In this document: positions 1 to 64,000 of the stretch, in pieces
How positions within the stretch are numbered: position 1 is the stretch's first letter
Layout of the letters: each line of letters opens with the position of its first letter
Source: Micromonospora polyrhachis
Lineage (GTDB): Bacteria; Actinomycetota; Actinomycetes; Mycobacteriales; Micromonosporaceae
Assembly: GCF_014203835.1 (NCBI RefSeq)
Contig: NZ_JACHJW010000001.1
Span: 4,848,501 to 4,912,500 of the forward strand
Reading direction: 5' to 3'
DNA length: 64,000 nucleotides
Program-made: the position numbers and the translations under genes
The notes under the pieces: generated by a model
Seen by the model: only the letters and a program-made list of their open reading frames with translations
What the model was told of the DNA's origin: nothing
The model's database searches: none

Positions 1-577
1 CGAGTTCGTGCCGCACCTCGGCGTCGATCTCGTCCTCCTGCGGGATCGGTGGCGGCGGTATGTCGAGCTGTGCCGAGTCTCTCGCTGGGCGCTGTCGATT
101 GCGGGCGTCGAGGTGCCATTTCTGGCCGCTGCTCACCGGTTCGGTGCCGCCGGTCAGCACGCCATGTTGCTGTCGGGCGTGTCGGTAGAAGTCCTCGATC
201 CGTAGCGTGCCACGTCGTCGGTCCGCCCAGTCGGCGAAGTCGGCGGGGCTGGTGACGAAGCCACGCGGTGCCAGCATCGTGACGCCGGCCAAGCTTCGGA
301 CCAGGTCCCTGGCCCGTCGCGACGTCGGGTGGCATACCTCGACCGGATCGTCGAGCTGACGAAGCGCTTCTCGAAAGGTTTCGGTCCGTAGGTGTATCGC
401 TTGGTCATTCAGTTCGGCCGCACGATGACGCAGGGCAGAGAGCAACAGGTGGGCGCGTTGCCGGTGGAAGGCGCGACGGCGGAAGACCGCCTTCGACTCC
501 ACCAGCAGTACCGGTTGGTGCGGGTCATCGAGGAAGTGCGGGCCGAGTTGGTCAGCGAAGATCCAACGCCGCAGCAT
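1..577 (-). CDS. Cryptochrome/photolyase family protein (N-terminal part, runs off window)
   Basis: This reading frame stays open on the minus strand from an ATG at 577 to the window edge, so only about the first 192 residues are visible. The start reads MLRRWIFADQLGPHF. It is followed by VESKAVFRRRAFHRQRAHLL near residue 30 and by an SGQKWHLDARNR segment near residue 160. These match the photolyase-related (FeS-BCP/CryB-type) family, which carries an ADQLGPHF-like N-terminus and a G-KWN-D--NR motif. Family members repair UV photoproducts using FAD and, usually, a C-terminal iron-sulfur cluster. The FAD and FeS regions lie outside the window, so activity cannot be judged. The ATG at 577 is chosen because the family motif starts straight after it. 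A better ribosome site (GGGGGGA) precedes an out-of-frame ATG at 605. Confidence 0.82.
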   Translation of the reverse strand, partial: MLRRWIFADQLGPHFLDDPHQPVLLVESKAVFRRRAFHRQRAHLLLSALRHRAAELNDQAIHLRTETFREALRQLDDPVEVCHPTSRRARDLVRSLAGVTMLAPRGFVTSPADFADWADRRRGTLRIEDFYRHARQQHGVLTGGTEPVSSGQKWHLDARNRQRPARDSAQLDIPPPPIPQEDEIDAEVRHEL

Positions 578-655
578 CAGCAGATTGTGCCCTGTACGGT
601 GCCATCGTTGTGTCCCCCCTGACAGCAGAGCGTGTGTTTGCCATCACATATCTGT

Positions 656-703
656 GCGATGCGGGTCAGTTCCAACTGCGCGATGTGGGTTAGTTCCAGT
701 TGC
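656..703. repeat. 24-bp imperfect tandem duplication across a stop codon
   Basis: Positions 656-679 and 680-703 are two copies of a 24-bp unit differing at a few positions. The gene-proximal copy contains the codons for the last residues (Asn-Trp-Asn) and the TAA stop of the minus-strand gene ending at 690. The second copy, in the same frame, would read Ser-Trp-Asn followed by TGA, so the gene end has been duplicated in frame. Confidence 0.8.
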
Positions 704-2102
704 GCGAGACGATCCCGTCGCGTAGGTCGGGCAGCCGTTCTGCGCTGTCCTCAAGGGACAGTTTGGTGAACAGGGCCGTACCGATGCTGCCGTGGTCGGC
801 CCAGGTGCAGGCCACGACCGTCGCTCCTTCGGCGCGACCGGTACCGCAGCGTTGGTGTTCGCCCCGAACGCCGGTGTCGTAGTCGCGGATGTCGGTGAGC
901 CCATACTGGCCGGTCAGTCGGGTGAACTCGGTGTCGAGGTCCTGGTCGGGGCTGAACCGGAACCCGGTGACTCCGAAGATCGTCACCGTCTTGCCCCGAG
1001 AGTCCGCGTAGACGCCGGCGAAGGTGCCTTCGGCGAGCCAGTTCGTCATCCGCATGTCCGCCTTGAGCTGCTGCACCGTCTGCTTGCTGGTGGCGTCGTC
1101 CCGCAGCTTCAGCCCGGTCAGGTCGGTCGGCAGTGTGGCCGATGCCGGGTACTGGTCCCACATGGGTTTGCCGAAGTAGGCGGGGCAGCCGCAGCAGCAG
1201 GCGATCATCAGGAGCAACACCCAGGGCCAGCGGCGGCGACGTCGCCGGGGGCGGGGCGGCGTGGGCCAGCTCGGCGGGGCCGCAGGCGGACCGGAGGCGG
1301 GTGGGGAGCCGATTCGGCCGCGACGATCGCGTTTCGACGTTCGGGGCGGGGCTGGCGGTGGTGGGGCCGGTCGAGGGGGAGCCGCGGGCGCGTGGCGCGG
1401 TGGCGGCACCGGAGACGGTGCGGGCATCCGTGGCGTGCCGGAGATCGGCGGGGGCGGTGGGGGTGCCGCCGGAAACGACCGGGTCGGTGGCAGCGCTACG
1501 GGCGGTCGTGCGGCGGGCGGCGCTACCGACGGTGGTGAGAATGGCGGCGCTACGGACGGTGGTGAGAATGGCGGCGGCTCGGCGGGTAGCGGCCGGGTCG
1601 GTGGCAGCGGCTCGGCCGGCAGGTACCCGCCGGGGTGACCAGCCCACAGGTCGGCGGCGGAGTCCGCCCAGGGATCCACCGGTACGGCGGTCTCGGTCAC
1701 ACGCTCGTCGAGCGGCAGGGCCAACGTCGGGTCGGGTGGCGGCGGGACCGCGTTGGCCGAGCCAAAGCGGGATCGTCTACTACGTTTTCCGGCCTGCGGC
1801 GGCGGCACCTGGGCCGAGCCGGTCCAGCGGGACACCACGACCTCGGCGGTGGTGGCCGGCGAATCGGATGCGATCACCCGCTCGCCGGGCTCGCTGGGTC
1901 CATCTGACGTGGCCGACTTATTGGATGTGGTCGGCCCATCTGACGTGGCCGGCCCATCTGACGGGGTCGGTTCGTCGGACGCGGCCGGGTCGGTTCGGGG
2001 GAGTGGCGGCATGGCCGATTCATCCGAAGTGTGGGGCTGTGGCGTGGAATGCCCCGGGGTCTGGGCGGCCGGTTGGTCATTCCCCGGCTGCGGCTCCGGC
2101 AT
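690..2102 (-). CDS. Proline-rich single-pass membrane protein, unknown function
   Basis: A 470-residue protein that I do not recognise beyond its layout. Roughly the first 300 residues are low-complexity, rich in Pro, Ser, Thr and Ala and probably disordered, with internal repeats of a PPFSPPSVA type. A basic stretch of about eight Arg then precedes one hydrophobic helix ending in a CCCGCPAY cysteine cluster. The C-terminal region of about 140 residues (from about 330) looks globular and is presumably extracellular. The ATG at 2102 is chosen because GAGAGGAGAT lies 8-9 bases upstream; the frame stays open further upstream into the divergent gene, but that part reads as antisense. It is divergent from the radical SAM gene, with 123 bp between starts. 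The role is unknown. Confidence 0.72.
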   Translation of the reverse strand: MPEPQPGNDQPAAQTPGHSTPQPHTSDESAMPPLPRTDPAASDEPTPSDGPATSDGPTTSNKSATSDGPSEPGERVIASDSPATTAEVVVSRWTGSAQVPPPQAGKRSRRSRFGSANAVPPPPDPTLALPLDERVTETAVPVDPWADSAADLWAGHPGGYLPAEPLPPTRPLPAEPPPFSPPSVAPPFSPPSVAPPAARPPVALPPTRSFPAAPPPPPPISGTPRMPAPSPVPPPRHAPAAPPRPAPPPPAPPRTSKRDRRGRIGSPPASGPPAAPPSWPTPPRPRRRRRRWPWVLLLMIACCCGCPAYFGKPMWDQYPASATLPTDLTGLKLRDDATSKQTVQQLKADMRMTNWLAEGTFAGVYADSRGKTVTIFGVTGFRFSPDQDLDTEFTRLTGQYGLTDIRDYDTGVRGEHQRCGTGRAEGATVVACTWADHGSIGTALFTKLSLEDSAERLPDLRDGIVSRNWN

Positions 2103-2225
2103 CGCGGCAATCTCCTCTCGCGCCCGTACGAGGTTAGTACCGCCACGCGAGCATCTCTCGGTACCGAACGGCAAGCGTACGGTGCCTGCCGGCAACCGGC
2201 GCCGGTCCGCGTACCCTTGGGCATC

Positions 2226-4214
2226 ATGAACGTCGCGTCGACCACGCCGGACAAGCCGGTGACGAACTCCGTCTGGCCCCAGCTTGAGTCGCTGTTGCCG
2301 CAAATCAGCAAGCCCATCCAGTACGTGGGCGGCGAGCTGGGTGCGGTGCGGAAGGACTGGGATGCGGCGACCGTGCGTTGGGCGCTGATGTATCCCGACG
2401 CGTACGAGGTGGGCCTGCCCAACCAGGGCGTACAGATCCTCTACGAGGTGCTCAACGAGCAGTCCGACGTGCTCGCCGAACGGACCTACGCGGTCTGGCC
2501 GGACCTGGAGAAACTGATGCGCACCCACGAGGTGCCGCAGTTCACCGTCGACGCGCACCGACCGGTCCGTGCCTTCGACGTGTTCGGCATCTCGTTCTCC
2601 ACCGAACTGGGCTACACCAATCTGCTCACCGCGATCGACCTGGCCGGCATTCCACTGCTGGCCGCCGACCGGACCGACGCCGACCCGGTGGTCGTGGCCG
2701 GTGGGCACGCCGCGTTCAACCCCGAGCCGATCGCCGACTTCGTCGACGCGGCGGTGCTCGGTGACGGCGAGGAAGCCGTACTGGAGATCACCGGAATCGT
2801 CCGGGAGTGGAAGCTTGCGGACTCGCCCGGTGGTCGGGACGAGTTGCTGTTGCGGCTGGCCCGGACGGAGAGCGTCTACGTGCCGCGGTTCTACGACGTG
2901 GACTACCTACCCGACGGGCGGATCCAGCGGGTCGTGCCGAATCGGGCGGACGTGCCGTTCCGGGTACACAAGCGCACCACGATGGATCTGGACGCCTGGC
3001 CGTACCCGAAGAAGCCCCTGGTCCCGCTCGCCGAGACGGTGCACGAGCGGTACGCCGTGGAGATCTTCCGGGGCTGCACCCGGGGTTGCCGGTTCTGCCA
3101 GGCTGGCATGATCACCCGCCCGGTACGGGAGCGCTCGATCACCACCGTGGGACAGATGGTGCAGCAGGGGCTGGAGTTCTCCGGCTTCCACGAGGTGGGG
3201 CTGCTGTCGCTGTCGTCGGCCGACCACTCCGAGATCGGCGACATGTGCTCCGGGCTGGCCCAGCAGTACGAGGGCACGAACGTCTCGCTGTCGCTGCCGT
3301 CGACCCGGGTCGACGCGTTCAACATCGATTTGGCCCAGGAGCTGTCCCGCAACGGTCGGCGGACCGGTCTGACCTTCGCGCCCGAGGGCGGGTCGGAGCG
3401 GATCCGCAAGGTGATCAACAAGATGGTGTCGAAGGAAGACCTGATCCGCACCGTCGTGACCGCCTACACCAACGGGTGGCGGCAGGTGAAGCTCTACTTC
3501 ATGTGCGGCCTGCCCACCGAGACCGACGAGGACGTCCTCGAGATCGCCGACATGGCGCACGAGGTCATCAAGGCCGGCCGTGCCGCCACCGGCTCCAAGG
3601 ACATCCGGTGCACGGTGTCGATCGGTGGGTTCGTGCCGAAGCCGCACACCCCGTTCCAGTGGGCGTCGATGGAGCGGCCGGAGGTCATCGACCACCGGCT
3701 GAAACTGCTCAAGCAGGCGATCAACGCCGACCGGTCCCTGGGGCGGGCGATCGGCTACCGCTACCACGACGGTGAGCCGTCGCTGATCGAGGGGCTGCTC
3801 TCCCGGGGCGACCGGCGGGTCGGTGCGGTGATCCGCAAGGTCTGGGAGAACGGCGGCCGGTTCGACGGGTGGAGCGAGCACTTCTCCTACCAGCGCTGGG
3901 TGGACGCCGCCGCCGAGGTGCTGCCCACCTTCGGCGTCGACCTGGACTGGTACACCACCCGCCAGCGCGACGAGCTGGAGGTCCTGCCCTGGGACCATCT
4001 CGACTCCGGGCTGGACAAGGACTGGTTGTGGCAGGACTGGCAGGACGCACTGTCGCAATTCGAGCAGGACGACTGCCGCTGGACGCCGTGCTTCGACTGC
4101 GGAGTCTGCCCCTCGATGGACACCGAGATCCAGATCGGGCCCACCGGGCAGAAGCTGCTGCCGTTGACCCCGGTCAACCAGGGCTTGCGCCTGCCGGCCG
4201 GCACCGGTAACTGA
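2226..4214 (+). CDS. TIGR03960-type radical SAM protein
   Basis: A 662-residue radical SAM enzyme of the TIGR03960 family. The N-terminal third resembles a B12-binding-like domain. The radical SAM core carries the Cx3Cx2C cluster site at C284, C288 and C291 in the context FRGCTRGCRFCQAG, followed by the SLPSTR and FAPEGGSERIR segments typical of the family. The C-terminus has a further cysteine group (CFDCGVCPSM) that could bind a second cluster. In many bacteria this protein is fused to, or sits beside, the DUF2344/TIGR03936 protein, and that partner lies directly downstream here. Its position next to RNase E, rplU and rpmA suggests RNA modification or ribosome work, but the substrate is not established. 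The ATG at 2226 matches the usual family length; no strong ribosome site is visible. Confidence 0.88.
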   Translation: MNVASTTPDKPVTNSVWPQLESLLPQISKPIQYVGGELGAVRKDWDAATVRWALMYPDAYEVGLPNQGVQILYEVLNEQSDVLAERTYAVWPDLEKLMRTHEVPQFTVDAHRPVRAFDVFGISFSTELGYTNLLTAIDLAGIPLLAADRTDADPVVVAGGHAAFNPEPIADFVDAAVLGDGEEAVLEITGIVREWKLADSPGGRDELLLRLARTESVYVPRFYDVDYLPDGRIQRVVPNRADVPFRVHKRTTMDLDAWPYPKKPLVPLAETVHERYAVEIFRGCTRGCRFCQAGMITRPVRERSITTVGQMVQQGLEFSGFHEVGLLSLSSADHSEIGDMCSGLAQQYEGTNVSLSLPSTRVDAFNIDLAQELSRNGRRTGLTFAPEGGSERIRKVINKMVSKEDLIRTVVTAYTNGWRQVKLYFMCGLPTETDEDVLEIADMAHEVIKAGRAATGSKDIRCTVSIGGFVPKPHTPFQWASMERPEVIDHRLKLLKQAINADRSLGRAIGYRYHDGEPSLIEGLLSRGDRRVGAVIRKVWENGGRFDGWSEHFSYQRWVDAAAEVLPTFGVDLDWYTTRQRDELEVLPWDHLDSGLDKDWLWQDWQDALSQFEQDDCRWTPCFDCGVCPSMDTEIQIGPTGQKLLPLTPVNQGLRLPAGTGN

Positions 4215-4221
4215 CCTAGCC

Positions 4222-4251
4222 GGTACGTCCGACCAGCGGTCGGGGCGTACC
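4222..4251 (+). terminator. Hairpin just after the radical SAM gene
   Basis: Arms 4222-4234 and 4238-4251 form a stem of about 13 bp (GGTACG at the base, CGACC/GGTCG at the tip) with one bulge and an AGC loop, starting 8 bases past the stop codon. There is no U-tract, as is common in actinobacteria. The partner gene follows on the same strand, so this may terminate only partially or act as an mRNA 3' end. Confidence 0.5.
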
Positions 4252-4269
4252 AGACCGGCCGTCCGACAC

Positions 4270-4322
4270 CCGGTTGGCCCCTGTTCGTCCAACCGGCCGA
4301 GGGTTAATCGGTCGGCCGGTTG
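4270..4322 (+). promoter_or_regulatory. Leader with mutually exclusive hairpins upstream of the DUF2344 gene
   Basis: CCGGTTGG (4270-4277) can pair with CCAACCGG (4289-4296), but the segment CAACCGGCCGA (4290-4300) can instead pair perfectly over 11 bp with TCGGCCGGTTG (4312-4322). The two stems share one strand and cannot coexist. Whether this regulates anything is unknown. Confidence 0.4.
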
Positions 4323-4348
4323 ACGGGGAGCTGACCGGTTGCGCGAGG

Positions 4349-5161
4349 ATGATCCGGTCAACCGATTTTCCGAGGAGCACGACGATCAGTAGGAAACCAC
4401 AGCCGGAGGGCGGCCAGGCGCCGGTCGTGCAGCGAATCCGGATCAGGTACGCCAAGCGCGGTCCGCTGCGTTTCACCTCGCACCGGGACTTCGCCCGGGC
4501 CTTCGAACGCGCGCTGCGCCGTGCCGGCGTACCCATAGCGTTTTCCCAGGGGTTCACCCCCCACCCCAAGATCTCGTATGCCAGTGCGGCACCCACCGGC
4601 GTGGCCAGCGAGGCGGAGTATCTCGAAATCGGCCTGCGGGAACCGGTGGATCCGGCGGCGCTGCGGATCGCGCTCGACGCCGCGCTCTCGCCCGGCCTGG
4701 ACGTACTGGATGCTGTCGAGGCGCGAGGTGGGAGCCTGGCCGACCGGATCGAGGCGTCCCACTGGTGGATCGAGTTGCCCGGTGTCGACCCGGATGTCCT
4801 TCGGCAGGCCGTTACGGCCTTCCAGGCCGCACCCGAGGTGCCCGTCGAGCGGATGACCAAACAGGGCCGGCGGACGTTCGATGCGCGCGGCGCGGTCGAC
4901 CGGATCGATGTGGTCGATCCGTCCGAGGCACCTTCCGGGGTCACGGGCGTACCGTGTGCGATAATCGACCTAGTCGTGCGGCAGGTCACCCCGTCCGTTC
5001 GACCCGATGACGTCCTTTCCGGCCTCCGCGTGGTGGCTGACCTGGCGCCGCCGGCACCGCCACGGGCGACCCGCCTGGCACAGGGCACGTTGACCACGCA
5101 GGGGGAGATCGTCGATCCGTTGGAGGCGGATCACGACGGGGCGACCATCGGTGAACGCTAG
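4349..5161 (+). CDS. DUF2344 (TIGR03936) protein, partner of the radical SAM enzyme
   Basis: A DUF2344/TIGR03936 protein, recognised by the IRYAKRGPLRFTSHRDFARAF segment near its start, a QGFTPHPKISYASAAPTG segment, and the later MTKQGRRTFDAR segment. In other bacteria this domain is often fused to the C-terminus of the radical SAM protein encoded just upstream; here the two are separate. The function is unknown. The start is uncertain. The family N-terminus (x-SRKPQPEG) aligns with codon ATC at 4385, which has a perfectly placed GAGGAG at 4372-4377. The coordinates given use the nearest upstream ATG (4349), which has no good ribosome site; GTG at 4427 would be a shorter alternative. Confidence 0.8.
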   Translation: MIRSTDFPRSTTISRKPQPEGGQAPVVQRIRIRYAKRGPLRFTSHRDFARAFERALRRAGVPIAFSQGFTPHPKISYASAAPTGVASEAEYLEIGLREPVDPAALRIALDAALSPGLDVLDAVEARGGSLADRIEASHWWIELPGVDPDVLRQAVTAFQAAPEVPVERMTKQGRRTFDARGAVDRIDVVDPSEAPSGVTGVPCAIIDLVVRQVTPSVRPDDVLSGLRVVADLAPPAPPRATRLAQGTLTTQGEIVDPLEADHDGATIGER

Positions 5162-5295
5162 CCAGTTTCGGCCAGCGCTCAGTTAGTCAGACTTCGGCGG
5201 TTCGTGCGCCCTGCACGCTGCCGGAAACACCTTGCGGTAACCCTGCGTGGCAGCGCTCACCCGCGCCCGGGGATGCCAGAACTGGAGATCGTCCA

Positions 5296-8200
5296 ATGCT
5301 CGAAAACGAGCCAGAGGGCGGTGAGCGGACCGGTTCGCAGCCGGCCGCCGACACTGCCGAGAATGTCGATGCCACACCCGTCCGGCGGACCCGTGCCACC
5401 CGCCGCCGTACCTCACCGACGGCTTCCGAACCAGCGCCGACCGGGGCTCCGGTAGAGGCGCCGACCGTAGCGCGGACGACCAGCGGCGAGGCACCGGAAG
5501 CCGAGGTGATCGCACCCGTGGCTGGTGACACCGCACCGGCTCCGAAGACCACCCGCCGACGCCGAAAGGCCACCACGGCCGACAAGAAGGAAGACGCGGC
5601 GGCTTCATCGCAGAGCGGCGCGGAAGCCGCGTCAACCGAAGCCGACTCCGCCGCCGCTTCCGGAGGTGCGGAGGCGGGCCCGTCCGACGAGGCGGCTGGC
5701 CCAGCCGAGGCCGCCGCCCGTCCACCCGCCGAGACGGCTGGATCCACGGAGGCTGCGGCTGGATCCACGGAGGCTGCGGCGGGGTCTGCAGAGTCGGGGG
5801 CAGCGCCGGCCAAAGCGACCCGTACCCGACGTAAGAAGGCGGTGAAGGCGGTCCCACCGCCGGTCGAGACGCCGAGCGAGGCGGACATCTCGCCGACGGC
5901 GGAGCCGACAGCGCCGGGTGGCGTGGTCGAGATCTCGGGGCCGCCGGAGGAGGTCGCCCCGGCCCGCGTGGTGCCGGCCGTCGGTGAACCGGTGCCGGAG
6001 GCCGACCAGCCGGCGGAGGAGGTCACCCGTACCCGTCGTCGCCGGGCGGCACTCTCCGCGCCGACCGTGCTGTTCATGGCACCAGAGCCGGAGGTGCCGC
6101 CGGCCCGCCCGCAGCGGGCTGCCACACCGGTGGTCGAGCCCGTGGTCGAGCCCATGGTCGAGCCTGCGGCGGCACCCGCCGAGGCGGGCGAGCCGGATGT
6201 GACGGAACCGGCCGAGACGTCCCGGCGACGGCGGCGGGGCCGCCGTACCGAGCCGGAGGTGCCGGTCGAGCCCGAAGAAGAAGACATCGAGGTCCAGGAG
6301 GAGTCCGTCGACCTCGACGAGGAGGACGAGGACGAGGACGAGGACGAGGCGACCGGCCGTCGGCGTCGGCGCCGGGGCCGCCGAGGCCGAGGCCGGGGCA
6401 AGGGGCCGGCGGACGAGGCCGAGGACGAAGACGTCGAGGAGCCGGCACACGCCGAGGGCGAGGCCGAGGGCGAGGGTGACGAGGACGAGGACGAGGAGAC
6501 CGAGGGTGGCGAAGGGCTGACCCGTCGTCGCCGTCGTCGCCGTCGTAAGGGTGCCGGTGACGTCGAGAGCGCCGCCGACGACGGCGTACCCACCGTGGTC
6601 AAGATCCGGGAACCGCGCCGTACCGACGAGGTGCAGGGGGTCTCCGGCTCGACCCGGTTGGAGGCCAAGCGGCAGCGTCGTCGCGACGGACGCGAGCAGC
6701 GCCGTACCCGCCCACCGATCCTGAGCGAGTCGGAATTCCTCGCCCGCCGGGAGGCGGTCGACCGGGTCATGGTCGTCCGCCAGCGCGACGACCGTACCCA
6801 GATCGCCGTCCTGGAGGACGGGGTGCTCGTCGAGCACTACGTGAGCCGGTTGTCGGCCGGCGCCATGGCCGGCAACGTCTACCTGGGCAAGGTGCAGAAC
6901 GTCCTGCCCAGCATGGAGGCGGCCTTCGTCGACGTGGGGCGCGGACGTAACGCCGTTCTCTATGCGGGTGAGGTCAACTGGGACACCACCGGCCTGGAAG
7001 GGCGGGCCCGTTCGATCGAGCACGCCCTGCGCTCGGGCGACTCGGTGCTCGTACAGGTGACGAAGGACCCGATCGGGCACAAGGGCGCCCGGCTGACCAG
7101 CCACATCGCGCTCTCCGGTCGGCACCTGGTCTATGTGCCGCACGGCAACGCCTCCGGCATCAGCCGGAAGCTGCCGGACACCGAGCGTAAGCGCCTACGG
7201 GACATCCTCAAGAAGCTGGTGCCGGAGGGGGCGGGCGTGATCGTCCGGACCGCCGCCGAGGGGGCCAGCGAGGACGAACTGGCCCGTGACGTCAAGCGCC
7301 TGCAGGCCCAGTGGGAGGACATCCAGGCCAAGTCCACCGAGGGTGGCGCGCCGGTGCTGCTCTACGAAGAGCCGGACCTGCTCATCCGGGTGGTCCGGGA
7401 CCTGTTCAACGAAGACTTCCGTGAGCTCGTGGTGCAGGGCGACGGGGCGTACGACATGGTCGAGTCGTACCTGACGCACGTCTCGCCCGACCTGGTGGCC
7501 CGGCTGCACCGGCACGTCGGCACCGCCGACGTCTTCGCCGAGCGGCGCATCGACGAGCAGATCCTCAAGGGGCTGGACCGTAAGGTCTTCCTCCCCTCGG
7601 GCGGACACCTGGTCATCGACCGGACCGAGGCGATGACCGTCGTCGACGTCAACACCGGTAAGTACACCGGTGCCGGCGGCAACCTCGAGGAGACCGTCAC
7701 CCGTAACAACCTGGAGGCGGCCGAGGAGATCGTCCGCCAGCTCCGGCTGCGGGACCTCGGTGGCATCGTGGTGATCGACTTCATCGACATGGTGCTGGAG
7801 TCGAACCGAGAGCTGGTGTTGCGCCGGCTCACCGAGTGCCTCGGGCGGGACCGTACCAAGCACCAGGTCACGGAGATCACCTCGCTGGGGCTGGTCCAGA
7901 TGACCCGGAAGCGGATCGGCGCGGGCCTGCTGGAGGCGTTCAGCGAGACCTGCGAGTGCTGCAAGGGCCGTGGTCTGATCATCCACACCGAGCCGGTGCC
8001 GGAGAAGCCCCGGGCGGCCGGGGCGGGCGAGAAGGTCAAGGCGGTGGCCTCGGCCTCGTCGTCAGCGGTTGTGGCTCCGGCCGCGGCGGAGACGACCACC
8101 GGCAGCTCCCGGCGTCGCGGTCGTAAGAACACCGCCGCGGAACGGACCGTCGTGGAGTCCGAGCGGACCGTTGTCGAGCCCGAGCGAAGCCTGACGCAGC

Positions 8201-8514
8201 CGCAGCGGGCCACCAGCGAGGTGTCCGACTACGAGGACACCATGGGGTACGACCTGTCACGGTACGAGACCCCGACGGCGGAGTCCGACGATGCCGCACC
8301 AGCAGGGGCCGGAGCCGCCGCACTGGCGGGAACGGACGATGGCTCGCCGACGGAGTTCGGAGATACCTCGGTAGTGCCCGCTCCGCAAGCTCGGCTGGCC
8401 GGGGCGGACGATCCCGACGCGCTGGACGAGAACGGTGACCCGGATGACGCCGAGTCGGGCGGCGGTCGTCGTCGAGCTCGGCGGGGCGGTGCGCGCCGCC
8501 GTACACGCCCCTGA
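5296..8514 (+). CDS. rne: Ribonuclease E/G family protein
   Basis: A 1072-residue RNase E/G that processes and degrades RNA with a 5'-end-sensing S1-type catalytic domain. The catalytic part starts near residue 475 (SESEFLARREAVDRVMVV). It holds the two metal-binding aspartates at D784 (VVDVNTGKYTG) and D828 (VIDFIDMV), and a zinc-link-like cysteine cluster CECCKGRG at 886-889. The 470-residue N-terminal extension is low-complexity. It alternates Ala/Pro/Glu stretches (with a repeated GSTEAAA unit), Arg-rich blocks such as RRRRRRGRRGRGRGKG, and an acidic DEDEDEDE run near residue 345. The C-terminal tail after 900 is also low-complexity and ends in Arg-rich RNA-binding-like sequence. This layout matches actinobacterial RNase E, whose disordered arms flank the catalytic core. 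The ATG at 5296 has GGAG upstream. Confidence 0.93.
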   Translation: MLENEPEGGERTGSQPAADTAENVDATPVRRTRATRRRTSPTASEPAPTGAPVEAPTVARTTSGEAPEAEVIAPVAGDTAPAPKTTRRRRKATTADKKEDAAASSQSGAEAASTEADSAAASGGAEAGPSDEAAGPAEAAARPPAETAGSTEAAAGSTEAAAGSAESGAAPAKATRTRRKKAVKAVPPPVETPSEADISPTAEPTAPGGVVEISGPPEEVAPARVVPAVGEPVPEADQPAEEVTRTRRRRAALSAPTVLFMAPEPEVPPARPQRAATPVVEPVVEPMVEPAAAPAEAGEPDVTEPAETSRRRRRGRRTEPEVPVEPEEEDIEVQEESVDLDEEDEDEDEDEATGRRRRRRGRRGRGRGKGPADEAEDEDVEEPAHAEGEAEGEGDEDEDEETEGGEGLTRRRRRRRRKGAGDVESAADDGVPTVVKIREPRRTDEVQGVSGSTRLEAKRQRRRDGREQRRTRPPILSESEFLARREAVDRVMVVRQRDDRTQIAVLEDGVLVEHYVSRLSAGAMAGNVYLGKVQNVLPSMEAAFVDVGRGRNAVLYAGEVNWDTTGLEGRARSIEHALRSGDSVLVQVTKDPIGHKGARLTSHIALSGRHLVYVPHGNASGISRKLPDTERKRLRDILKKLVPEGAGVIVRTAAEGASEDELARDVKRLQAQWEDIQAKSTEGGAPVLLYEEPDLLIRVVRDLFNEDFRELVVQGDGAYDMVESYLTHVSPDLVARLHRHVGTADVFAERRIDEQILKGLDRKVFLPSGGHLVIDRTEAMTVVDVNTGKYTGAGGNLEETVTRNNLEAAEEIVRQLRLRDLGGIVVIDFIDMVLESNRELVLRRLTECLGRDRTKHQVTEITSLGLVQMTRKRIGAGLLEAFSETCECCKGRGLIIHTEPVPEKPRAAGAGEKVKAVASASSSAVVAPAAAETTTGSSRRRGRKNTAAERTVVESERTVVEPERSLTQPQRATSEVSDYEDTMGYDLSRYETPTAESDDAAPAGAGAAALAGTDDGSPTEFGDTSVVPAPQARLAGADDPDALDENGDPDDAESGGGRRRARRGGARRRTRP

Positions 8515-8524
8515 TTCCGACCGT

Positions 8525-8580
8525 GGTGGGGAAGGGCCCCTTCTGGTGCGAGAAGCGACAAGAAGGGCCCCTTCCCTACC
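8525..8580. repeat. Dispersed palindromic element, copy 1
   Basis: Two near-palindromic AAGGGCCCCTT motifs (around 8532-8543 and 8563-8575) flank a GCGAGAA spacer. The left end GGGGAAGGGCCCCTTC and the GCGAGAA spacer recur at the same relative spacing in the element at 39709-39763. It begins about 10 bases past the RNase E stop and could act as a terminator or as a repetitive extragenic element. Confidence 0.7.
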
Positions 8581-8606
8581 GCCGGGCGGGGAGGGTGAGG
8601 GGCGGT

Positions 8607-8695
8607 TTGAGCAGCGAGCGGGGCATGCCGTACGCTTGCCTACGGCGCACTTTTGTGCGCCAAGTTCTCGCGTGCCCGCCGCCGCATTTGCGGCG
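8607..8695 (+). promoter_or_regulatory. rplU promoter and structured 5' leader
   Basis: A plausible promoter has -35 TTGAGC at 8607-8612 and -10 TACGCT at 8631-8636, spaced 18 bp. The leader then holds two compact hairpins: GGCGCAC-TTTT-GTGCGCC at 8644-8661, and CGCCGC-ATTT-GCGGCG at 8680-8695. An autoregulatory ribosomal-protein leader is possible but not shown. Confidence 0.5.
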
Positions 8696-8754
8696 AGCCG
8701 CCGCGAACAGCACGTTACCCGAAAGCAGCCTCAACGACAGGGAGTCCGCGTCCG

Positions 8755-9069
8755 ATGTACGCGATCGTCAAGACCGGCGGCAAGCAGTACAAGGTCGCCG
8801 AGGGCGACGTGATCGAGGTCGAGAAGCTCGCCGGCGAGCCCGGTGACGCCGTCACGCTCTCCGCGGTGCTCCTCGTCGATGGTTCCGACCTGGTGACCGA
8901 CGCGGCGCAGCTTGCCAAGGTCGCGGTGTCCGGCGAGATCGCCGCCCACACCAAGGGACCGAAGATCCGGATCCACAAGTTCAAGAACAAGACCGGCTAC
9001 CACAAGCGCCAGGGTCATCGCCAGCCGCTGACCCAGGTGAAGGTGACCGGCATCTCCAGCGGGAAGTAG
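8755..9069 (+). CDS. rplU: 50S ribosomal protein L21
   Basis: A 104-residue L21 starting [14 protein letters not shown] and ending with the [21 protein letters not shown] segment that contacts 23S rRNA. It is a structural protein of the large subunit. The ATG at 8755 is preceded by GGGAG at a normal distance; a longer in-frame extension upstream covers the leader hairpins and is not coding. The rpmA gene follows after 11 bp and obgE comes next, which is the standard bacterial order and implies one operon. Confidence 0.97.
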
Positions 9070-9080
9070 GTCGTCTCCAG

Positions 9081-9338
9081 ATGGCTCACAAAAAGGGTGC
9101 GTCCAGCTCGCGTAACGGTCGTGACTCAGCGGCGCAGCGGCTCGGCGTGAAGCGGTTCGGTGGCCAGGTGGTCAGCGCCGGTGAGATCCTGATCCGGCAG
9201 CGTGGCACCAAGTTCCACCCCGGTGACCTGGTCGGCCGGGGCGGCGACGACACGCTCTTCGCGCTGGCCGCCGGTGCGGTCCAGTTCGGCACCAAGCGCG
9301 GTCGCAAGACCGTCAGCATCGTGCCGGCGCAGCAGTAG
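9081..9338 (+). CDS. rpmA: 50S ribosomal protein L27
   Basis: An 85-residue L27 starting [16 protein letters not shown], followed by the conserved GVKRFGGQ and [11 protein letters not shown] segments. The N-terminal tail reaches the peptidyl-transferase centre in the ribosome. Unlike Firmicutes L27 there is no cleavable N-terminal prepeptide; the mature AHKKG sequence follows directly after the initiator Met. Co-transcribed with rplU. Confidence 0.97.
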
Positions 9339-9429
9339 CGCTTTCACCGAAGCGGGCCGTGGACCTGGTGTCCCGGCCCGCTTCGTCGTTTTCATAGCGG
9401 GGAGAGACCTCGCTGGAAGGATTGGTGGC

Positions 9430-10932
9430 GTGACGACGTTCGTTGACCGGGTCGTCCTGCATCTGCAGGCCGGCGATGGCGGGCACGGCTGTGTCTCGAT
9501 CCACCGGGAGAAGTTCAAGCCGTTCGGTGGCCCGGACGGTGGCAACGGCGGGCACGGCGGGAGTGTGTCACTCGTCGTAGATCCACAGGTGCACACCCTG
9601 CTCGACTTCCACTTCCGCCCCCGGATCAAGGCGGAGAACGGCAAGGGTGGCGCCGGGTCCAACCGGGACGGTGCCAACGGTGCCAACCTGGTGGTCAAGG
9701 TGCCGGACGGCACGGTGGTGAGCACGCTCGACGGTGAGGTGCTGGCCGACCTCGTCGGGGCGGGCACCACCCTGGAGGTGGCCCGAGGCGGTCGTGGCGG
9801 CCGGGGCAACGCATCGCTGGCCAACGCCAAGCGCAAGGCTCCGGGCTTCGCCGAACTCGGTGAGCCGGGTGACCACCTCGACGTCGTACTGGAACTCAAG
9901 AGCGTCGCCGACGTGGGCCTGGTCGGCTTCCCGTCGGCCGGCAAGTCGTCGTTGATCTCGGTCATCTCGGCGGCCAAACCCAAGATCGCCGACTACCCGT
10001 TCACCACACTGGTGCCCAACCTCGGCGTGGTTCGGGTCGACGACCACACCTTCACCGTGGCCGATGTGCCGGGCCTGATCCCCGGGGCGGCCACTGGCAA
10101 GGGCCTTGGCCTGGAGTTCCTGCGGCACATCGAGCGCTGCGCCGTGCTGGTGCACGTGGTGGACGCGGCAACCCTGGAGACGGGGCGGGACCCGCTGGCC
10201 GACATCGACGCCATCGAGGCTGAGCTGACCGAGTACGGCGGGCTGGCCGACCGGCCCCGGCTGGTCGTACTCAACAAGATGGACGTGCCGGATGGCCGCG
10301 ACCTGGCCGACATCGTCCGTCCCGACCTCCAGGCTCGGGGTTACCGGGTGTACGAGGTGTCCGCTGTGACCCGCGAGGGGTTGCGCGAGCTGACGTACGC
10401 GATGGCGGAGCTGGTCGAGCAGGCCCGGGCCGCCACGCCGGCACCCGAGCCGACCCGGATCGTCATCCGGCCGACCGCCGTGGACGACGCCGGTTTCACC
10501 GTCGAGTCGGACGGCGACGGCGGATTCGTCGTACGGGGTGTACGCCCCGAGCGGTGGGTACGGCAGACCAACTTCGACAACGACGAGGCGATCGGCTACC
10601 TTGCCGACCGGTTGGCCCGGTTGGGTGTGGAGGAGCAACTCGCCAAGGCGGGTGCCGAGCCGGGCAGCCTGGTCCGGATCGGTGAGCGGGAGTTCGACTG
10701 GCAGCCCACGCTCTACGCGGGAGCCGACTATGTGCCCGGCTCCCGGGGGACGGACACCCGGCTGGAGGAGAGGTCGACCCGGGCGAGCGCAGCCCAGCGG
10801 CTGGCGGCCCGCAAGGCCCGCCGCCAGCGTCCGACGGACGAGGTCGAGGCCGACGCCGGGGATGCGTCCGGTGCGGTGCAGACGGTCGGCGAGACCGACC
10901 GGAACAACAACGTTCTGGATGGTGCCGAGTAG
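9430..10932 (+). CDS. obgE: GTPase ObgE/CgtA
   Basis: A 500-residue Obg GTPase involved in large-subunit assembly and stress control. The glycine-rich Obg fold comes first ([17 protein letters not shown] through [21 protein letters not shown]). The G domain has Walker [10 protein letters not shown] near residue 166, DVPGLIPGA and NKMD, and a C-terminal OCT domain follows from about 340 with a basic, low-complexity tail typical of actinobacteria. The GTG at 9430 (VTTFVDRVV) starts at the conserved fold; the in-frame sequence upstream only overlaps rpmA in another frame. It lies 91 bp downstream of rpmA. Confidence 0.95.
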
Positions 10933-11028
10933 GCCGCAGAGTCGTCGTACCCGGAACCACGCCGGCCATCCCGGATCAGGTCATCCATCGGAAACCAGGC
11001 GGAAATCGTCGCTGGCTACGCTGCCCGC

Positions 11029-11484
11029 GTGCTGATCGAATTCCGCCCGGTTACCGACCCTGAACTGGCCGCGCTGGTCACCGCCCAGCAGCGGGAGCTG
11101 CGGGAGATCGACGGTGGGCTCGACGGGCAGGTCACCGTCGTGCACGACGACGCCCGCCATCTGGTCGGGATGGTCGACGGACAGGCGGTGGCCTGCGGCG
11201 CGATCCAGACGCTGGGCGGCGACACCGCCGAGATCAAGCGGATGTACGTCCGCCCGGCGCACCGGGGTCGCGGCCTGTCCCGTCAGTTGCTGACTGCCCT
11301 GGAGGAGTTGGCCCTGCGGTCGGGGCACACTGTGCTGCGCCTGGAGACCGGCAGTTACCTGCCGACGGCCATTGCGCTCTACGCCTCCTCGGGTTACGCC
11401 GAGATTCCGGTCTACGGGGAGTACGTCGACAACCCGTACAGCGTGTGCTTCGAGAAGCATCTGCCGGTGCCGGTGCCGGTCTGA
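11029..11484 (+). CDS. GNAT family N-acetyltransferase
   Basis: A 151-residue GNAT acetyltransferase. The acetyl-CoA-binding motif is seen as IKRMYVRPAHRGRGLSRQLL, followed by the LRLETGSYLPTAIALYASSGYAEI segment that closes the fold. Such enzymes move an acetyl group from acetyl-CoA to an amine; the substrate cannot be told. The start is GTG at 11029. It lies 96 bp after obgE and is convergent with trpS, with only 40 bp between the stops and no obvious terminator there. Confidence 0.85.
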   Translation: MLIEFRPVTDPELAALVTAQQRELREIDGGLDGQVTVVHDDARHLVGMVDGQAVACGAIQTLGGDTAEIKRMYVRPAHRGRGLSRQLLTALEELALRSGHTVLRLETGSYLPTAIALYASSGYAEIPVYGEYVDNPYSVCFEKHLPVPVPV

Positions 11485-11524
11485 ATGGTTCCGCGCCCAA
11501 TCGGTGGCTGGTGTCGGCAGCTCT

Positions 11525-12535
11525 TCAGGTGAGCAGGCCGATGGCCCGCTTGGCGCGGTGGACCGTGTCGGCGGCGCTGTGCCTGGCCCGCTCGGCACCG
11601 TCGGCGAGCACCCGTCGTACGTAGCCGGGGTCGCGGGTCAGCTCCGCGTGCCGTACCTGGATGGGGTGCAGTAGCGCCGTCACCGCCTCGGCCACGGCCT
11701 GCTTGAGCTGCCCGTACGAGGTGTAGTCGGCGGCCAGTTCGGTCGGCTTGCCGTCCACGCAGGCGGCGAGGATCTCCAGCAGGTTGGCCACGCCGGGCCG
11801 GTGCTCCGGGTCGTACTCGACGGTGCTGCCCGAGTCGGTGACCGCCCGCAGCACCTTGCGCCGGATCACCTCGGGCGGGTCGAGCACGAAGATCGTCCCC
11901 GTGTCGAGGGAGCTGGTCTTGCCCATCTTGGCGGTCGGGTCGGCGAGGTTCATCACCCGGGTCGCCACCTCGGGGTGCACCGCCCGGGGCACGGTGAAGG
12001 TCTGGCCGTACCGGGCGTTGAACCGGGTGGCCACGTCCCGGGCGAGTTCGAGGTGCTGACTCTGGTCGTCGCCGACCGGCACCTCCCGAGCGTCGTGCAA
12101 CAGGATGTCGGCGGCCATCAGCACCGGGTAGGTGAGCAGGCTGAGGCGTACCTGCTGCTGGCCCGCTGACTTCTCCTTGAACTGGATCATGCGATGCGCC
12201 TCGCCGTACCCGGTCGCACACTCCAGCAGGTAGTGCAGTTCGGCGTGCTCGGAGACCTGGGACTGGACGTAGAGCAGCGAGCGGTCCGGGTCGAGGCCGG
12301 CGGCGAGCAGTATGGTCGCCTGCTCCAGGGTGAGTTCGCGTACCCGGGCCGGGTCGTGTGTGACGGTGAGGGCGTGCAGGTCGGCGAGGAAGGCGATGGT
12401 CTCGCCCCGGTACTGGCCGGTGATGATCGGCTGGATCGCGCCGAGCAGGTTGCCCAGGTGCAGGTTTCCGGTGGGTTTGAAGCCGGTCAGACGCCGGGTG
12501 GCGGTCGTCGCCGTGGTCGGGATGGTCGCGGTCAT
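11525..12535 (-). CDS. trpS: Tryptophanyl-tRNA synthetase
   Basis: A 336-residue class I synthetase that charges tRNA-Trp. It carries the HIGH-type motif PTGNLHLGNLLGA near residue 20 and the KMSKS-type motif KMGKTSS near residue 190. The VGDDQSQHLELARDVATRFN segment between them is typical of TrpRS. The ATG at 12535 has GAAGGAG six bases upstream; the longer frame beginning at 12583 lacks a ribosome site. Upstream, on the same strand, lie a Trp-containing leader peptide and competing hairpins (12595-12695), so the gene is probably controlled by transcription attenuation in response to charged tRNA-Trp. Confidence 0.96.
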   Translation of the reverse strand: MTATIPTTATTATRRLTGFKPTGNLHLGNLLGAIQPIITGQYRGETIAFLADLHALTVTHDPARVRELTLEQATILLAAGLDPDRSLLYVQSQVSEHAELHYLLECATGYGEAHRMIQFKEKSAGQQQVRLSLLTYPVLMAADILLHDAREVPVGDDQSQHLELARDVATRFNARYGQTFTVPRAVHPEVATRVMNLADPTAKMGKTSSLDTGTIFVLDPPEVIRRKVLRAVTDSGSTVEYDPEHRPGVANLLEILAACVDGKPTELAADYTSYGQLKQAVAEAVTALLHPIQVRHAELTRDPGYVRRVLADGAERARHSAADTVHRAKRAIGLLT

Positions 12536-12594
12536 CGGTGGCTCCTTCGGGAGGACGCCGACCGCCGGACCCGGGGCGGACACCAGATACGCGA

Positions 12595-12655
12595 AACGGC
12601 CGCCCGGGAGGGGCGGCCGTTCTTGGTTTCGGGTACGCGGATGCGTGGGCCGCCC
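12595..12655 (-). promoter_or_regulatory. trpS transcription attenuator (terminator and antiterminator)
   Basis: On the minus strand the terminator is AACGGCCGCCC (12621-12611), a 5-nt loop, then GGGCGGCCGTT (12605-12595), an 11-bp perfect stem ending in TTT. The segment GGGCGGCC (12655-12648), placed one base after the leader peptide stop, can instead pair with GGCCGCCC of the terminator's 5' arm as an antiterminator. It can also pair with CGCCC inside the leader coding sequence as a protector stem (CGCCC-TGAC-GGGCG). These are the three competing stems of a classic amino-acid attenuator. The pairing is read from sequence; function is inferred. Confidence 0.75.
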
Positions 12656-12656
12656 G

Positions 12657-12695
12657 TCAGGGCGCCCGCCAGCAGCTCATGGTCGTCATCCGCAT
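12657..12695 (-). CDS. Trp-containing leader peptide of trpS
   Basis: A 12-codon reading frame, MRMTTMSCWRAP, whose tryptophan codon (TGG at 12671-12669) is the fourth codon before the TGA stop. Stalling there would uncover the downstream segment that forms the antiterminator. A TACGGT -10-like hexamer ends six bases before the first ATG, which suggests a leaderless transcript starting at that ATG; ATG at 12680 would give a 7-residue version. It lies 17 bp after the HTH regulator gene on the same strand. A single Trp codon is fewer than in many trp leaders. Confidence 0.65.
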   Translation of the reverse strand: MRMTTMSCWRAP

Positions 12696-12712
12696 GGTGC
12701 AACCGTAGCAGG

Positions 12713-13558
12713 TCAGGTGGCTGCCGTGGCCACCTCGACGATCAGTTTCCGGGACTCCTCGGGGGAGAGGGCGATGGTGCGCTGGTGCCGGAACACGGCC
12801 CGGAGCCGGTCGACCTCGGTCGGCTCCTCGACGAGCTGACCGCCGACGAGGTGTTCGACGTAGCCGACCGGCGGATCCTCGGGGTACGGGAAGTCGAGCA
12901 GGACGAACTGGCCCAGCTCGCCGCCGGTCGCTCCGGCGGTGAACGGCAGGACCTGGATCATGATTCGCCCATCGTCGATCAACTGGACGAGCCGGTCCAG
13001 TTGGGCGGCGAGGATCTCCGGGGTGCCGATCCGGCAGTGCAGCGCCGCCTCGCCGAGCACCAGCTGGCACTGTAATCCGGGCCGGTTGCCGAGCACCTCC
13101 TGTCGGCGTAGCCGGAGCTGGACCCGGCGTTCCACCTCGGCCGGTTTCCGGTTGACCCAGGCTGCCCCGAGAAGTGCCCGGGCGTACTCCTCGGTCTGTA
13201 GCAGGCTCGGTACGACCTGCGGCTGGAACACCTGGATCTTGGCTGCCTCGCCTTCGAGACCGACGAAGGTCCGGAACCAGTCGGCCATGACGTCCCGGTA
13301 GGCGTACCACCAGTCGCGTTGGCTGGCGTCCCGGGCGAGCTGGACGATGACGTCGGCCTCGATGCCGTGTATGCCGTAGATGGGAAGCAGGCTGTGCACG
13401 ATGACGGGGCGGGCACGAGCCCGAGCGGTCTCGATCCGCGACATTGTCGATTGGGCCATGTCCAACCGGGAGGCGACGTCTTCGAGCGTCAGGCCCGCCT
13501 GCTCCCGAAGCTGACGTAACGCCGAAGCGAGGCGACGGCGCTTGATGATCGAGGCCAT
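12713..13558 (-). CDS. XRE-type HTH regulator with DUF5753 domain
   Basis: A 281-residue regulator. The N-terminal helix-turn-helix (LRQLREQAGLTLEDVASRLD, then MAQSTMSRIE) spans about residues 10-60. From about residue 95 the DUF5753 domain follows, with the family's WWYAYRDVMADWFRTFVGLE and QVVPSLLQTEEYARALL segments and a late VQLIDDGRIMIQVLPF strand. Proteins of this type are abundant in actinomycetes and usually sit beside DUF397 genes, as here; some homologues control development and antibiotic production. The ATG at 13558 starts just before the HTH. It is divergent from the small gene at 13886, with a 327-bp region between. Confidence 0.88.
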   Translation of the reverse strand: MASIIKRRRLASALRQLREQAGLTLEDVASRLDMAQSTMSRIETARARARPVIVHSLLPIYGIHGIEADVIVQLARDASQRDWWYAYRDVMADWFRTFVGLEGEAAKIQVFQPQVVPSLLQTEEYARALLGAAWVNRKPAEVERRVQLRLRRQEVLGNRPGLQCQLVLGEAALHCRIGTPEILAAQLDRLVQLIDDGRIMIQVLPFTAGATGGELGQFVLLDFPYPEDPPVGYVEHLVGGQLVEEPTEVDRLRAVFRHQRTIALSPEESRKLIVEVATAAT

Positions 13559-13885
13559 GCCGCGATCATCCCATATCTCTGCGTCACCAATCGGTCGCGC
13601 AAAATCGTAGAGGGATATTGCGTCTACACGGGATCGCTGCAACACTGCGTACGGCTGCGATTACGCAAGCCGCACATCTGTCGCTTGTACTCAGTGGGCC
13701 TCGGCGGACTCGGCGGACTCGGTGGGCCTCGGCGGGACTCGGATGGGCCTCGGTGGGAGCGGTCACGGTCGGCGGATGGCCACACCAGGGGTCGACTGAT
13801 TGGTGCCGGCCGGTCCGGGGCGTGTCGAGTGCAGGATGACGTTGCCCTGGACCAGCGGACCACAACTCTTCAGGAAAGGTTGGCG
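13559..13885. other. Intergenic region between HTH regulator and its small neighbour
   Basis: No gene is seen in these 327 bp. On the minus strand a TACGAT hexamer (revcomp of 13604-13609) is a possible -10 for the regulator. The 13690-13760 stretch is a degenerate tandem repeat of about 9-10 bp units (GGCGGACTC, GTGGGCCTC). The moderately AT-rich part at 13597-13640 is the most likely promoter or operator region. Confidence 0.5.
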
Positions 13886-14239
13886 ATGTACGACAACGGA
13901 TGGCCGCCCAGCCCGTCGCGGGCGACCCTGGTGCGGGAGACCGCCTCGGCCAACGGGTTCACCATGCATCTGGACTTCGACGCGGCCAGCCTCGCCGATG
14001 CGCGGGAGCAGGCGGTCCGGTACGCCGAGGCGTTGAGCATCCTCTGCCCGGAGATCGTCATCGAAACGACCCAACTGTCGTACATGGACGCCTGGCAGCG
14101 CATCGAGCAGTTGTTCTGCGGTGCGATCGGCCCGGACGGCGAGGTGTGCGTGGATGTGTGGGAGCACCCCGGCTTCCACCGGGCAGAGGGGCTGGACGGC
14201 CTCGCCTGGGGCGATGGCGACGGCGACGGCGCTGCCTGA
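13886..14239 (+). CDS. Small acidic protein of unknown function beside HTH/DUF397
   Basis: A 117-residue protein, MYDNGWPPSPSRATLVRE and onward, that I do not recognise. It has strong codon bias and a net acidic C-terminus (a run of GDGDGDGAA). The ATG at 13886 has AGGAAAGG upstream at a good distance; the open frame to the left covers the repeat region and is not convincing. It lies between the divergent DUF5753 regulator and a convergent DUF397 gene, so it may belong to that regulatory group. No catalytic motif, signal peptide or membrane segment is seen. Confidence 0.6.
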   Translation: MYDNGWPPSPSRATLVRETASANGFTMHLDFDAASLADAREQAVRYAEALSILCPEIVIETTQLSYMDAWQRIEQLFCGAIGPDGEVCVDVWEHPGFHRAEGLDGLAWGDGDGDGAA

Positions 14240-14245
14240 CCCCGG

Positions 14246-14464
14246 TCAGTCCAGGTCGAATTCGCCATCCTGGGCACCGGCCACGAAGGCGTCCCACTCG
14301 GCCTGAGTGAAGACCAGGACCGGGCCGTCCGGCTCGGCGGAGTTGCGCATCCCGATCAGGTCGTCCACGAACGCGATCTCGACAGCACCCTCGGACGAGT
14401 CGCCCTCGGCGCGCTGCCACACCGCGCGGGACAGGTCGAAGTCACCCTTGGGGTGTTGCGTCAT
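14246..14464 (-). CDS. DUF397 domain protein
   Basis: A 72-residue DUF397 protein: FDLSRAVWQRAEGDSSEG at the front and PDGPVLVFTQAEWDAFVAGA near the end, the two conserved parts of the family. DUF397 proteins are small partners of XRE/DUF5753 regulators in actinomycetes; at least some pairs behave like regulator and antagonist. The ATG at 14464 has GGAGGA seven bases upstream, which is preferred over the ATG at 14494. It ends 6 bp from the stop of the convergent small gene. Confidence 0.87.
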   Translation of the reverse strand: MTQHPKGDFDLSRAVWQRAEGDSSEGAVEIAFVDDLIGMRNSAEPDGPVLVFTQAEWDAFVAGAQDGEFDLD

Positions 14465-14535
14465 CGTCGGTTCCTCCACTGCGCGATCGGTCATAGCTGA
14501 AGGCTATCCATCAGCCCATCGTGCAGGATAGGCGA

Positions 14536-17100
14536 ATGCCGAGCCTGACCCGCGCCGACGCGGCCGAGCGCGCCGCGCTGCTCACCGTCGAGTCGTACGA
14601 CATCGATCTCGACTTCACCGGAGACGACGAGAACTTCCGTTCGACGGTCACCATCCGGTTCCGGGCAGCCGCTATCGGGGCGACCACCTTCGTCGAGATC
14701 CGTCCGACCCGACTGCTCGGGCTACGGCTCAACGGAGTGGAGTTGGACCTGGCGGCCCTCGACGACAATCGTGTCCCGTTGCCCGCGCTGCTCGCCGACA
14801 ACACGCTGACCGTCGAGGCCGAGATGGCGTACTCGAACAGCGGCGAGGGGATGCACCGCTTCGTTGACCCGGCCGACGGGGAAACCTACCTCTATGCCAT
14901 GTCCTTTCTGGACAACGCGCAACGCATCTTCGCCGCGTTCGACCAACCGGACCTGAAGGCACCGGTCACCCTGTCGGTGACCGCACCGCCGCACTGGCTG
15001 GTCGCCGCCAACGGTGCAGCGGCGGCCACTCCGGTAGCCGGTCGCTGGGAGTTCGCCCCGACTGAGCCGTTGGCCACCTACTTCGTCTCGCTGATCGCCG
15101 GGCCCTACCACGTCGTACGCGACGAGCACGACGGCATTCCCCTGGCCTTCTACTGCCGGCGTTCGCTCGCCGAACATCTCGATCGGGACGCCGAGGAGAT
15201 TCTCACCATCACCCGGCAGTGCCTGGACCGGCTGCACGAGCTGTTCGAGGTGCGCTACCCGTTCGGCAAGTACGACCAGGCGTTCGTGCCCGAGTTCAAT
15301 GCCGGGGCGATGGAGAATCCCGGCCTGGTCACGATCCAGGACGACCTCGTCTTCCGCTCGGCGGTCACCGAGAGCCAGCGTGAGTTGCGCGCCACCCTCA
15401 TCGCCCACGAGATGGCGCACATGTGGTTCGGTGACCTGGTCACCATGCGCTGGTGGGACGACCTGTGGCTGAACGAGTCGTTCGCCGAGTACCTGGGGAC
15501 GCGGGTGACCGCCGAGGCGACCCGCTTCGACCGCGCCTGGACCACCTTCGCGATGCGCCGCAAGGCCTGGGGGTACGCCGCCGACCAGCGCCCCTCCACC
15601 CATCCAGTCGCGCCGGTCGAGGTCGCCGACGCGGCGCAGGCGCTGCTGAACTTCGACGGCATCTCGTACGCCAAGGGCGCGGCCGTGCTGCGTCAGCTCG
15701 TCGCCCAGGTCGGCGACGCGGCGCTCCTGGCCGGGTTGCGGGCACACTTCGCCGCACACCGCTTCGGCAACGCCACTCTGGCCGACCTGCTGGGCGCACT
15801 CACCCAATCAAGCCTGGCGGGCGGGGATCGGCAGCCGAACCTGGACCTTGCCGACTGGGCGGAGGTGTGGCTGCGCCGGGCGCAGGTCAACACCCTGACC
15901 GTGGACGCGACCGTGGACGACCAGGGGCGCTATACCGAGGTCGCCGTGACCCAGACTGCTCCGCTGGAACACCCGGTGTTACGTCCGCACCGGATCGGCG
16001 TCGGGCTCTACGACACCGACCCGGCAGGGGGCGCTCGGCTCCGGGAACGGTTCGAGGTGGACCTCGTTCCGGAGGCCGACGGGGGACGGACGGTCCTGCC
16101 CGAGTTGGCCGGTCGGCAGGCGGCGACCGTACTGCTGCCCAACGACGGGGACCTGACCTTCGCCAAGGTACGCCTCGACCCGGCGTCGGCGGCGGCCGTA
16201 CCGGTGCTTCTGCCGGCGTTGGCCGACTCGCTGGCCCGGGCGGTGCTCTGGGGTGCGACGCTCGACGCGGTGACCGACGGAGAGCGGCCAGTGGCCGACC
16301 TGGTCGACTTGATCCGCGCCGCGTTGCCCACCGAGACCGAGGTCGTCGTGGTGGAGGACGTACTGGCCCTGAGCCGTTCGCTGATCGACCGCTATCTCGA
16401 CCCGGCGGCCCGGCACGCGGCGCTGGGACACGTTGGACGGGCCTGTGACCAGATGCTCGACACCGCACCGCCCGGTGGATCGATGCAGCTCGCGGCCGTC
16501 AAGGGACTGATCTGGACAAGCACCGGCCCGGAGCGGCTGGCCGGTTGGCTGGCCGGGGAGGCGGTACCGACCGGACTGGCCATCGATACCGATTTACGGT
16601 GGGCGCTGCTCGGCCGGCTTGCCGTGCTCGGAGCCGTGGGGGAGGCGGAGATCGCCCGGGAACTGGCTGCGGACCAGAGTGCGACCGGTGCGGCCCAGGC
16701 GGCACGGTGTCGGGCCACGCTGCCCGACCCCACGGCGAAGGAGCGCGCCTGGCAGGTGATCATCTCGGACACGACTCTCTCCAACCGGCTCGTGGAGGCC
16801 AACGCCGCCGGGTTCTGGCATCCCGAGCAGACGGGGCTGACCGACTCCTATGTGGAGCGGTACTTCACGGAGATGCCGGCGATGATGCATCGCCGTACCC
16901 CGTGGGTGGCCGAGGGGGTCGCGGCGCTGGCCTTTCCCCGCTACACGGTGGCCGAACCCACCCGGGAGCTGGCCGGGGCGTTGCTGGCCCGCGCCGACCT
17001 GGTGCCGGGACTGCGTCGGGTGGTCACCGACGCGGACGACGACCTGCGCCGTGCGCTGGTGGCCCGGACCGTGTTCCCGGCCCGGTCGGAGGTGGCCTGA
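14536..17100 (+). CDS. pepN: Aminopeptidase N (M1 family)
   Basis: An 854-residue M1 metallo-aminopeptidase that removes N-terminal residues from peptides in the cytoplasm. The substrate-anchoring GAMEN motif is at 257-261. The zinc site HEMAH is at 291-295 with the third ligand glutamate at about 314 (WLNESFAEY). The C-terminal half is the ERAP1-like domain of actinobacterial PepN (TIGR02412). The ATG at 14536 begins MPSLTRADAAERAALL, the usual family start; an in-frame start at 14521 is possible. The gene is divergent from the DUF397 gene, with start codons 71 bp apart. Confidence 0.95.
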   Translation: MPSLTRADAAERAALLTVESYDIDLDFTGDDENFRSTVTIRFRAAAIGATTFVEIRPTRLLGLRLNGVELDLAALDDNRVPLPALLADNTLTVEAEMAYSNSGEGMHRFVDPADGETYLYAMSFLDNAQRIFAAFDQPDLKAPVTLSVTAPPHWLVAANGAAAATPVAGRWEFAPTEPLATYFVSLIAGPYHVVRDEHDGIPLAFYCRRSLAEHLDRDAEEILTITRQCLDRLHELFEVRYPFGKYDQAFVPEFNAGAMENPGLVTIQDDLVFRSAVTESQRELRATLIAHEMAHMWFGDLVTMRWWDDLWLNESFAEYLGTRVTAEATRFDRAWTTFAMRRKAWGYAADQRPSTHPVAPVEVADAAQALLNFDGISYAKGAAVLRQLVAQVGDAALLAGLRAHFAAHRFGNATLADLLGALTQSSLAGGDRQPNLDLADWAEVWLRRAQVNTLTVDATVDDQGRYTEVAVTQTAPLEHPVLRPHRIGVGLYDTDPAGGARLRERFEVDLVPEADGGRTVLPELAGRQAATVLLPNDGDLTFAKVRLDPASAAAVPVLLPALADSLARAVLWGATLDAVTDGERPVADLVDLIRAALPTETEVVVVEDVLALSRSLIDRYLDPAARHAALGHVGRACDQMLDTAPPGGSMQLAAVKGLIWTSTGPERLAGWLAGEAVPTGLAIDTDLRWALLGRLAVLGAVGEAEIARELAADQSATGAAQAARCRATLPDPTAKERAWQVIISDTTLSNRLVEANAAGFWHPEQTGLTDSYVERYFTEMPAMMHRRTPWVAEGVAALAFPRYTVAEPTRELAGALLARADLVPGLRRVVTDADDDLRRALVARTVFPARSEVA

Positions 17101-17183
17101 CCCCGGATGACGGACGGCTGTGAGCCGTGCCTTCTGTCACATGCCCGGCCGGTGATCAAGCATGATCGGCATACGATCGAGGC

Positions 17184-17780
17184 GTGGAACAGGACATCCG
17201 ACGGGTCGGGATCATGGGGGGCACCTTCGACCCGATCCATCAGGGCCACCTCGTCGCGGCGAGCGAGGTGGCCGACCGGTTCGAGCTGGACGAGGTGGTG
17301 TTCGTACCGACCGGACAGCCCTGGCAGAAGGCCGACGAACCGGTCAGCCCGGCAGAGGACCGCTATCTGATGACGGTGATCGCAACCGCGTCGAATCCGC
17401 GTTTCCAGGTCAGTCGGGTCGACATCGACCGGGGCGGGCCGACCTACACCGTCGACACGTTGCGCGACCTGCGCGCCGAGTACGGCCCGAAGGTCGAACT
17501 CTTCTTCATCACCGGCGCGGACGCGTTGGAGAGGATCCTGTCCTGGAAAGATCTGGACCAGATGTTCGAGTTGGCGCACTTCATCGGGGTGACCCGACCC
17601 GGGTTCGAACTCACCGACGCGCATCTGCCGGCCGACACAGTCAGCCTGGTGCAGGTGCCGGCGATGGCCATCTCGTCCACCGACTGCCGGCGACGTGTCG
17701 CGGCGGGCGAGCCGGTCTGGTACCTGGTGCCCGACGGTGTGGTGCAGTACATCGCCAAACGCGGGCTGTATCGCGCGTGA
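17184..17780 (+). CDS. nadD: Nicotinate-nucleotide adenylyltransferase
   Basis: A 198-residue NadD that joins ATP and nicotinate mononucleotide to make deamido-NAD, a required step of NAD synthesis. Motifs are [12 protein letters not shown] near residue 12 and the ISSTDCRRR (SSTxxR) signature near residue 166. The start is GTG at 17184. The order nadD, rsfS, histidine phosphatase, then degV nearby is the same as in mycobacteria, which supports all four calls. Confidence 0.96.
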
Positions 17781-17880
17781 TTTGGGGGCTTTTCGTCCCT
17801 GTCGTTGCTGAAACTGACAAGTCGCGAACCGGAGACATGTGAGAGGCTTGGCAGAACGCACGGTTGATCGAAGGAGAACG

Positions 17881-18279
17881 GTGACAGCTTCCGAACGCGC
17901 CCTTGAGCTGGTGACTGCGGCGGCCCAGGCGGCTGCGGACAAGAAGGCGCAGGACATCGCCATCATCGACGTAGCGGACCAGCTGGTGATCACCGACGCG
18001 TTCCTGATCGCCTCCGCGCCCAACGAGCGTCAGGTGCTCGCCATCGTCGACGCCATCGAGGAACGACTACTCGAGCTGCCCGAGAAGGCCAAACCAGTAC
18101 GCCGCGAGGGCGAGCGGGGTGGCCGCTGGGTGCTGCTCGACTACGTCGACGTGGTCATCCACGTGCAGCACACCGAGGAACGCGAGTTCTACGCCCTCGA
18201 CCGGCTCTGGAAGGACTGCCCCACAATTCCGTTCGTCGACCGTGACCTCGTCGAAGCCGACGCGGGCGCGGCTGAATGA
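17881..18279 (+). CDS. rsfS: Ribosomal silencing factor RsfS
   Basis: A 132-residue RsfS/Iojap protein, which binds L14 on the large subunit and blocks subunit joining when growth slows. The conserved segments DIAIIDVADQLVITDAFLIASA and RGGRWVLLDYVDVVIHVQ are present, followed by FYALDRLWKDCP. The GTG at 17881 has GAAGGAG just upstream. Its stop overlaps the start of the next gene by four bases (ATGA), indicating translational coupling. Confidence 0.95.
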   Translation: MTASERALELVTAAAQAAADKKAQDIAIIDVADQLVITDAFLIASAPNERQVLAIVDAIEERLLELPEKAKPVRREGERGGRWVLLDYVDVVIHVQHTEEREFYALDRLWKDCPTIPFVDRDLVEADAGAAE

Positions 18280-18905
18280 CCAGACTGATCGTCTGGCGGC
18301 ACGGCAACACCGACTGGAACGCCGCCAACCGGGTCCAGGGCCAGACCGACATCGCCCTCAACGACCTCGGCCGCGAGCAGGCCGCCCTGGCTGCGCCGTT
18401 GCTGGCCGCACTGCGTCCCGACGCCATCGTCGCCAGCGACCTCCAGCGTGCCATGGACACCGCGGCGGCCCTGGCCGCCCTGACCGGACTGCCGGTACGC
18501 ACCGACGCCCGGCTACGCGAGCGCTACTACGGGCTGTGGCAGGGCCTGACCATGACCGAGGTCGCCGAGCGGTTCCCGGCCGAGCATGCGCGCTGGCGGG
18601 CCGGTGAGCCGGACCCGGGGTGCCAGGTGGAGAGCCTCGACGACATGGGCAAACGGGTCGGCGGTGCGTTGCAGGACGCGGCGGACGCCGTACCGGGGGG
18701 CACCATCGTGGTGGCCACCCACGGCGGCGGTGCCCGCCAGGGCTGCGGTCACCTGCTTGGCTGGGGCACGGCGATACTGCGTACGGTCGGGCCGCTGCAG
18801 AACTGCCACTGGACCGAGCTGCGGCACGACGACGTACGGGGCTGGCAATTGCGCGCCCACAACGTCGGGTTGATCACCCAGCGGGTCGTACCGGAAGCGG
18901 TCTGA
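18276..18905 (+). CDS. Histidine phosphatase family protein (GpgP-like)
   Basis: A 209-residue phosphoglycerate-mutase-superfamily phosphatase. The phosphohistidine motif is RHGNTDWN at residues 8-15, and the second catalytic histidine lies in the ATHGGGARQGCG segment. In mycobacteria the gene at this place, after rsfS, encodes glucosyl-3-phosphoglycerate phosphatase, so that role is a reasonable guess from synteny only. It overlaps rsfS by four bases. Confidence 0.88.
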   Translation: MTRLIVWRHGNTDWNAANRVQGQTDIALNDLGREQAALAAPLLAALRPDAIVASDLQRAMDTAAALAALTGLPVRTDARLRERYYGLWQGLTMTEVAERFPAEHARWRAGEPDPGCQVESLDDMGKRVGGALQDAADAVPGGTIVVATHGGGARQGCGHLLGWGTAILRTVGPLQNCHWTELRHDDVRGWQLRAHNVGLITQRVVPEAV

Positions 18906-18975
18906 CCGGTCAGCGGTCAGCCGCCCGGGTCACCCGTACTGCTGCGGTTCTTCGGCGATCCGCTACCGTGCCGGC

Positions 18976-19827
18976 ATGCCCGTCGCGGTCGTCACCGACT
19001 CCACCGCCTACCTGCCGGCTGAGCGCAGCGGCGCGTACGGACTCGCCCGCGTGCCGTTGACCGTGGTGCTGAACGGGCGGGCCGGGCTGGAGGGGGACGA
19101 GATTTCCGCCGCCGACGCCGTCCGGGCACTGGATGCGCGGCGGGTCGCAGTGAGCACCTCCCGGCCGGCACCCGAGCGGTTCGTGCAGACCTACCGCCAT
19201 CTGCTGGACCAGGGAGCGACCGGCGTGGTGTCCGTGCACCTGTCGGCGAAACTCTCCGGCACCGTCGACGCGGCGCGGCTGGCCGCGACCGAGGTCGGCA
19301 CGGACCAGGTCACGGTGGTCGACACCCGGTCGACCGGGATGGGCCTGGGCTTTCCGGTGCTCGCGGCTGTCGCAGCCGCCGAGCGCGGAGCGGACCTGGC
19401 GACGGTACGACAGGCCGCGGTCGACGCGGTCGGCCGTACCGACGCCTATTTCTATGTCGACACGCTCGAATTCCTCCGCCGGGGCGGCCGGATCAACGCC
19501 GCCTCGGCGCTGTTCGGCACCGCCCTGTCGGTCAAGCCGATCCTGCACGTCGTCGACGGTGCCATCGTCCTCTGTGACCGGGTCCGTACCGCCAGCCGCG
19601 CCCTGGCCCGACTGGTCGATCTCGCGGTCCGGGCCGCCGGAGACGCCGAGGCCGACATCGCCGTCCACCACCTCGGTGCACCACAACGGGCGGCGGAACT
19701 GGTCGAGGTGCTGGCCGACCGGTTGGGCCGACAACTCCACGACCGGTACGTCACCGAGGCGGGTGCGGTGATTGCCGCGCACGCCGGACCCGGGTTGGCC
19801 TGTGTCGTCGTACACCGTCGCGGCTGA
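18976..19827 (+). CDS. DegV family fatty-acid-binding protein
   Basis: A 283-residue DegV protein. The fold starts with VAVVTDSTAYLPAE. The ligand-pocket segments SVHLSAKLSGT and VVDTRSTGMGLGF follow, then the YVDTLEFLRRGGRI motif near residue 163. DegV proteins bind a fatty acid and in some bacteria serve as FakB subunits that present it to a fatty acid kinase; no kinase gene is visible here. The ATG at 18976 is used. The intergenic repeat array begins right after its stop. Confidence 0.9.
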   Translation: MPVAVVTDSTAYLPAERSGAYGLARVPLTVVLNGRAGLEGDEISAADAVRALDARRVAVSTSRPAPERFVQTYRHLLDQGATGVVSVHLSAKLSGTVDAARLAATEVGTDQVTVVDTRSTGMGLGFPVLAAVAAAERGADLATVRQAAVDAVGRTDAYFYVDTLEFLRRGGRINAASALFGTALSVKPILHVVDGAIVLCDRVRTASRALARLVDLAVRAAGDAEADIAVHHLGAPQRAAELVEVLADRLGRQLHDRYVTEAGAVIAAHAGPGLACVVVHRRG

Positions 19828-19834
19828 CCATCCA

Positions 19835-19946
19835 CGGTCCGTACCGGTCGGCGGTGCCTGTCGGGTCGACGGTGCGTACCGGGTGGCGGTGCCTGTCGGG
19901 TCGGCGGTGCATACCGGGCGGCGGTGTGTATCGGGCGGCGGTCCGC
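19835..19946. repeat. Degenerate tandem repeat, 17-bp units in 35-bp pairs
   Basis: About six units of the type CGGTGCNTNYCGGGYSG follow one another, with alternate units more alike so that the higher-order period is about 35 bp. The first unit resembles the last codons of degV, suggesting that the array grew from the gene end. Confidence 0.7.
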
Positions 19947-20034
19947 CGATTACGGCAAACCCAGGGCGCCTGCGGGACCTGCCTTCTGGCCCATGAACCT
20001 CGACAGCTGCCGCAGCACCCTCTCAGCGGCATGG

Positions 20035-20083
20035 TTTGTGAACATTTGTTGTCCCCCCCCCAGCAACAACAACCGTTCACAAA
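20035..20083. repeat. Inverted repeat with poly-C loop
   Basis: TTTGTGAAC (20035-20043) and GTTCACAAA (20075-20083) are perfect 9-bp arms. Inside them TTGTTG (20046-20051) can pair with CAACAA (20064-20069), leaving a loop containing nine consecutive C (20053-20061). It is clearly lower in GC than its surroundings. The function is unknown. Confidence 0.75.
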
Positions 20084-20393
20084 GCAGAGCCAGGTGAGCG
20101 AACAGTGCTGGCCGCAGCCGGATCGAGACGAAGGTAGTGGCGGGGAGTGGGCTCCACCCCTGTCGGCATCGGTAGGCACCGTTCACCGTTCACCATTCGG
20201 CACTGGTCGGTGTCGGTAGGCGCTGGCCGGTAGGCGCTGGTCGGGACCGGTCTGGTCGGTACCGGGACTGGTGACACTGGTCTGGTCGGTACTGGCCTGG
20301 TCGGCCTGATGAGGCCGATGAGGTGCACGATGCCGACGAGGTGGAAGGTCGGTCGGCGGCTGGCGGTTAGCACATCGCATCATGATCAGGGCG

Positions 20394-20421
20394 TTTTCCA
20401 CAGCCGGGTCAGTTTTCCACA
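20394..20421. promoter_or_regulatory. Two DnaA-box-like sites
   Basis: TTTTCCACA occurs at 20394-20402 and again at 20413-20421, in the same direction, 19 bp apart. The actinobacterial DnaA box is close to TTGTCCACA, so each site differs by one base. They lie 53-80 bp upstream of comEA. Confidence 0.4.
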
Positions 20422-20473
20422 GCGGGCGATCGGTGGCCGGTGCAAAGGCCGCTGCTGCGCTTGACTGCCGAAC

Positions 20474-21271
20474 GTGGCCGACGACGACGAGACGATGGTG
20501 CGGCAGCGACTCAGCCGGCTGCTTGGTAGCCGGACCGAGCTGCCGCTTCGGTCCGCTGTCCAGCCGATGCCGTCGGCCGTACCCGCGAGTTCCGACGTGC
20601 TGCCGGTGGGGCCTACCGCCGCACCCCGGCTGACCGGGCCCGGGGCCTTCGACCCGGGCCGGCGGGGAGTCAAGGCACTGGCGGTGGTCGCCGTACTGGT
20701 GGTGCTCGGTGCCGCTGTCTGGGCCTGGCGGTCCCGCCCACATACGGAGCCGGTCGGGGCCCCGGTGTCGGCAGCCCTGTCCGCGTCGCACCAGACCGTT
20801 TCAGATCCGAGCGGGACAGCGGGGGAGGTCGTGGTCGCGGTCGCCGGCAAGGTGCGCCGCCCCGGTCTGGTCCGGCTACCCGCCGGAGCCCGGGTCGCTG
20901 ACGCGCTGGCCGCTGCCGGCGGAGTGCTGCCCGGTGTGGACATCGCACTGCTCAACCTGGCCCGCAAGGTCAGCGACGGTGAGCTGATCCTGGTCGGCGT
21001 TACCGCACCGCCCGGAGCCGCCGGGCAACCCGGCGTCCCCGGGGCGGCCCCGGAGCCGGGCACGGTGGCGGGCGGTGGCGGAAAGGTCAACCTCAACACG
21101 GCCACCCTGGCCCAACTGGACGCGTTGCCTGGCGTCGGGCCGGTACTCGCCCAACGCATCCTCGCCCATCGCGAGCAGCACGGCCCGTTCCGCGCCGTCA
21201 GCGACCTCCGCCAGGTCACCGGCATCGGTGATGCGAAGTACGAGGACCTGAAGGATCTGGTGACGGTATGA
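20474..21271 (+). CDS. comEA: ComEA-like DNA-binding protein
   Basis: A 265-residue membrane-anchored protein. One transmembrane helix lies near residues 66-85 (VKALAVVAVLVVLGAAVWAW). An SLBB domain follows (VVVAVAGKVRRPGLVRLPAG), and after a short low-complexity linker a C-terminal helix-hairpin-helix DNA-binding domain (VNLNTATLAQLDALPGVGP, then ITGIGDAKYEDL-like). ComEA binds incoming DNA in competent bacteria; actinomycetes keep the gene though natural competence is rarely seen. The start is GTG at 20474. The next gene, comEC, overlaps by four bases. Confidence 0.92.
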   Translation: MADDDETMVRQRLSRLLGSRTELPLRSAVQPMPSAVPASSDVLPVGPTAAPRLTGPGAFDPGRRGVKALAVVAVLVVLGAAVWAWRSRPHTEPVGAPVSAALSASHQTVSDPSGTAGEVVVAVAGKVRRPGLVRLPAGARVADALAAAGGVLPGVDIALLNLARKVSDGELILVGVTAPPGAAGQPGVPGAAPEPGTVAGGGGKVNLNTATLAQLDALPGVGPVLAQRILAHREQHGPFRAVSDLRQVTGIGDAKYEDLKDLVTV

Positions 21272-23772
21272 CTATCCCGCCGCCTGGGCCAGCCGTGCCA
21301 ACCCCGGGCGTGCCAGCCCGGGCCGTGTCCATTCCAGCCGTGCCAACTCCGGACGTGCCAGCCCGGGCCGTGTCCATCCCAGCCGTGCCAACCCCGGCCC
21401 GGAAGGACCCGCCCGACCTGCGGCTGGCCGGGCTGGCCGTGGCTACCTGGCTCACTGCCCTGGCCGGGCTGTATCTCTCCGTACCGGTCATGGTGGCGGT
21501 CGCCGTACTGGCCACGATCGGTGCGCTCGCTCTGGCCGGTCAGCTACTCCGGCGCCCACCGAACGAGACCCGCTGGGCTGGCATCGGCCGGTACGGGTGG
21601 ATCGCCGTTACGGTGCTGCTCGGTGTGGTGTGTGGAAGTACGGCGACCGCCGCCCGACTCGTCGTACGCGACGCCACCCCGCTCGCCAACCTGGTTACGG
21701 CGGGAGCCAGCGTCACGGCCGAACTGGTGGTCCGCGACGACCCACGTGCGGTCCGGGGCACCACCGGCCGGCCGCCGATCTACCTGGTCGCGGTTGGCTC
21801 GTCCTGGGTGCGGGACCCGGCCGGCACCCGGGTCCACACCGATGCCCGGATCCTGGTGCTCGCCAGCGATCCCGACTGGCGGGAGCTGTTGCCCGGCCAG
21901 CGGGTGATTGCCAATGGCCGGCTGGCCGCACCCCAGGGTGGTGACCTGACCGCGGCGGTGCTGTCGGTCGGTACCCCACCGGTACGACTCGGCGAGCCCT
22001 CGTGGGCCCAGCGGGCGGCCGGTACGCTGCGGGCCGGTCTACAGCGGGCCTGTGCGCCGTTACCGGACGAACCGGGGGGACTGCTGCCCGGACTGGTGGT
22101 GGGGGACACCAGCCGACTCGACCCCGCGGTCGAGGACGACTTCCTGGCTACCGGGATGACGCATCTCAACGCGGTCTCCGGGTCCAACGTCGCTATTTTG
22201 ATCGGTCTCGTGTTGCTGCTTGCCCGTTGGGGTCGGGCCGGGCCCTGGCTGGCCGCTGCCCTCTGCGGTGTCGCCCTGGTCGGATTCGTGATCCTGGCCC
22301 GGCCGTCGCCGAGCGTGGTGCGGGCCGCCACCATGGGCGCGGTCGGGCTGCTCGGGCTCGCTCTTGGCCGACCGCGAGCGGCGTTACCGGCCCTGGGGGC
22401 GGCCGTCGTCGTGCTGGTCGTGGCCGATCCGGAACTTGCCGGGGACGCCGGGTTCGCACTGTCGGTGCTCGCCACCGGTGGGCTGTTGCTGATCGCGCCC
22501 GGCTGGCGGGACGCGTTGCGGCGTCGGGGCGTACCGGTCGGTGCGGCGGAGGCGCTGGCGGTCCCGGCCGCCGCCCAGGTGGCCTGTGCACCGGTGGTGG
22601 CGGGACTTTCCGGGACGGTCAGCCTGGTGGCCGTCCCAGCGAACCTGCTGGCGGTGCCGGCGATCGCGCCCGCCACGGTGCTCGGGGTGGTGGCGGCCGT
22701 GGTTTCTCCGGTCTGGCCCGCCGGTGCCGAGTTCGTCGCGTGGCTGGGCAGTTGGCCGGCCTGGTGGCTGGTGACCGTGGCGCGATACGGTGCTCGACTG
22801 CCCGTCGGCACTCTGCCCTGGCTCGACGGGGTGGCGGGCGGGCTGACGCTGGCCGCGCTCACCGTGGCCCTGCTGGTGGCCGCTCGGCATCCTCTGGTAC
22901 GTCGGCTGGTGGCGGTGGTCGCGGTCGCGGTGGTGGTCGGTGCGCTGCCGGTCCGTATGGTCGCCAACGGTTGGCCACCGGAGGGTTGGGTGGTGGTGGT
23001 CTGCGCGGTCGGCCAGGGGGACGCCGTGGTGCTGCCGGTGGGGTCGGGGCGGGCGGTTCTTGTCGACACCGGTCCCGATCCGGTGGCGGTTGACCGGTGT
23101 CTGCGGCGGCTCGGGATACGGACGGTGTCACTGCTGGTCGTCAGCCACTTTCACGCGGACCACACGGGTGGGGTGGACGGTGTCTTCCGGGGGCGCCGGG
23201 TGGCGGCGGTGGCGACTCCACAGTGGCCCGAGCCGGCAACCGGCCGGGAGATGGTCGAGGCGGCTGCCGTGCGTGGCGGAGCGCCGGTGGCGGTGGTCGG
23301 GACCGGCTGGTCGTACCTGGCTGGGCGGGTGGCGCTGGCGTCGGTCGGGCCGCCCCAGCAACTGCGCGGCACGCGGTCCGATCCAAACAACAACTCGGTC
23401 ATCCTGTCCGCCCGGGTGCGAGGAGTGCACATTCTGTTGGCTGGGGATGCCGAGAGCGAGCAGCAGCGGGCGTTGCTCGACAACCCACCCCCCGATGGTC
23501 TGCGAGCGGACGTACTCAAAGTCGCCCACCACGGTTCGGCCTACCAGGACGCTGGTTTCCTCGACGCTGTGTCCCCAGCGGTGGCCCTGGTTCCGGTGGG
23601 TGTCGACAACCGGTACGGCCACCCGAACGCCGCTGTGCTCGGCCGGCTGGCCCGGGGTGGGGCCCGGGTACTGCGTACGGACACCGACGGTGACCTGGCC
23701 GTGGTCGTCCGTCCAGGCAGAGGACTGGCGGTGGTCGTACGGGGATCGGAGGTGGGGGAGCGGGGGAGCTGA
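21268..23772 (+). CDS. comEC: ComEC/Rec2 family DNA-uptake channel
   Basis: An 834-residue polytopic membrane protein. After a Pro-rich N-terminus with two copies of a VPARAVSIPAVPTP unit come two membrane helices, a soluble OB-like region, and the Competence domain with many helices (from about residue 300, NAVSGSNVAILIGL). The C-terminal metallo-beta-lactamase-like domain has the metal motif HFHADHTGG near residue 627 and the late VAHHGS motif. ComEC is the channel that takes single-stranded DNA into the cell, and the C-terminal domain may degrade the other strand. Its ATG overlaps the comEA stop. Confidence 0.93.
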   Translation: MTIPPPGPAVPTPGVPARAVSIPAVPTPDVPARAVSIPAVPTPARKDPPDLRLAGLAVATWLTALAGLYLSVPVMVAVAVLATIGALALAGQLLRRPPNETRWAGIGRYGWIAVTVLLGVVCGSTATAARLVVRDATPLANLVTAGASVTAELVVRDDPRAVRGTTGRPPIYLVAVGSSWVRDPAGTRVHTDARILVLASDPDWRELLPGQRVIANGRLAAPQGGDLTAAVLSVGTPPVRLGEPSWAQRAAGTLRAGLQRACAPLPDEPGGLLPGLVVGDTSRLDPAVEDDFLATGMTHLNAVSGSNVAILIGLVLLLARWGRAGPWLAAALCGVALVGFVILARPSPSVVRAATMGAVGLLGLALGRPRAALPALGAAVVVLVVADPELAGDAGFALSVLATGGLLLIAPGWRDALRRRGVPVGAAEALAVPAAAQVACAPVVAGLSGTVSLVAVPANLLAVPAIAPATVLGVVAAVVSPVWPAGAEFVAWLGSWPAWWLVTVARYGARLPVGTLPWLDGVAGGLTLAALTVALLVAARHPLVRRLVAVVAVAVVVGALPVRMVANGWPPEGWVVVVCAVGQGDAVVLPVGSGRAVLVDTGPDPVAVDRCLRRLGIRTVSLLVVSHFHADHTGGVDGVFRGRRVAAVATPQWPEPATGREMVEAAAVRGGAPVAVVGTGWSYLAGRVALASVGPPQQLRGTRSDPNNNSVILSARVRGVHILLAGDAESEQQRALLDNPPPDGLRADVLKVAHHGSAYQDAGFLDAVSPAVALVPVGVDNRYGHPNAAVLGRLARGGARVLRTDTDGDLAVVVRPGRGLAVVVRGSEVGERGS

Positions 23773-23896
23773 CAGCCATCGGGCAATGCGCTCCAACTTA
23801 AGGTAAATGTCTGGATTTGCGCTAAGTGCGGGGTCAGCTGCGGGGAGCCGGGTGAGCAGGTCTGGCGCCTGCCGCCCAGCGTGCGAGTATGACGGC

Positions 23897-24871
23897 GTGA
23901 CCCCCACCAGCCTGGCACCCGTCCTGCTCGTCCTCGGTGACGAGGAGCTGCTCGTCACCCGTGCGATCTCCGCGACGATCACCCAGGCGCGGGAAGCCGA
24001 CCCGGGGGCGGACGTACGAGAGTACGAAGCGGGTTCGTTGACTCCAGGCGAGATCGCCGAGATGCTCAGCCCCTCCCTCTTCGGCGGCCGGCGGGTACTG
24101 ATCGTGCGGGCCGGTCAGGACGCGCGCAAGGACTTGGCGGCAGCGCTGTTGGCGTACGTGAAGAATCCCGACCCGGAGGTCCACCTGCTGGTGACACATG
24201 CCGGTGGGGCCAAGGGCAAGGCCTTCGCCGACGGGCTCCGGCAGGCGGGTGCGCTGGTCGTTCCCGCCGGCAAGCTCAAGGGACACCGGGACCGGGTCGG
24301 TTTCGTCCGTGAGGAGATCCGGCGGGCCGGGGGTAAGTGCACCGAGGACGCCGCCGAAGCACTGCTCGCCGCCGTCGGCAACGACCTGCGTGAGCTGGCG
24401 TCCGCCTGTGCGCAGCTGATGGCCGACACCGACGGCCGGATCGGGGCGGACACGGTCGCCCGTTACTACCGGGGCCGGGCCGAGGTGAGCGGCTTCACGG
24501 TCGCCGACGCGGCCATGGTCGGGGACGTACCCGGTGCCCTGGAGGCGCTGCGGTGGGCGCTGCACGTCGGGGTCGACCCGGTGCCGATCGCCGATGCCAT
24601 CGCCGACGGGGTACGTACCGTCGCCCGGGTGGCATCGGCTGGGCGGGGCAGTGCCTATCAGTTGGCGAGCAGCCTCGGTATGCCGGCCTGGAAGATCGAG
24701 CGTGCCCAGCGGCAGGGGCGGGGCTGGACTCCCGAAGGACTGGTCGACGCGATGCAGGCGGCGGCCGATTGCAACGCCGCCGTCAAGGGGGGCGCCGACG
24801 ACCGGGGGTACGCGCTTGAGCGGGCGGTCTTCGCCCTCGCCGCGGCCCGGCAGGGAGGCGGCAGCCGATGA
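23897..24871 (+). CDS. holA: DNA polymerase III subunit delta
   Basis: A 324-residue clamp-loader delta subunit, which opens the sliding clamp. It starts with PVLLVLGDEELLVTRAI and has the delta-type LFGGRRVLIVR segment and the ELRELASACAQL-type helix, without ATPase motifs, as expected for delta. The start is GTG at 23897 (VTPTSLAPVLL); an in-frame ATG at 23807 would add 30 residues with no homology-like sequence. It follows comEC as in many bacteria. Confidence 0.93.
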   Translation: MTPTSLAPVLLVLGDEELLVTRAISATITQAREADPGADVREYEAGSLTPGEIAEMLSPSLFGGRRVLIVRAGQDARKDLAAALLAYVKNPDPEVHLLVTHAGGAKGKAFADGLRQAGALVVPAGKLKGHRDRVGFVREEIRRAGGKCTEDAAEALLAAVGNDLRELASACAQLMADTDGRIGADTVARYYRGRAEVSGFTVADAAMVGDVPGALEALRWALHVGVDPVPIADAIADGVRTVARVASAGRGSAYQLASSLGMPAWKIERAQRQGRGWTPEGLVDAMQAAADCNAAVKGGADDRGYALERAVFALAAARQGGGSR

Positions 24872-25653
24872 CCTCGGGCAGGTCGACCGGGTGGGCCGAG
24901 ATCTCGTCCGACCGGCGGCCGGTGCAGTGGACAGTGCCGGACCGGCGGCAGGCCATGCGGCGCAGGCAGCAGGCACCGCCGCGGGCGGTGGTTCCCGGAC
25001 GGCGAACACCTGGCGCGGCCGTCGACCCAGCCCGGAATCGTCCGCTGTACTGCCGGATGCTCGGCCTGCGGCACGTCCGCCCGGGTGGGCTGCTGAGGTT
25101 CGCCTACTTCGAGGGGGCCATCTTCCTCGGGGTGCTGCTCGGCTTGGCCGAGCTGGTGAGCTGGTGGGGCGTGTTGGCCCTGCCTGCCCTGGTCGCCCTG
25201 ATGGTGAAGATCAACGATATGGCGGTGGCGGCAATAGGACGGGCGGCAGCCCGGGTGCCGGAGATCGAGCAGGACCGGTTTCGCCGGGAGATCACACCAG
25301 TGGTCGGCCGGGCCGCCGTACCCGGCAGGAGCCTTGCCCAGCCGTCGCCCGACCTCCGTCCTGCGGGGCCGGGCCCGGTCGGCAGCCGGACCATCGACAT
25401 CACCGACGTCGCCGCGCAACCCGTGGTGCCCGACCCGGTACGGCAGGAAGTCCGGGCGACAGCAGGTGGCCGACGTGATCCGGTACGAGGCCCATTGAGC
25501 TGGCATCGGGCCGCGTTGACGTGGAACACCGCCGACCGGCTGCCCCGGGTACGGGAGAAACTGCGGCCGATCCGCCAGTGGGCTGGGCGGTGGGAGCAGC
25601 CCGACCTCCGACACCGGCTGGCACACCATTCGGCCGAGCATCGCTACGAGTAG
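24868..25653 (+). CDS. Membrane protein of unknown function, coupled to holA
   Basis: A 261-residue protein not recognised. The N-terminal 85 residues are basic and Pro/Arg-rich. One or two hydrophobic helices follow (FLGVLLGLAELVSWWGVLALPALVALMV), then a basic, Arg-rich C-terminal half. Its ATG overlaps the holA stop by four bases, so it is co-translated with holA. A membrane or envelope role is possible; nothing more specific can be seen. Confidence 0.65.
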   Translation: MTSGRSTGWAEISSDRRPVQWTVPDRRQAMRRRQQAPPRAVVPGRRTPGAAVDPARNRPLYCRMLGLRHVRPGGLLRFAYFEGAIFLGVLLGLAELVSWWGVLALPALVALMVKINDMAVAAIGRAAARVPEIEQDRFRREITPVVGRAAVPGRSLAQPSPDLRPAGPGPVGSRTIDITDVAAQPVVPDPVRQEVRATAGGRRDPVRGPLSWHRAALTWNTADRLPRVREKLRPIRQWAGRWEQPDLRHRLAHHSAEHRYE

Positions 25654-25754
25654 CCCAGTCCATCCTCGTCAGGACCGACAGCGAGGTCTCGGGGCGATTC
25701 ATCACCGCACGGCACTCGTCAGCGGCCAGAACAGCACGACGGGCAAGACAGCAT

Positions 25755-25801
25755 GACGGGCACCTTCCGAGCCGGTCGTACGACTCGGGGAGGTGCCCGT
25801 C
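25755..25801 (-). terminator. Terminator of rpsT
   Basis: GACGGGCACCT (25755-25765) pairs with AGGTGCCCGTC (25791-25801), extended by a CCGAG/CTCGG stem inside. It lies 20 bp beyond the rpsT stop on the minus strand. Confidence 0.65.
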
Positions 25802-25820
25802 GAAGTCTCGGGTCGAACCC

Positions 25821-26087
25821 TCAGGCGGAGAGCGACTGCAGGCGCTTGGCGATCGCCGACTTGCGGTTCGCTGCCTGGTTGCTGTGGATCACGCCCTTGC
25901 TGGCGGCCTTGTCCAGCTTGCGCGATGCCTCGCGCATCAGCTCGATGGCCTTCTCGGCCTCGCCGGCCTCGGCAGCCTCGTTGAACTTGCGGATGGCGGT
26001 CTTCAGCGACGACTTGACCGACTTGTTACGCAGCCGGCGCTTCTCGTTCTGCCGGTTGCGCTTGATCTGGGACTTGATGTTCGCCAC
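25821..26087 (-). CDS. rpsT: 30S ribosomal protein S20
   Basis: An 88-residue S20 starting [21 protein letters not shown] and ending [19 protein letters not shown], which binds 16S rRNA. The start is GTG at 26087 with GAGG eight bases upstream. It is convergent with the holA operon, and its hairpin terminator lies between. The neighbourhood comEA-comEC-holA-rpsT-lepA is common in actinobacteria. Confidence 0.97.
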
Positions 26088-26300
26088 GCGACAGCCTCGT
26101 CTTGATAGCTCGGGTTGGTCTAGTTGACGCGCAGGCAACAACAAGGCGTCACCACTACGCGAAGAGTCAGGTTACCAGGTCACCGAGGCCAGGCCAAAAG
26201 CGCGCCATCACCATGCCCCCGCGGCCACTGCCCGCTTGCTCTGTGAGCCGGCTCGGCCAGTGCCCGCCCGCCGGCTCACCAGCCTGCTCAACCAGCCTGC

Positions 26301-27287
26301 TCAGCGCCAGCCCTGCCGACGTGCCAACCAGGCCAGTGCCATCTCCCCGCTCCACTGTTCGTGCGTTCGTACGTGCGGGGAGGCCCCGGTAGGCCCGGAC
26401 GCTGCCCGGCACAACCAGTATCCGGACATAGCCGCGAGCGTGGCATCCAGGGCGTGGGGTGGCGCCTCGGCTGCGGCGGGATGCGTGGCGAAGAACCGGT
26501 CGGCGTCCAGGCCACTCGCGTACGCGGTGACGAGCAGACCCGCCACGTCGAACCAGGCGGGCCCGAAACACACCCAGTTCCAGTCGCAGAACCAGGCGTC
26601 TCCGACCCGATCGATGAGTACGTTGTCCAGCCGCAGGTCGTTGTGGATGACTGTGCCGGTCGCGGCGTATCCGGGGAGCAGTGCCTCCAGGCGTACCAGC
26701 TCCGGCAGCCGGTCCAGGGTGCCGGCCGATACGGCGGGCACCGGTTCCCGGCCAGCGGCGATCTCCCGCCACCAGGACAGGTCGGTGTGGGCGACCCCGG
26801 CCAGCCCGGACAGGCCGAGGGCGACCAGTTCGGCGGGAGGCTCACGGAGCGCGTCGGCAACCGTGGCGTACGCCGTGAGGGTGGCGTCCAACTCGGCGGG
26901 CACCCAGGGCAGTGTGGGCATCCGACCGCCGTCGACGGCGTCGAGGCAGATGACGAAGTGATCTGCTGTGGTGAGTGTCCATCGGGGGCGGGGCACCCGG
27001 AGCCGTGGTGGAAGGACGGCGGTGACGGCGGCCTCCCGGGCGTACCAGTGGCAGAGGTCCGGCTGGCCGATCAGGGACGCGGCCTTGACGAAGACCGGCT
27101 CCCCAGCGGCCGTGTCGAGTACGGCGGCGAAGCCCCGGGTGAAGCCACCACCGGCGGTACGGGCACCGGTGACCGGGCTGCCCAACCGATCCTCGATCGT
27201 CGCGCGCAGATCCGGTGGCAGGTCGGCCCAGTCGGGCCGGATCGCGGTCCGGTCGTACGGGACGGCCGGTAGCGGGAGCGCGGACAT
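26301..27287 (-). CDS. Aminoglycoside phosphotransferase-fold kinase
   Basis: A 328-residue APH/choline-kinase-fold protein. The catalytic loop is seen as VIHNDLRLDNVLID (HxDxxxxN near residue 213) and the metal-binding motif as CDWNWV, followed by the GPAWFDVAGLL segment. In the N-lobe, FVKAA provides the likely ATP lysine. The family phosphorylates small molecules such as antibiotics, choline, or metabolites; the substrate is unknown, and resistance should not be assumed. The ATG at 27287 is chosen because GGATGGGGAG lies directly ahead, although the spacing is short. Confidence 0.82.
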   Translation of the reverse strand: MSALPLPAVPYDRTAIRPDWADLPPDLRATIEDRLGSPVTGARTAGGGFTRGFAAVLDTAAGEPVFVKAASLIGQPDLCHWYAREAAVTAVLPPRLRVPRPRWTLTTADHFVICLDAVDGGRMPTLPWVPAELDATLTAYATVADALREPPAELVALGLSGLAGVAHTDLSWWREIAAGREPVPAVSAGTLDRLPELVRLEALLPGYAATGTVIHNDLRLDNVLIDRVGDAWFCDWNWVCFGPAWFDVAGLLVTAYASGLDADRFFATHPAAAEAPPHALDATLAAMSGYWLCRAASGPTGASPHVRTHEQWSGEMALAWLARRQGWR

Positions 27288-27375
27288 CTCCCCATCCTGC
27301 CTGGCGCGAAATCCGTTGGCATCCGGTCGGGCGCGGCGCGGCTTGGCTGGTGGCGATCTGTCAGACTGCCCCGTT

Positions 27376-27915
27376 ATGCGGACGGACGACTTCTGGACCT
27401 TGATCGACCAGGCCCGGACCGGTGCCGACGGGGACGTCGAGGCGATTGCTGCCCGGGCGACGGAGCTGTTGGCCGCCCGGGACGTCGCCGACATCGTCGG
27501 ATACGCCCGGCACCAGCGCCGGGTGCTGGCCGCCTCCTACCTGGTGGATCTGTGGGGGGCGGCGTACCTGATCAACGGTGGCTGCTCCGACGACTGGTTC
27601 GACTACTTCCGGGGGTGGTTGATCGCCCAGGGGCGGAGCGTGTTCGCCCGGGCGGTGGCCGAGCCCGACTCGCTGGCCGAGCTGCCGGTGGTTCGGCAGG
27701 CGGCGGTGACGGGTGAGGACTTCGCGTCGCAGGAGATGCTAGGCGTCGCCACCCGGGCCTATCGCAAGGCGACGGCCACGGAGTTGCCGCCCGACCCGGA
27801 CGCGGTGCCGTACCCCCCGGAGATCGGCGAATTCTGGGACTTCGACGACGAGGGTTCGGCACGGCGGCAACTTCCTCGGCTGGCGGCTCTGTTCCTGGAT
27901 CCGCCAGCGGAGTGA
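27376..27915 (+). CDS. DUF4240 domain protein
   Basis: A 179-residue DUF4240 protein: MRTDDFWTLIDQAR at the start, LWGAAYLINGGCSDDWFDYF near residue 70, and GEDFASQEMLGVATRAY further on, the usual conserved parts. Similar proteins are scattered in actinomycetes and their function is unknown. The WGR-like early FW and central CSDDWF residues are its hallmark. It is divergent from the kinase gene, and a 16-17-bp repeat array begins at its stop codon. Confidence 0.85.
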   Translation: MRTDDFWTLIDQARTGADGDVEAIAARATELLAARDVADIVGYARHQRRVLAASYLVDLWGAAYLINGGCSDDWFDYFRGWLIAQGRSVFARAVAEPDSLAELPVVRQAAVTGEDFASQEMLGVATRAYRKATATELPPDPDAVPYPPEIGEFWDFDDEGSARRQLPRLAALFLDPPAE

Positions 27916-27987
27916 GCTACCGGAGGAGTGAGGGTGCCGGCGGAGTGAGGGTGCCGGCGGAACGATCCGCCGGAGGAGTGATCCGCC
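27910..27987. repeat. 16-17-bp tandem repeat starting at the DUF4240 stop codon
   Basis: Five units begin with GAGTGA or GAACGA. The first (27910-27925) contains the gene's own GAG-TGA end, units 2 and 3 are identical 17-mers, and units 4 and 5 are diverged. The array fills much of the gap before lepA. Confidence 0.8.
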
Positions 27988-28074
27988 CCCGCTCCCGGGG
28001 ACGTGGGAGCATAGAGGCGGTCGGCATCCCGCCGATCGTTGCCCGTCCTCCTCAGTCGATCAGAACGGACCGCT

Positions 28075-29961
28075 GTGCCACCGACGCTCGACCCCGGCGC
28101 GAACGCTCCTGGTGCCACCGACCCTGGCCGCATCCGGAACTTCTGCATCATCGCCCACATCGACCACGGTAAGTCGACCCTGGCCGACCGGATGTTGCAG
28201 CTCACCGGTGTGGTCGATCCCCGGCAGATGCGCGCGCAGTATCTCGACCGGATGGACATCGAGCGGGAGCGCGGCATCACGATCAAGAGTCAGGCGGTCC
28301 GCATGCCGTGGACCGTACGGGAGGGCGCCCAGCAGGGCGAACACGCCGTCCTGAACATGATCGACACCCCGGGACACGTGGACTTCACCTACGAGGTGTC
28401 CCGCTCGCTGGCCGCCTGTGAGGGTGCGGTGCTACTGGTCGACGCGGCGCAGGGGATCGAGGCCCAGACACTGGCCAACCTCTACCTGGCGCTGGAGAAC
28501 GACCTGCACGTCATTCCGGTGCTCAACAAGATCGACCTGCCGGCGGCGCAGCCGGACAAGTACGCCGAGGAGTTGGCCCATCTGATCGGCGGCGACCCGA
28601 GCGACTGCATCCGGGTCTCCGGCAAGACCGGTGAGGGCGTGCCGTACCTGCTCGACGAGATCGTGCGGCAGTTCAAGCCGCCGGTCGGGGACGCGCCGGC
28701 CCCGGCCCGCGCGATGATCTTCGACTCGGTGTACGACGTCTACCGGGGCGTGGTCACCTACGTCCGGGTCATCGACGGTCGGATCGAGGCCCGCGACAAG
28801 ATCAAGATGATGTCCACCGGCGCGGTGCACGAGCTGCTGGAGATCGGCGTCATCTCCCCGGAGATGGAGAAGGCCGGGGCGCTCGGCGTCGGCGAGGTCG
28901 GCTACCTCATCACCGGCGTGAAGGACGTCCGGCAGTCCCGGGTCGGTGACACGGTCACCATCAACGCCCGGCCAGCCGCCGAGCCGCTGGGCGGCTACAA
29001 GGACCCGAAGCCGATGGTCTACTCCGGGCTCTACCCGATCGACGGCTCCGACTACCCGGACCTGCGGGAGGCGCTGGACAAGCTCAAGCTCAACGACGCC
29101 GCGCTCAGCTACGAGCCGGAGACCTCCGGTGCGCTCGGCTTCGGTTTCCGGTGTGGCTTCCTCGGCCTGCTCCACCTGGAGATCATCCGGGAACGGCTGG
29201 AGCGCGAGTTCGGACTGGACCTCATCTCCACCGCGCCGAACGTCGTCTACCGGGCCATCCTGGAGGACGGCAACGAGATCGTCGTCACCAACCCCAGCGA
29301 ATACCCGACCGGCAAGGTGGCCGAGGTCTTCGAGCCGGTCGTCCGGGCTACGGTGCTGACCCCCAACGACTACGTCGGCGCGGTCATGGAGCTGTGCCAG
29401 GGACGCCGGGGTTCGTTGCAGGGGATGGACTACCTCTCCGCCGACCGGGTCGAGCTGCGCTACACGCTGCCGCTGGCCGAGATCATCTTCGACTTCTTCG
29501 ACCAGCTCAAGAGCCGTACCAAGGGCTACGCGTCATTGGACTACGAGCCCACCGACGAGCAGTCGTCCGACCTGGTCAAGGTGGACATCCTGCTGCATGG
29601 CGAGCCGGTGGACGCGTTCAGCGCCATCGTGCACAAGGACAAGGCGTACAACTACGGCGTCACGATCGCCGCCAAGCTTCGTACGTTGATCCCGCGCCAG
29701 CAGTTCGAGGTGCCGATCCAGGCAGCCATCGGCAACCGGGTGATCGCCCGGGAGACCATCCGGGCGATTCGCAAGGACGTGCTGGCCAAGTGCTACGGCG
29801 GTGACATCACCCGGAAGCGCAAGCTGCTGGAGAAGCAGAAGGAAGGCAAGAAGCGAATGAAGATGGTGGGCCGGGTCGAGGTCCCCCAGGAAGCCTTCAT
29901 CGCCGCGCTCTCCACCTCCGACTCCGGCGATGGTGGCGGCAAGGGCGGCGGAAAGAAGTGA
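28075..29961 (+). CDS. lepA: Elongation factor 4 (LepA)
   Basis: A 628-residue translational GTPase. Motifs are G1 AHIDHGKST near residue 22, RGITIKSQ (G2), DTPGHVDF (G3) and NKIDLPAA (G4); the EF4-specific C-terminal domain ends in [19 protein letters not shown]4 helps ribosome assembly or remobilises stalled ribosomes. The GTG at 28075 ([13 protein letters not shown]) is chosen as the start; ATG at 28039 would add 12 residues. The NUDIX gene overlaps its stop by four bases. Confidence 0.95.
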
Positions 29962-30515
29962 CCCTGGGGGCACACGGGCCTGCGGCTGAAACCCTGCGGG
30001 CGTACGGGCCCACCGCGTCGTTCTGCCCCCGCTGTGCGGCACAGCTGTCAGCCACCCCGCCGACCAGTTGTGCCGCCTGCGGCTACCAGTTGTTCATCAA
30101 CGCCCGCCCCACCGGGGGCGTGATCGTGCTCGACGGCCACCCGGACGACCGGCGGTTCCTGGCGTTGAAGCGGGCGGCGCAGCCGCAGGCGGGGCGCTGG
30201 GAACTGCCGGGCGGCTTCTGTGACGGCTGGGAGCACCCGGCCGAGGCAGCTGTCCGGGAAGCCCGGGAGGAGTTGGGCGTCGAGGTCGAGCTGGGTGACC
30301 TTGTCGGCATGTACCTCGGGGGTTACGACTTCCAGGGCGAGACGTTGCCCGTCCTCGATGTGTTCTTCCTGGCGAGGATCGCCACGGGGGAGATCACGTT
30401 GAACCCCAGCGAATCCTCCGACATGAAGTGGTTCCCACTCGCGGAGCCGCCTCCGTTGGCCTTCTCCACGATGGATCGGGCGGTCCGGGACACGGCCCGC
30501 CGATTCGGCCACTGA
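29958..30515 (+). CDS. NUDIX hydrolase with zinc-ribbon
   Basis: A 185-residue protein. An N-terminal CPRC/CAAC zinc ribbon (residues about 21-40) precedes a NUDIX domain with the full catalytic box ([18 protein letters not shown], then REELG). Family members hydrolyse nucleoside diphosphates linked to another group; the zinc ribbon resembles that of NADH pyrophosphatase-type proteins, but the substrate is open. Its GTG overlaps the lepA stop (GTGA), so it is translated with lepA. Confidence 0.9.
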
Positions 30516-30618
30516 TCGCAGTCCGGTATTTCGCTGTCATCGACCCGGTTTGAGATTTACGAGGGTCGGGAACTTAATCGTCACCAACAGCGAGGCACAC
30601 CCCCGGAGGAGGACCGTC

Positions 30619-30906
30619 GTGGAACTCACCGTTCTCGGTATCATCACCGCACTCATCGTCGGACTGATCGTTGGCGCGATTGGTCGCCTGATCGTTCCGG
30701 GCCGCCAGAACATGCCGATGTGGCTGCATATGCTCATCGGTGTCGGCGCGGCGCTACTCGGTACCGTACTGGCCCGAGCCATGGGTATCGCCACCCAGAC
30801 CGCTGGCATCGACTGGGCCGAACTGCTCGTCCAGGTGGTCGTGGCCGCCCTGGCCGTGGCCCTGGTGGCGGGTGTCGGTGGACGGCGCAGCGTGAGTCGT
30901 TACTGA
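30619..30906 (+). CDS. GlsB/YeaQ/YmgE family membrane protein
   Basis: A 95-residue protein with three hydrophobic segments; the conserved core is VGLIVGAIGRLIVPGRQNMP. This small family is known as transglycosylase-associated or stress-related, with an unclear role. The GTG at 30619 has GGAGGAGGA just upstream. The final codons (Ser-Arg-Tyr-stop) are the seed of the 32-bp tandem repeat that follows. Confidence 0.88.
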   Translation: MELTVLGIITALIVGLIVGAIGRLIVPGRQNMPMWLHMLIGVGAALLGTVLARAMGIATQTAGIDWAELLVQVVVAALAVALVAGVGGRRSVSRY

Positions 30907-31010
30907 TTCGACAGTGGCGTAGCGTGAACCGCTACTGATTCGACTGTGGCGTAGCGTGAACCGCTACTGATTCGACTGTGGCGTAGCGTCAACCGCTACT
31001 GATTCGACTG
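30899..31010. repeat. 32-bp tandem repeat, 3.5 copies, starting at the glsB-type stop codon
   Basis: Copies are at 30899-30930, 30931-30962 and 30963-30994, with a partial copy to about 31010. Copies 2 and 3 differ by one base. Each unit contains TACTGATTCGAC, so the gene's terminal TAC-TGA is repeated in every copy. Confidence 0.92.
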
Positions 31011-31020
31011 CGACTATGGA

Positions 31021-31054
31021 TCGGGACGCCGGATCATTTGATCCGGCGTCCCGA
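31021..31054. terminator. Perfect 16-bp hairpin
   Basis: TCGGGACGCCGGATCA (31021-31036) and TGATCCGGCGTCCCGA (31039-31054) pair perfectly across a TT loop. It is the first of two hairpins in the convergent gap. Confidence 0.75.
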
Positions 31055-31058
31055 CATT

Positions 31059-31111
31059 GTTGAGGGCCTTTCCGGCAACCCCCGCGGGGGTCGCCGGAAA
31101 AGGCCCTCAAC
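31059..31111. terminator. Long bidirectional terminator hairpin
   Basis: An inverted repeat of about 25 bp with one bulge and one mismatch. The arms begin GTTGAGGGCC and end GGCCCTCAAC, with a GC-rich tip. It ends 7 bp before the stop of the minus-strand dioxygenase gene, and would stop transcription from both sides. Confidence 0.85.
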
Positions 31112-31117
31112 CGCATG

Positions 31118-32038
31118 TCAGCGAAGCCAGGGAATGTTGCGGTCGAGCAGATCGCGTTCCTTGAGTTCCTTACGGAGCGGGATCTCGTTGTCGATGTAGC
31201 CGTCCCAGTTGATGCCCCAGTAGTTCGCGGTGTGCGTACCCTCACCGCAGAGCTGACGCTGGACCGGGGTGCGGTTGGCCCACCACTCGCCGTCCTTGTC
31301 GATGTGCAGTTCGTCGAGCGGACGGATCCACCGGTAGGTGTAGCCGACGAAGAGCATCTTGCGGGTGACGGTCGACAGGTTCGTCGACCGGGAGTGCCAC
31401 TGGCGGCGGTCGAAGATGAACGCGTCACCCGGGTTGGCGGTGATCTCGACCGTGCCCTCCGGATCCGGGTTGTGCACGGTGAGGTCGTCCGGCCGGTCCA
31501 GCGAGTTCCACAGGTGGCTGCCCGGGATCACCTTCGTGGCACCCCGCCCGGTCTCCGAGAGGTCGGAGAGGACGTAGGCCACCTTCAGCGAGAACATCGG
31601 CCGGGGGACGTTCGGGTCCATCGTCTCCGGGTCGGAGTTCTGCCGGTATCCGTCCTGGTGCCAACCCCAGTACGGCTTCTCCGGCTCGGCCGCCGGCGGG
31701 GTCACGTCCAGGTGGTTGTGGTGGGTGTAGATGTTCCAGCCGGCCAGCCCCCACATGTACGGGAACGCGATCGGGTGGGTGAGCAGCTCGCCGAAGAGCT
31801 CGTCGCGCTCCAGGAAGCCCAGCAGGTGCAGCGTGCCGTCCTTGGTGGTACGCCCAGCGGCCAGCTCCTCCGCGTAGACGCGGTCGACCGCCGCCTCCAG
31901 GGCCGCGCGGTGATCCTCGGTCAGGACGTTGCGCAACAGCATGAAGCCCTGCTCGTGGAACTCCTTGCGGTCAGTCTCACTGATCGGCTCGTACCCGGTC
32001 CGGCCACCGTAATCGAACACCGCGTCCAACCTCCCCAT
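31118..32038 (-). CDS. Phytanoyl-CoA dioxygenase (PhyH) family protein
   Basis: A 306-residue Fe(II)/2-oxoglutarate dioxygenase. The iron ligands are read as H127 and D129 (GWHQDGY) and H215 (RRQWHSRST), with a following arginine-containing strand expected for 2-oxoglutarate binding. Such enzymes hydroxylate small molecules; the substrate here is not evident and there is no biosynthetic cluster around it. The ATG at 32038 gives MGRLDAVFDYGGRTGYEPIS; a TTG at 32068 would be the only upstream start. It stands alone, flanked by terminators downstream and about 190 bp of non-coding DNA upstream. Confidence 0.86.
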   Translation of the reverse strand: MGRLDAVFDYGGRTGYEPISETDRKEFHEQGFMLLRNVLTEDHRAALEAAVDRVYAEELAAGRTTKDGTLHLLGFLERDELFGELLTHPIAFPYMWGLAGWNIYTHHNHLDVTPPAAEPEKPYWGWHQDGYRQNSDPETMDPNVPRPMFSLKVAYVLSDLSETGRGATKVIPGSHLWNSLDRPDDLTVHNPDPEGTVEITANPGDAFIFDRRQWHSRSTNLSTVTRKMLFVGYTYRWIRPLDELHIDKDGEWWANRTPVQRQLCGEGTHTANYWGINWDGYIDNEIPLRKELKERDLLDRNIPWLR

Positions 32039-32224
32039 AGGTGGGAGCCCGTTGCTGGGCCCACACAACCCGCCGATGGTAACTCCTCGCAGTCGACTGC
32101 GAAGACAGGGCGTTCCGGTCGGTCGACAGCGAGCCGGGCAGGGGGTACGAAGGGGGACAGGCTGCTGCGGAAAGTGAGAATTCGTGGCGTTCGACAGGCT
32201 GGCGGGACGCTCCGCAGCCAGGCG

Positions 32225-33082
32225 CTACAGGTCCGCGAACACTTCGGCGACGACCAGCTCGGCGCTCGGGTCGGCATCGTCGACCCGGGACCAGGCACCC
32301 TTCTCGGCGGTCCATTGCAGGTCACCGAAGCGCACCCGCTTCACGCCGTGGTCACTTGCGTGGGCCACCAGCCAGTGCGCGTACCGCCACCCGGTCTGGG
32401 CATTGGTTGCTGCCACCGTCAGACCGATCAGGTCGGCAGGGGTACCCGTCTTCAGTTGGCCCCAGTCCAGCCGCAGGCCGTCGATCAGCGCGGCCGCCGC
32501 CGCGCTGCCCCGCATCGCCGGCTCCCGTCCGACGCTGCAGGCAACCGCGCCGGTTGCGTTACCCACCAGGGCCCGGGCGAGCACCGCCGACTCGTCGGCC
32601 CACTTCTCGTACGCCTCGGGGTAGGCCGAGCGCTGTACTGCCTGGGCGGCATCGGTGACCCGCATCCGCTCCCAGCCCCGCACCTTCTTCAGCGCGGCGT
32701 AGAAACGGTTCGCCGCGTAGCGCGGGTCGCTGATCTGCTCTGGCGTACCCCAGCCCTGGCTCGGGCGCTGCTGGAAGAGTCCTATCGAATCCCGGTCACC
32801 GCCGGCCAGGTTCTCCAATCCGGACTCCTGGTACGCGGTGGCCAGCGCGACCACTACCGCCTGTTCCGGCATCTTGCGGCGGATTCCGATCGCCGCGATC
32901 GTGGCCGCGTTGGCCATTTGTACGGGATTGAGGTGGACCCGGCCATCCGCTTGCACCGTGCAGCGCTGGATCAGGGACGGTAGTGGTAGTTGGTGCCGGA
33001 GTGGACCGAGGCTGACGTACACGCCGATCCCGATGACCAGCACGAGCACCACAGCCCCTATCACCACTGCCCGAATCCGCAC
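32225..33082 (-). CDS. Membrane-anchored lysozyme-like (SLT-fold) protein
   Basis: A 285-residue protein with one N-terminal membrane helix (AVVIGAVVLVLVIGIGVYV). It has a domain with AYQESGLENLAGGDRDSIGL followed by FQQRPSQGWGTPEQI, in which the ES and SIGLFQQRPS parts resemble the catalytic and substrate segments of transglycosylase/lysozyme folds. Homologues in actinomycetes are often left unannotated. It probably acts on, or binds, peptidoglycan outside the membrane. The GTG at 33082 is preceded by AGGGGG; GTG at 33088 and TTG at 33109 are alternatives. Confidence 0.72.
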   Translation of the reverse strand: MRIRAVVIGAVVLVLVIGIGVYVSLGPLRHQLPLPSLIQRCTVQADGRVHLNPVQMANAATIAAIGIRRKMPEQAVVVALATAYQESGLENLAGGDRDSIGLFQQRPSQGWGTPEQISDPRYAANRFYAALKKVRGWERMRVTDAAQAVQRSAYPEAYEKWADESAVLARALVGNATGAVACSVGREPAMRGSAAAAALIDGLRLDWGQLKTGTPADLIGLTVAATNAQTGWRYAHWLVAHASDHGVKRVRFGDLQWTAEKGAWSRVDDADPSAELVVAEVFADL

Positions 33083-33231
33083 CGGCACCCCCTGCTCGAA
33101 TGTGTGCAATCGTACGTCCGTCCGCCCACAACCGGCCGGGGTCGCCGAGCACCTGGTCGTACCGCCCGCACCGATCGGCTGACCGGTGCGGACCAGTCGA
33201 CGGGAGCGATCCGGCCCGCCGACGGGTCCAC

Positions 33232-34032
33232 CTAGGTCTCTGGTACCCAGCGGGCCGGCCGCTTCTCACGGAGGGCGAGAATTCCCTCCCGTCCCTCCGT
33301 CGAACGGAAGAATCGGGTAGACCGGTCGGTCAGGTCAGCGAGATCAGCCCGGAAGTCGGTGGTGGTGGGCCGCCGCCGCAGCAGCTCCTTCGCGCCGGCC
33401 AGCGCCCCCGGCGCACCTCGGACCAGCGCGGCGCAGTAGGCGGCCACCGTCGCGTCCAGTTCGTCGGCCGGCGTCGCGACCGTCACCAGCCCGATCCGCT
33501 CGGCTCGCCGGCCGTCGAAGACCTCACCGGTCAGGTACAGCTCGGCGGCGGCGCGCGGATGCAGCCGGGGCAGCACGGTGGCGGAGATGACCGCCGGAAT
33601 CACCCCGATGCGTACCTCGGTGAAGGCGAAGGTCGCCTCGGCGGCGCAGACCGCGATGTCGGCCGCCGTGATCAGCCCCAGGCCACCAGCCCGGGCCGGG
33701 CCGGCCACCCGGGCCACCACCGGCTTCGGGCACTCCCAGATGGCGGTCAGCACCTCGCCGAGCATGGCTGCCGGAACGGTGCCACTGTCGAACGCCGCCG
33801 CGGTCTCCTTCAGGTCCGCGCCGGAGCAGAACACCGGCCCGGTGTGGGAGAGCACCACCGTACGGACCGTGTCGTCCGCGACGGCCGTGGCGAGCGCGGC
33901 GAGGAGTTGGGTCATCAGGGGGGTGGAGAGCGCGTTGCGGTTGTGCGGGCTGTCCAGCGTGAGCGTGGTCACGCCATGCGCGGTCGATGCCCGGACCAGT
34001 GGGTCGGGCTCAGTGGTCAGCTCTGCGGTCAT
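33232..34032 (-). CDS. Enoyl-CoA hydratase/isomerase family protein
   Basis: A 266-residue crotonase-fold protein. The oxyanion-hole segments are seen as NRNALSTPLM and SGADLKE; ARAGGLGLITAADIAV gives the second part; and FTEVRIGVIPAVIS follows. It acts on acyl-CoA thioesters. The E144-type glutamate is not obvious, so isomerase or other chemistry is possible. The ATG at 34032 is only 18 bp from the divergent hemW start, leaving almost no room for leaders on either gene. Confidence 0.88.
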   Translation of the reverse strand: MTAELTTEPDPLVRASTAHGVTTLTLDSPHNRNALSTPLMTQLLAALATAVADDTVRTVVLSHTGPVFCSGADLKETAAAFDSGTVPAAMLGEVLTAIWECPKPVVARVAGPARAGGLGLITAADIAVCAAEATFAFTEVRIGVIPAVISATVLPRLHPRAAAELYLTGEVFDGRRAERIGLVTVATPADELDATVAAYCAALVRGAPGALAGAKELLRRRPTTTDFRADLADLTDRSTRFFRSTEGREGILALREKRPARWVPET

Positions 34033-34050
34033 GCGGCGCACACTAGTGGC

Positions 34051-35274
34051 ATGCCCGCTGTGCTCCCAGAAGGTGAACCCGTGCCCGGCGACGGGATGCT
34101 GCCGTCCGCCGCGCTCGCCCAGGTCGGCGTGCGTGGTTTCGGGGTCTATGTCCATGTCCCGTTCTGCGCCAGCCGGTGTGGCTACTGCGACTTCAACACC
34201 TACACCGCCAGCGAGTTGGGCGGTGGTGCCAGTCGAGACGGGTACGCCGACAGCGTCCTGGCCGAGCTGGCCCTGGCCCGCCGGGTGCTGGCCGACCAAC
34301 CGCCACGCCGGGTGGACACCGTCTTCGTCGGCGGCGGCACCCCCACCCTGCTGCCCGCCGACGACCTTGCCCGCATCCTGGACGGCATCGACCGCACCTG
34401 GGGTCTTGCCGCCGACGTCGAGGTCACCACCGAGGCCAATCCCGAGTCGGTGACCCCGGAGTCGCTCAAGACGCTACGGGCGGCCGGCTACACCCGGATC
34501 TCGCTGGGCATGCAGTCGGCCGCCGCCGGAGTGCTCGCGGTCCTCGACCGCCGGCACACCGCCGGTCGGGCCACGGCTGCTGTCGCGGAGGCCCGCGACG
34601 CCGGGTTCGACCACGTCAACCTGGACCTGATCTACGGCACGCCGGGGGAGAGCGCCGAGGACTTCGCCGCCTCGCTGGCCGAGGTGACCGCCGCCGGGGT
34701 CGACCACGTCAGCGCGTACGCCCTGATCGTGGAGGACGGCACCCGGCTGGCCGCCCGGATGCGCCGGGGCGAGTTGCCGTACCCGAGTGACGACGTGGCC
34801 GCAGACCGCTACCTGGCGGCCGAGGCCGCGCTGACCGCCGCCGGCTTCTCCTGGTACGAGGTGTCCAACTGGGCTCGTACACCGGCCGCCCGGTGCCGAC
34901 ACAACCTGCTCTACTGGACCGGCGCTGACTGGTGGGGGCTCGGTCCCGGGGCGCACAGCCACGTCGGTGGGGTCCGCTGGTGGAACGTCAAACACCCGAC
35001 GACGTACGCGGCTCGGCTCGCCGAGGGGAGGTCCCCGGGACACGGGCGGGAGACGCTGACCCTCGCGGATCAGCGGATGGAGGACGTGATGCTGCGGCTG
35101 CGCCTGGCCACTGGGTTGCCGCTGGACACCCTCGACGACGCCGGCCGGGCCGCCGCGACCCGGGCGCTGGCCAACGGGCTGCTCCAGGAACCGGCGTACG
35201 CCGCCGGGCGCGCGGTGCTCACCCTGCGCGGGCGGCTCCTCGCCGACGCGGTCGTCCGCGACCTGCTGCCCTGA
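34051..35274 (+). CDS. hemW: Heme chaperone HemW
   Basis: A 407-residue radical SAM protein of the HemW type (formerly called HemN-like). The cluster site is VPFCASRCGYCDF with C39, C43 and C46, so it has HemW's Cx3Cx2CxF pattern. The GGGTPTLL segment and a C-terminal HemW domain follow. HemW binds heme and hands it to respiratory enzymes rather than acting as coproporphyrinogen oxidase. The ATG at 34051 is used. In many actinobacteria it lies between lepA and hrcA, as here. Confidence 0.93.
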   Translation: MPAVLPEGEPVPGDGMLPSAALAQVGVRGFGVYVHVPFCASRCGYCDFNTYTASELGGGASRDGYADSVLAELALARRVLADQPPRRVDTVFVGGGTPTLLPADDLARILDGIDRTWGLAADVEVTTEANPESVTPESLKTLRAAGYTRISLGMQSAAAGVLAVLDRRHTAGRATAAVAEARDAGFDHVNLDLIYGTPGESAEDFAASLAEVTAAGVDHVSAYALIVEDGTRLAARMRRGELPYPSDDVAADRYLAAEAALTAAGFSWYEVSNWARTPAARCRHNLLYWTGADWWGLGPGAHSHVGGVRWWNVKHPTTYAARLAEGRSPGHGRETLTLADQRMEDVMLRLRLATGLPLDTLDDAGRAAATRALANGLLQEPAYAAGRAVLTLRGRLLADAVVRDLLP

Positions 35275-35341
35275 CCGGTACGGCCTGCGCCCGGGCTGCC
35301 GACCGGGATCCGTCGACTGCCCGGCGCGGCCGGTCTTGGAG

Positions 35342-36073
35342 CTACTTAACCATCCGAATGCTCATCGGGTAGTGGTAAAGCACGCCCTCGTTGGCCTTCA
35401 CACCACCGAGGATCGAGAAGACGACCAGGATGACGAAGGTGATCAGCGGCAGGAAGAACAGCAGACCCAGGGTGCACGTCATGAGGATGGCCGCGATGAT
35501 GTTGGCGATGCCCCAGGTGATCTGGAAGTTCAGCGCCTCCACCGCGTGTGCCCGTACGGTCGGCGACTCGTTTCCTTTGGCCAACATCGCTACGAGTGGG
35601 GCGATGAAGCTCACGAGGATGCCACCGAAGTGGGCGATCAGCACCCAGGTCTTCTCGTCGTTGTTGGCGTAGCCGACCGGGGCTGCAGCCCCGTACGGGC
35701 CGCCGGGCGGGGGGTAGCCACCACTCGGCGGGGGGTATCCGCCGCCCGGTGGCGGATACCCGCCAGCGGGATAGTCCGTCGACGGTGGGATGTCGCCGGG
35801 TGACTGGTACGGCGATGCCGCGTAGGACGGCGACTCGGGAGTGACCCCGTACGGCGCCCCGTACCCGGGCGGCTCGGACGACGGCGGCTCGGACGACGGT
35901 GGTCCGTACGACGGTGGCTCGGACGACGGCGGCTCGGCCGGCGATGTCGCGGATCCGGGGGAGGGAACCTCGCCCGGCATCGAGTAGGACGCGGGGGATG
36001 TGGGGGACGCGGTCGGGTCCGGTGACGGTGCCCCGGAGTTGTTCCCGTCGGAAGGGCGAGGTGGTTCTGTCAT
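35342..36073 (-). CDS. DUF4870 membrane protein with Pro/Ser/Gly-rich N-terminus
   Basis: A 243-residue protein. Residues 1-140 are disordered and built of repeats (SSEPPSYGPP and GGYPPPGGGYPPP types). From about 145 the DUF4870 (Tic20-like) domain begins: WVLIAHFGGILVSFIAPLVAML, then VRAHAVEALNFQITW, and two more membrane helices. The function of the family is unknown. The ATG at 36073 is chosen over a TTG at 36100. It is convergent with hemW and divergent from hrcA. Confidence 0.85.
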   Translation of the reverse strand: MTEPPRPSDGNNSGAPSPDPTASPTSPASYSMPGEVPSPGSATSPAEPPSSEPPSYGPPSSEPPSSEPPGYGAPYGVTPESPSYAASPYQSPGDIPPSTDYPAGGYPPPGGGYPPPSGGYPPPGGPYGAAAPVGYANNDEKTWVLIAHFGGILVSFIAPLVAMLAKGNESPTVRAHAVEALNFQITWGIANIIAAILMTCTLGLLFFLPLITFVILVVFSILGGVKANEGVLYHYPMSIRMVK

Positions 36074-36202
36074 GAAACTCACGCTAAGGGGCGAGTACAA
36101 GGGGCACTAGACCGGTACCAGACAGTTTTCCGAACAACTGGTGAGGAAGTTTCCGAACCACGGGCCAGAAAGCTCTAAGTGATCATCGCGAGGTGGTGGA
36201 AC

Positions 36203-36240
36203 TTGGCCGTAGACTGGCACTCGCTAGAGTCGAGTGCCAA
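36203..36240 (+). promoter_or_regulatory. CIRCE operator and promoter of hrcA
   Basis: CTGGCACTC (36214-36222), a 9-bp spacer and GAGTGCCAA (36232-36240) form the CIRCE inverted repeat bound by HrcA. One arm base departs from the TTGGCACTC form. A promoter TTGGCC (36203-36208) with TAGAGT (36225-36230) at 16 bp overlaps it, so bound HrcA would block transcription of hrcA-dnaJ. Confidence 0.85.
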
Positions 36241-36286
36241 GCCGCCGGATCGGCGGCTGACGAGGCGTAGCCGGTAGGAGGTGCAG

Positions 36287-37312
36287 ATGGGTCTCGATGA
36301 CCGCAAGCTCGACGTGCTTCGGGCGATCGTCGAGGACTACGTCGTAACCCAGGAGCCGGTCGGCAGCAAGGCGCTCGTCGAGCGGCATCAGCTCGGGGTC
36401 TCCCCGGCCACGGTGCGTAACGACATGGCGGTGCTGGAGGAGGAGGGCTACATCCGGCAGCCGCACACCAGTGCCGGGCGGGTGCCCACCGATCGCGGCT
36501 ACCGGCTGTTCGTAGACCGGCTTTCCCGGGTCAAGCCGCTCACCCCGGCCGAGCGTCGGGCGATCGAACGGTTCCTGGTGGGCGCGGTCGATCTCGACGA
36601 TGTGGTGCACCGTACGGTCCGGCTGCTCGCGCAGCTGACCCGTCAGGTCGCCGTCGTGCAGTACCCGAGTCTGGCGCGCTCGTCGGTCCGACACCTGGAA
36701 CTGGTACCGATCTCGACGACCCGGCTCATGGTCGTCATGATCGCCGACACCGGGCGGGTCGAGCAGCGTCTGGTCGAGCTGCCCGCCCCGATGCCGGCCG
36801 AGGATGTCACGGACCTGCGTCGCCTGGTCAACGAGAAACTGGTGGGTAGTCGGCTGGCCGACACCCCACCGCTGGTCCAGGCCCTGGTCGAGGAGGTGGC
36901 CCCGCACCTGCGCGGTGGCATGACCACCCTCTCCACCGTGCTGCTGGAGACGCTCGTCGAGCGCCACGAGGAGCGGATCGCGCTGGCCGGTACGGCCAAC
37001 CTCACCCGAGGTGGCCTGCTCGACTTCCAAGGCTCCCTGCGTCCGATCCTCGAAGCCCTGGAGGAGGAGGTCGTGCTGCTCAAACTGATCGGCGAGGCCG
37101 AGCCCAGCAGCACGCTACGGGTCCGGATCGGTGACGAGAACGAGATCGACAATCTACGCTCGACCTCGGTGGTGAGCACCGGATACGGTCCGGGCGCCAC
37201 CATCGTGGGTGGCCTGGGCGTACTCGGCCCGACCCGGATGGACTACCCCGGCACCATCGCCACCGTGCGCGCCGTGGCACGCTACGTTGGCGACCTGTTG
37301 GCGCAGAATTGA
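36287..37312 (+). CDS. hrcA: Heat-inducible transcription repressor HrcA
   Basis: A 341-residue HrcA. The winged-helix DNA-binding part is at the N-terminus ([20 protein letters not shown] and [19 protein letters not shown]), followed by the GAF-like dimer domain with GGMTTLS-type and [20 protein letters not shown] segments. It represses chaperone genes through the CIRCE site, and an intact CIRCE lies 47 bp upstream. The ATG at 36287 has AGGAGG directly ahead; GTG at 36281 is also in frame. Confidence 0.96.
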
Positions 37313-37401
37313 CCACAGATTCGCATTGACCCCGACTCCGACTCCGACCTGGGACGACCGGCGGACGGCAACGCGAGACAGACATGAGGACACGGAACGC
37401 A

Positions 37402-38538
37402 GTGGCCAAGGACTACTACGGGATTCTCGGCGTCAACCGGGACGCCTCCGACGACGAGATCAAGCGTGCCTACCGTAAGCTCGCGCGCCAATACCACCCG
37501 GACGTCAATCCGGACCCGGAGGCGCACGAGAAGTTCAAGGACATCAACGCCGCCTACGAGGTTCTCTCCGACGACCAGAAGCGGCAGATCGTCGACCTGG
37601 GGGGCGACCCCCTGGCTCCGGGCGGCGGAGGTGCCGGACCCGGCGGAGCAGCAGGCCCGTTCGTCGGGTTCCAGGACATCATGGACGCCTTCTTCGGGGC
37701 GGCCGGCGGCGCGAGCCGCGGCCCCCGGTCCCGGACCAGGCCAGGCTCCGACGCGATAATCCGGCTCGAACTCGACCTGCACGAGACGGCCTTCGGGATC
37801 GAGGCGCCGATCACGGTCGACACCGCGATCCTCTGCACCACCTGCTCCGGCGCGGGTACGGCGGCCGGCACCCACCTGGCCACCTGTGAAGCCTGTGGCG
37901 GCCGGGGCGAGGTGCAGTCGGTGCAGCGCACCTTCCTTGGTCAGGTCGTCTCGGCCCGCCCCTGCACGGTGTGCCAGGGCTACGGCACGACCATCCCGAG
38001 CCCCTGCCCCACCTGCGCCGGTGACGGTCGGGTCCGTACCCGTCGCTCGCTGACCGTCAAGATCCCCGCCGGGGTCGAGGACGGCATGCGGATCCGGCTC
38101 GCCCAGCAGGGAGAGGTGGGTCCGGGCGGCGGCACCGCCGGTGACCTCTACGTCGAGATCCACGAGCGCCCCCACGACGTCTACTCCCGCAAGGGCGACG
38201 ACCTGCACTGCCGGGTGACCGTGCCGATGACCGCGGCGGCGCTCGGCACCCGGCTGACCATCAAGACGCTGGACAGCGAGGAGACGGTCGACGTCAAGGC
38301 CGGCACCCAGCCCGGCAGTACCCTGCGGCTACGTGCCCGGGGCGTGCCCCACCTGCGCGGCACCGGACGTGGCGACCTGTTCGTGCACCTCGACGTGCGT
38401 ACCCCCACCAAGCTCGACGCCGATCAGGAGCGGATGCTGCGCGAGTTCGCCAAGACCCGGGGCGAGGAGGTCGCCGAGCTCAGCAAGCAGGGCGGCTTCT
38501 TCTCCCGGATGCGGGACGCCTTCAACGGCCACGGCTGA
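37402..38538 (+). CDS. dnaJ: Chaperone DnaJ (DnaJ2 type)
   Basis: A 378-residue DnaJ co-chaperone. The J domain with HPD ([11 protein letters not shown]) occupies the first 70 residues. A Gly-rich linker follows, then four zinc-binding repeats ([32 protein letters not shown]) and the substrate-binding C-terminal domains. It stimulates DnaK. This is the hrcA-linked DnaJ2 of actinobacteria, under CIRCE control. The GTG at 37402 ([11 protein letters not shown]) is the family start; ATG at 37384 would add six residues. Confidence 0.96.
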
Positions 38539-38544
38539 TCCCCG

Positions 38545-39279
38545 GTGAGCGAACCGCTGTTCCTGGTCGAGTCACTGCCGTCCGGCGACACGCTGACCCT
38601 CACCGGCCCGGAGGGGCACCACGCCGCGACGGTACAGCGGCTCCGTGCCGGTGAGCGGCTGTTGCTGGCCGACGGGCAGGGGGGCATCGCCTCCGCCGTG
38701 GTCACCGCCGTCGGCCGGGGCACCCTCGACCTGACGGTCACCTCTCGGGAGTACGTCGCCGCCGCCGATCCCCGGCTCGTCGTCGTGCAGGGGATCGCCA
38801 AGGGCGACCGGGGGGAACTGGCCGTACAGGCGATGACCGAGGTGGGGGTCGACGAGATCGTGCCCTGGGCGGCGGCCCGCTCGGTGACGCAGTGGCGGGG
38901 TGAGCGGGGGGCACGGTCCCGGGACAAGTGGGTGGCGACCGCCCGGGAGGCAGCCAAGCAGGCGCGACGCGCCTGGCTACCGGTGGTCGCCGGAGCCCCG
39001 GACGAGTCCACGAACACCGTGGCCCGCCGGATCGGCGCGGCGGGGGCCGGTCTGGTGTTGCACGAGGAGGCGGAGACCCCGCTGTCCACGGTGCCCCTGC
39101 CGGCGACCGGTGACATCGTGCTGGTCGTCGGGCCCGAGGGCGGGATCGCGCCGACCGAGCTGGCCGCGCTGGAAGCCGCCGGCGGGGTGCCGGTACGACT
39201 CGGCACGCAGGTGCTGCGTACCTCCACCGCCGGGGTTGCCGCGCTCGCCGTACTCTCCGCCCGCCTCGGGCGTTGGTGA
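38545..39279 (+). CDS. rsmE: 16S rRNA (uracil1498-N3)-methyltransferase
   Basis: A 244-residue SPOUT-class methyltransferase. A PUA-like N-terminal part (TGPEGHHAATVQRLRAGE) precedes the knotted catalytic domain with VVGPEGGIAPTELAALEAAG and LGTQVLRTSTAGVAALAVLS, the SAM-binding knot. It methylates U1498 of 16S rRNA. The start is GTG at 38545, seven bases after the dnaJ stop, so it sits in the hrcA operon as in mycobacteria. Confidence 0.95.
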   Translation: MSEPLFLVESLPSGDTLTLTGPEGHHAATVQRLRAGERLLLADGQGGIASAVVTAVGRGTLDLTVTSREYVAAADPRLVVVQGIAKGDRGELAVQAMTEVGVDEIVPWAAARSVTQWRGERGARSRDKWVATAREAAKQARRAWLPVVAGAPDESTNTVARRIGAAGAGLVLHEEAETPLSTVPLPATGDIVLVVGPEGGIAPTELAALEAAGGVPVRLGTQVLRTSTAGVAALAVLSARLGRW

Positions 39280-39342
39280 CGCCACCTATCGAGCCGGTCG
39301 GGGTGGGTTCCTGCCGGGTGCCCGGCGGCGTATCGGCATAAC

Positions 39343-39705
39343 ATGCGACGGATGAAGACCGACTGCCTGTTCTGTCGCATCGTCACCGGCGAGATCCCGG
39401 CGACCGTGGTCCGGGAGACCGACACGACCCTCGCCTTTCGTGACATCAACCCGAAGGCCCCGGTACACGTCCTGGTGATTCCGAAGGAGCACTACGTGGA
39501 CGTGGCCACCCTGGCCCAGGCGGACCCGAAGCTGGCCGGCGAGGTGCTGGAGACCGCTGCCAACGTGGCCGAACACGAGGGCCTGCTGGTCGACGGCTTC
39601 CGCCTGATGTTCAACACCGGCGAGTACGGCGGCCAGGAGGTGCCGCACGCGCACGCCCACGTGCTCGGCGGGGCGCCGTTGGGCCCGATGCTCGCCCCCC
39701 GCTGA
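39343..39705 (+). CDS. HIT family protein (HINT-like)
   Basis: A 120-residue histidine-triad protein. The triad is HAHAHVLGG near residue 107, with DCLFCRIVTGEIPA at the start, the HINT branch signature. HINT proteins hydrolyse nucleoside phosphoramidates such as AMP-lysine. Starts at 39343 and 39352 are both possible, the second giving MKTDCLFCRI. A palindromic repetitive element begins 4 bases after its stop. Confidence 0.92.
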   Translation: MRRMKTDCLFCRIVTGEIPATVVRETDTTLAFRDINPKAPVHVLVIPKEHYVDVATLAQADPKLAGEVLETAANVAEHEGLLVDGFRLMFNTGEYGGQEVPHAHAHVLGGAPLGPMLAPR

Positions 39706-39708
39706 GGT

Positions 39709-39763
39709 GTGGGGAAGGGCCCCTTCCAAGGCGAGAACGCTAGGTGGGGACCTTCCTTTCCCC
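39709..39763. repeat. Dispersed palindromic element, copy 2
   Basis: It begins GGGGAAGGGCCCCTTC (39711-39726), followed by GCGAGAA (39731-39737) and a pyrimidine-rich right end CCTTCCTTTCCCC (39751-39763) that can pair with the left end. The order and spacing match the element at 8525-8580. It lies between the HIT gene and the serine hydrolase gene. Confidence 0.7.
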
Positions 39764-39826
39764 AGGAGGATCGGTGCGATGATCTTGCGCGGGGGAGTGG
39801 GCATGCGAGGCGCGATGGGAGGACGG

Positions 39827-41209
39827 ATGACCGAGGTGAGCCGACGGCTGGAGCGGATGACCCGACAGGTGCAGGTGGAGGCGCGGGTACCGGCGCTCTC
39901 CGTGGCGCTGCACCGGGCCGATCGCCCGCTGTGGAACTGCACCGTGGGCGGTACGGGAAACGACACCCCGTTGACCGAGGCGAGCCGGTTCCGGATCGGT
40001 TCGGTGACCAAGACCTTCACGGCCGTACTGGTGATGCAGTGCCGGGACGAGGGCCTGCTCGATCTCGACGATCCGATCGGTGCCCACCTCGACGTGCCGG
40101 CGCACCGCGAGCTGACCCTACGCCGGCTGCTGTCGCACACCGCCGGTCTCCAGCGGGAGCCCCACGGTGACGTGTGGGACAACCTGGACGCGCCGGACGT
40201 CGACCGGCTCATCGCCGACCTGGTACGCGCGGAGCGGGTGCTGCCGCCGGGCCGTCGCTACCACTACTCCAACCTGGGCCTGGCCCTGCTGGGTCACGCC
40301 GTGGGCCGGTTGCGGGGCGGCACCTGGGCCGAGGTGTTGGCCGACCGGGTGTTGCGCCCGCTCGGCCTGTCGGCGACCAGCGTCGAGCCGGGGCCGACCG
40401 CGGTGACCGGATTCCTGGTGGACGCCTATTCCGACCATGCCCGGCCCGAGCCGCCGACCGATTTCGGCGCGGTGGCCCCGGCGGCGCAGCTCTGGAGCAC
40501 CGCGTCGGACATGGCTCGCTGGGCCGCCTTCCTGGCCGACCCGGCTGTGGTCGATCCGACGGGTGCCGTACTGCGGTCTGGCAATCTGGACGAGATGCGC
40601 TGGCCGTTGACCACCACCGACGAGACGCTCTGGAGCACTGGTTTCGGGCTGGGGTTGATTCTGCTGCCGCAGGGCGACCGGGTCGTGCACGTCGGACACG
40701 ACGGGGCGATGCCGGGCTTCCTGTCGGCCGTCTACGGCCGCCGGGGTGGCGCTGACACGCCGGGCGCGATGGGGTGTGCGGTACTGGCGTCCTCCGGCAC
40801 CGCCACCGCGATCATGGAGCTGCCCCATCGGCTGCTGGCCGCCGCCGTGGCCGATGACCCGGCCGAGATCGTGGCCTGGGCTCCCGGTGACCCCGCGCCG
40901 GAACCGTACCGTGGTGTGCTCGGCCGCTGGTGGGGTGAGGGATTCGAGTACGTCTTCTCGTGGCGCGACGGTGTGCTGCGGGCCCGGGGGGCGGACGATG
41001 CGGCTGGTCGGCCACCAGCCGTCTTCGTTCCGTTGCCCGACCAGCCGGACGTGCTGCGTACCGTCTCCGGCCGGGAGGTTGGCGAGTTGCTGCGGCTGAC
41101 CCGGGACGAGCGCGGCGCGGTGGTCCGGATGCACTGGGCGACCTATCGGTTCACCCGTAACCAGGAGACCTTCGACGGCTACGACTTCCGCCGTTCGGAC
41201 GCGTCCTGA
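39827..41209 (+). CDS. Serine hydrolase of the beta-lactamase/DD-peptidase class C fold
   Basis: A 460-residue protein with the SxxK motif in GSVTKTFTAVLV (residue about 50-60), YSN (YHYSNLGLALLG) and a C-terminal HVGHDGAM (HxG). It belongs to the AmpC/esterase EstB-like family. After residue about 350 comes an extra beta-rich domain. There is no signal peptide, so it probably works in the cytoplasm as a peptidase or esterase rather than as a resistance enzyme. The ATG at 39827 has GGGAGG upstream; ATG at 39779 with AGGAGG at 9 bases is an equally good start giving 16 more residues. Confidence 0.82.
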   Translation: MTEVSRRLERMTRQVQVEARVPALSVALHRADRPLWNCTVGGTGNDTPLTEASRFRIGSVTKTFTAVLVMQCRDEGLLDLDDPIGAHLDVPAHRELTLRRLLSHTAGLQREPHGDVWDNLDAPDVDRLIADLVRAERVLPPGRRYHYSNLGLALLGHAVGRLRGGTWAEVLADRVLRPLGLSATSVEPGPTAVTGFLVDAYSDHARPEPPTDFGAVAPAAQLWSTASDMARWAAFLADPAVVDPTGAVLRSGNLDEMRWPLTTTDETLWSTGFGLGLILLPQGDRVVHVGHDGAMPGFLSAVYGRRGGADTPGAMGCAVLASSGTATAIMELPHRLLAAAVADDPAEIVAWAPGDPAPEPYRGVLGRWWGEGFEYVFSWRDGVLRARGADDAAGRPPAVFVPLPDQPDVLRTVSGREVGELLRLTRDERGAVVRMHWATYRFTRNQETFDGYDFRRSDAS

Positions 41210-41226
41210 CTGGCCCTTACTAAGAC

Positions 41227-41270
41227 GGATATTCCGAGCGGCCAGATTGTGGCGGACATTCCGAGCGGCC
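41227..41270. repeat. 27-bp spaced direct repeat before a terminator
   Basis: GGATATTCCGAGCGGCC (41227-41243) recurs as GGACATTCCGAGCGGCC (41254-41270). The second copy leads into the left arm of the terminator hairpin. Confidence 0.75.
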
Positions 41271-41298
41271 GGCGCGGTGGGATACCGCGCCGGCCGCT
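41264..41298. terminator. Bidirectional terminator
   Basis: AGCGGCCGGCGCGGT (41264-41278), a 5-nt loop, and ACCGCGCCGGCCGCT (41284-41298) form a perfect 15-bp stem between the convergent serine hydrolase and snapalysin genes. Confidence 0.85.
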
Positions 41299-41310
41299 GT
41301 CGGACTGGGG

Positions 41311-41880
41311 CTAGCCGACGGGCAGCACGGTCGGTGCCGGCCAGCTGCCCTGGAACACGTGCGTCGCGTCGCCACGGCTGGGGGCGAAGCCGAAGAGCTG
41401 GTCGACCCGGGACGCCTCGCCGCTGCTCGGGTACGGGTTGGTGCAGCTGGTGCCGGCGCTGCCGCCGGACATCAACAGGGCGCAGTTGCCGTTGTAGTTG
41501 TCGGGCAGGCCGAGGATGTGCCCGATCTCGTGGGTCATGATCCGTAGCGGGCTGTACTGCTGGGCCTGCTGGGTGTCGATGTAGACCCGGCCGTTGCCGA
41601 GGCTGGTACGGACGGCGTACGAGCCGCCGCCGGTGATCTGGTAGATCCGCAGGTTCGACCCGCACTGGGAGAGCGTCACGTTCGAGGTCGCGTTGTTCCA
41701 GATCGAGGCGGCCTGGTTCGCGATGCCGGCGAAGCTACCGGCCTGGCTGGTGTTGTAGCAGACCGTGGCGGCCAGGGAGGTGGCGGCGGCCGGGGCCGCG
41801 CTGACGAAGGGGGCACCGATCGCCGCCACCGCGCCGGCCAGGAGTCCGGCCAGGAGTCGGGTGACTTTCCGAGGGGACAT
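41311..41880 (-). CDS. Secreted snapalysin-family metalloprotease
   Basis: A 189-residue secreted protein. A signal peptide (basic start, then LLAGLLAGAVAAIGAPFVSA) is followed by a small protease domain. The zinc motif HEIGHILGLPD (H117, E118, H121, D127) is the HExxHxxGxxD form of peptidase family M7, and the GTSCTNPYPSSGEASRVDQLF segment near the end also fits snapalysin. In Streptomyces the gene is often controlled by a divergent LysR regulator; none is present here. The ATG at 41880 has GGAG six bases ahead. Confidence 0.92.
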   Translation of the reverse strand: MSPRKVTRLLAGLLAGAVAAIGAPFVSAAPAAATSLAATVCYNTSQAGSFAGIANQAASIWNNATSNVTLSQCGSNLRIYQITGGGSYAVRTSLGNGRVYIDTQQAQQYSPLRIMTHEIGHILGLPDNYNGNCALLMSGGSAGTSCTNPYPSSGEASRVDQLFGFAPSRGDATHVFQGSWPAPTVLPVG

Positions 41881-42243
41881 GGCTCACTCCACTGGGAGAC
41901 ATGGACGGGGACGGCCTATTCTTAAAGATAGAAATGTTTCGATACAAGCTTCGTCAGCCATGTGCAGAATGATGCAAAATGGGCCTACTGCGCCAATATC
42001 GCCTTTTCTCGGTGGTCCGATCAGCGTCGAACTCAGGGCACTACCGCTCTCCTGCCGCCGGGTGCCGCCCGGCGGGCGAGTCATCGCCTGCGGCGGGTGG
42101 GCGACGCTCGCCGAAGGCGACGGAAATGGGCGGGGTGCGCACGGCGTTGACCCGATACGATGGCAGCAACGTTCGCACGTCCCACCAGCAGGGCGGGACA
42201 CCTAGATCGAGAGCAGGTGGCGTAGGGCCCACGGGCCCGACCT
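41881..42243. other. Intergenic region between snapalysin and phoH
   Basis: No gene is seen in these 363 bp. The part at 41917-41950 is strikingly AT-rich for this genome. On the minus strand it offers a -35 TTGTAT and, 17 bp on, a -10-like TAAGAA, a plausible promoter for the protease. Around 41960-41985 the motif TGCA recurs within an AT-rich stretch. The right half is ordinary GC-rich sequence leading to phoH. Confidence 0.5.
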
Positions 42244-43296
42244 ATGACCGGTACACCGCCTCCCGGGCAGGCCCGGGTGCAGACCAGGATCACGGTTCCT
42301 GACTCGAAGATCATGGTGAACCTGCTCGGCGCGGGAGATGAGATCCTCCGACTCGTCGAGCGCTCGATCAACAGCGATGTGCACGTACGGGGCAACGAGA
42401 TCACCATCACCGGTGTCCCGGCTGACAACGCGCTCGCGGAGCGGCTCTTCACCGAATTGCTCGAACTGATCGAAAAGGGCGAGACACTGACCAGCGACGC
42501 CGTCCGGCGCACCGTCGGGATGCTCGAACAGGGCACCACCGAGCGGCCCGCCGAGGTTCTGACCCTCAACATCCTCTCCCGTCGGGGCCGGACCATCCGT
42601 CCCAAGACCCTCGGGCAGAAGCGGTACGTCGACGCGATCGACGCGCACACCATCGTCTTCGGCATCGGCCCCGCCGGCACCGGCAAGACCTACCTGGCGA
42701 TGGCCAAGGCCGTGCAGGCCCTACAGGCCAAGCAGGTCAACCGGATCATCCTGACCCGGCCGGCGGTCGAGGCGGGGGAGCGGCTGGGCTTCCTGCCCGG
42801 CACGCTCAACGAGAAGATCGACCCCTACCTGCGCCCGCTCTACGACGCGCTACACGACATGCTCGACCCGGACTCCATCCCGAAACTGATGGCGGCCGGC
42901 ACGATCGAGGTGGCACCGCTGGCCTACATGCGGGGTCGCACGCTCAACGACGCCTTCATCATCCTCGACGAGGCGCAGAACACCACCCCCGAGCAGATGA
43001 AGATGTTCCTGACCAGGCTAGGCTTCGGTTCCAAGATCGTGGTCACCGGGGACGTCACCCAGGTCGACCTGCCTGGCGGGACGACCAGCGGTCTGCGGAT
43101 GGTGCGTGACATCCTCCAGGGTGTGGAGGATGTGCACTTCGCTCAGCTCTCCAGCACCGACGTGGTCCGCCACCGGCTGGTCAGCGACATCGTCGACGCG
43201 TACGCCCGCTGGGATGCCGAGCGGGAGGCGCAACAGGGCGTACACGCCGTGCCCGGTCGTACCGCACAAAGCGGCCGAGCCGGCCGTCGTCGCTAA
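42244..43296 (+). CDS. phoH: PhoH-like ATPase
   Basis: A 350-residue PhoH/YbeZ-type protein. An N-terminal KH-like segment precedes the ATPase domain with Walker A GPAGTGKT near residues 142-149 and Walker [10 protein letters not shown] near 238. The [17 protein letters not shown] and GLRMVRDIL segments are typical. YbeZ works with YbeY, which is encoded immediately downstream, in rRNA maturation and ribosome quality control. The basic tail (GRAGRRR) fits RNA binding. Confidence 0.94.
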
Positions 43297-43313
43297 GTCA
43301 ACAGGGGAAGCAG

Positions 43314-43781
43314 TTGTCCATCGAGATCACTAACGAGTCGGGTGTCCAGGTCGACACCGACGCCATCCTCGCCGTGGCCCGGCACGCCCTCGACGAGATG
43401 GGCGTCAACCCACTCGCCGAGCTGTCGGTGCTGCTCGTCGACATCGAGTACATGACCGAACTCAACCACCGGTGGATGGGCGGGGACGGGCCGACCGACG
43501 TACTCGCCTTCCCGATGGACGAGGGCAGCATCGACCACGGTCCGGGCGAGGTCAACGGAGCCGAACCGGCGTTGCTCGGTGACATCGTGCTCTGCCCTGA
43601 GGTGGCCGCCAAGCAGGCTGCCACCGCTGGTCACACGCCCGCCGACGAGCTGCAACTGCTGACCGTGCACGGGGTTCTGCACCTGTTGGGTTACGACCAC
43701 GCCGAGCCGGAGGAGGAGCGGGAGATGTTCGAGCTGCAGGCTCGCCTGCTGTCCGGTTGGCGGGCAGCGCGAGCACAGTGA
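43314..43781 (+). CDS. ybeY: Endoribonuclease YbeY
   Basis: A 155-residue YbeY with the zinc site [11 protein letters not shown] (H119, H123, H129) and the DVLAFPMDE segment. It takes part in 16S rRNA 3'-end maturation. The start is TTG at 43314, with GGGGAAG ahead; no ATG or GTG fits the conserved [10 protein letters not shown] start. Its stop overlaps the first base of the next start (TGATG), so translation is coupled. Confidence 0.95.
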
Positions 43782-45172
43782 TGCCCGCCCACTTAGCCGC
43801 CGCCGGCGTTCCCGCCGGCCTGCCGGATCTGCAACTGTTGTTCAGCGCAGCGGGGCTGGTGGTACTCGCCGGCATTTTCGCCATGACCGAGGCCGCCCTG
43901 GCCGTCGTCTCGCCGGCCCGCGCCGCCGAGTTCGCCCGGGATGGCGTACGAGGTGCCCGAGCCCTCCAACTCGTCGCTGGTGACGTGGTCCGCCACCTCA
44001 ACCTGCTCCTGCTGGTACGTCTGCTCTGCGAGCTGACCGCCACCACCCTGGTCGCCCTGGTCGCTGTCGACACGTTCGGTGCTGGCTGGACGGCGGCGCT
44101 GGTCACGGCCGGTGCGATGACGGTGATCAGTTTCGTGGTCGTCGGTGTCGGTCCGCGTACCATCGGCCGACAGCATGCCTACGCCGTCGGCCGGACGACC
44201 GCACCCCTGGTCCGGTGGTTGGGGCGGGCGCTCAACCCGCTCGCCTCGCTGCTGATCCTGATCGGTAACGCGGTCACCCCGGGACGGGGCTTCCGCGAAG
44301 GCCCCTTCGCCACCCAGGTCGAGCTGCGGGAGCTGGTCGACCTGGCCGAGCAGCGAGGGGTCGTCGAGCACGGCGAACGGCAGATGATCCAATCGGTCTT
44401 CGCGCTCGGTAACACGATCGTCCGCGAGGTGATGGTGCCACGCACCGAGATGGTGTGGATCGAGGCGCACAAGCGGACCCACCAGGCGTTGACGCTGTTC
44501 ATGCGCTCCGGTTTCTCCCGTATCCCGGTGATCGGTGAGAGCGTCGACGACGTGCTCGGTGTCCTCTACCTCAAGGACCTGATCCGCCGGGTCCAGGGCG
44601 CCCCACCCGGTGCCGACGACCCGCCGGTCTCCGAGCTGATGCGCCCGGCGACCTTCGTACCCGAGTCCAAGCCGGTCGACGACCTGCTCTCCGAGATGCA
44701 GGCGGCCCGGACCCACCTGGTGATCGTGGTCGACGAGTACGGCGGCACGGGTGGCCTGGTCACGATCGAGGACATCCTGGAGGAGATCGTCGGCGAGATC
44801 ACCGACGAGTACGACGTGGAGCGCCCCCCGGTGGAGCACCTCGACGACGGCAGCGTCCGGGTCACCGCCCGGCTGCCCGTGGAGGATCTGGGCGAGCTGT
44901 TCGACGTGGAACTCGCCGATGACGAGGTGGACACCGTCGGCGGCCTGCTCGCCCAGTCGCTCGGCCGGGTACCCATCCCCGGCGCCCAGGCCGAGGTGGC
45001 CGGACTCCGGCTGATCGCCGAGGGCACCACCGGCCGACGCAACCGGATCGATTCGGTGCTGGTGCACCGGGTGGAGCCGATCGATGAGAACGACCGAGCG
45101 GGCCGTGCTGACCGGCCGGACTCGCGCGGTAACCAGAGCCGGTCCGAGGAGAGGCAACCCGCTGATGCCTGA
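43781..45172 (+). CDS. CNNM/CorC-type membrane protein with CBS pair
   Basis: A 463-residue protein of the hemolysin C/CNNM family. The N-terminal DUF21 membrane domain (to about residue 180) has several helices. Two CBS domains follow (REVMVPRTEMVWIEAH and SRIPVIGESVDDVLGVLYLK; then LVIVVDEYGGTGGLVTIEDI), and a CorC_HlyC C-terminal domain comes last. The family handles magnesium or other divalent cations. It directly follows ybeY, as in mycobacteria, and overlaps the next gene by 8 bp. Confidence 0.9.
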   Translation: MPAHLAAAGVPAGLPDLQLLFSAAGLVVLAGIFAMTEAALAVVSPARAAEFARDGVRGARALQLVAGDVVRHLNLLLLVRLLCELTATTLVALVAVDTFGAGWTAALVTAGAMTVISFVVVGVGPRTIGRQHAYAVGRTTAPLVRWLGRALNPLASLLILIGNAVTPGRGFREGPFATQVELRELVDLAEQRGVVEHGERQMIQSVFALGNTIVREVMVPRTEMVWIEAHKRTHQALTLFMRSGFSRIPVIGESVDDVLGVLYLKDLIRRVQGAPPGADDPPVSELMRPATFVPESKPVDDLLSEMQAARTHLVIVVDEYGGTGGLVTIEDILEEIVGEITDEYDVERPPVEHLDDGSVRVTARLPVEDLGELFDVELADDEVDTVGGLLAQSLGRVPIPGAQAEVAGLRLIAEGTTGRRNRIDSVLVHRVEPIDENDRAGRADRPDSRGNQSRSEERQPADA

Positions 45173-45551
45173 GTCAACTGCCGCGTCCACCGCCCCGGGG
45201 GCCACACCCGTACCGGTGGAGTTGAGCGCCGAGGACGCCAAGCTGGTGATCCTGGCCCGCAGCGCGCGGGCCCGCATCAGCGCGGTCGAGGGGGCGGCAG
45301 TACGGGACCAGGACGGTCGTACCTATGCGGCCGCCAACGTGGCGCTGCCGTCGCTGACGATCACCGCGTTGCAGTTGGCCGTCGCGTCCGCGGTCGCCGC
45401 CGGTGCCACCCGGATCGAGGCGGCGGCGGTGGTCACCGAGGCGTCGACCCTGGATGGCGGCGGACACGCCGCCGTGCGGGACCTTGCCGCGGACGCGCCG
45501 ATCCACGTGGCGGCCCCGGACGGTGCCCTGCTCGGCACGGTGGTCGAATGA
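45165..45551 (+). CDS. Degenerate cytidine deaminase-like protein
   Basis: A 128-residue protein in the position where related actinobacteria have a cytidine deaminase homologue next to era. The fold is recognisable (LSAEDAKLVILARSARARIS, then AAANVALPSLTITALQLAVA), but the zinc-binding CAE and PCxxC motifs are absent. The segment LTITALQLA replaces LTICAERNA, and the protein has no cysteine at all. It is therefore not expected to deaminate cytidine, and a structural or regulatory role is possible. The ATG at 45165 has GAGGAGAGG ahead. Its stop overlaps era (ATGA). Confidence 0.8.
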   Translation: MPESTAASTAPGATPVPVELSAEDAKLVILARSARARISAVEGAAVRDQDGRTYAAANVALPSLTITALQLAVASAVAAGATRIEAAAVVTEASTLDGGGHAAVRDLAADAPIHVAAPDGALLGTVVE

Positions 45552-45579
45552 CGGGGCGCGGTGGTCGAATGACGGGACA
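45538..45579. repeat. 21-bp tandem duplication across a stop/start overlap
   Basis: Two copies (45538-45558 and 45559-45579) share 18 bases, including GGTGGTCGAATGACGGG. Each copy carries a GAATGA stop-start overlap, so era has two equivalent ATG codons (45548 and 45569) in the same context. Confidence 0.88.
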
Positions 45580-46480
45580 GCAGGGCGACTCTCCGGACGA
45601 GCAGCCATACCGGGCGGGTTTCGCGTGCTTCGTCGGCCGCCCCAACGCCGGCAAGTCCACCCTTACCAATGCGATCATCGGCCAGAAGATCGCGATCACG
45701 TCCAACAAGCCACAGACCACCCGACACGTCATCCGGGCCGTACTGCACCGGCCGAACTCGCAGCTCGTACTGGTGGACACGCCGGGACTGCACCGGCCGC
45801 GCACGCTGCTCGGCGAGCGGCTCAACGATCTGGTCCGGCAGACCTGGAGCGAGGTCGACGTGATCGGTCTCTGCATCCCGGCGAACGAGCCGATCGGGCG
45901 AGGTGACCGGTTCATCACCGGCGAGCTGGCCGAGCTGAAGGCCAAGGTGCTGGCCGTGGTGACCAAGACCGACCTGGTGGACAAGAAGCAACTGGCCGAG
46001 CAGTTGCTGGCGGTCAGCGAGCTCGGCGAGTTCGCCGCGGTGGTCCCCGTCAGCGCGCTCTCTGGGCACCAGGTCGACACGCTGGTCGAGGTGATGACCG
46101 GCTACCTGCCGCCCTCGCCGCAGCTCTATCCCGACGACATGCTGACCGACGACCCCGAGCAGGTCATGGTCGCCGAGCTGATCCGGGAAGCAGCCCTGGA
46201 GGGCGTACGCGACGAGCTGCCCCACTCCATCGCCGTCGTGGTGGAGGAGATGATTCCCGAGGGGAAGCTCATCAAGATCTATGCCGACGTGTACGTGGAG
46301 CGGCCCAGCCAGAAGGCGATCGTCATCGGGCACAGAGCCAGCCGACTCAAGGATGTCGGCATTCGGGCCCGGCGGCAGATCGAGGAGTTGCTGGGGTCCC
46401 GGATCTACCTCGACCTGCATGTCCGAGTGGCCAAGGACTGGCAGCGCGACCCGAAGCAGCTCCGTAAGCTCGGCTTCTGA
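45548..46480 (+). CDS. era: GTPase Era
   Basis: A 310-residue Era that binds 16S rRNA and aids 30S assembly. The G motifs are GRPNAGKST (residues about 29-37), DTPGL and TKTDL. The C-terminal KH domain is seen from about 210 (LPHSIAVVVEEMIPEGKLI, VIGHRASRLKDVGIRARRQI). The first ATG (45548) overlaps the upstream stop by four bases; the ATG at 45569 arises from the tandem duplication and would shorten the protein by seven residues. Confidence 0.96.
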   Translation: MTGRGGRMTGQQGDSPDEQPYRAGFACFVGRPNAGKSTLTNAIIGQKIAITSNKPQTTRHVIRAVLHRPNSQLVLVDTPGLHRPRTLLGERLNDLVRQTWSEVDVIGLCIPANEPIGRGDRFITGELAELKAKVLAVVTKTDLVDKKQLAEQLLAVSELGEFAAVVPVSALSGHQVDTLVEVMTGYLPPSPQLYPDDMLTDDPEQVMVAELIREAALEGVRDELPHSIAVVVEEMIPEGKLIKIYADVYVERPSQKAIVIGHRASRLKDVGIRARRQIEELLGSRIYLDLHVRVAKDWQRDPKQLRKLGF

Positions 46481-46839
46481 CCCGGCCGGGGGCGGCTCCG
46501 GCGCTCGCCGCTCGATCGCGACATGCCATGAGTCGCTGACTGATCGCTCGGCTCACCGCCCCCGTGCCCGGGCCAGCTCCACCACTACGGACGCGGCGTC
46601 GGCGGGGACGATCTCGGCGAGTTGCCGGCAGAGCGGGTCCGCGCTTGGCGCGATCGCGCGCGGGAGGCTCCTCATACCATGGCAGGAGTACGACCCGAGG
46701 CTGCCCCTGAGGGCAGCAGCCGGGTGACATGGGGTGGAAGACAGGGGCGTCCTGGTGCGGCGCGAGCATCGACCAAAGTTGGCCGGTCGCCGACCGGTGG
46801 CCGCATCGCCAGCTCCGGCTGGTTAGTAGGTTTCGCCAG
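46481..46839. other. Intergenic region between era and the histidine kinase
   Basis: These 359 bp hold no established gene. The strongest coding-like feature is a 40-codon minus-strand frame (46553-46675). The left end has a short GC-rich CCGGCCGGGGGCGG run after the era stop. The plus-strand frame extending upstream from 46840 lacks homology-like sequence and was not accepted. Confidence 0.45.
46553..46675 (-). CDS. Candidate small protein, 40 residues
   Basis: A minus-strand frame from ATG 46675 to TGA 46553, reading MRSLPRAIAPSADPLCRQLA and ending in VVVELARARGR. Third codon positions are almost all G or C, as in real genes here, and the amphipathic C-terminal part could form a helix. No good ribosome site is seen and I recognise no family, so this is a candidate only. 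Confidence 0.3.
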   Translation of the reverse strand: MRSLPRAIAPSADPLCRQLAEIVPADAASVVVELARARGR

Positions 46840-47991
46840 GTGGACAATCAGCGGTCTACCCGGGACCTGATCGCCAGCCTGCGGTACGCGTTCGCCATCG
46901 CCGGGGTCGGTGTGTTCTTCGCCCTCGGTGCACGTGCCTCCGACCCGGCCGACGACTATCCCCCACTCGTCCTGGAACTGGCGGTGCTCGCGGTGGTCAG
47001 CACCGGCCTGACACTCTGCCGGCGGCGGCGGGGACTGGTCCCGTGCACCCTGGTGCTGGTCCCGGTCAGCATGATCTTCGCCGGCGTGATCGGCGCGGTC
47101 ATGCTGGGCCTGCTGGCGATCGCCGTACGTCGCTCCTGGCCGGTCGCCGCCGCAGTGGGTGGGGTGCACATGAGCATCCTCACCGTCGTCTTCTGGCTGA
47201 CCACCGAAGATCCACGGGCCTTCTGGGAGACGGTGGTCGTCTTCCTGGCGCTGGACGCCGCGTTGATTACCTCCGGGATGTTCGTCCGCTCGCAGCGGCT
47301 CCTCGTCCACTCGCTGCGGGAGCGGGCCCGTGATGCCGAGGAGCAGCAGCGGCTCCGGGTGGAGGAGGCCCGACACCTGGAACGCGAGCGGTTGGCCCGG
47401 GAGATGCACGACGTGCTCGCCCACCGGATCTCCCTGCTGGCCGTGCATGCCGGTGCGCTGGAGTTTCGCCGGGACGCCTCGGCCGAGGAGCGGCACGCGG
47501 CCGGGGTCATCCGGCAGAGCGCCTACGATGCCCTGGAGGATCTGCGGGAGGTGATCGGCATGCTGCGGGCGGAGCAGGACACGTCCGTCGTCGAGCGGCC
47601 GCAACCCACCCTCAACGACCTGCCGGCGCTTGTGGAGCAGGCCCGCCAGGCCGGGGCACCGGTCACCCTGGACAACCGGATCGCTGCACCGTCCCAGGTG
47701 CCGACCGGTCTCGGCCGGCACGTGTACCGGATCGTCCAGGAGGGCCTGACCAACGCGCGCAAACACGCTCCGGGCGCCCAGGTGTGGGTGACGGTCGAGG
47801 CGTCCGGAGCGAAGGGTCTGCGCGTGGAGGTCCGCAACCGGCTGCCGGCCGGGGGCACGGCCACGGAGATTCCGGGTACGGGCACCGGGCTCATCGGCCT
47901 GCGCGAACGGGTCGACCTGGTCGGTGGACGGCTGGAACACGCTCGTACGCCGGACGGCGAGTTCCAGCTCCGGGCCTGGTTGCCACGGTGA
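46840..47991 (+). CDS. Sensor histidine kinase (NarL/HisKA_3 type)
   Basis: A 383-residue sensor kinase. Four to six membrane helices fill the first 150 residues with no large extracellular domain. The HisKA_3 dimer helix follows, with the phosphorylated histidine in AREMHDVLAHRISLLAVHAG. The ATPase domain has an N box (VQEGLTNARKHAPG) and a G box (GTGTGLIGLRERV). It probably senses a membrane signal and passes phosphate to the LuxR-type regulator encoded next, whose GTG overlaps this stop. The GTG at 46840 is chosen because the membrane domain starts soon after. Confidence 0.88.
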   Translation: MDNQRSTRDLIASLRYAFAIAGVGVFFALGARASDPADDYPPLVLELAVLAVVSTGLTLCRRRRGLVPCTLVLVPVSMIFAGVIGAVMLGLLAIAVRRSWPVAAAVGGVHMSILTVVFWLTTEDPRAFWETVVVFLALDAALITSGMFVRSQRLLVHSLRERARDAEEQQRLRVEEARHLERERLAREMHDVLAHRISLLAVHAGALEFRRDASAEERHAAGVIRQSAYDALEDLREVIGMLRAEQDTSVVERPQPTLNDLPALVEQARQAGAPVTLDNRIAAPSQVPTGLGRHVYRIVQEGLTNARKHAPGAQVWVTVEASGAKGLRVEVRNRLPAGGTATEIPGTGTGLIGLRERVDLVGGRLEHARTPDGEFQLRAWLPR

Positions 47992-48647
47992 CCGCCACGA
48001 CACCCGTACGAGTGCTCATCGTCGACGACGACGCCTTGGTCCGCGCCGGCCTGGCCATGATGTTGCGCGGGTTCGACGGGATCGAGGTGGTCGGGCAGGT
48101 GGCCGACGGCACCGAGGTCGTACCGGCGGTCAACCAGCACCGACCCGATGTCGTGCTGATGGACATCCGGATGCCGCAGCTGGACGGACTCGCGGCGACC
48201 GAACACCTGCGGGCCCGACGTGACCCGCCAGAGGTGATCATCCTTACCACCTTCGACACGGACACCCACATCCAGCGTGCGATGCGAGCCGGCGCGAGTG
48301 GTTTCCTGCTCAAGCACACACCCCCGCCGCAGATCGCCCATGCCATCCGGCTGGTCGCCTCGGGTGAGCCGATGCTCTCGCCCGAGGTGCTGCGCCGGAT
48401 GATGGGCTACGTTGCCCAGTCGAGCGTCGATCCCCGGCGGGACCGGGCCCGGCAGATGCTGGCGCTGCTGAGCAGTCGGGAGCGGGAGGTGGCCGTGTTG
48501 GTCGGTCAGGGGCGGACCAACAGCGAGATCGGCAGGGAACTGTTGATGAGCGTGGCCACCGTCAAGGCCTACGTGTCCCGGATCCTGGCCAAGCTCGATC
48601 TCAACAACCGGGTGCAGATCGCGCTGCTGGTGCACGACTCCCGCTGA
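47988..48647 (+). CDS. NarL/LuxR-type response regulator
   Basis: A 219-residue regulator. The receiver domain has the acidic pocket VDDD, the phospho-acceptor in LMDIRMPQLDG (D near 56) and the lysine in GFLLKHT. The LuxR-type HTH is at the C-terminus (LLSSREREVAVLVGQGRTNS, EIGRELLMSVATVKAYVSRI). It is the partner of the kinase encoded just upstream (GTGA overlap). The target genes are unknown. It is convergent with the DinB-like gene at 34 bp. Confidence 0.92.
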   Translation: MTATTPVRVLIVDDDALVRAGLAMMLRGFDGIEVVGQVADGTEVVPAVNQHRPDVVLMDIRMPQLDGLAATEHLRARRDPPEVIILTTFDTDTHIQRAMRAGASGFLLKHTPPPQIAHAIRLVASGEPMLSPEVLRRMMGYVAQSSVDPRRDRARQMLALLSSREREVAVLVGQGRTNSEIGRELLMSVATVKAYVSRILAKLDLNNRVQIALLVHDSR

Positions 48648-48680
48648 TCTTCGTTCTGACACCCCCAACGGCCAACCCCG

Positions 48681-49109
48681 TCAGGCGGTCTCGTTGGGTC
48701 GCCGACCGAGGTAGCAGAGCAGGATCTCGACGTGATCGGCGGCGGCGCTCGGCTCGATGGACGGTGCGTAGACGCCGTATGCCCGCAGTGGTTCGACGAG
48801 CCTGGTGGCGACGGCCATCAGCGGCCGGGCCATCCCCGGGGTCAGCGGTGACGGTTGGCCGGAGGCGATAGCGATGTCCCACGCGTGCACTGCCGCGTCC
48901 AGCGCGCACGCGCCGGCACCGAGCCATGCCGGCATCGCGCCCTGCGGGAGCGGGGTCGGCACCTGCGGCGCGTCGTCGTCGATGGTCGCCCACGCGTCGG
49001 CCGAGGCCGCCACGGCTCGGTCCACCACGGTCGACGGATCCTCGGTCAACTGGCCGGAGGGGGCGAACGGGTCCTCCGACGGCCCGGCCGACCAGCCCCC
49101 AGCCGGCAT
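48681..49109 (-). CDS. TIGR03086-like (DinB/maleylpyruvate isomerase fold) protein, N-terminally short
   Basis: A 142-residue protein matching the C-terminal two-thirds of TIGR03086-type proteins: GACALDAAVHAWDIAIASGQ, followed by LTPGMARPL and, at the end, VEILLCYLGRRP. Family members are about 190 residues and start with a helical segment carrying TPCxxW and a metal-ligand histidine; that part is missing. The second metal-site histidine in AVHAWD remains. The ATG at 49109 overlaps the stop of the upstream DUF4097 gene (TGATG). It may be a truncated remnant kept in translation by coupling, or a shortened functional variant. Confidence 0.6.
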   Translation of the reverse strand: MPAGGWSAGPSEDPFAPSGQLTEDPSTVVDRAVAASADAWATIDDDAPQVPTPLPQGAMPAWLGAGACALDAAVHAWDIAIASGQPSPLTPGMARPLMAVATRLVEPLRAYGVYAPSIEPSAAADHVEILLCYLGRRPNETA

Positions 49110-49900
49110 CAGCGCTGCCTGATTGTCACGCCCCCGCTACCCGCCTCCACGTCGAGTTGGTCGGTGGCGCTGGGGTCGTGCGGCACGCTGACGTTCTTGT
49201 CTCCCGATCCGGTGCTGACGGTCACCCGGTAACTACCCGACGGCACCACCAGTTCGACCTCACCGCTTGAGGTGAACGCACGTACCGACGCGACCGTCTC
49301 CAGCGTCACCGAGATGGCACCCGATCCCGTCTCGACATCGACCTTCCCCCCGCCGAGTCTCCGTCCGGTGATCTCGCCGGAACCCGTCAGGGCCGTCACC
49401 GCGCCCTTGATGTCGCGGACGGTGATGTCGCCCGAGCCGGTTTCGGCCCGTACCGTGCCGGACGCCCCGTTGATGTCGACCGCGCCGGAACCGACCTTGA
49501 TGTCGACCGTGCCGACCCGGGTGAGGAGCACCTCGCCCGAGCCGTTCTCGCCCCGGACCGAGACTCCCTCAGGGGCGAGGATGTCATAGGAGACGCTGCA
49601 CTGCCGGCCACAGTCGGCGTCCAGGGTCAGCTCGGTGCCGTCGATCCGGTAGGCCCCGGTGGTGCGCGGTTCCCCACCGCGATAGCGCACCACCCGCTTG
49701 ATCTGCACGTGGGAGACCGGGCCGGTGTTCACCACGACATCGCCGGAGCCACCACGGGTGACGATGATCTGCGTGACCTTGACTTCCTCGGTGTTGTCGA
49801 AGTCGAGCCGGCTCTCCGCCAGGGAGTCGCAGCCGGAGAGGGCGATCAGGGCGAGCACGCCCGCTGCCACGGTTGTCGTCATGATTCGAGGAAGAGCCAT
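49109..49900 (-). CDS. DUF4097 (putative adhesin) lipoprotein
   Basis: A 263-residue lipoprotein. The signal peptide ends in LIALSGC, a lipobox. The rest is a DUF4097 beta-helix made of many short turns with a GSGxVxV pattern (for example VKVGSGAVDINGASGTVRAE). Such proteins are called putative adhesins from fold alone. The ATG at 49900 is chosen because the signal peptide begins there; ATG at 49882 is also possible. Its last base overlaps the start of the truncated DinB-like gene. Confidence 0.82.
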   Translation of the reverse strand: MALPRIMTTTVAAGVLALIALSGCDSLAESRLDFDNTEEVKVTQIIVTRGGSGDVVVNTGPVSHVQIKRVVRYRGGEPRTTGAYRIDGTELTLDADCGRQCSVSYDILAPEGVSVRGENGSGEVLLTRVGTVDIKVGSGAVDINGASGTVRAETGSGDITVRDIKGAVTALTGSGEITGRRLGGGKVDVETGSGAISVTLETVASVRAFTSSGEVELVVPSGSYRVTVSTGSGDKNVSVPHDPSATDQLDVEAGSGGVTIRQR

Positions 49901-50091
49901 GTGCGGCACGCTACGGGTGCCGGCCGATCGTCGCATCAGGGAATAGCCGGTGCCCGACCCTGGGCGGACCCTGAGAACGTCTCGGGGTCGACGTACGGTG
50001 TGCGCGATCTTTCGCCGATGTCGTTCGGGCAACGCCACAACAGGGGGACCAGGGTGCGGCCGATGAATCGCCGAGGGGAGAGAATAGGCGG

Positions 50092-50922
50092 ATGCCCGGA
50101 TACCGCCGACAGCTCTACCGCGACGACGCGGTGGTGCTCCGGGTACAGAAGCTCGGCGAGTCCGATCGGATCATCACCCTGCTGACCCGCCGGCACGGTC
50201 GGCTCCGGGCGGTCGCCCGAGGGGTACGTCGTACCAGTTCGCGGTTCGGGGCCCGGCTGGAACCGTTCGGCCACGTCGACCTGCAACTCGCCGGCGATCC
50301 GCAGGGCAACGTCGGCAGCTCCCTGCACACGATCAGCCAGGTCGAGGGCATCGACCTGTACGGCAAGCGGTTCCTGGGCGACTATCCCCGGTACACGGCG
50401 GCCAGCGCCATCGCCGAGACCGCCGAGCGGCTCACCCCGGTCGAACGGGAACCGTCCCTGCGGCTCTTCCAGCTCACCCTGGGCGCACTGCGATCGCTTG
50501 CCGACGGCAGCCACGCCAGCACCCTGGTGCTCGACGCGTACCTGCTGCGCGGCATGGCGCTGGCCGGCTGGGCCCCGGCCCTGGTCAACTGCGCTGTCTG
50601 CGGTACGCCGGGCCGGCACCGGGCGTTCTCCGTACCGGCTGGGGGGTGTGTCTGCCCGGACTGTCGCCCACCCGGCGCGGCCCATCCGGCACCGGCCACC
50701 ATCGACCTGATGTCCGCCCTCACCACCGGCGACTGGCGGATCGCCGATGCGGCTGAGCAGGGCAACCGGCGGGAATGTAGTGGGCTGGTGGCGGCGCACC
50801 TGCAGTGGCATCTGGAGCGCGCGTTACGCTCCCTGCCGCTGGTCGATCGGGACGGACCGCCCATACCACCGACCGATCGGTCCGCCGGCCACCGTCCGGT
50901 TCCCGGACCAGGGGCGCAGTGA
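50092..50922 (+). CDS. recO: DNA repair protein RecO
   Basis: A 276-residue RecO, which loads RecA with RecR during gap repair. The OB fold is at the N-terminus (YRRQLYRDDAVVLRVQKLGE, SDRIITLLTRRHGRLRAVAR). The zinc-type cysteines lie in NCAVCGTPGRH and GGCVCPDC, and the C-terminal helices follow. The ATG at 50092 begins MPGYRRQLYRD. It is followed by uppS after 31 bp, as in mycobacteria. Confidence 0.95.
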   Translation: MPGYRRQLYRDDAVVLRVQKLGESDRIITLLTRRHGRLRAVARGVRRTSSRFGARLEPFGHVDLQLAGDPQGNVGSSLHTISQVEGIDLYGKRFLGDYPRYTAASAIAETAERLTPVEREPSLRLFQLTLGALRSLADGSHASTLVLDAYLLRGMALAGWAPALVNCAVCGTPGRHRAFSVPAGGCVCPDCRPPGAAHPAPATIDLMSALTTGDWRIADAAEQGNRRECSGLVAAHLQWHLERALRSLPLVDRDGPPIPPTDRSAGHRPVPGPGAQ

Positions 50923-50953
50923 CGGGTGTGAGTCCACGTGAGGGGAATGCAGC

Positions 50954-51796
50954 ATGATCCGATCGATGGTCGGCGGTAGCCGGCGACAGCCGACGCCACC
51001 CACGCCGCACCCGTCCGGTGCCCGGCCGCCGGCGCTGCCCGTCGATGCCAAACCCCGGCATGTCGCCGTGGTCATGGACGGCAACGGACGCTGGGCCAAG
51101 CAGCGTGGCCTGCCCCGGACCAAGGGGCACGAGGCGGGGGAGTTCTCCCTCTTCGACACCATCGAAGGCGCGATCGAGCTGGGCATTCCCTACCTGTCGG
51201 CGTATGCCTTCTCCACTGAGAACTGGCGGCGCTCGCCCGAGGAGGTGCGCTTCCTGATGGGCTTCAACCGGGACGTCATCCGCCGCCGCCGGGACCAGTT
51301 GGTCGATCTGGGCGTACGGGTGGTCTGGTCGGGGCGGGCCGGTCGGCTGTGGAAGAGTGTGATCTCCGAGTTGCAGACCGCCGAGGAGATGTCGCGGGGC
51401 AATTCGACCCTGACGTTGCAGTTCTGCGTGAACTACGGCGGGCAGGCCGAGATCGCCGACGCCGCCGCCGCGATCGCCCGGGACGTGGCCGCCGGCAGGA
51501 TCGATCCGGACAAGGTCAACGAGAAGACGATCTCGCGGTACCTCTACCACCCGGAGGTGCCCCCGGTGGACCTCTTCCTGCGCCCCTCCGGCGAGCAGCG
51601 GATCTCCAACTTCCTGCTCTGGCAGAGCGCGTACGCCGAACTGGTCTATCTGGACACCCTCTGGCCGGACTTCGACCGTCGGCACCTCTGGTACGCCTGC
51701 GAGCTGTACGCCCAGCGTGATCGCCGGTTCGGGGGCGCGTTGCCCAACCCGGTCGCCCCCGCCCCGGCATCGGGATGGGCGTCGGCGGAGAGCTGA
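50954..51796 (+). CDS. uppS: Isoprenyl (decaprenyl) diphosphate synthase, UppS family
   Basis: A 280-residue cis-prenyltransferase that builds the polyprenyl carrier lipid for cell-wall synthesis. The catalytic region [20 protein letters not shown] is near residue 36, then [13 protein letters not shown], and the substrate-binding [20 protein letters not shown]. The product length (C50 or C55) cannot be read from sequence; the mycobacterial counterpart at this locus makes decaprenyl diphosphate. The first 30 residues are a variable Pro/Arg-rich extension. Confidence 0.95.
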
Positions 51797-52178
51797 AACG
51801 GGTCCGCCCGCTCTGCGCCCTGCACCGTGCAGCCTGATTTATGTCGGGGGGTCAGCGCCACTGACGTGGGCCGGGGCGGGGTCGCCACCGACGTGAGCCG
51901 AGCCAGTGCGGAGATATTCGGATGCGGTGCCGGACCGGGCGGCCTATCCTGGTCGTATGCGTAACTGACGCCCTCTTCTAGCGTGTGCCGGCCCCCTGCG
52001 GGGTGGTCGTGCACCCGGGCGTCCGCATCTTCTTGTTCACCGGCCCTGGTGGTTGCGCCAGTGTGGTGACTCTTTCGATACGACGAAACGCCCGGGAGAT
52101 CCCTATCCAGCGATCTGCCCCTCGGGCGGGTCTCAGCAGACCCCCTCGGGCGGGTCTCAGCAGAGAAGGAGACACCGG
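51797..52178. other. Intergenic region between uppS and the small basic gene
   Basis: No gene is seen in these 382 bp. A possible promoter for the next gene is TTGCGC (52053-52058) with GATACG (52077-52082) at 18 bp. A 23-bp sequence is duplicated at 52118-52140 and 52142-52164, just ahead of the ribosome site. The left part has no features that I can support. Confidence 0.45.
52118..52164. repeat. 23-bp tandem duplication in a 5' leader
   Basis: CCCCTCGGGCGGGTCTCAGC plus AGA occurs twice, separated by one base. It ends just before the AGAAGGAG ribosome site of the small basic gene. Confidence 0.85.
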
Positions 52179-52451
52179 ATGGCTACCAAGCGAAAGTCCA
52201 GGACGACCCCCAGGAACAGCGGCACCGGGGCGAGCACCAGCGTGCCCCAGCCGGAATTGTCGGAGCTGAAGTTGCCGGTACCGGTCGACCTGTCGGTGCC
52301 GGTGGATCTGCCGAGCGTGGGGGATGAACCCACTGCCGGGCGAATCACACCGAAGGCCGGTCCATCCCGTCGGAGTCGGGGTGGAATCCCCGGATCGGTA
52401 CGTAACTCCAACATCGGTCGGAGCCGTCAGTACGCGTTCCGGCGTAGCTGA
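52179..52451 (+). CDS. Small basic protein of unknown function
   Basis: A 90-residue protein starting MATKRKSRTTPRNSGTG, with a LPVPVDLSVPVDLPSVGDEP middle and a basic end (RSRQYAFRRS). No known domain is recognised. The strong AGAAGGAG site nine bases ahead of ATG 52179 and the terminator just downstream support a real gene. High Lys/Arg content suggests nucleic-acid or ribosome contact, but this is only a guess. Confidence 0.6.
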   Translation: MATKRKSRTTPRNSGTGASTSVPQPELSELKLPVPVDLSVPVDLPSVGDEPTAGRITPKAGPSRRSRGGIPGSVRNSNIGRSRQYAFRRS

Positions 52452-52459
52452 GTGGGACT

Positions 52460-52495
52460 GCTGGCTGCCACGTCGATCGCGTCGTGGCAGCCAGC
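52460..52495. terminator. Bidirectional terminator
   Basis: GCTGGCTGCCACG (52460-52472) pairs perfectly with CGTGGCAGCCAGC (52483-52495) over 13 bp with a 10-nt loop, between the convergent small basic gene and the VOC gene. Confidence 0.85.
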
Positions 52496-52550
52496 CCGAC
52501 CGGCAGCCAACCCAACCGGCGACCGTTACCCGGTCGTCGGTTATCCATGA

Positions 52551-52943
52551 TCAGGCGGGACCGACCATGTCCCACCGATTGCCGGCGATGTCGAGAAAGA
52601 CGGCGACCCGACCGTAGGGCTCGATCCGTGGCTCGGTCACGAAGGTGACCTCGGCCGCCGCCATCCGTTCGTAGCTGGCATCGAAGTCGTCGACCTGGAG
52701 GAAGAAGCCGACCCGGCCGGCGACCTGGTCACCCACGACGGCGGTCTGCCGTTCACCGTCGGCACGAGCCAGCAGGATGCCCGTCTCGGCACCGGGCGGC
52801 CGGACGACGACCCACCGTTTCGGGCGACCGTCGTTGGTCAGCGACGGGGAGTCCTCGACCAACTCGAAGCCCAGGACGTCGACGAAGAACGCGATTGCCG
52901 GGTCGTACTCGGCCACGACGATGGTGAAGAGCGCGATTCGCAC
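52551..52943 (-). CDS. VOC family (glyoxalase-fold) protein
   Basis: A 130-residue vicinal-oxygen-chelate fold protein: IALFTIVVAEYDPAIAFFVD and VLGFELVEDSP at the start, GFFLQVDDFDASYERM in the middle, and FLDIAGNRWDMVGPA at the end. Such small proteins are often of unknown substrate; some bind antibiotics, others are dioxygenases. The start is GTG at 52943. It sits 17 bp after the stop of the lipoprotein gene on the same strand and may be co-transcribed with it. Confidence 0.87.
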   Translation of the reverse strand: MRIALFTIVVAEYDPAIAFFVDVLGFELVEDSPSLTNDGRPKRWVVVRPPGAETGILLARADGERQTAVVGDQVAGRVGFFLQVDDFDASYERMAAAEVTFVTEPRIEPYGRVAVFLDIAGNRWDMVGPA

Positions 52944-52960
52944 CGCCTGAGCCTAGATGG

Positions 52961-53650
52961 CTAGTTGCCGGGTGTCGCGGAAGGTGCTGGGCTGAGCACC
53001 TGGCACGCCTTCAGCGCCTCGGCGACCGTCGGATCCGCTGTGTTCAGGTCGGTGGTGAGCCGTACGCCCCGATCCGACAGGCAGTTGGCATAGGCGGCGT
53101 TGGTGCCCGGCTCGCCGTTGCCGCTCTGCCCGTTGCTGCTCTGCCCGTTGCCGCCGTTCTGGCCACGACCCGGGCCACCGGTCGGCAGCACCGACCGGCA
53201 GGCCTCCTGCGCCTTCTGCCAGGTCGCGTCGTCGACCCCTTCGGGGCGTAGGTTGCCGAAGCCACCACCGGGACCACCGGGACCACCACCGGGACCGCCA
53301 TCGCCCGGTCGGCCGGAGGCTCCCGGGGACGGAGCGCCGGACGGCCGTCCGGACGGGAAGCCGGGCGGCGCTCCAGAGCCGTCGGGACGTGGGCCACCAG
53401 AGGGACGCCCCGCCGTACCGTCGGGGCGCGGTCCGCCGGAGGGGCGTCCGGTGGGCAGGTCGGGTACGTCGATGCCCTGCTCCTTGAGGCACTTCGTGTA
53501 CGCGGCGAGGCTGTTGGTGCCGTCCGCGCCACCAGCGGCGCCCGTGCCGTCGTTGTCGTCCGACCCGCCACAGCCCGCCGTGAAGATCAACAGAGCGGAG
53601 ACTGCCGTCAGGCCCAGCGTCCATCGGGTACGCCGATCATGCACCGCCAC
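52961..53650 (-). CDS. Lipoprotein with two related cysteine segments around a Gly/Pro linker
   Basis: A 229-residue lipoprotein. The signal peptide ends in LIFTAGC with the acyl cysteine at C27. Two similar segments, AYTKCLKEQGIDVPDL and AYANCLSDRGVRLTTDL, flank a long Gly/Pro/Arg-rich linker with a repeated RPSGGPRPDG unit. Another cysteine follows each (QEACRSVLP, LKACQVL), so two disulfide-bonded small domains are likely. The GTG at 53650 has GGAGG five bases upstream. It is divergent from the adaptor gene of the efflux cluster and shares its control region, so a role with that transporter is inferred. Confidence 0.75.
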   Translation of the reverse strand: MAVHDRRTRWTLGLTAVSALLIFTAGCGGSDDNDGTGAAGGADGTNSLAAYTKCLKEQGIDVPDLPTGRPSGGPRPDGTAGRPSGGPRPDGSGAPPGFPSGRPSGAPSPGASGRPGDGGPGGGPGGPGGGFGNLRPEGVDDATWQKAQEACRSVLPTGGPGRGQNGGNGQSSNGQSGNGEPGTNAAYANCLSDRGVRLTTDLNTADPTVAEALKACQVLSPAPSATPGN

Positions 53651-53760
53651 CGGAACCTCCTCCGAGTGTTCGCCCCGGAAAGCCGTACCGGAGACCGACC
53701 CATGCCACCCGAGGCACCTCCAGACCAGGTCAGGTGAAGCTCGGAACAAGCTTGGAATAG

Positions 53761-53804
53761 TGGCTCCCAGGCAATTCCGAGGTGTGGCTCAGTGAATTGC
53801 GAGG
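53761..53804. promoter_or_regulatory. Putative response-regulator sites, tandem pair
   Basis: TGGCTCCCAG-GCAATTCCGAGG (53761-53782) is followed 24 bp on by a second, shorter version, TGGCTCAGTGAATTGCGAGG (53785-53804). The same box occurs at 55193 and 57609. It lies 24-67 bp ahead of the first adaptor gene and within the promoter region of the divergent lipoprotein gene. Confidence 0.6.
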
Positions 53805-53827
53805 CGGAACGATGACACTCGCCCCCC

Positions 53828-55162
53828 ATGGGTATTGGCCTGGGTGCGCCACGTTGGCTGACGGGGAATCGGCGGGCGCGATGGATGGTGGCGGGGATGG
53901 CCGGGGCGGTCGTGCTACTGGCGTCGGCGGCCGGGTACGCCCTGACCCGTACGGAACCGCTGCCGACCGGGTCGGATCCGGTCGCTTGGGTGGACCGGGG
54001 GGAGGTCGTGCTGGCGGTGGCGACGACCGGGGTGCTCCAGCCCGCCCAGACCCGTAGCCTCGGGTTCCGTGCGGCGGGCAAGGTCAGCGAGATCCGGGTA
54101 CGGCCGGGCGACGAGGTGAGTGCCGGCCAGGTGTTGGCGCGCATCGATGCCGCCACCGTCCAGGACCGGGTGGTCTCCGCCCGGGAGGCGCTTGGCGAGG
54201 CGGAGGCAGACCTGGTCAAGGCCGGGAAGACCACGAATGGTCAGTCCCAGTCGGGCGGAGACTGTGGCGGCACCGGCGGTAGCGGCACCAGTGCTGATAC
54301 CGGCAGCAGCACCAGCGGCACCGGCGCTGGCAGCGGCGGTACCAGCGGCGTCGGCGTTGGCGTCGGCGTGGCGGGTGCGACCCCTACCGCGACGGCCGTT
54401 CCGCCGGCAAGCGCCACGACGAGCCCGACCGTCGGCCCATCCGGTCACCCCAGTCGGTCCACCCAATCCGATCAGCCGAGCAGGCCGGCCGGGGGCACCG
54501 GTCAGAGCTGTGCCAGCCGTACCGGTCAGTCGGGCGATGGGGGGACCGATGCCGTACTGCGGGCGCAGCAGCGGGTGACCGCGGCCAAGCTCGTCCTCGC
54601 GGAGGCGGAGGAGACGCTGGCCGGCACCACGATCACCGCACCGATCTCGGGCAAGGTGCTCATCGTGGCGGGCGTGGTCGGCAGCACCGTCGGTAGTGGC
54701 AGCGCGTTCATCACCCTGGGCGACGTCGGCGGCATGGCGGTCGCGGCGAGTTTCCCCGAGGCCGACGCCGGTCAGCTGGTCACCGGTCTGGCTGCGACCG
54801 TGACGCTGGGCGACCGCCCGGGAGAGGAGTTCACGGCGCGGGTCACCCAGGTCGATCCGGTCGGCACCGTCAGTGGCCAGATGGTCCGATACGGTGTTCT
54901 GGTCAACTTCGACCAGGTCCCTACGGACGTGCTGGTCGGGCAGAGCGCCAACGTCCGCGTAAAGATCAAGTCTGTGGCGGGTGCGCTGCGGGTGCCGTCC
55001 TCGGCGGTCCGGCTCGGCACCGACCCCGCTACCGCAACCGTGCTGGTCCGTACCCCCGGTGGTGACGAGCAGCGGCAGGTCACCGTCGGTCAGCGGGGCG
55101 ACCAGTACCTCGAAGTCACCTTCGGCCTCAGCGAAGGCGACCAGATCGTCGCCAGTTGGTGA
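53828..55162 (+). CDS. Membrane fusion (HlyD/MacA-like) adaptor 1
   Basis: A 444-residue periplasmic-adaptor-like protein anchored by one N-terminal helix (MVAGMAGAVVLLASAAGYAL). The lipoyl-like half motifs are GKVSEIRVRPGDEVSAGQVL (near 85-105) and ITAPISGKVLIVAGVVGSTV (near 270). Between them a Gly/Ser/Thr-rich insert of about 85 residues (142-225) replaces most of the coiled-coil hairpin seen in Gram-negative adaptors. Beta-barrel and membrane-proximal domains follow. In Gram-positive bacteria such proteins work with MacB-type ABC exporters. The ATG at 53828 has no clear ribosome site. Confidence 0.87.
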   Translation: MGIGLGAPRWLTGNRRARWMVAGMAGAVVLLASAAGYALTRTEPLPTGSDPVAWVDRGEVVLAVATTGVLQPAQTRSLGFRAAGKVSEIRVRPGDEVSAGQVLARIDAATVQDRVVSAREALGEAEADLVKAGKTTNGQSQSGGDCGGTGGSGTSADTGSSTSGTGAGSGGTSGVGVGVGVAGATPTATAVPPASATTSPTVGPSGHPSRSTQSDQPSRPAGGTGQSCASRTGQSGDGGTDAVLRAQQRVTAAKLVLAEAEETLAGTTITAPISGKVLIVAGVVGSTVGSGSAFITLGDVGGMAVAASFPEADAGQLVTGLAATVTLGDRPGEEFTARVTQVDPVGTVSGQMVRYGVLVNFDQVPTDVLVGQSANVRVKIKSVAGALRVPSSAVRLGTDPATATVLVRTPGGDEQRQVTVGQRGDQYLEVTFGLSEGDQIVASW

Positions 55163-55192
55163 TGCCAAGCTGAATCACATGGGATTCCTAGC

Positions 55193-55216
55193 TGGCTCCC
55201 AGCCGGTTCCGATAGG
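55193..55216 (+). promoter_or_regulatory. Putative response-regulator box ahead of the regulator gene
   Basis: TGGCTCCCAGCCGGTTCCGA followed by TAGG matches the boxes at 53761 and 57609. It lies 37 bp ahead of the response regulator start, consistent with autoregulation. Confidence 0.55.
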
Positions 55217-55252
55217 GATGTGCGCGGAGGGCACGGGCGAGGGGGCAGGCGG

Positions 55253-55981
55253 ATGTGGCAACAGGCGGGCGAGTCGACCCGACGGGCGACCAGGGTACTG
55301 GTGGTGGACGACGAGCCCAACATCTGCGCGCTGCTGTCGGCGACACTACGACTGATCGACTTCGATGTGCGGGTCGCATCCGGCGGGTACGCGGCCCTTG
55401 CCGCTGCCGCCGAGTTCGAGCCGGACCTCGTGGTGCTCGACGTCATGATGCCCGATCTCGACGGGTTCGAGGTGGCCCGACGACTACGCGCCGAGCCGGC
55501 CCGGCAGTCCGTACCGGTGCTCTTCCTCACCGCCCGGGACGCGGTGGAGGACCGGATCTCCGGGCTGACCGTCGGGGCCGACGACTACGTCACCAAGCCG
55601 TTCAGCCTGGAGGAGGTGGTGCTGCGGATTCGCGCCATCCTTCGGCGCAGCCGGGTCGAGCCGGCCAGCGCGGTGCTCAGCTACGCCGACCTGGAACTGG
55701 ACGAGGACGCGCACGAGGTACGTCGGGGCGGACGGCTGGTCGACCTGTCGCCCACCGAGTTCAACCTGTTGCGCTACCTCCTCGTCAACGCCGGCCGGGT
55801 GGTCAGCAAGGCGCAGATCCTGGACCGGGTGTGGAGTTACGACTTCGGTGGCGACGGACGGATCGTCGAGTCGTACGTCTACTACCTGCGCAAGAAGATC
55901 GACCGCTGGGACCCACCGCTGATCCACACCGTACGCGGATTCGGCTACGCCCTGCGGTTGCCGCGAACGGCCGACGAGTGA
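55253..55981 (+). CDS. OmpR/PhoB-type response regulator
   Basis: A 242-residue regulator. The receiver domain has VDDEPN, the phospho-acceptor in VLDVMMPDLDGFEV (D near 62) and the KPF lysine. The winged-helix DNA-binding domain starts near 140 (YADLELDEDAHEVRRGGRLV) and ends VRGFGYALRLP. The ATG at 55253 has GGGGGCAGGCGG ahead. It is coupled to the kinase by a GTGA overlap. Embedded in an efflux operon and preceded by the shared box, it most likely controls that operon. Confidence 0.94.
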   Translation: MWQQAGESTRRATRVLVVDDEPNICALLSATLRLIDFDVRVASGGYAALAAAAEFEPDLVVLDVMMPDLDGFEVARRLRAEPARQSVPVLFLTARDAVEDRISGLTVGADDYVTKPFSLEEVVLRIRAILRRSRVEPASAVLSYADLELDEDAHEVRRGGRLVDLSPTEFNLLRYLLVNAGRVVSKAQILDRVWSYDFGGDGRIVESYVYYLRKKIDRWDPPLIHTVRGFGYALRLPRTADE

Positions 55982-57633
55982 CCAGGCGGTGGCGCGTCCC
56001 GATGCCGGTGCCCCGCCGCTGGGGGCACTGGACCCTGCGTTCCCGGCTGGTGGTCGTGATCGTCGCACTGGCCTCGGTTGCGTTGATCGCGGCAAACGTG
56101 GCGGGCTTGGTACTGCTGCGTTCGTATCTCGTCGAACGGGTCGACGAGCAGCTGCTGCGGGCGATCCGGCCGTACACCGGTAGCCCGCCCCCGGACTTCG
56201 GGCCGATCGTCCCGCGGACCAGCCGCCCACCGGGTGGGGGTCCGGGGCAGGCGGTACTGCTCCTGCGCCCGGACGGCACCGTGCTGTCCCAAACGACCTG
56301 GCCCGACGAACTCTCCCCGCCGAGTCTGGCCGGATTCGCCGAGCTGAGCCAGCGAGCCGACGAGCGACACCCGTTCACGGTCGCCGCCCAGGACGGGGAC
56401 AGTAACTGGCGGGTGCTCGTGGAACGTACCGACGGCGGCGGGTTGGTCGCGTTGGCGCACTCCCTGCGCGACGTCGACGCCACCTCGGACGGCTTGTTGC
56501 TGATCGACGCGGCGGTGCTGCTGCTGGTGGTGCTGGTGCTCGGCCTCACCTCGGCGTCGATGGTGCGGATCGGACTGCGTCCGCTCACCCGGATGGAGAC
56601 GATCTCCGCGGAGATCACCGCGGGGGACCTGTCCCGCCGGGTCGAGGAGACCGATCCCCACACCGAGCCTGGCCGGCTCGGCATCGCGCTGAACACGATG
56701 CTCGACCGGATCGGTGCCGAGATGGTCGCGCGTACCGCCTCTGAGCAGCGACTACGGCAGTTCGTCGCGGATGCCTCGCACGAGTTGCGTACGCCGCTCA
56801 CCTCGATCCGGGGGTTCGCCGAGCTCTACCGCCGGGGCGGTGCGCCACCCGGCCCGCTGCTGGACGAGACGATGGGACGGATCGAGGGCGAGGCGGCCCG
56901 GATGGGCGAACTCGTCGAGGACCTGCTGGTGCTGGCCCGGCTCGACCTGCAACGCCCGATGAGACATCGCCCGGTCGACCTGCTGGCGATTGCCGCGGAC
57001 ACGATCCGGGACGCGTACGCCCGGGTGCCGGACCGGCCGGTCAAGCTGGCGGCCTTCGGCCCCGACGATGGCGGTTTCGAGCCGGTCACCGTGCTCGGGG
57101 ACGAGCACCGGCTTCGCCAGGTGGCGACGAACCTGGTCGCCAACGCACTGCGGCATACGCCGGAGGGGACTCGCATCACGGTACGGGTGGGTCGGTTGCC
57201 GGCGACCGCAGCGCGGACGAAACCGGCTGCGGTCGCCGGTGCCCAGCCCGAATGGGCAGCCGGTAGTGAGTCCGGATGGGCGGAGCGTGCCGGCGACCTG
57301 GCGGTGCTGGAGGTCGAGGACGACGGTCCAGGTATTCCGGCCGAGCACGCTGCCCGGATCTTCGAGCGGCTCTACCGGGTCGACCCGAGTCGTACCCGTA
57401 GCCCTGGCGTCGGCTCCGGGCTCGGTCTCTCCATCGTGGCGGCGATTGTGCAGAGCCATGGTGGACGGGTCGAACTCGTCACCGGCGAGGGCCGTGGTTC
57501 GGTGTTCCGGGTCCTGCTGCCGACCGGGCGTCAGCCCGACTTCCCGCCGACGGGGAGGCCGCACGGCGGCACGCCGGCCGAGGACGACCGGGTCGACGAC
57601 GGGTCCTGTGGTTCCCAGCCGGCTCCGAGGTAA
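55978..57633 (+). CDS. HAMP-type sensor histidine kinase
   Basis: A 551-residue kinase. Two membrane helices (VVVIVALASVALIAANVAGL; AAVLLLVVLVLGLTSASMV) bracket an extracellular sensor of about 120 residues. A HAMP domain, the H box (ADASHELRTPLTSIRGFAEL), N box (NLVANALRHTPEG), and G boxes (DGPGIP, GSGLGLSIV) follow. The GTG at 55978 overlaps the regulator's stop. A low-complexity insert (RTKPAAVAGAQPEWAAGSES) sits between the N and G boxes. The C-terminal end overlaps the third box of the regulon. Confidence 0.94.
   Translation: MTRRWRVPMPVPRRWGHWTLRSRLVVVIVALASVALIAANVAGLVLLRSYLVERVDEQLLRAIRPYTGSPPPDFGPIVPRTSRPPGGGPGQAVLLLRPDGTVLSQTTWPDELSPPSLAGFAELSQRADERHPFTVAAQDGDSNWRVLVERTDGGGLVALAHSLRDVDATSDGLLLIDAAVLLLVVLVLGLTSASMVRIGLRPLTRMETISAEITAGDLSRRVEETDPHTEPGRLGIALNTMLDRIGAEMVARTASEQRLRQFVADASHELRTPLTSIRGFAELYRRGGAPPGPLLDETMGRIEGEAARMGELVEDLLVLARLDLQRPMRHRPVDLLAIAADTIRDAYARVPDRPVKLAAFGPDDGGFEPVTVLGDEHRLRQVATNLVANALRHTPEGTRITVRVGRLPATAARTKPAAVAGAQPEWAAGSESGWAERAGDLAVLEVEDDGPGIPAEHAARIFERLYRVDPSRTRSPGVGSGLGLSIVAAIVQSHGGRVELVTGEGRGSVFRVLLPTGRQPDFPPTGRPHGGTPAEDDRVDDGSCGSQPAPR
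57609..57630 (+). promoter_or_regulatory. Putative response-regulator box ahead of adaptor 2
   Basis: TGGTTCCCAGCCGGCTCCGA followed by GG is the third copy of the box, here inside the last codons of the kinase gene and 45 bp ahead of the second adaptor. Being inside coding sequence, part of the match could reflect codon constraint. Confidence 0.5.
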
Positions 57634-57674
57634 CCCCGGGTCTGCTCCGAGCCGGACGGGGCAGGCTGGCGTAC

Positions 57675-58895
57675 ATGCCGGTGCGACGTCTGTTCTCAGC
57701 GCGCCGCCCATTGGTGGTTGTCAACGTCGTACTTGGTTTGGCGATCGTCGGCGGTGGGTTGTGGGCCTATTTCTCATTCGTTCGACCTGAGTCGAGTTCC
57801 GCAGGGGACAGCGGTGCGGCCCGGACCATCGCGGTGGCGCAGGGGACGGTGACGGCCAGCGTCTCCGCCTCCGGGTCGGTACGGAGTGCCTCGACCGCCA
57901 GCGCGGCCTTCGTCACCTCCGGCACGGTCACCGAGATCCGGGTCAAGGTGGGCGATCTGGTCAGCAAGGGCGCGGTGCTGGCCAAGGTGGATCCCACGGT
58001 GACGAACCGCCGGCTCGAAGCGGCCAAGGCGGACCTGGTCGCGGCCCGGGCGGCGCTCAGCCGGGCGGAGGCCGCCGGTGGGGACACCAGCACCGCCGAA
58101 GCCCAGGTGACCAGCGCCAGGCTGGCGGTCACCGAGGCCGAGGACGCGGTGGCCAGAACCGTGTTGACGGCCCCCATGACCGGCACGGTGGTCGCGGTCA
58201 ATGGCAGCATCGGAGGCTCCTCCGGCGGTGGATCCGGTACCTCGGGTGGATCGTCGAGCGGCGGTGGTAGCCAGGGGAGCGGATCCTCCGGTGGCTCGTC
58301 GGGTGGTAGCCAGGGGAGCGGATCCTCGGGCGGGTTCATCGAACTGGCCGACCTGACGAAGCTGGAGATCTCCGCGTCGGTCGCCGAAGCCGACGCCACC
58401 AAGCTGAAGGCCGACCAGGCGGCGACGGTGAGCTGGAACGCGCTTACCGGCGTGACCGCCACCGCCAAGGTGGTCTCGATCGATCCCAACGCCACCACCG
58501 TGAACAGCGTCGTCACCTATGGCGTGGTGCTCCGCCTGGACACCCTGCCCGACGGTGTCCGGGCCGGCCAGACGGTCCAGGTGTCGGTGACCGTCGGCCG
58601 GGTGGAGAACGTCGTCTACGTCAACTCGGCGGCACTCACCACGACCGGTAACCGGCACACCGTCACCGTGCTGACGAACGGCCAGCAGGAGACCCGGTCG
58701 GTCCAGGTCGGCCTGATCGGCGACCAGGCGGTGGAGATCAAGTCGGGTCTTCAGGCCGGTGAGCAGGTGGTTCTTAAATCCTCCTCGACCAGCACCAGCG
58801 GTGGCAGCGGCAGCCAGCCCGGCGGCGGCCTTCCCGCAGGTGGTGGCTTCCCCGGTGGCGGCCAGCCCGGTGGCGGTTCGCGAGGTGGGCGATGA
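57675..58895 (+). CDS. Membrane fusion (HlyD/MacA-like) adaptor 2
   Basis: A 406-residue adaptor with one N-terminal helix (VVVNVVLGLAIVGGGLWAYF). The lipoyl-like halves (SGTVTEIRVKVGDLVSKGAV; LTAPMTGTVVAVNGSIGGS) flank a short predicted helical hairpin. A Gly/Ser linker (about 178-225) follows, with a 26-bp DNA duplication encoding GGSQGSGSS twice, and then the beta-barrel part. The C-terminus is Gly/Pro-rich. It overlaps the ABC ATPase gene by four bases, so it is the adaptor most directly tied to that transporter. Confidence 0.88.
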   Translation: MPVRRLFSARRPLVVVNVVLGLAIVGGGLWAYFSFVRPESSSAGDSGAARTIAVAQGTVTASVSASGSVRSASTASAAFVTSGTVTEIRVKVGDLVSKGAVLAKVDPTVTNRRLEAAKADLVAARAALSRAEAAGGDTSTAEAQVTSARLAVTEAEDAVARTVLTAPMTGTVVAVNGSIGGSSGGGSGTSGGSSSGGGSQGSGSSGGSSGGSQGSGSSGGFIELADLTKLEISASVAEADATKLKADQAATVSWNALTGVTATAKVVSIDPNATTVNSVVTYGVVLRLDTLPDGVRAGQTVQVSVTVGRVENVVYVNSAALTTTGNRHTVTVLTNGQQETRSVQVGLIGDQAVEIKSGLQAGEQVVLKSSSTSTSGGSGSQPGGGLPAGGGFPGGGQPGGGSRGGR

Positions 58896-59743
58896 CCTCC
58901 CCGTTCGGTCCGCGGGCCGACCAACTCGCCGCCGACCGTCCGGTGCTCGACCGGCCCGTTGCCGACAGTCCGGCAATCGACCGGCTCGCCGCCGGGCGTC
59001 CGGTGCTCGACGTCCGCCGGCTCACCAAGGTGTACGGCGAGGGCGAGGCCGCGGTGCACGCGCTGCGCGGCGTCTCCGCTGTCGTCGAACGTGGTGACTA
59101 CGTAGCGATCATGGGATCGTCGGGCTCCGGCAAGTCCACGCTGATGCACATCCTCGGCTGTCTGGACGTGCCGAGCAGCGGACAATACCTCCTGGACGGG
59201 CTGGACGTCAGCCAGCTCAACGACCGGCAGTTGGCCCTGGTCCGAAACCGGCGGATCGGGTTCGTCTTCCAGTCGTTCAACCTGATCGCCCGTAGCAGCG
59301 CGGTGGCCAACGTCGAGCTGCCGCTGGCGTACGCCGGGGTGAAGGGTGCCGAGCGGCGTCGGCGGGCACTGGCCGCGTTGGACCTGGTCGGCCTGGCCGA
59401 CCGGGCCGACCACGAGCCCAATCAGCTCTCCGGTGGCCAGCAGCAGCGGGTGGCGGTGGCCCGGGCCCTGGTGACCGAGCCGGCACTGGTGCTGGCCGAC
59501 GAGCCCACCGGAAACCTGGACAGCCGGTCCACCGCGGACGTGTTGGCCATCTTCGACGACCTGAACGCGGCCGGTCGGACCATCGTGTTGATCACCCATG
59601 AGACGGAGGTGGGGGAGCGGGCGAAGCGGCTGATCAAGCTCTTCGACGGGCAGATCTCCTCCGACGTACGCCAGGACCGGGCCGGGCGGCACACGGTCCG
59701 CTCGGCCGAGCAGCCGACGATGCGGCTGGAGCGGATCTCGTGA
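58892..59743 (+). CDS. MacB/LolD-type ABC transporter ATPase
   Basis: A 283-residue ATPase. Walker A is GSSGSGKST near residue 74, the Q loop is VFQSFNLI, the signature is LSGGQQQRVAVARAL, Walker B is LVLADEPTGNLDS, and the H loop is ITHE. The first 37 residues are a variable extension with two copies of a DRPVLDRPVADS/DRLAAGRPVLD-like unit. It energises the FtsX-type permease encoded next (GTGA overlap) to move a substrate from the membrane outward. Confidence 0.95.
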   Translation: MTSPFGPRADQLAADRPVLDRPVADSPAIDRLAAGRPVLDVRRLTKVYGEGEAAVHALRGVSAVVERGDYVAIMGSSGSGKSTLMHILGCLDVPSSGQYLLDGLDVSQLNDRQLALVRNRRIGFVFQSFNLIARSSAVANVELPLAYAGVKGAERRRRALAALDLVGLADRADHEPNQLSGGQQQRVAVARALVTEPALVLADEPTGNLDSRSTADVLAIFDDLNAAGRTIVLITHETEVGERAKRLIKLFDGQISSDVRQDRAGRHTVRSAEQPTMRLERIS

Positions 59744-61005
59744 GCTTCTTCGAGATCCTGCGGTTCGCCGTCCGGGGAGTGACCGCCAACAAGCTGCGCT
59801 CGGCGTTGACGATGCTCGGGGTCCTGATCGGAGTCGGGGCGGTGATCCTGCTCGTCGCGGTGGGCAACGGCTCGGCCAAGCAGATCACCGACCGGATCGC
59901 CGCACTGGGCAGCAACACCATCACCGTGCAGAGCACATCCCGGGGCGGTAGCAGCAGCACGGCGATCACCGTCGAGATCGCCAACGCCCTGAAGGACCCG
60001 GTGCTGGCCCCGGACGTGAAATCGGTGTCCCCGGTGGTTACCGCGTCGACGACCCTCACGTACCAGGGAGCCGACCATTCGGTCCAGCAGTTCCTGGGCA
60101 GCTACCCGACGTACTTCGTGGCGACGAACACGCCCGTCGGCCGAGGGGCGACCTTCAGCGCGGCCGACGTCGACCGGGGACGGCGGGTGGTGGTGATCGG
60201 GCAGACCGTCGCCGAGGAACTGTTCCCCGACACCGACCCGATCGGCAAGGAGTTGACCGCCGGTGGCGCGCTCTTCACCGTGGTCGGCGTACTGCGGGAG
60301 AAGAGTTCCTCGTCCGGGTTCCAGGACGCCAACGACGTGGTCGTCGCGCCGCTGACCGCCGTGCAGCAGACCCTGACCGGGTACGGCGCGGTCAGCTCGG
60401 TCATCGTCGAGGCGGCCAGCTCGGCCAAGGTCTCCGCTGCCGAGGCGCAGGTCGCGACGATCCTCGACCAGCGGCTCAAGGTCGCCACGACCGGTACGGG
60501 AAGCCGGGTCGGATCGGGAGCTGGATCGGCTGGCCGGGGCGGCTCGGGAAGCGGGTCGAGTTCGTCGCCGTACCGGATCCAGAACGCGGCCCAACTGTTG
60601 GAGACCCAGACCGAGACCGCCCAGACCTTCACCGTGCTGCTCGGTGCGGTGGCCGGTATCAGTCTGCTGGTCGGCGGCATCGGGATCACCAACATCATGC
60701 TGGTCACGGTGACCGAACGGACCCGGGAGATCGGCATTCGCAAGGCACTGGGCGCGCCGCGTCGGGTGATCCTCACCCAGTTCCTGGCCGAGGCGACCAT
60801 GTTGAGCCTGGTCGGGGGCGGGCTGGGCGTGGCGGCTGCCCTGATCGGCAGTCAGTTCACCATCGTCGGCGTCACGCCGGTCATCGTCCCGAGTTCGATC
60901 GTGTTGGCACTGGGCGTCTCCGTCGCGATCGGGCTCTTCTTCGGCAGCGTTCCGGCCAGCCGGGCTGCCCGACTTCGGCCGATCGACGCCCTACGTTACG
61001 AATGA
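59740..61005 (+). CDS. MacB/FtsX-type ABC permease
   Basis: A 421-residue permease. One helix at the start (LRSALTMLGVLIGVGAVILL), a MacB periplasmic domain (60-290) with a Gly/Ser/Arg-rich insert (about 248-270), and three C-terminal helices with the family ERTREIGIRKALGAPRRVIL segment between them. It is the membrane part of the exporter. The start is GTG at 59740. Confidence 0.94.
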   Translation: MSFFEILRFAVRGVTANKLRSALTMLGVLIGVGAVILLVAVGNGSAKQITDRIAALGSNTITVQSTSRGGSSSTAITVEIANALKDPVLAPDVKSVSPVVTASTTLTYQGADHSVQQFLGSYPTYFVATNTPVGRGATFSAADVDRGRRVVVIGQTVAEELFPDTDPIGKELTAGGALFTVVGVLREKSSSSGFQDANDVVVAPLTAVQQTLTGYGAVSSVIVEAASSAKVSAAEAQVATILDQRLKVATTGTGSRVGSGAGSAGRGGSGSGSSSSPYRIQNAAQLLETQTETAQTFTVLLGAVAGISLLVGGIGITNIMLVTVTERTREIGIRKALGAPRRVILTQFLAEATMLSLVGGGLGVAAALIGSQFTIVGVTPVIVPSSIVLALGVSVAIGLFFGSVPASRAARLRPIDALRYE

Positions 61006-61019
61006 TCCCGGGGAACGAC

Positions 61020-61598
61020 ATGACGGAAACAGTTGAGCCGGACCGCCGGGCCGCCGAGGTGCAGGGGGACCCGGACGGGGACGGGTTGGCCGCGCAGATC
61101 GCCGCTGCGGCCGGCCGGCGCTGGTGGAACCGGTGGACGCTCTGCCTGGGGGCGGTGGTGCTGTTACTGGCCGGCTTCATGATCGGCGTACAGGTGCAGA
61201 AGTCGTACGGCGAGCCGGCTGCCCCGGCCGGTCGGACCGCTGCCGGCCCCGGACAACGTGGTGGCACGGGGCAGGGCGGCTTCCCGGGTGGCGCCGGTCA
61301 ACCCAGTGGCGCAGCCGGTGCCGGCCAGCCCGGTGCCGGCACCCGGCCGACGGGGGCAGCCTCCGGCACGACCCCGTCCACCACCACCGGCACGGTCAAG
61401 CTGGTGGACGGCACGACCATCTACGTGCAGACCGCCGACGGGACCGTGCTCACGGTCCGGACCGGCACGGACACCACGATCCGGATCGCCCGGGACGGCA
61501 CCCTGAAGGAACTCAAGGCCGGTGACCCGGTCACTGTGGAAGGGCCGAGTACGGCCGGCACCGTCACCGCGACCAGTGTCACCGGTCAGGGCAGGTGA
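61020..61598 (+). CDS. DUF5666-containing single-pass membrane protein
   Basis: A 192-residue protein. A cytoplasmic N-terminus of about 40 residues, one helix (LCLGAVVLLLAGFMIGVQV), a Gly/Ala/Pro-rich linker, and a C-terminal beta-rich DUF5666-like domain (TGTVKLVDGTTIYVQTADGT onward, ending in VEGPSTAGTVTATSV). The ATG at 61020 has GGGGAACGAC ahead; ATG at 61002 overlaps the permease stop. It closes the efflux operon and could be an extracellular accessory or sensor. Confidence 0.78.
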   Translation: MTETVEPDRRAAEVQGDPDGDGLAAQIAAAAGRRWWNRWTLCLGAVVLLLAGFMIGVQVQKSYGEPAAPAGRTAAGPGQRGGTGQGGFPGGAGQPSGAAGAGQPGAGTRPTGAASGTTPSTTTGTVKLVDGTTIYVQTADGTVLTVRTGTDTTIRIARDGTLKELKAGDPVTVEGPSTAGTVTATSVTGQGR

Positions 61599-61722
61599 TC
61601 GGCCGGGGAGATGTCGGCGGTGACATGCGGCGTCGGTCGGTTCGTACGACGTCGGTGGTCGCCGTGGTCGACGAGATCGAGACGCCTCGGCATCGCCGTA
61701 CCCGGGTTGCGATCTTCGACTG

Positions 61723-61768
61723 ACCGGCGTGCTGAGCGTCAACCGACCGGTGTGCTGAGCGTCAACCG
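61723..61768. repeat. 23-bp tandem duplication across a stop codon
   Basis: Copies at 61723-61745 and 61746-61768 differ by one base. The right copy contains the stop codon (TCA on the plus strand at 61762-61764) and the last codons of the minus-strand ECF T-component gene. Confidence 0.88.
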
Positions 61769-62562
61769 ACCAGCGGGCGGAACGTGCCCAGCAGGATGCT
61801 GACGGCGAGCGCTGCCCCGGCCAGGACCGCCGCCCCGACGATCAGCGCCGTGTCGGCAACGGTGAAGTGTTGCCGGCGGGCGGTGGTTCGGGGCGTACCG
61901 GCGTCGAAGCCGCGCGCGTCCATCGCGGTGGCCAGCCGGGTGCCGCGCCGGATCGCGCCGACCAGCAGGGCGAACGCGGTCGAGACGAACAGCCGTAGCT
62001 TCGCCAGCGGGTTACGACCGGCATCCACGCCTCGGGCCCGACGGGCCATACTGATCATCTGCCACTCCGCCGCCAGCAGCGGCACCAGCCGGAACGCCGC
62101 CAAGGCGCCGATCGCGAAGCGGGCCGGTGCCTTGGCATTCTGGATCAGCGCGTCGGCCAGGTCGGTCGGATCAGTGGTGGTGAAGACCAGTACACCGGGG
62201 AGGGCCACCGCGATCATGCGCAGGGCCAGCCCCAGGGCGGTGGCCAGCACACCGGTGGTGACCACGATCGGCCCGGCGGTGACCAGGACCGGGCCAGTGC
62301 GCTCGGCCGCGAAGAGCACCATGGTCAGCACGATGCCCAGGGCACTGGCCAGTACCGGCCAGGCCCGTCGGGCCAGTACGCCGTAGCGGATGCCGAACAG
62401 CGGCAGCACCGCCAGTTCGATCGCGATGGCCACCGCCGGAGCGACCGGGTCGACCGTGGCGATCAGGGTGAACGAGAAGAGCAGCGCGGCGGCGAGCTTG
62501 GCGACCGGGTTGCGCCGGGCCAGCACGGCGTCGGTCACCGCGATCGGGGAAACGGGATTCAC
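61762..62562 (-). CDS. ECF transporter T component (CbiQ/EcfT family)
   Basis: A 266-residue membrane protein with about six helices. The coupling motif is seen as MARRARGVDAG, and a second one as AMDARGFDAGTPR. These A-R-G motifs contact the ATPase subunits in energy-coupling-factor importers, which take up vitamins or metal ions through a separate S component. No S component is visible within the window. The GTG at 62562 overlaps the stop of the ATPase gene by four bases. Confidence 0.9.
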   Translation of the reverse strand: MNPVSPIAVTDAVLARRNPVAKLAAALLFSFTLIATVDPVAPAVAIAIELAVLPLFGIRYGVLARRAWPVLASALGIVLTMVLFAAERTGPVLVTAGPIVVTTGVLATALGLALRMIAVALPGVLVFTTTDPTDLADALIQNAKAPARFAIGALAAFRLVPLLAAEWQMISMARRARGVDAGRNPLAKLRLFVSTAFALLVGAIRRGTRLATAMDARGFDAGTPRTTARRQHFTVADTALIVGAAVLAGAALAVSILLGTFRPLVG

Positions 62563-64000
62563 GATGCGCCCCCGGTGGCCGATGGGTCCGGGATGGCCCC
62601 GTCCAGGGTCACGGTCTGGTCCAGCGTCGGGGCAGCTCGGTCCAGGGTCACGGTCTGGTCCAGCGTCGGGGCAGCTCGGTCCAGTGTCACGGTCCGGTCG
62701 GCCAGCGCGGCGACGAAGTCGGCGTCGTGGGTGACGGTGACCAAGCCGTGCCCGGCGTCGCGTAGCTCGGCGAGCAGGTCCACCAGCTCGATCCAGGTGC
62801 GTCGGTCCTGACCGAAGGTGGGCTCGTCCAGGACGAGCAGGCGGGGAGCGGTGGCCAGGGCGGTCGCCACGCTCAGCCGCCGGGCCTCACCCCCGGACAG
62901 GGTGTACGGGTTGGCCCCGGCGAGCCGGTCCAGCCGGAGCCGGACCAGCAGGTCGTCCACGGTGGACCTGATGGCTTCGGGAGGTTGCCCGATCCGGCGG
63001 GGACCGAGCGCCAACTCGTCGAAGACGGTGCTGGTGACGAACTGGTGCTCCGGGTCCTGGAACACCGACCCGATCCGGCGGGCCAGTACGGGTGCCCGCC
63101 AGCGGTGCGGCGCGCCCTCCTCCCGACCGGACAGCCGACCTTTTCGACCCGTGCGCTCGGCCAGGCTGTCTGCCCGCCCGGCCAGTTCCGGGGTAGCCAC
63201 CACCCGGCCGGTGCCCGGCTTGAGCAGGCCGCCCAGCAGCAGGGCCAGGGTGGACTTGCCCACGCCGTTGGGTCCCAGTACGGCGAGCGCCTCGCTGGCG
63301 CGTACGGTCAGATCGGTTGCGGCCAGCCGGGGTGGCAGGCCGAGCCGTTCAGCGGTGAGTAAGGGGTCGCCAGCGGTCGTGCCGGTGGTCCGACGGGACG
63401 GCGTCGGCCGGCCGGGGATCCAGACCCCCGCCTCGGCCAGCGCGGTGCCGTGCCGGGCGAAGACCTCCTCGGGGGAGCCGTCGGCGCGTACCCCGCCGCC
63501 CGGTTCCAACACCACCACCCGGTCGACCAGCGGCAGTGCCTCGGCGACCCGGTGTTCGACCAGGATCAGCGTGGTGTCCCGGTCCACCGCCCGGGCGATG
63601 GTCGCCCGGACCAGATCCGCGCCGACCGGGTCGAGGTTGGCGGTGGGCTCGTCGAGCAGCAGCAGGCTCGGCCGCAGGGCGAGGGTCCCGGCGAGGGCGA
63701 GCCGCTGTTGTTCCCCGCCGGAGAGTGCGGCGGTGGGCCGGTCCCGCAAGTAGGGAAAGCCGACCCGACGCAGCGCCTCATCCACCCGGGGCCAGATCTC
63801 CTCGGCCGGTACGCCCCGGTTCTCCAGCCCGAAGGCGACGTCGTCACCGGAGCGGGCCATGACGAGTTGGGTGGCCGGGTCCTGGAAGACGATGCCGACC
63901 CGTTCCCGGGCCTTGCGCGGGTCCAGTCCGTCGACCTTGACCGTGCCGGCCTGCTCTCCGGAGTCCTCGGCGAGCAAGCCGGCGAGCGCGGCGAGCAGGG
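62559..64000 (-). CDS. Fused double ATPase of an ECF transporter (partial, 5' end outside window)
   Basis: About 480 residues are visible and the 5' end lies beyond 64000. The first ATPase begins just after its Walker A (a LLAALAGLL helix remains) and has SGGEQQRLALAGTLA and LLLLDEPTANLDP. The second has the full set: Walker A GPNGVGKST, VFQDPEHQF, LSGGEARRLSVATALA, LLVLDEPTFGQD and VTHD. The tail is 2.5 copies of a 13-residue VTLDRAAPTLDQT unit, encoded by a 39-bp tandem repeat at about 62597-62690. The protein powers the EcfT component encoded next. Confidence 0.92.
   Translation of the reverse strand, partial: LLAALAGLLAEDSGEQAGTVKVDGLDPRKARERVGIVFQDPATQLVMARSGDDVAFGLENRGVPAEEIWPRVDEALRRVGFPYLRDRPTAALSGGEQQRLALAGTLALRPSLLLLDEPTANLDPVGADLVRATIARAVDRDTTLILVEHRVAEALPLVDRVVVLEPGGGVRADGSPEEVFARHGTALAEAGVWIPGRPTPSRRTTGTTAGDPLLTAERLGLPPRLAATDLTVRASEALAVLGPNGVGKSTLALLLGGLLKPGTGRVVATPELAGRADSLAERTGRKGRLSGREEGAPHRWRAPVLARRIGSVFQDPEHQFVTSTVFDELALGPRRIGQPPEAIRSTVDDLLVRLRLDRLAGANPYTLSGGEARRLSVATALATAPRLLVLDEPTFGQDRRTWIELVDLLAELRDAGHGLVTVTHDADFVAALADRTVTLDRAAPTLDQTVTLDRAAPTLDQTVTLDGAIPDPSATGGAS

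Follow-up and report, generated by a model that had tools for sequence, protein, structure and literature searches.

A gene for a tryptophanyl-tRNA synthetase (TrpRS), trpS, lies on the reverse strand of the window, which is the 64,000-nucleotide stretch of the Micromonospora polyrhachis genome that was analyzed here. A short open reading frame (ORF) and several segments able to pair with one another precede it. In window positions, the features are as follows.

12702-12710 (-): TGCTACGGT, extended -10 promoter element, which predicts a leaderless transcript
12657-12695 (-): leader peptide ORF of 12 codons, encoding MRMTTMSCWRAP, with its TGA at 12659-12657
12669-12671 (-): TGG, codon 9, the sole and putatively regulatory Trp codon, four codons before the stop
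12687-12695 (-): arm 0, AUGCGGAUG, the start codon plus codons 2-3, base of a long protector structure, covarying with arm 0'
12635-12643 (-): arm 0', CAUCCGCGU, in the 2-3 spacer, pairing with arm 0
12660-12664 (-): arm 1, CGCCC, 5' side of the protector, in the final leader codons, predicted to be covered when a ribosome stalls at TGG
12648-12655 (-): arm 2, GGGCGGCC, pairing with arm 1 to form the protector or with arm 3 to form the antiterminator, identical in sequence to arm 4
12611-12618 (-): arm 3, GGCCGCCC, shared by the antiterminator (with arm 2) and the terminator (with arm 4)
12598-12605 (-): arm 4, GGGCGGCC, 3' side of the terminator
12594-12622 (-): whole terminator hairpin, GAACGGCCGCCC-CTCCC-GGGCGGCCGTTT, with a loop of 5
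11525-12535 (-): trpS, auxiliary TrpRS of 336 aa, the putatively regulated gene, with its ATG at 12535

The leader ORF reads ATG CGG ATG ACG ACC ATG AGC TGC TGG CGG GCG CCC TGA, and a single base (C) stands between its stop and arm 2. The -10-like hexamer TACGGT (12707-12702, -) has a TG in front of it, and 6 bases separate its end from the ATG at 12695. No good TTGACA was found as a -35 box in the window, and this box is weak in most orthologs. An earlier note, made from the sequence alone, had described the ORF with one TGG near its end, the hexamer, arm 2 with its two alternative partners (CGCCC and the terminator arm GGCCGCCC), and an 11-bp terminator stem. All of these were located to the base, and the stem proved to have 11 Watson-Crick pairs and one additional G-U pair.

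A 116-nt segment of this strand folds with a z score of -3.71, and 1 of 200 shuffles was equally stable. The terminator tail is U-poor in the window (GUUUCGC). The ribosome site of trpS, AAGGAG, lies at 12547-12542 (-). On the other side of the leader, the gene for an HTH_31/DUF5753 regulator (12713-13558, -) stops 2 bases short of the extended -10; thus, the leader promoter abuts the regulator stop codon.

A search of the window against Rfam gave no family at the gathering score, and a relaxed threshold gave only chance-level matches, none of which was a T-box. A T-box riboswitch or other Rfam element was ruled out on this basis. A terminator scanner preferred the same hairpin on the + strand, on which no gene ends nearby. 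This preference was not counted, because hairpins of such kind are symmetric.

The auxiliary synthetase and its leader in Actinomycetota

Three class-Ib synthetases of the TrpRS family are encoded in the genome, and two of them are trpS. Both pass TIGR00233, the one in the window with 302.9 bits against a cut-off of 176.75. The second, housekeeping trpS, at C1:4061769, is 46% identical to that in the window. The type in the window is common to Streptomyces and other actinobacteria, mostly at ~57-79% identity, whereas the C1:4061769 type is the general TrpRS carried by relatives. For this reason, the window gene is taken to be auxiliary, and the leader is directly upstream of the second, non-housekeeping type of trpS. 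In Streptomyces, it is the auxiliary TrpRS that resists indolmycin (PMC9437257, PMC6804068). The auxiliary TrpRS differs from the housekeeping enzyme in two motifs, with GFKP replacing GIQP and KMGKT replacing KMSKS; most auxiliary orthologs have K or T in place of the Q of the GIQP motif. These changes are possibly linked to inhibitor resistance.

The same leader layout is found ahead of 70 orthologous auxiliary trpS genes, which come from Micromonosporaceae, Streptomyces, Actinomadura, Nonomuraea, Nocardioides, and others. The leader has 11-13 codons in 65 of these loci, and contains two TGG codons in 51 and one in 19. Among the 67 folded loci, 65 have a TGG at codon -4 and 51 have one at -3. 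A quick TrpRS tree requires 12 changes between the one-Trp and two-Trp states; thus, the second Trp codon has been lost repeatedly. Loss of the ORF or of the TGG in close relatives, which the earlier note gave as grounds for dropping its model, did not occur. No such leader was found in Nocardia transvalensis (L057) or in Actinotalea-type loci (L106, L113).

In 61 of 70 loci, the leader start is preceded by a TAnnnT hexamer whose end lies 6-7 nt away, compared with 1.2% of all ATG or GTG in the same loci, although the former count is somewhat favoured because starts were picked by eye among in-frame candidates, partly for their spacing from the -10. Most of the exceptions carry a GACAAT or GATAAT-like hexamer at about this position. 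None of the 70 leader starts is preceded within 16 nt by a Shine-Dalgarno-like site. From this conserved promoter spacing and the absent Shine-Dalgarno sites, the leader transcript is predicted to be leaderless.

Two observations concern individual loci. The trpS leader of one relative (L009, G015) has lost the usual stop, has CGA instead, and reads ...GWWRSDGRPPFSA up to its stop. Because of this loss, ribosomes would run through arm 2, and the locus is a natural test of the attenuation mechanism. Three Streptomyces loci (L054, L065, L080) have in common TGTCAAC, the reverse complement of the -35 box, ~30 nt before the -10, which might belong to a divergent promoter or serve as a regulator site.

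A covariance model of the leader found the window site in its own genome with E = 1.7e-26, a site that belongs to the training set of the model. Matches occur in 174 of 201 Micromonosporaceae genomes, a count in which trpS and biosynthetic sites are mixed and unsorted. A second site in the same genome (L152; C1:6252515-6252632, -; E 5e-7) precedes a 637-aa protein with chorismate-binding and glutamine-amidotransferase domains, which scores below the NCBIfam anthranilate synthase cut-offs. Its leader, VLARLNSWWPAYPAAIARA, is lengthened by TAT where the usual stop stands, and so this copy of the attenuator may be altered or degraded. Leaders before the same gene type in relatives read MSARLNSWWPA, MTARLNWWHA, and similar, and other model matches precede anthranilate-synthase-like genes with the leader MTTFAFNWWWRR, each ending in a stop. 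In one further relative (L155, G007), a model match precedes a different TrpRS type, ~35% identical to that in the window; this Trp leader, MRLRANLAWWPS, also looks leaderless and shares the arms.

Conserved pairing and a covarying basal stem

In 49 sequences, arms 2 and 3 pair in 96.9% of cells and arms 3 and 4 in 100%. The antiterminator (2:3) and the terminator (3:4) are mutually exclusive, and their pairing is conserved. In the window, the protector (1:2) comprises only 5 contiguous pairs. The competing stems proposed in the earlier note are conserved across Actinomycetota, as are the predicted leaderless start and the placement of the TGG, where a stalled ribosome would cover arm 1 and not arm 2. 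The register of the arms switches jointly, from GGGCGGCC/GGCCGCCC in Micromonosporaceae to CGGCGGCC/GGCCGCCG in Streptomyces. The earlier note had also looked to compensatory changes in its stems. Because arms 2, 3, and 4 are nearly invariant in Micromonosporaceae and their allies, covariation in 2:3 and 3:4 is uninformative. Covariation is found instead in a long stem that the note had overlooked.

This stem, 0:0', joins the 5' end of the leader (12695-12687) to the arm 2-arm 3 spacer (12643-12635). The shuffle, slide, and swap controls applied to it allow for relatedness only in part. In 49 non-Streptomyces sequences, 79.8% of cells are paired, compared with 74.5% when shuffled, and 28 two-sided changes are seen, compared with 15.3 (0 of 500 shuffles as high). 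Registers slid along the sequence gave lower values than the true one. In 13 Streptomyces sequences, where arm 0 is formed by codons 3-5, 95.2% of cells are paired, with 12 two-sided changes (0 of 500 shuffles). Exchange of spacers between species weakens the pairing, from a mean duplex energy of -12.8 kcal/mol with a species' own spacer to -10.3 kcal/mol when swapped. Thus, stem 0:0' covaries. Among nine sister elements, seven have a stem of the 0:0' type with at least 7 pairs, only three of them below 5% of shuffles.

Simulated folding and the proposed control of trpS

Partial transcripts of 67 loci were folded with a fixed ribosome footprint reaching 12 nt downstream from the A-site codon, a value that is general knowledge. 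When a stall at the first TGG is simulated, the antiterminator forms in 67 of 67 loci. With the ribosome at the stop, 2:3 forms in none of the 67 and the terminator in all of them. When no ribosome is present, 1:2 is found in 64, 0:0' in 45, and the terminator in all 67. In the window, the stall gives 8 pairs of 2:3, and there are none with the ribosome at the stop, where the simulated footprint covers TGACGGGCGGCC, that is, arm 2. Without a ribosome, arm 2 of the window is bound in 1:2, and stem 0:0' is formed as well.

In the mechanism that we infer for M. polyrhachis, RNA polymerase would start on the A of the leader ATG or on a neighboring base, and the ribosome would initiate directly on the 5' end. 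With ample Trp-tRNA, the ribosome would get to the stop and cover arm 2 (TGA CGGGCGGCC spans 12 nt, roughly the half of the footprint that lies downstream). Arms 3 and 4 would then pair, and transcription would end before trpS. When charged tRNA-Trp is scarce, because of starvation or because the housekeeping TrpRS is inhibited, the ribosome would stall at the single TGG four codons earlier. It would cover arm 1 and leave arm 2 free, 2:3 would form before arm 4 is made, and trpS would be transcribed. If the leader is not translated, 0:0' and 1:2 would fold first and lock arm 2, so that termination would occur by default.

It is very probable that a leaderless, Trp-responsive, ribosome-mediated transcription attenuator controls the auxiliary trpS. 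The attenuation by stalling at TGG that the earlier note had envisaged stands, as far as the conserved layout and the simulated folding can support it.

The hairpin might instead be a mere terminator of the HTH/DUF5753 regulator, which lies upstream on the same strand with its stop ~90 nt ahead of the hairpin, and the small ORF might be there by chance. However, 70 loci from several families of actinobacteria have kept the leader with its Trp codons, arm 2, and the spacing of the promoter together with trpS. None of this would be required of a simple terminator, and the explanation is hardly credible. Trp-dependent attenuation could also be real but translational, with the hairpin hiding the ribosome site of trpS. 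The U-poor tail of the window hairpin would fit such control, as would actinobacterial leader-peptide systems, some of which are without clear terminators (PMC1262725, PMC8079986). Yet the ribosome site (12547-12542) is 46 nt past the hairpin and, by inspection, is not complementary to its arms, and several orthologs (L018, L022, L063, L064) have terminator tails of TTTT or longer, which makes translational control very unlikely.

Another explanation is that a transcription factor such as WblC/WhiB7 is the main control of trpS and the attenuator is secondary. It is favored by S. coelicolor, in which trpS (SCO3334) is in the WblC regulon (PMC7157823). However, GAAAWY is absent within 45 nt before the -10 across the ortholog set, with one exception (L043). 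By eye, the window has GAAACT 36 nt before the -10, which was counted as outside the expected WblC spacing. A leading role for such a factor is thus quite improbable, and control by WblC and control by the attenuator would not exclude each other.

The U-poor tail of the window hairpin, which may not terminate efficiently, and the short protector are points against the transcription attenuator preferred here. A further reading concerns stem 0:0', which in Micromonosporaceae might be a dedicated, conserved lock on the start codon. The attenuator would then be closed unless a ribosome loads at once, and the class would sense ribosome availability along with Trp-tRNA charging. We regard this idea as tentative and rather doubtful.

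Relation to known attenuators

The mechanism is already known from Streptomyces, and the window attenuator is a conserved relative, not a new mechanism. Vecchione and Sello (J Bacteriol 192:3565) reportedly placed an auxiliary trpS under ribosome-mediated attenuation in 2010. Attenuators were also predicted ahead of trpS in some Streptomyces by Seliverstov et al. in 2005, with a candidate at S. avermitilis trpS2 (PMC1262725). In S. lividans, RNA-seq annotation gave trpL2, MMTRTCTQLWRAA, a leaderless ORF with one Trp codon and no U-rich tail ahead of trpS (PMC8079986). The single Trp codon and the leaderless leader, which the earlier note had called unusual, are thus both on record, and the former recurs in the 19 orthologs counted above.

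A literature search found no description of how widely the attenuator is spread over Actinomycetota, of the long basal stem, or of repeated loss of the second Trp codon, and the stem is not claimed to be new. What is added here is the covarying stem 0:0', this repeated loss, and the sister attenuators before anthranilate-synthase-like genes. The Streptomyces auxiliary-trpS attenuator emerges as an RNA switch that is widely shared in Actinomycetota and absent from Rfam, and it precedes a TrpRS class that in Streptomyces is associated with indolmycin resistance. The set of 70 members offers testable positions, namely the TGG at -4, the second TGG with its recurrent loss, and the long basal stem, of which the leaderless start codon is part.

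The window leader resembles S. lividans trpL2/SLIV_21112 in its place ahead of trpS, single Trp codon, two hairpins, and U-poor tail. They differ in their peptides (MRMTTMSCWRAP compared with MMTRTCTQLWRAA), and trpL2 is leaderless by RNA-seq, whereas the window leader is predicted to be so from sequence. Streptomyces leaders of auxiliary trpS have 13 codons and end in W(W/R)AA before the stop. The same long basal stem is present in the 13 Streptomyces loci analyzed, but arm 0 lies at codons 1-3 in the window and at codons 3-5 in Streptomyces, and the arm register is GGGCGGCC in the former and CGGCGGCC in the latter.

Actinobacterial trp attenuators (S. lividans trpL1/trpE, S. venezuelae, and Corynebacterium) likewise have a leader with Trp codons, triple complementarity, and a terminator, and S. 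lividans trpL1 is leaderless too. Unlike the window element, they control biosynthetic genes and have two or three consecutive Trp codons. Mycobacterial cysteine attenuators share with the window the use of a leaderless small ORF as an amino-acid attenuator, and Cys leaders are said to have been predicted by Seliverstov in 2005; these attenuators differ in having cysteine codons and no obvious terminators. The four-arm logic of the E. coli trp operon attenuator, with a stall at Trp codons and pairings 1:2, 2:3, and 3:4, is the same as that proposed here. The E. coli trp leader has a Shine-Dalgarno site and two Trp codons, and it controls trpEDCBA.
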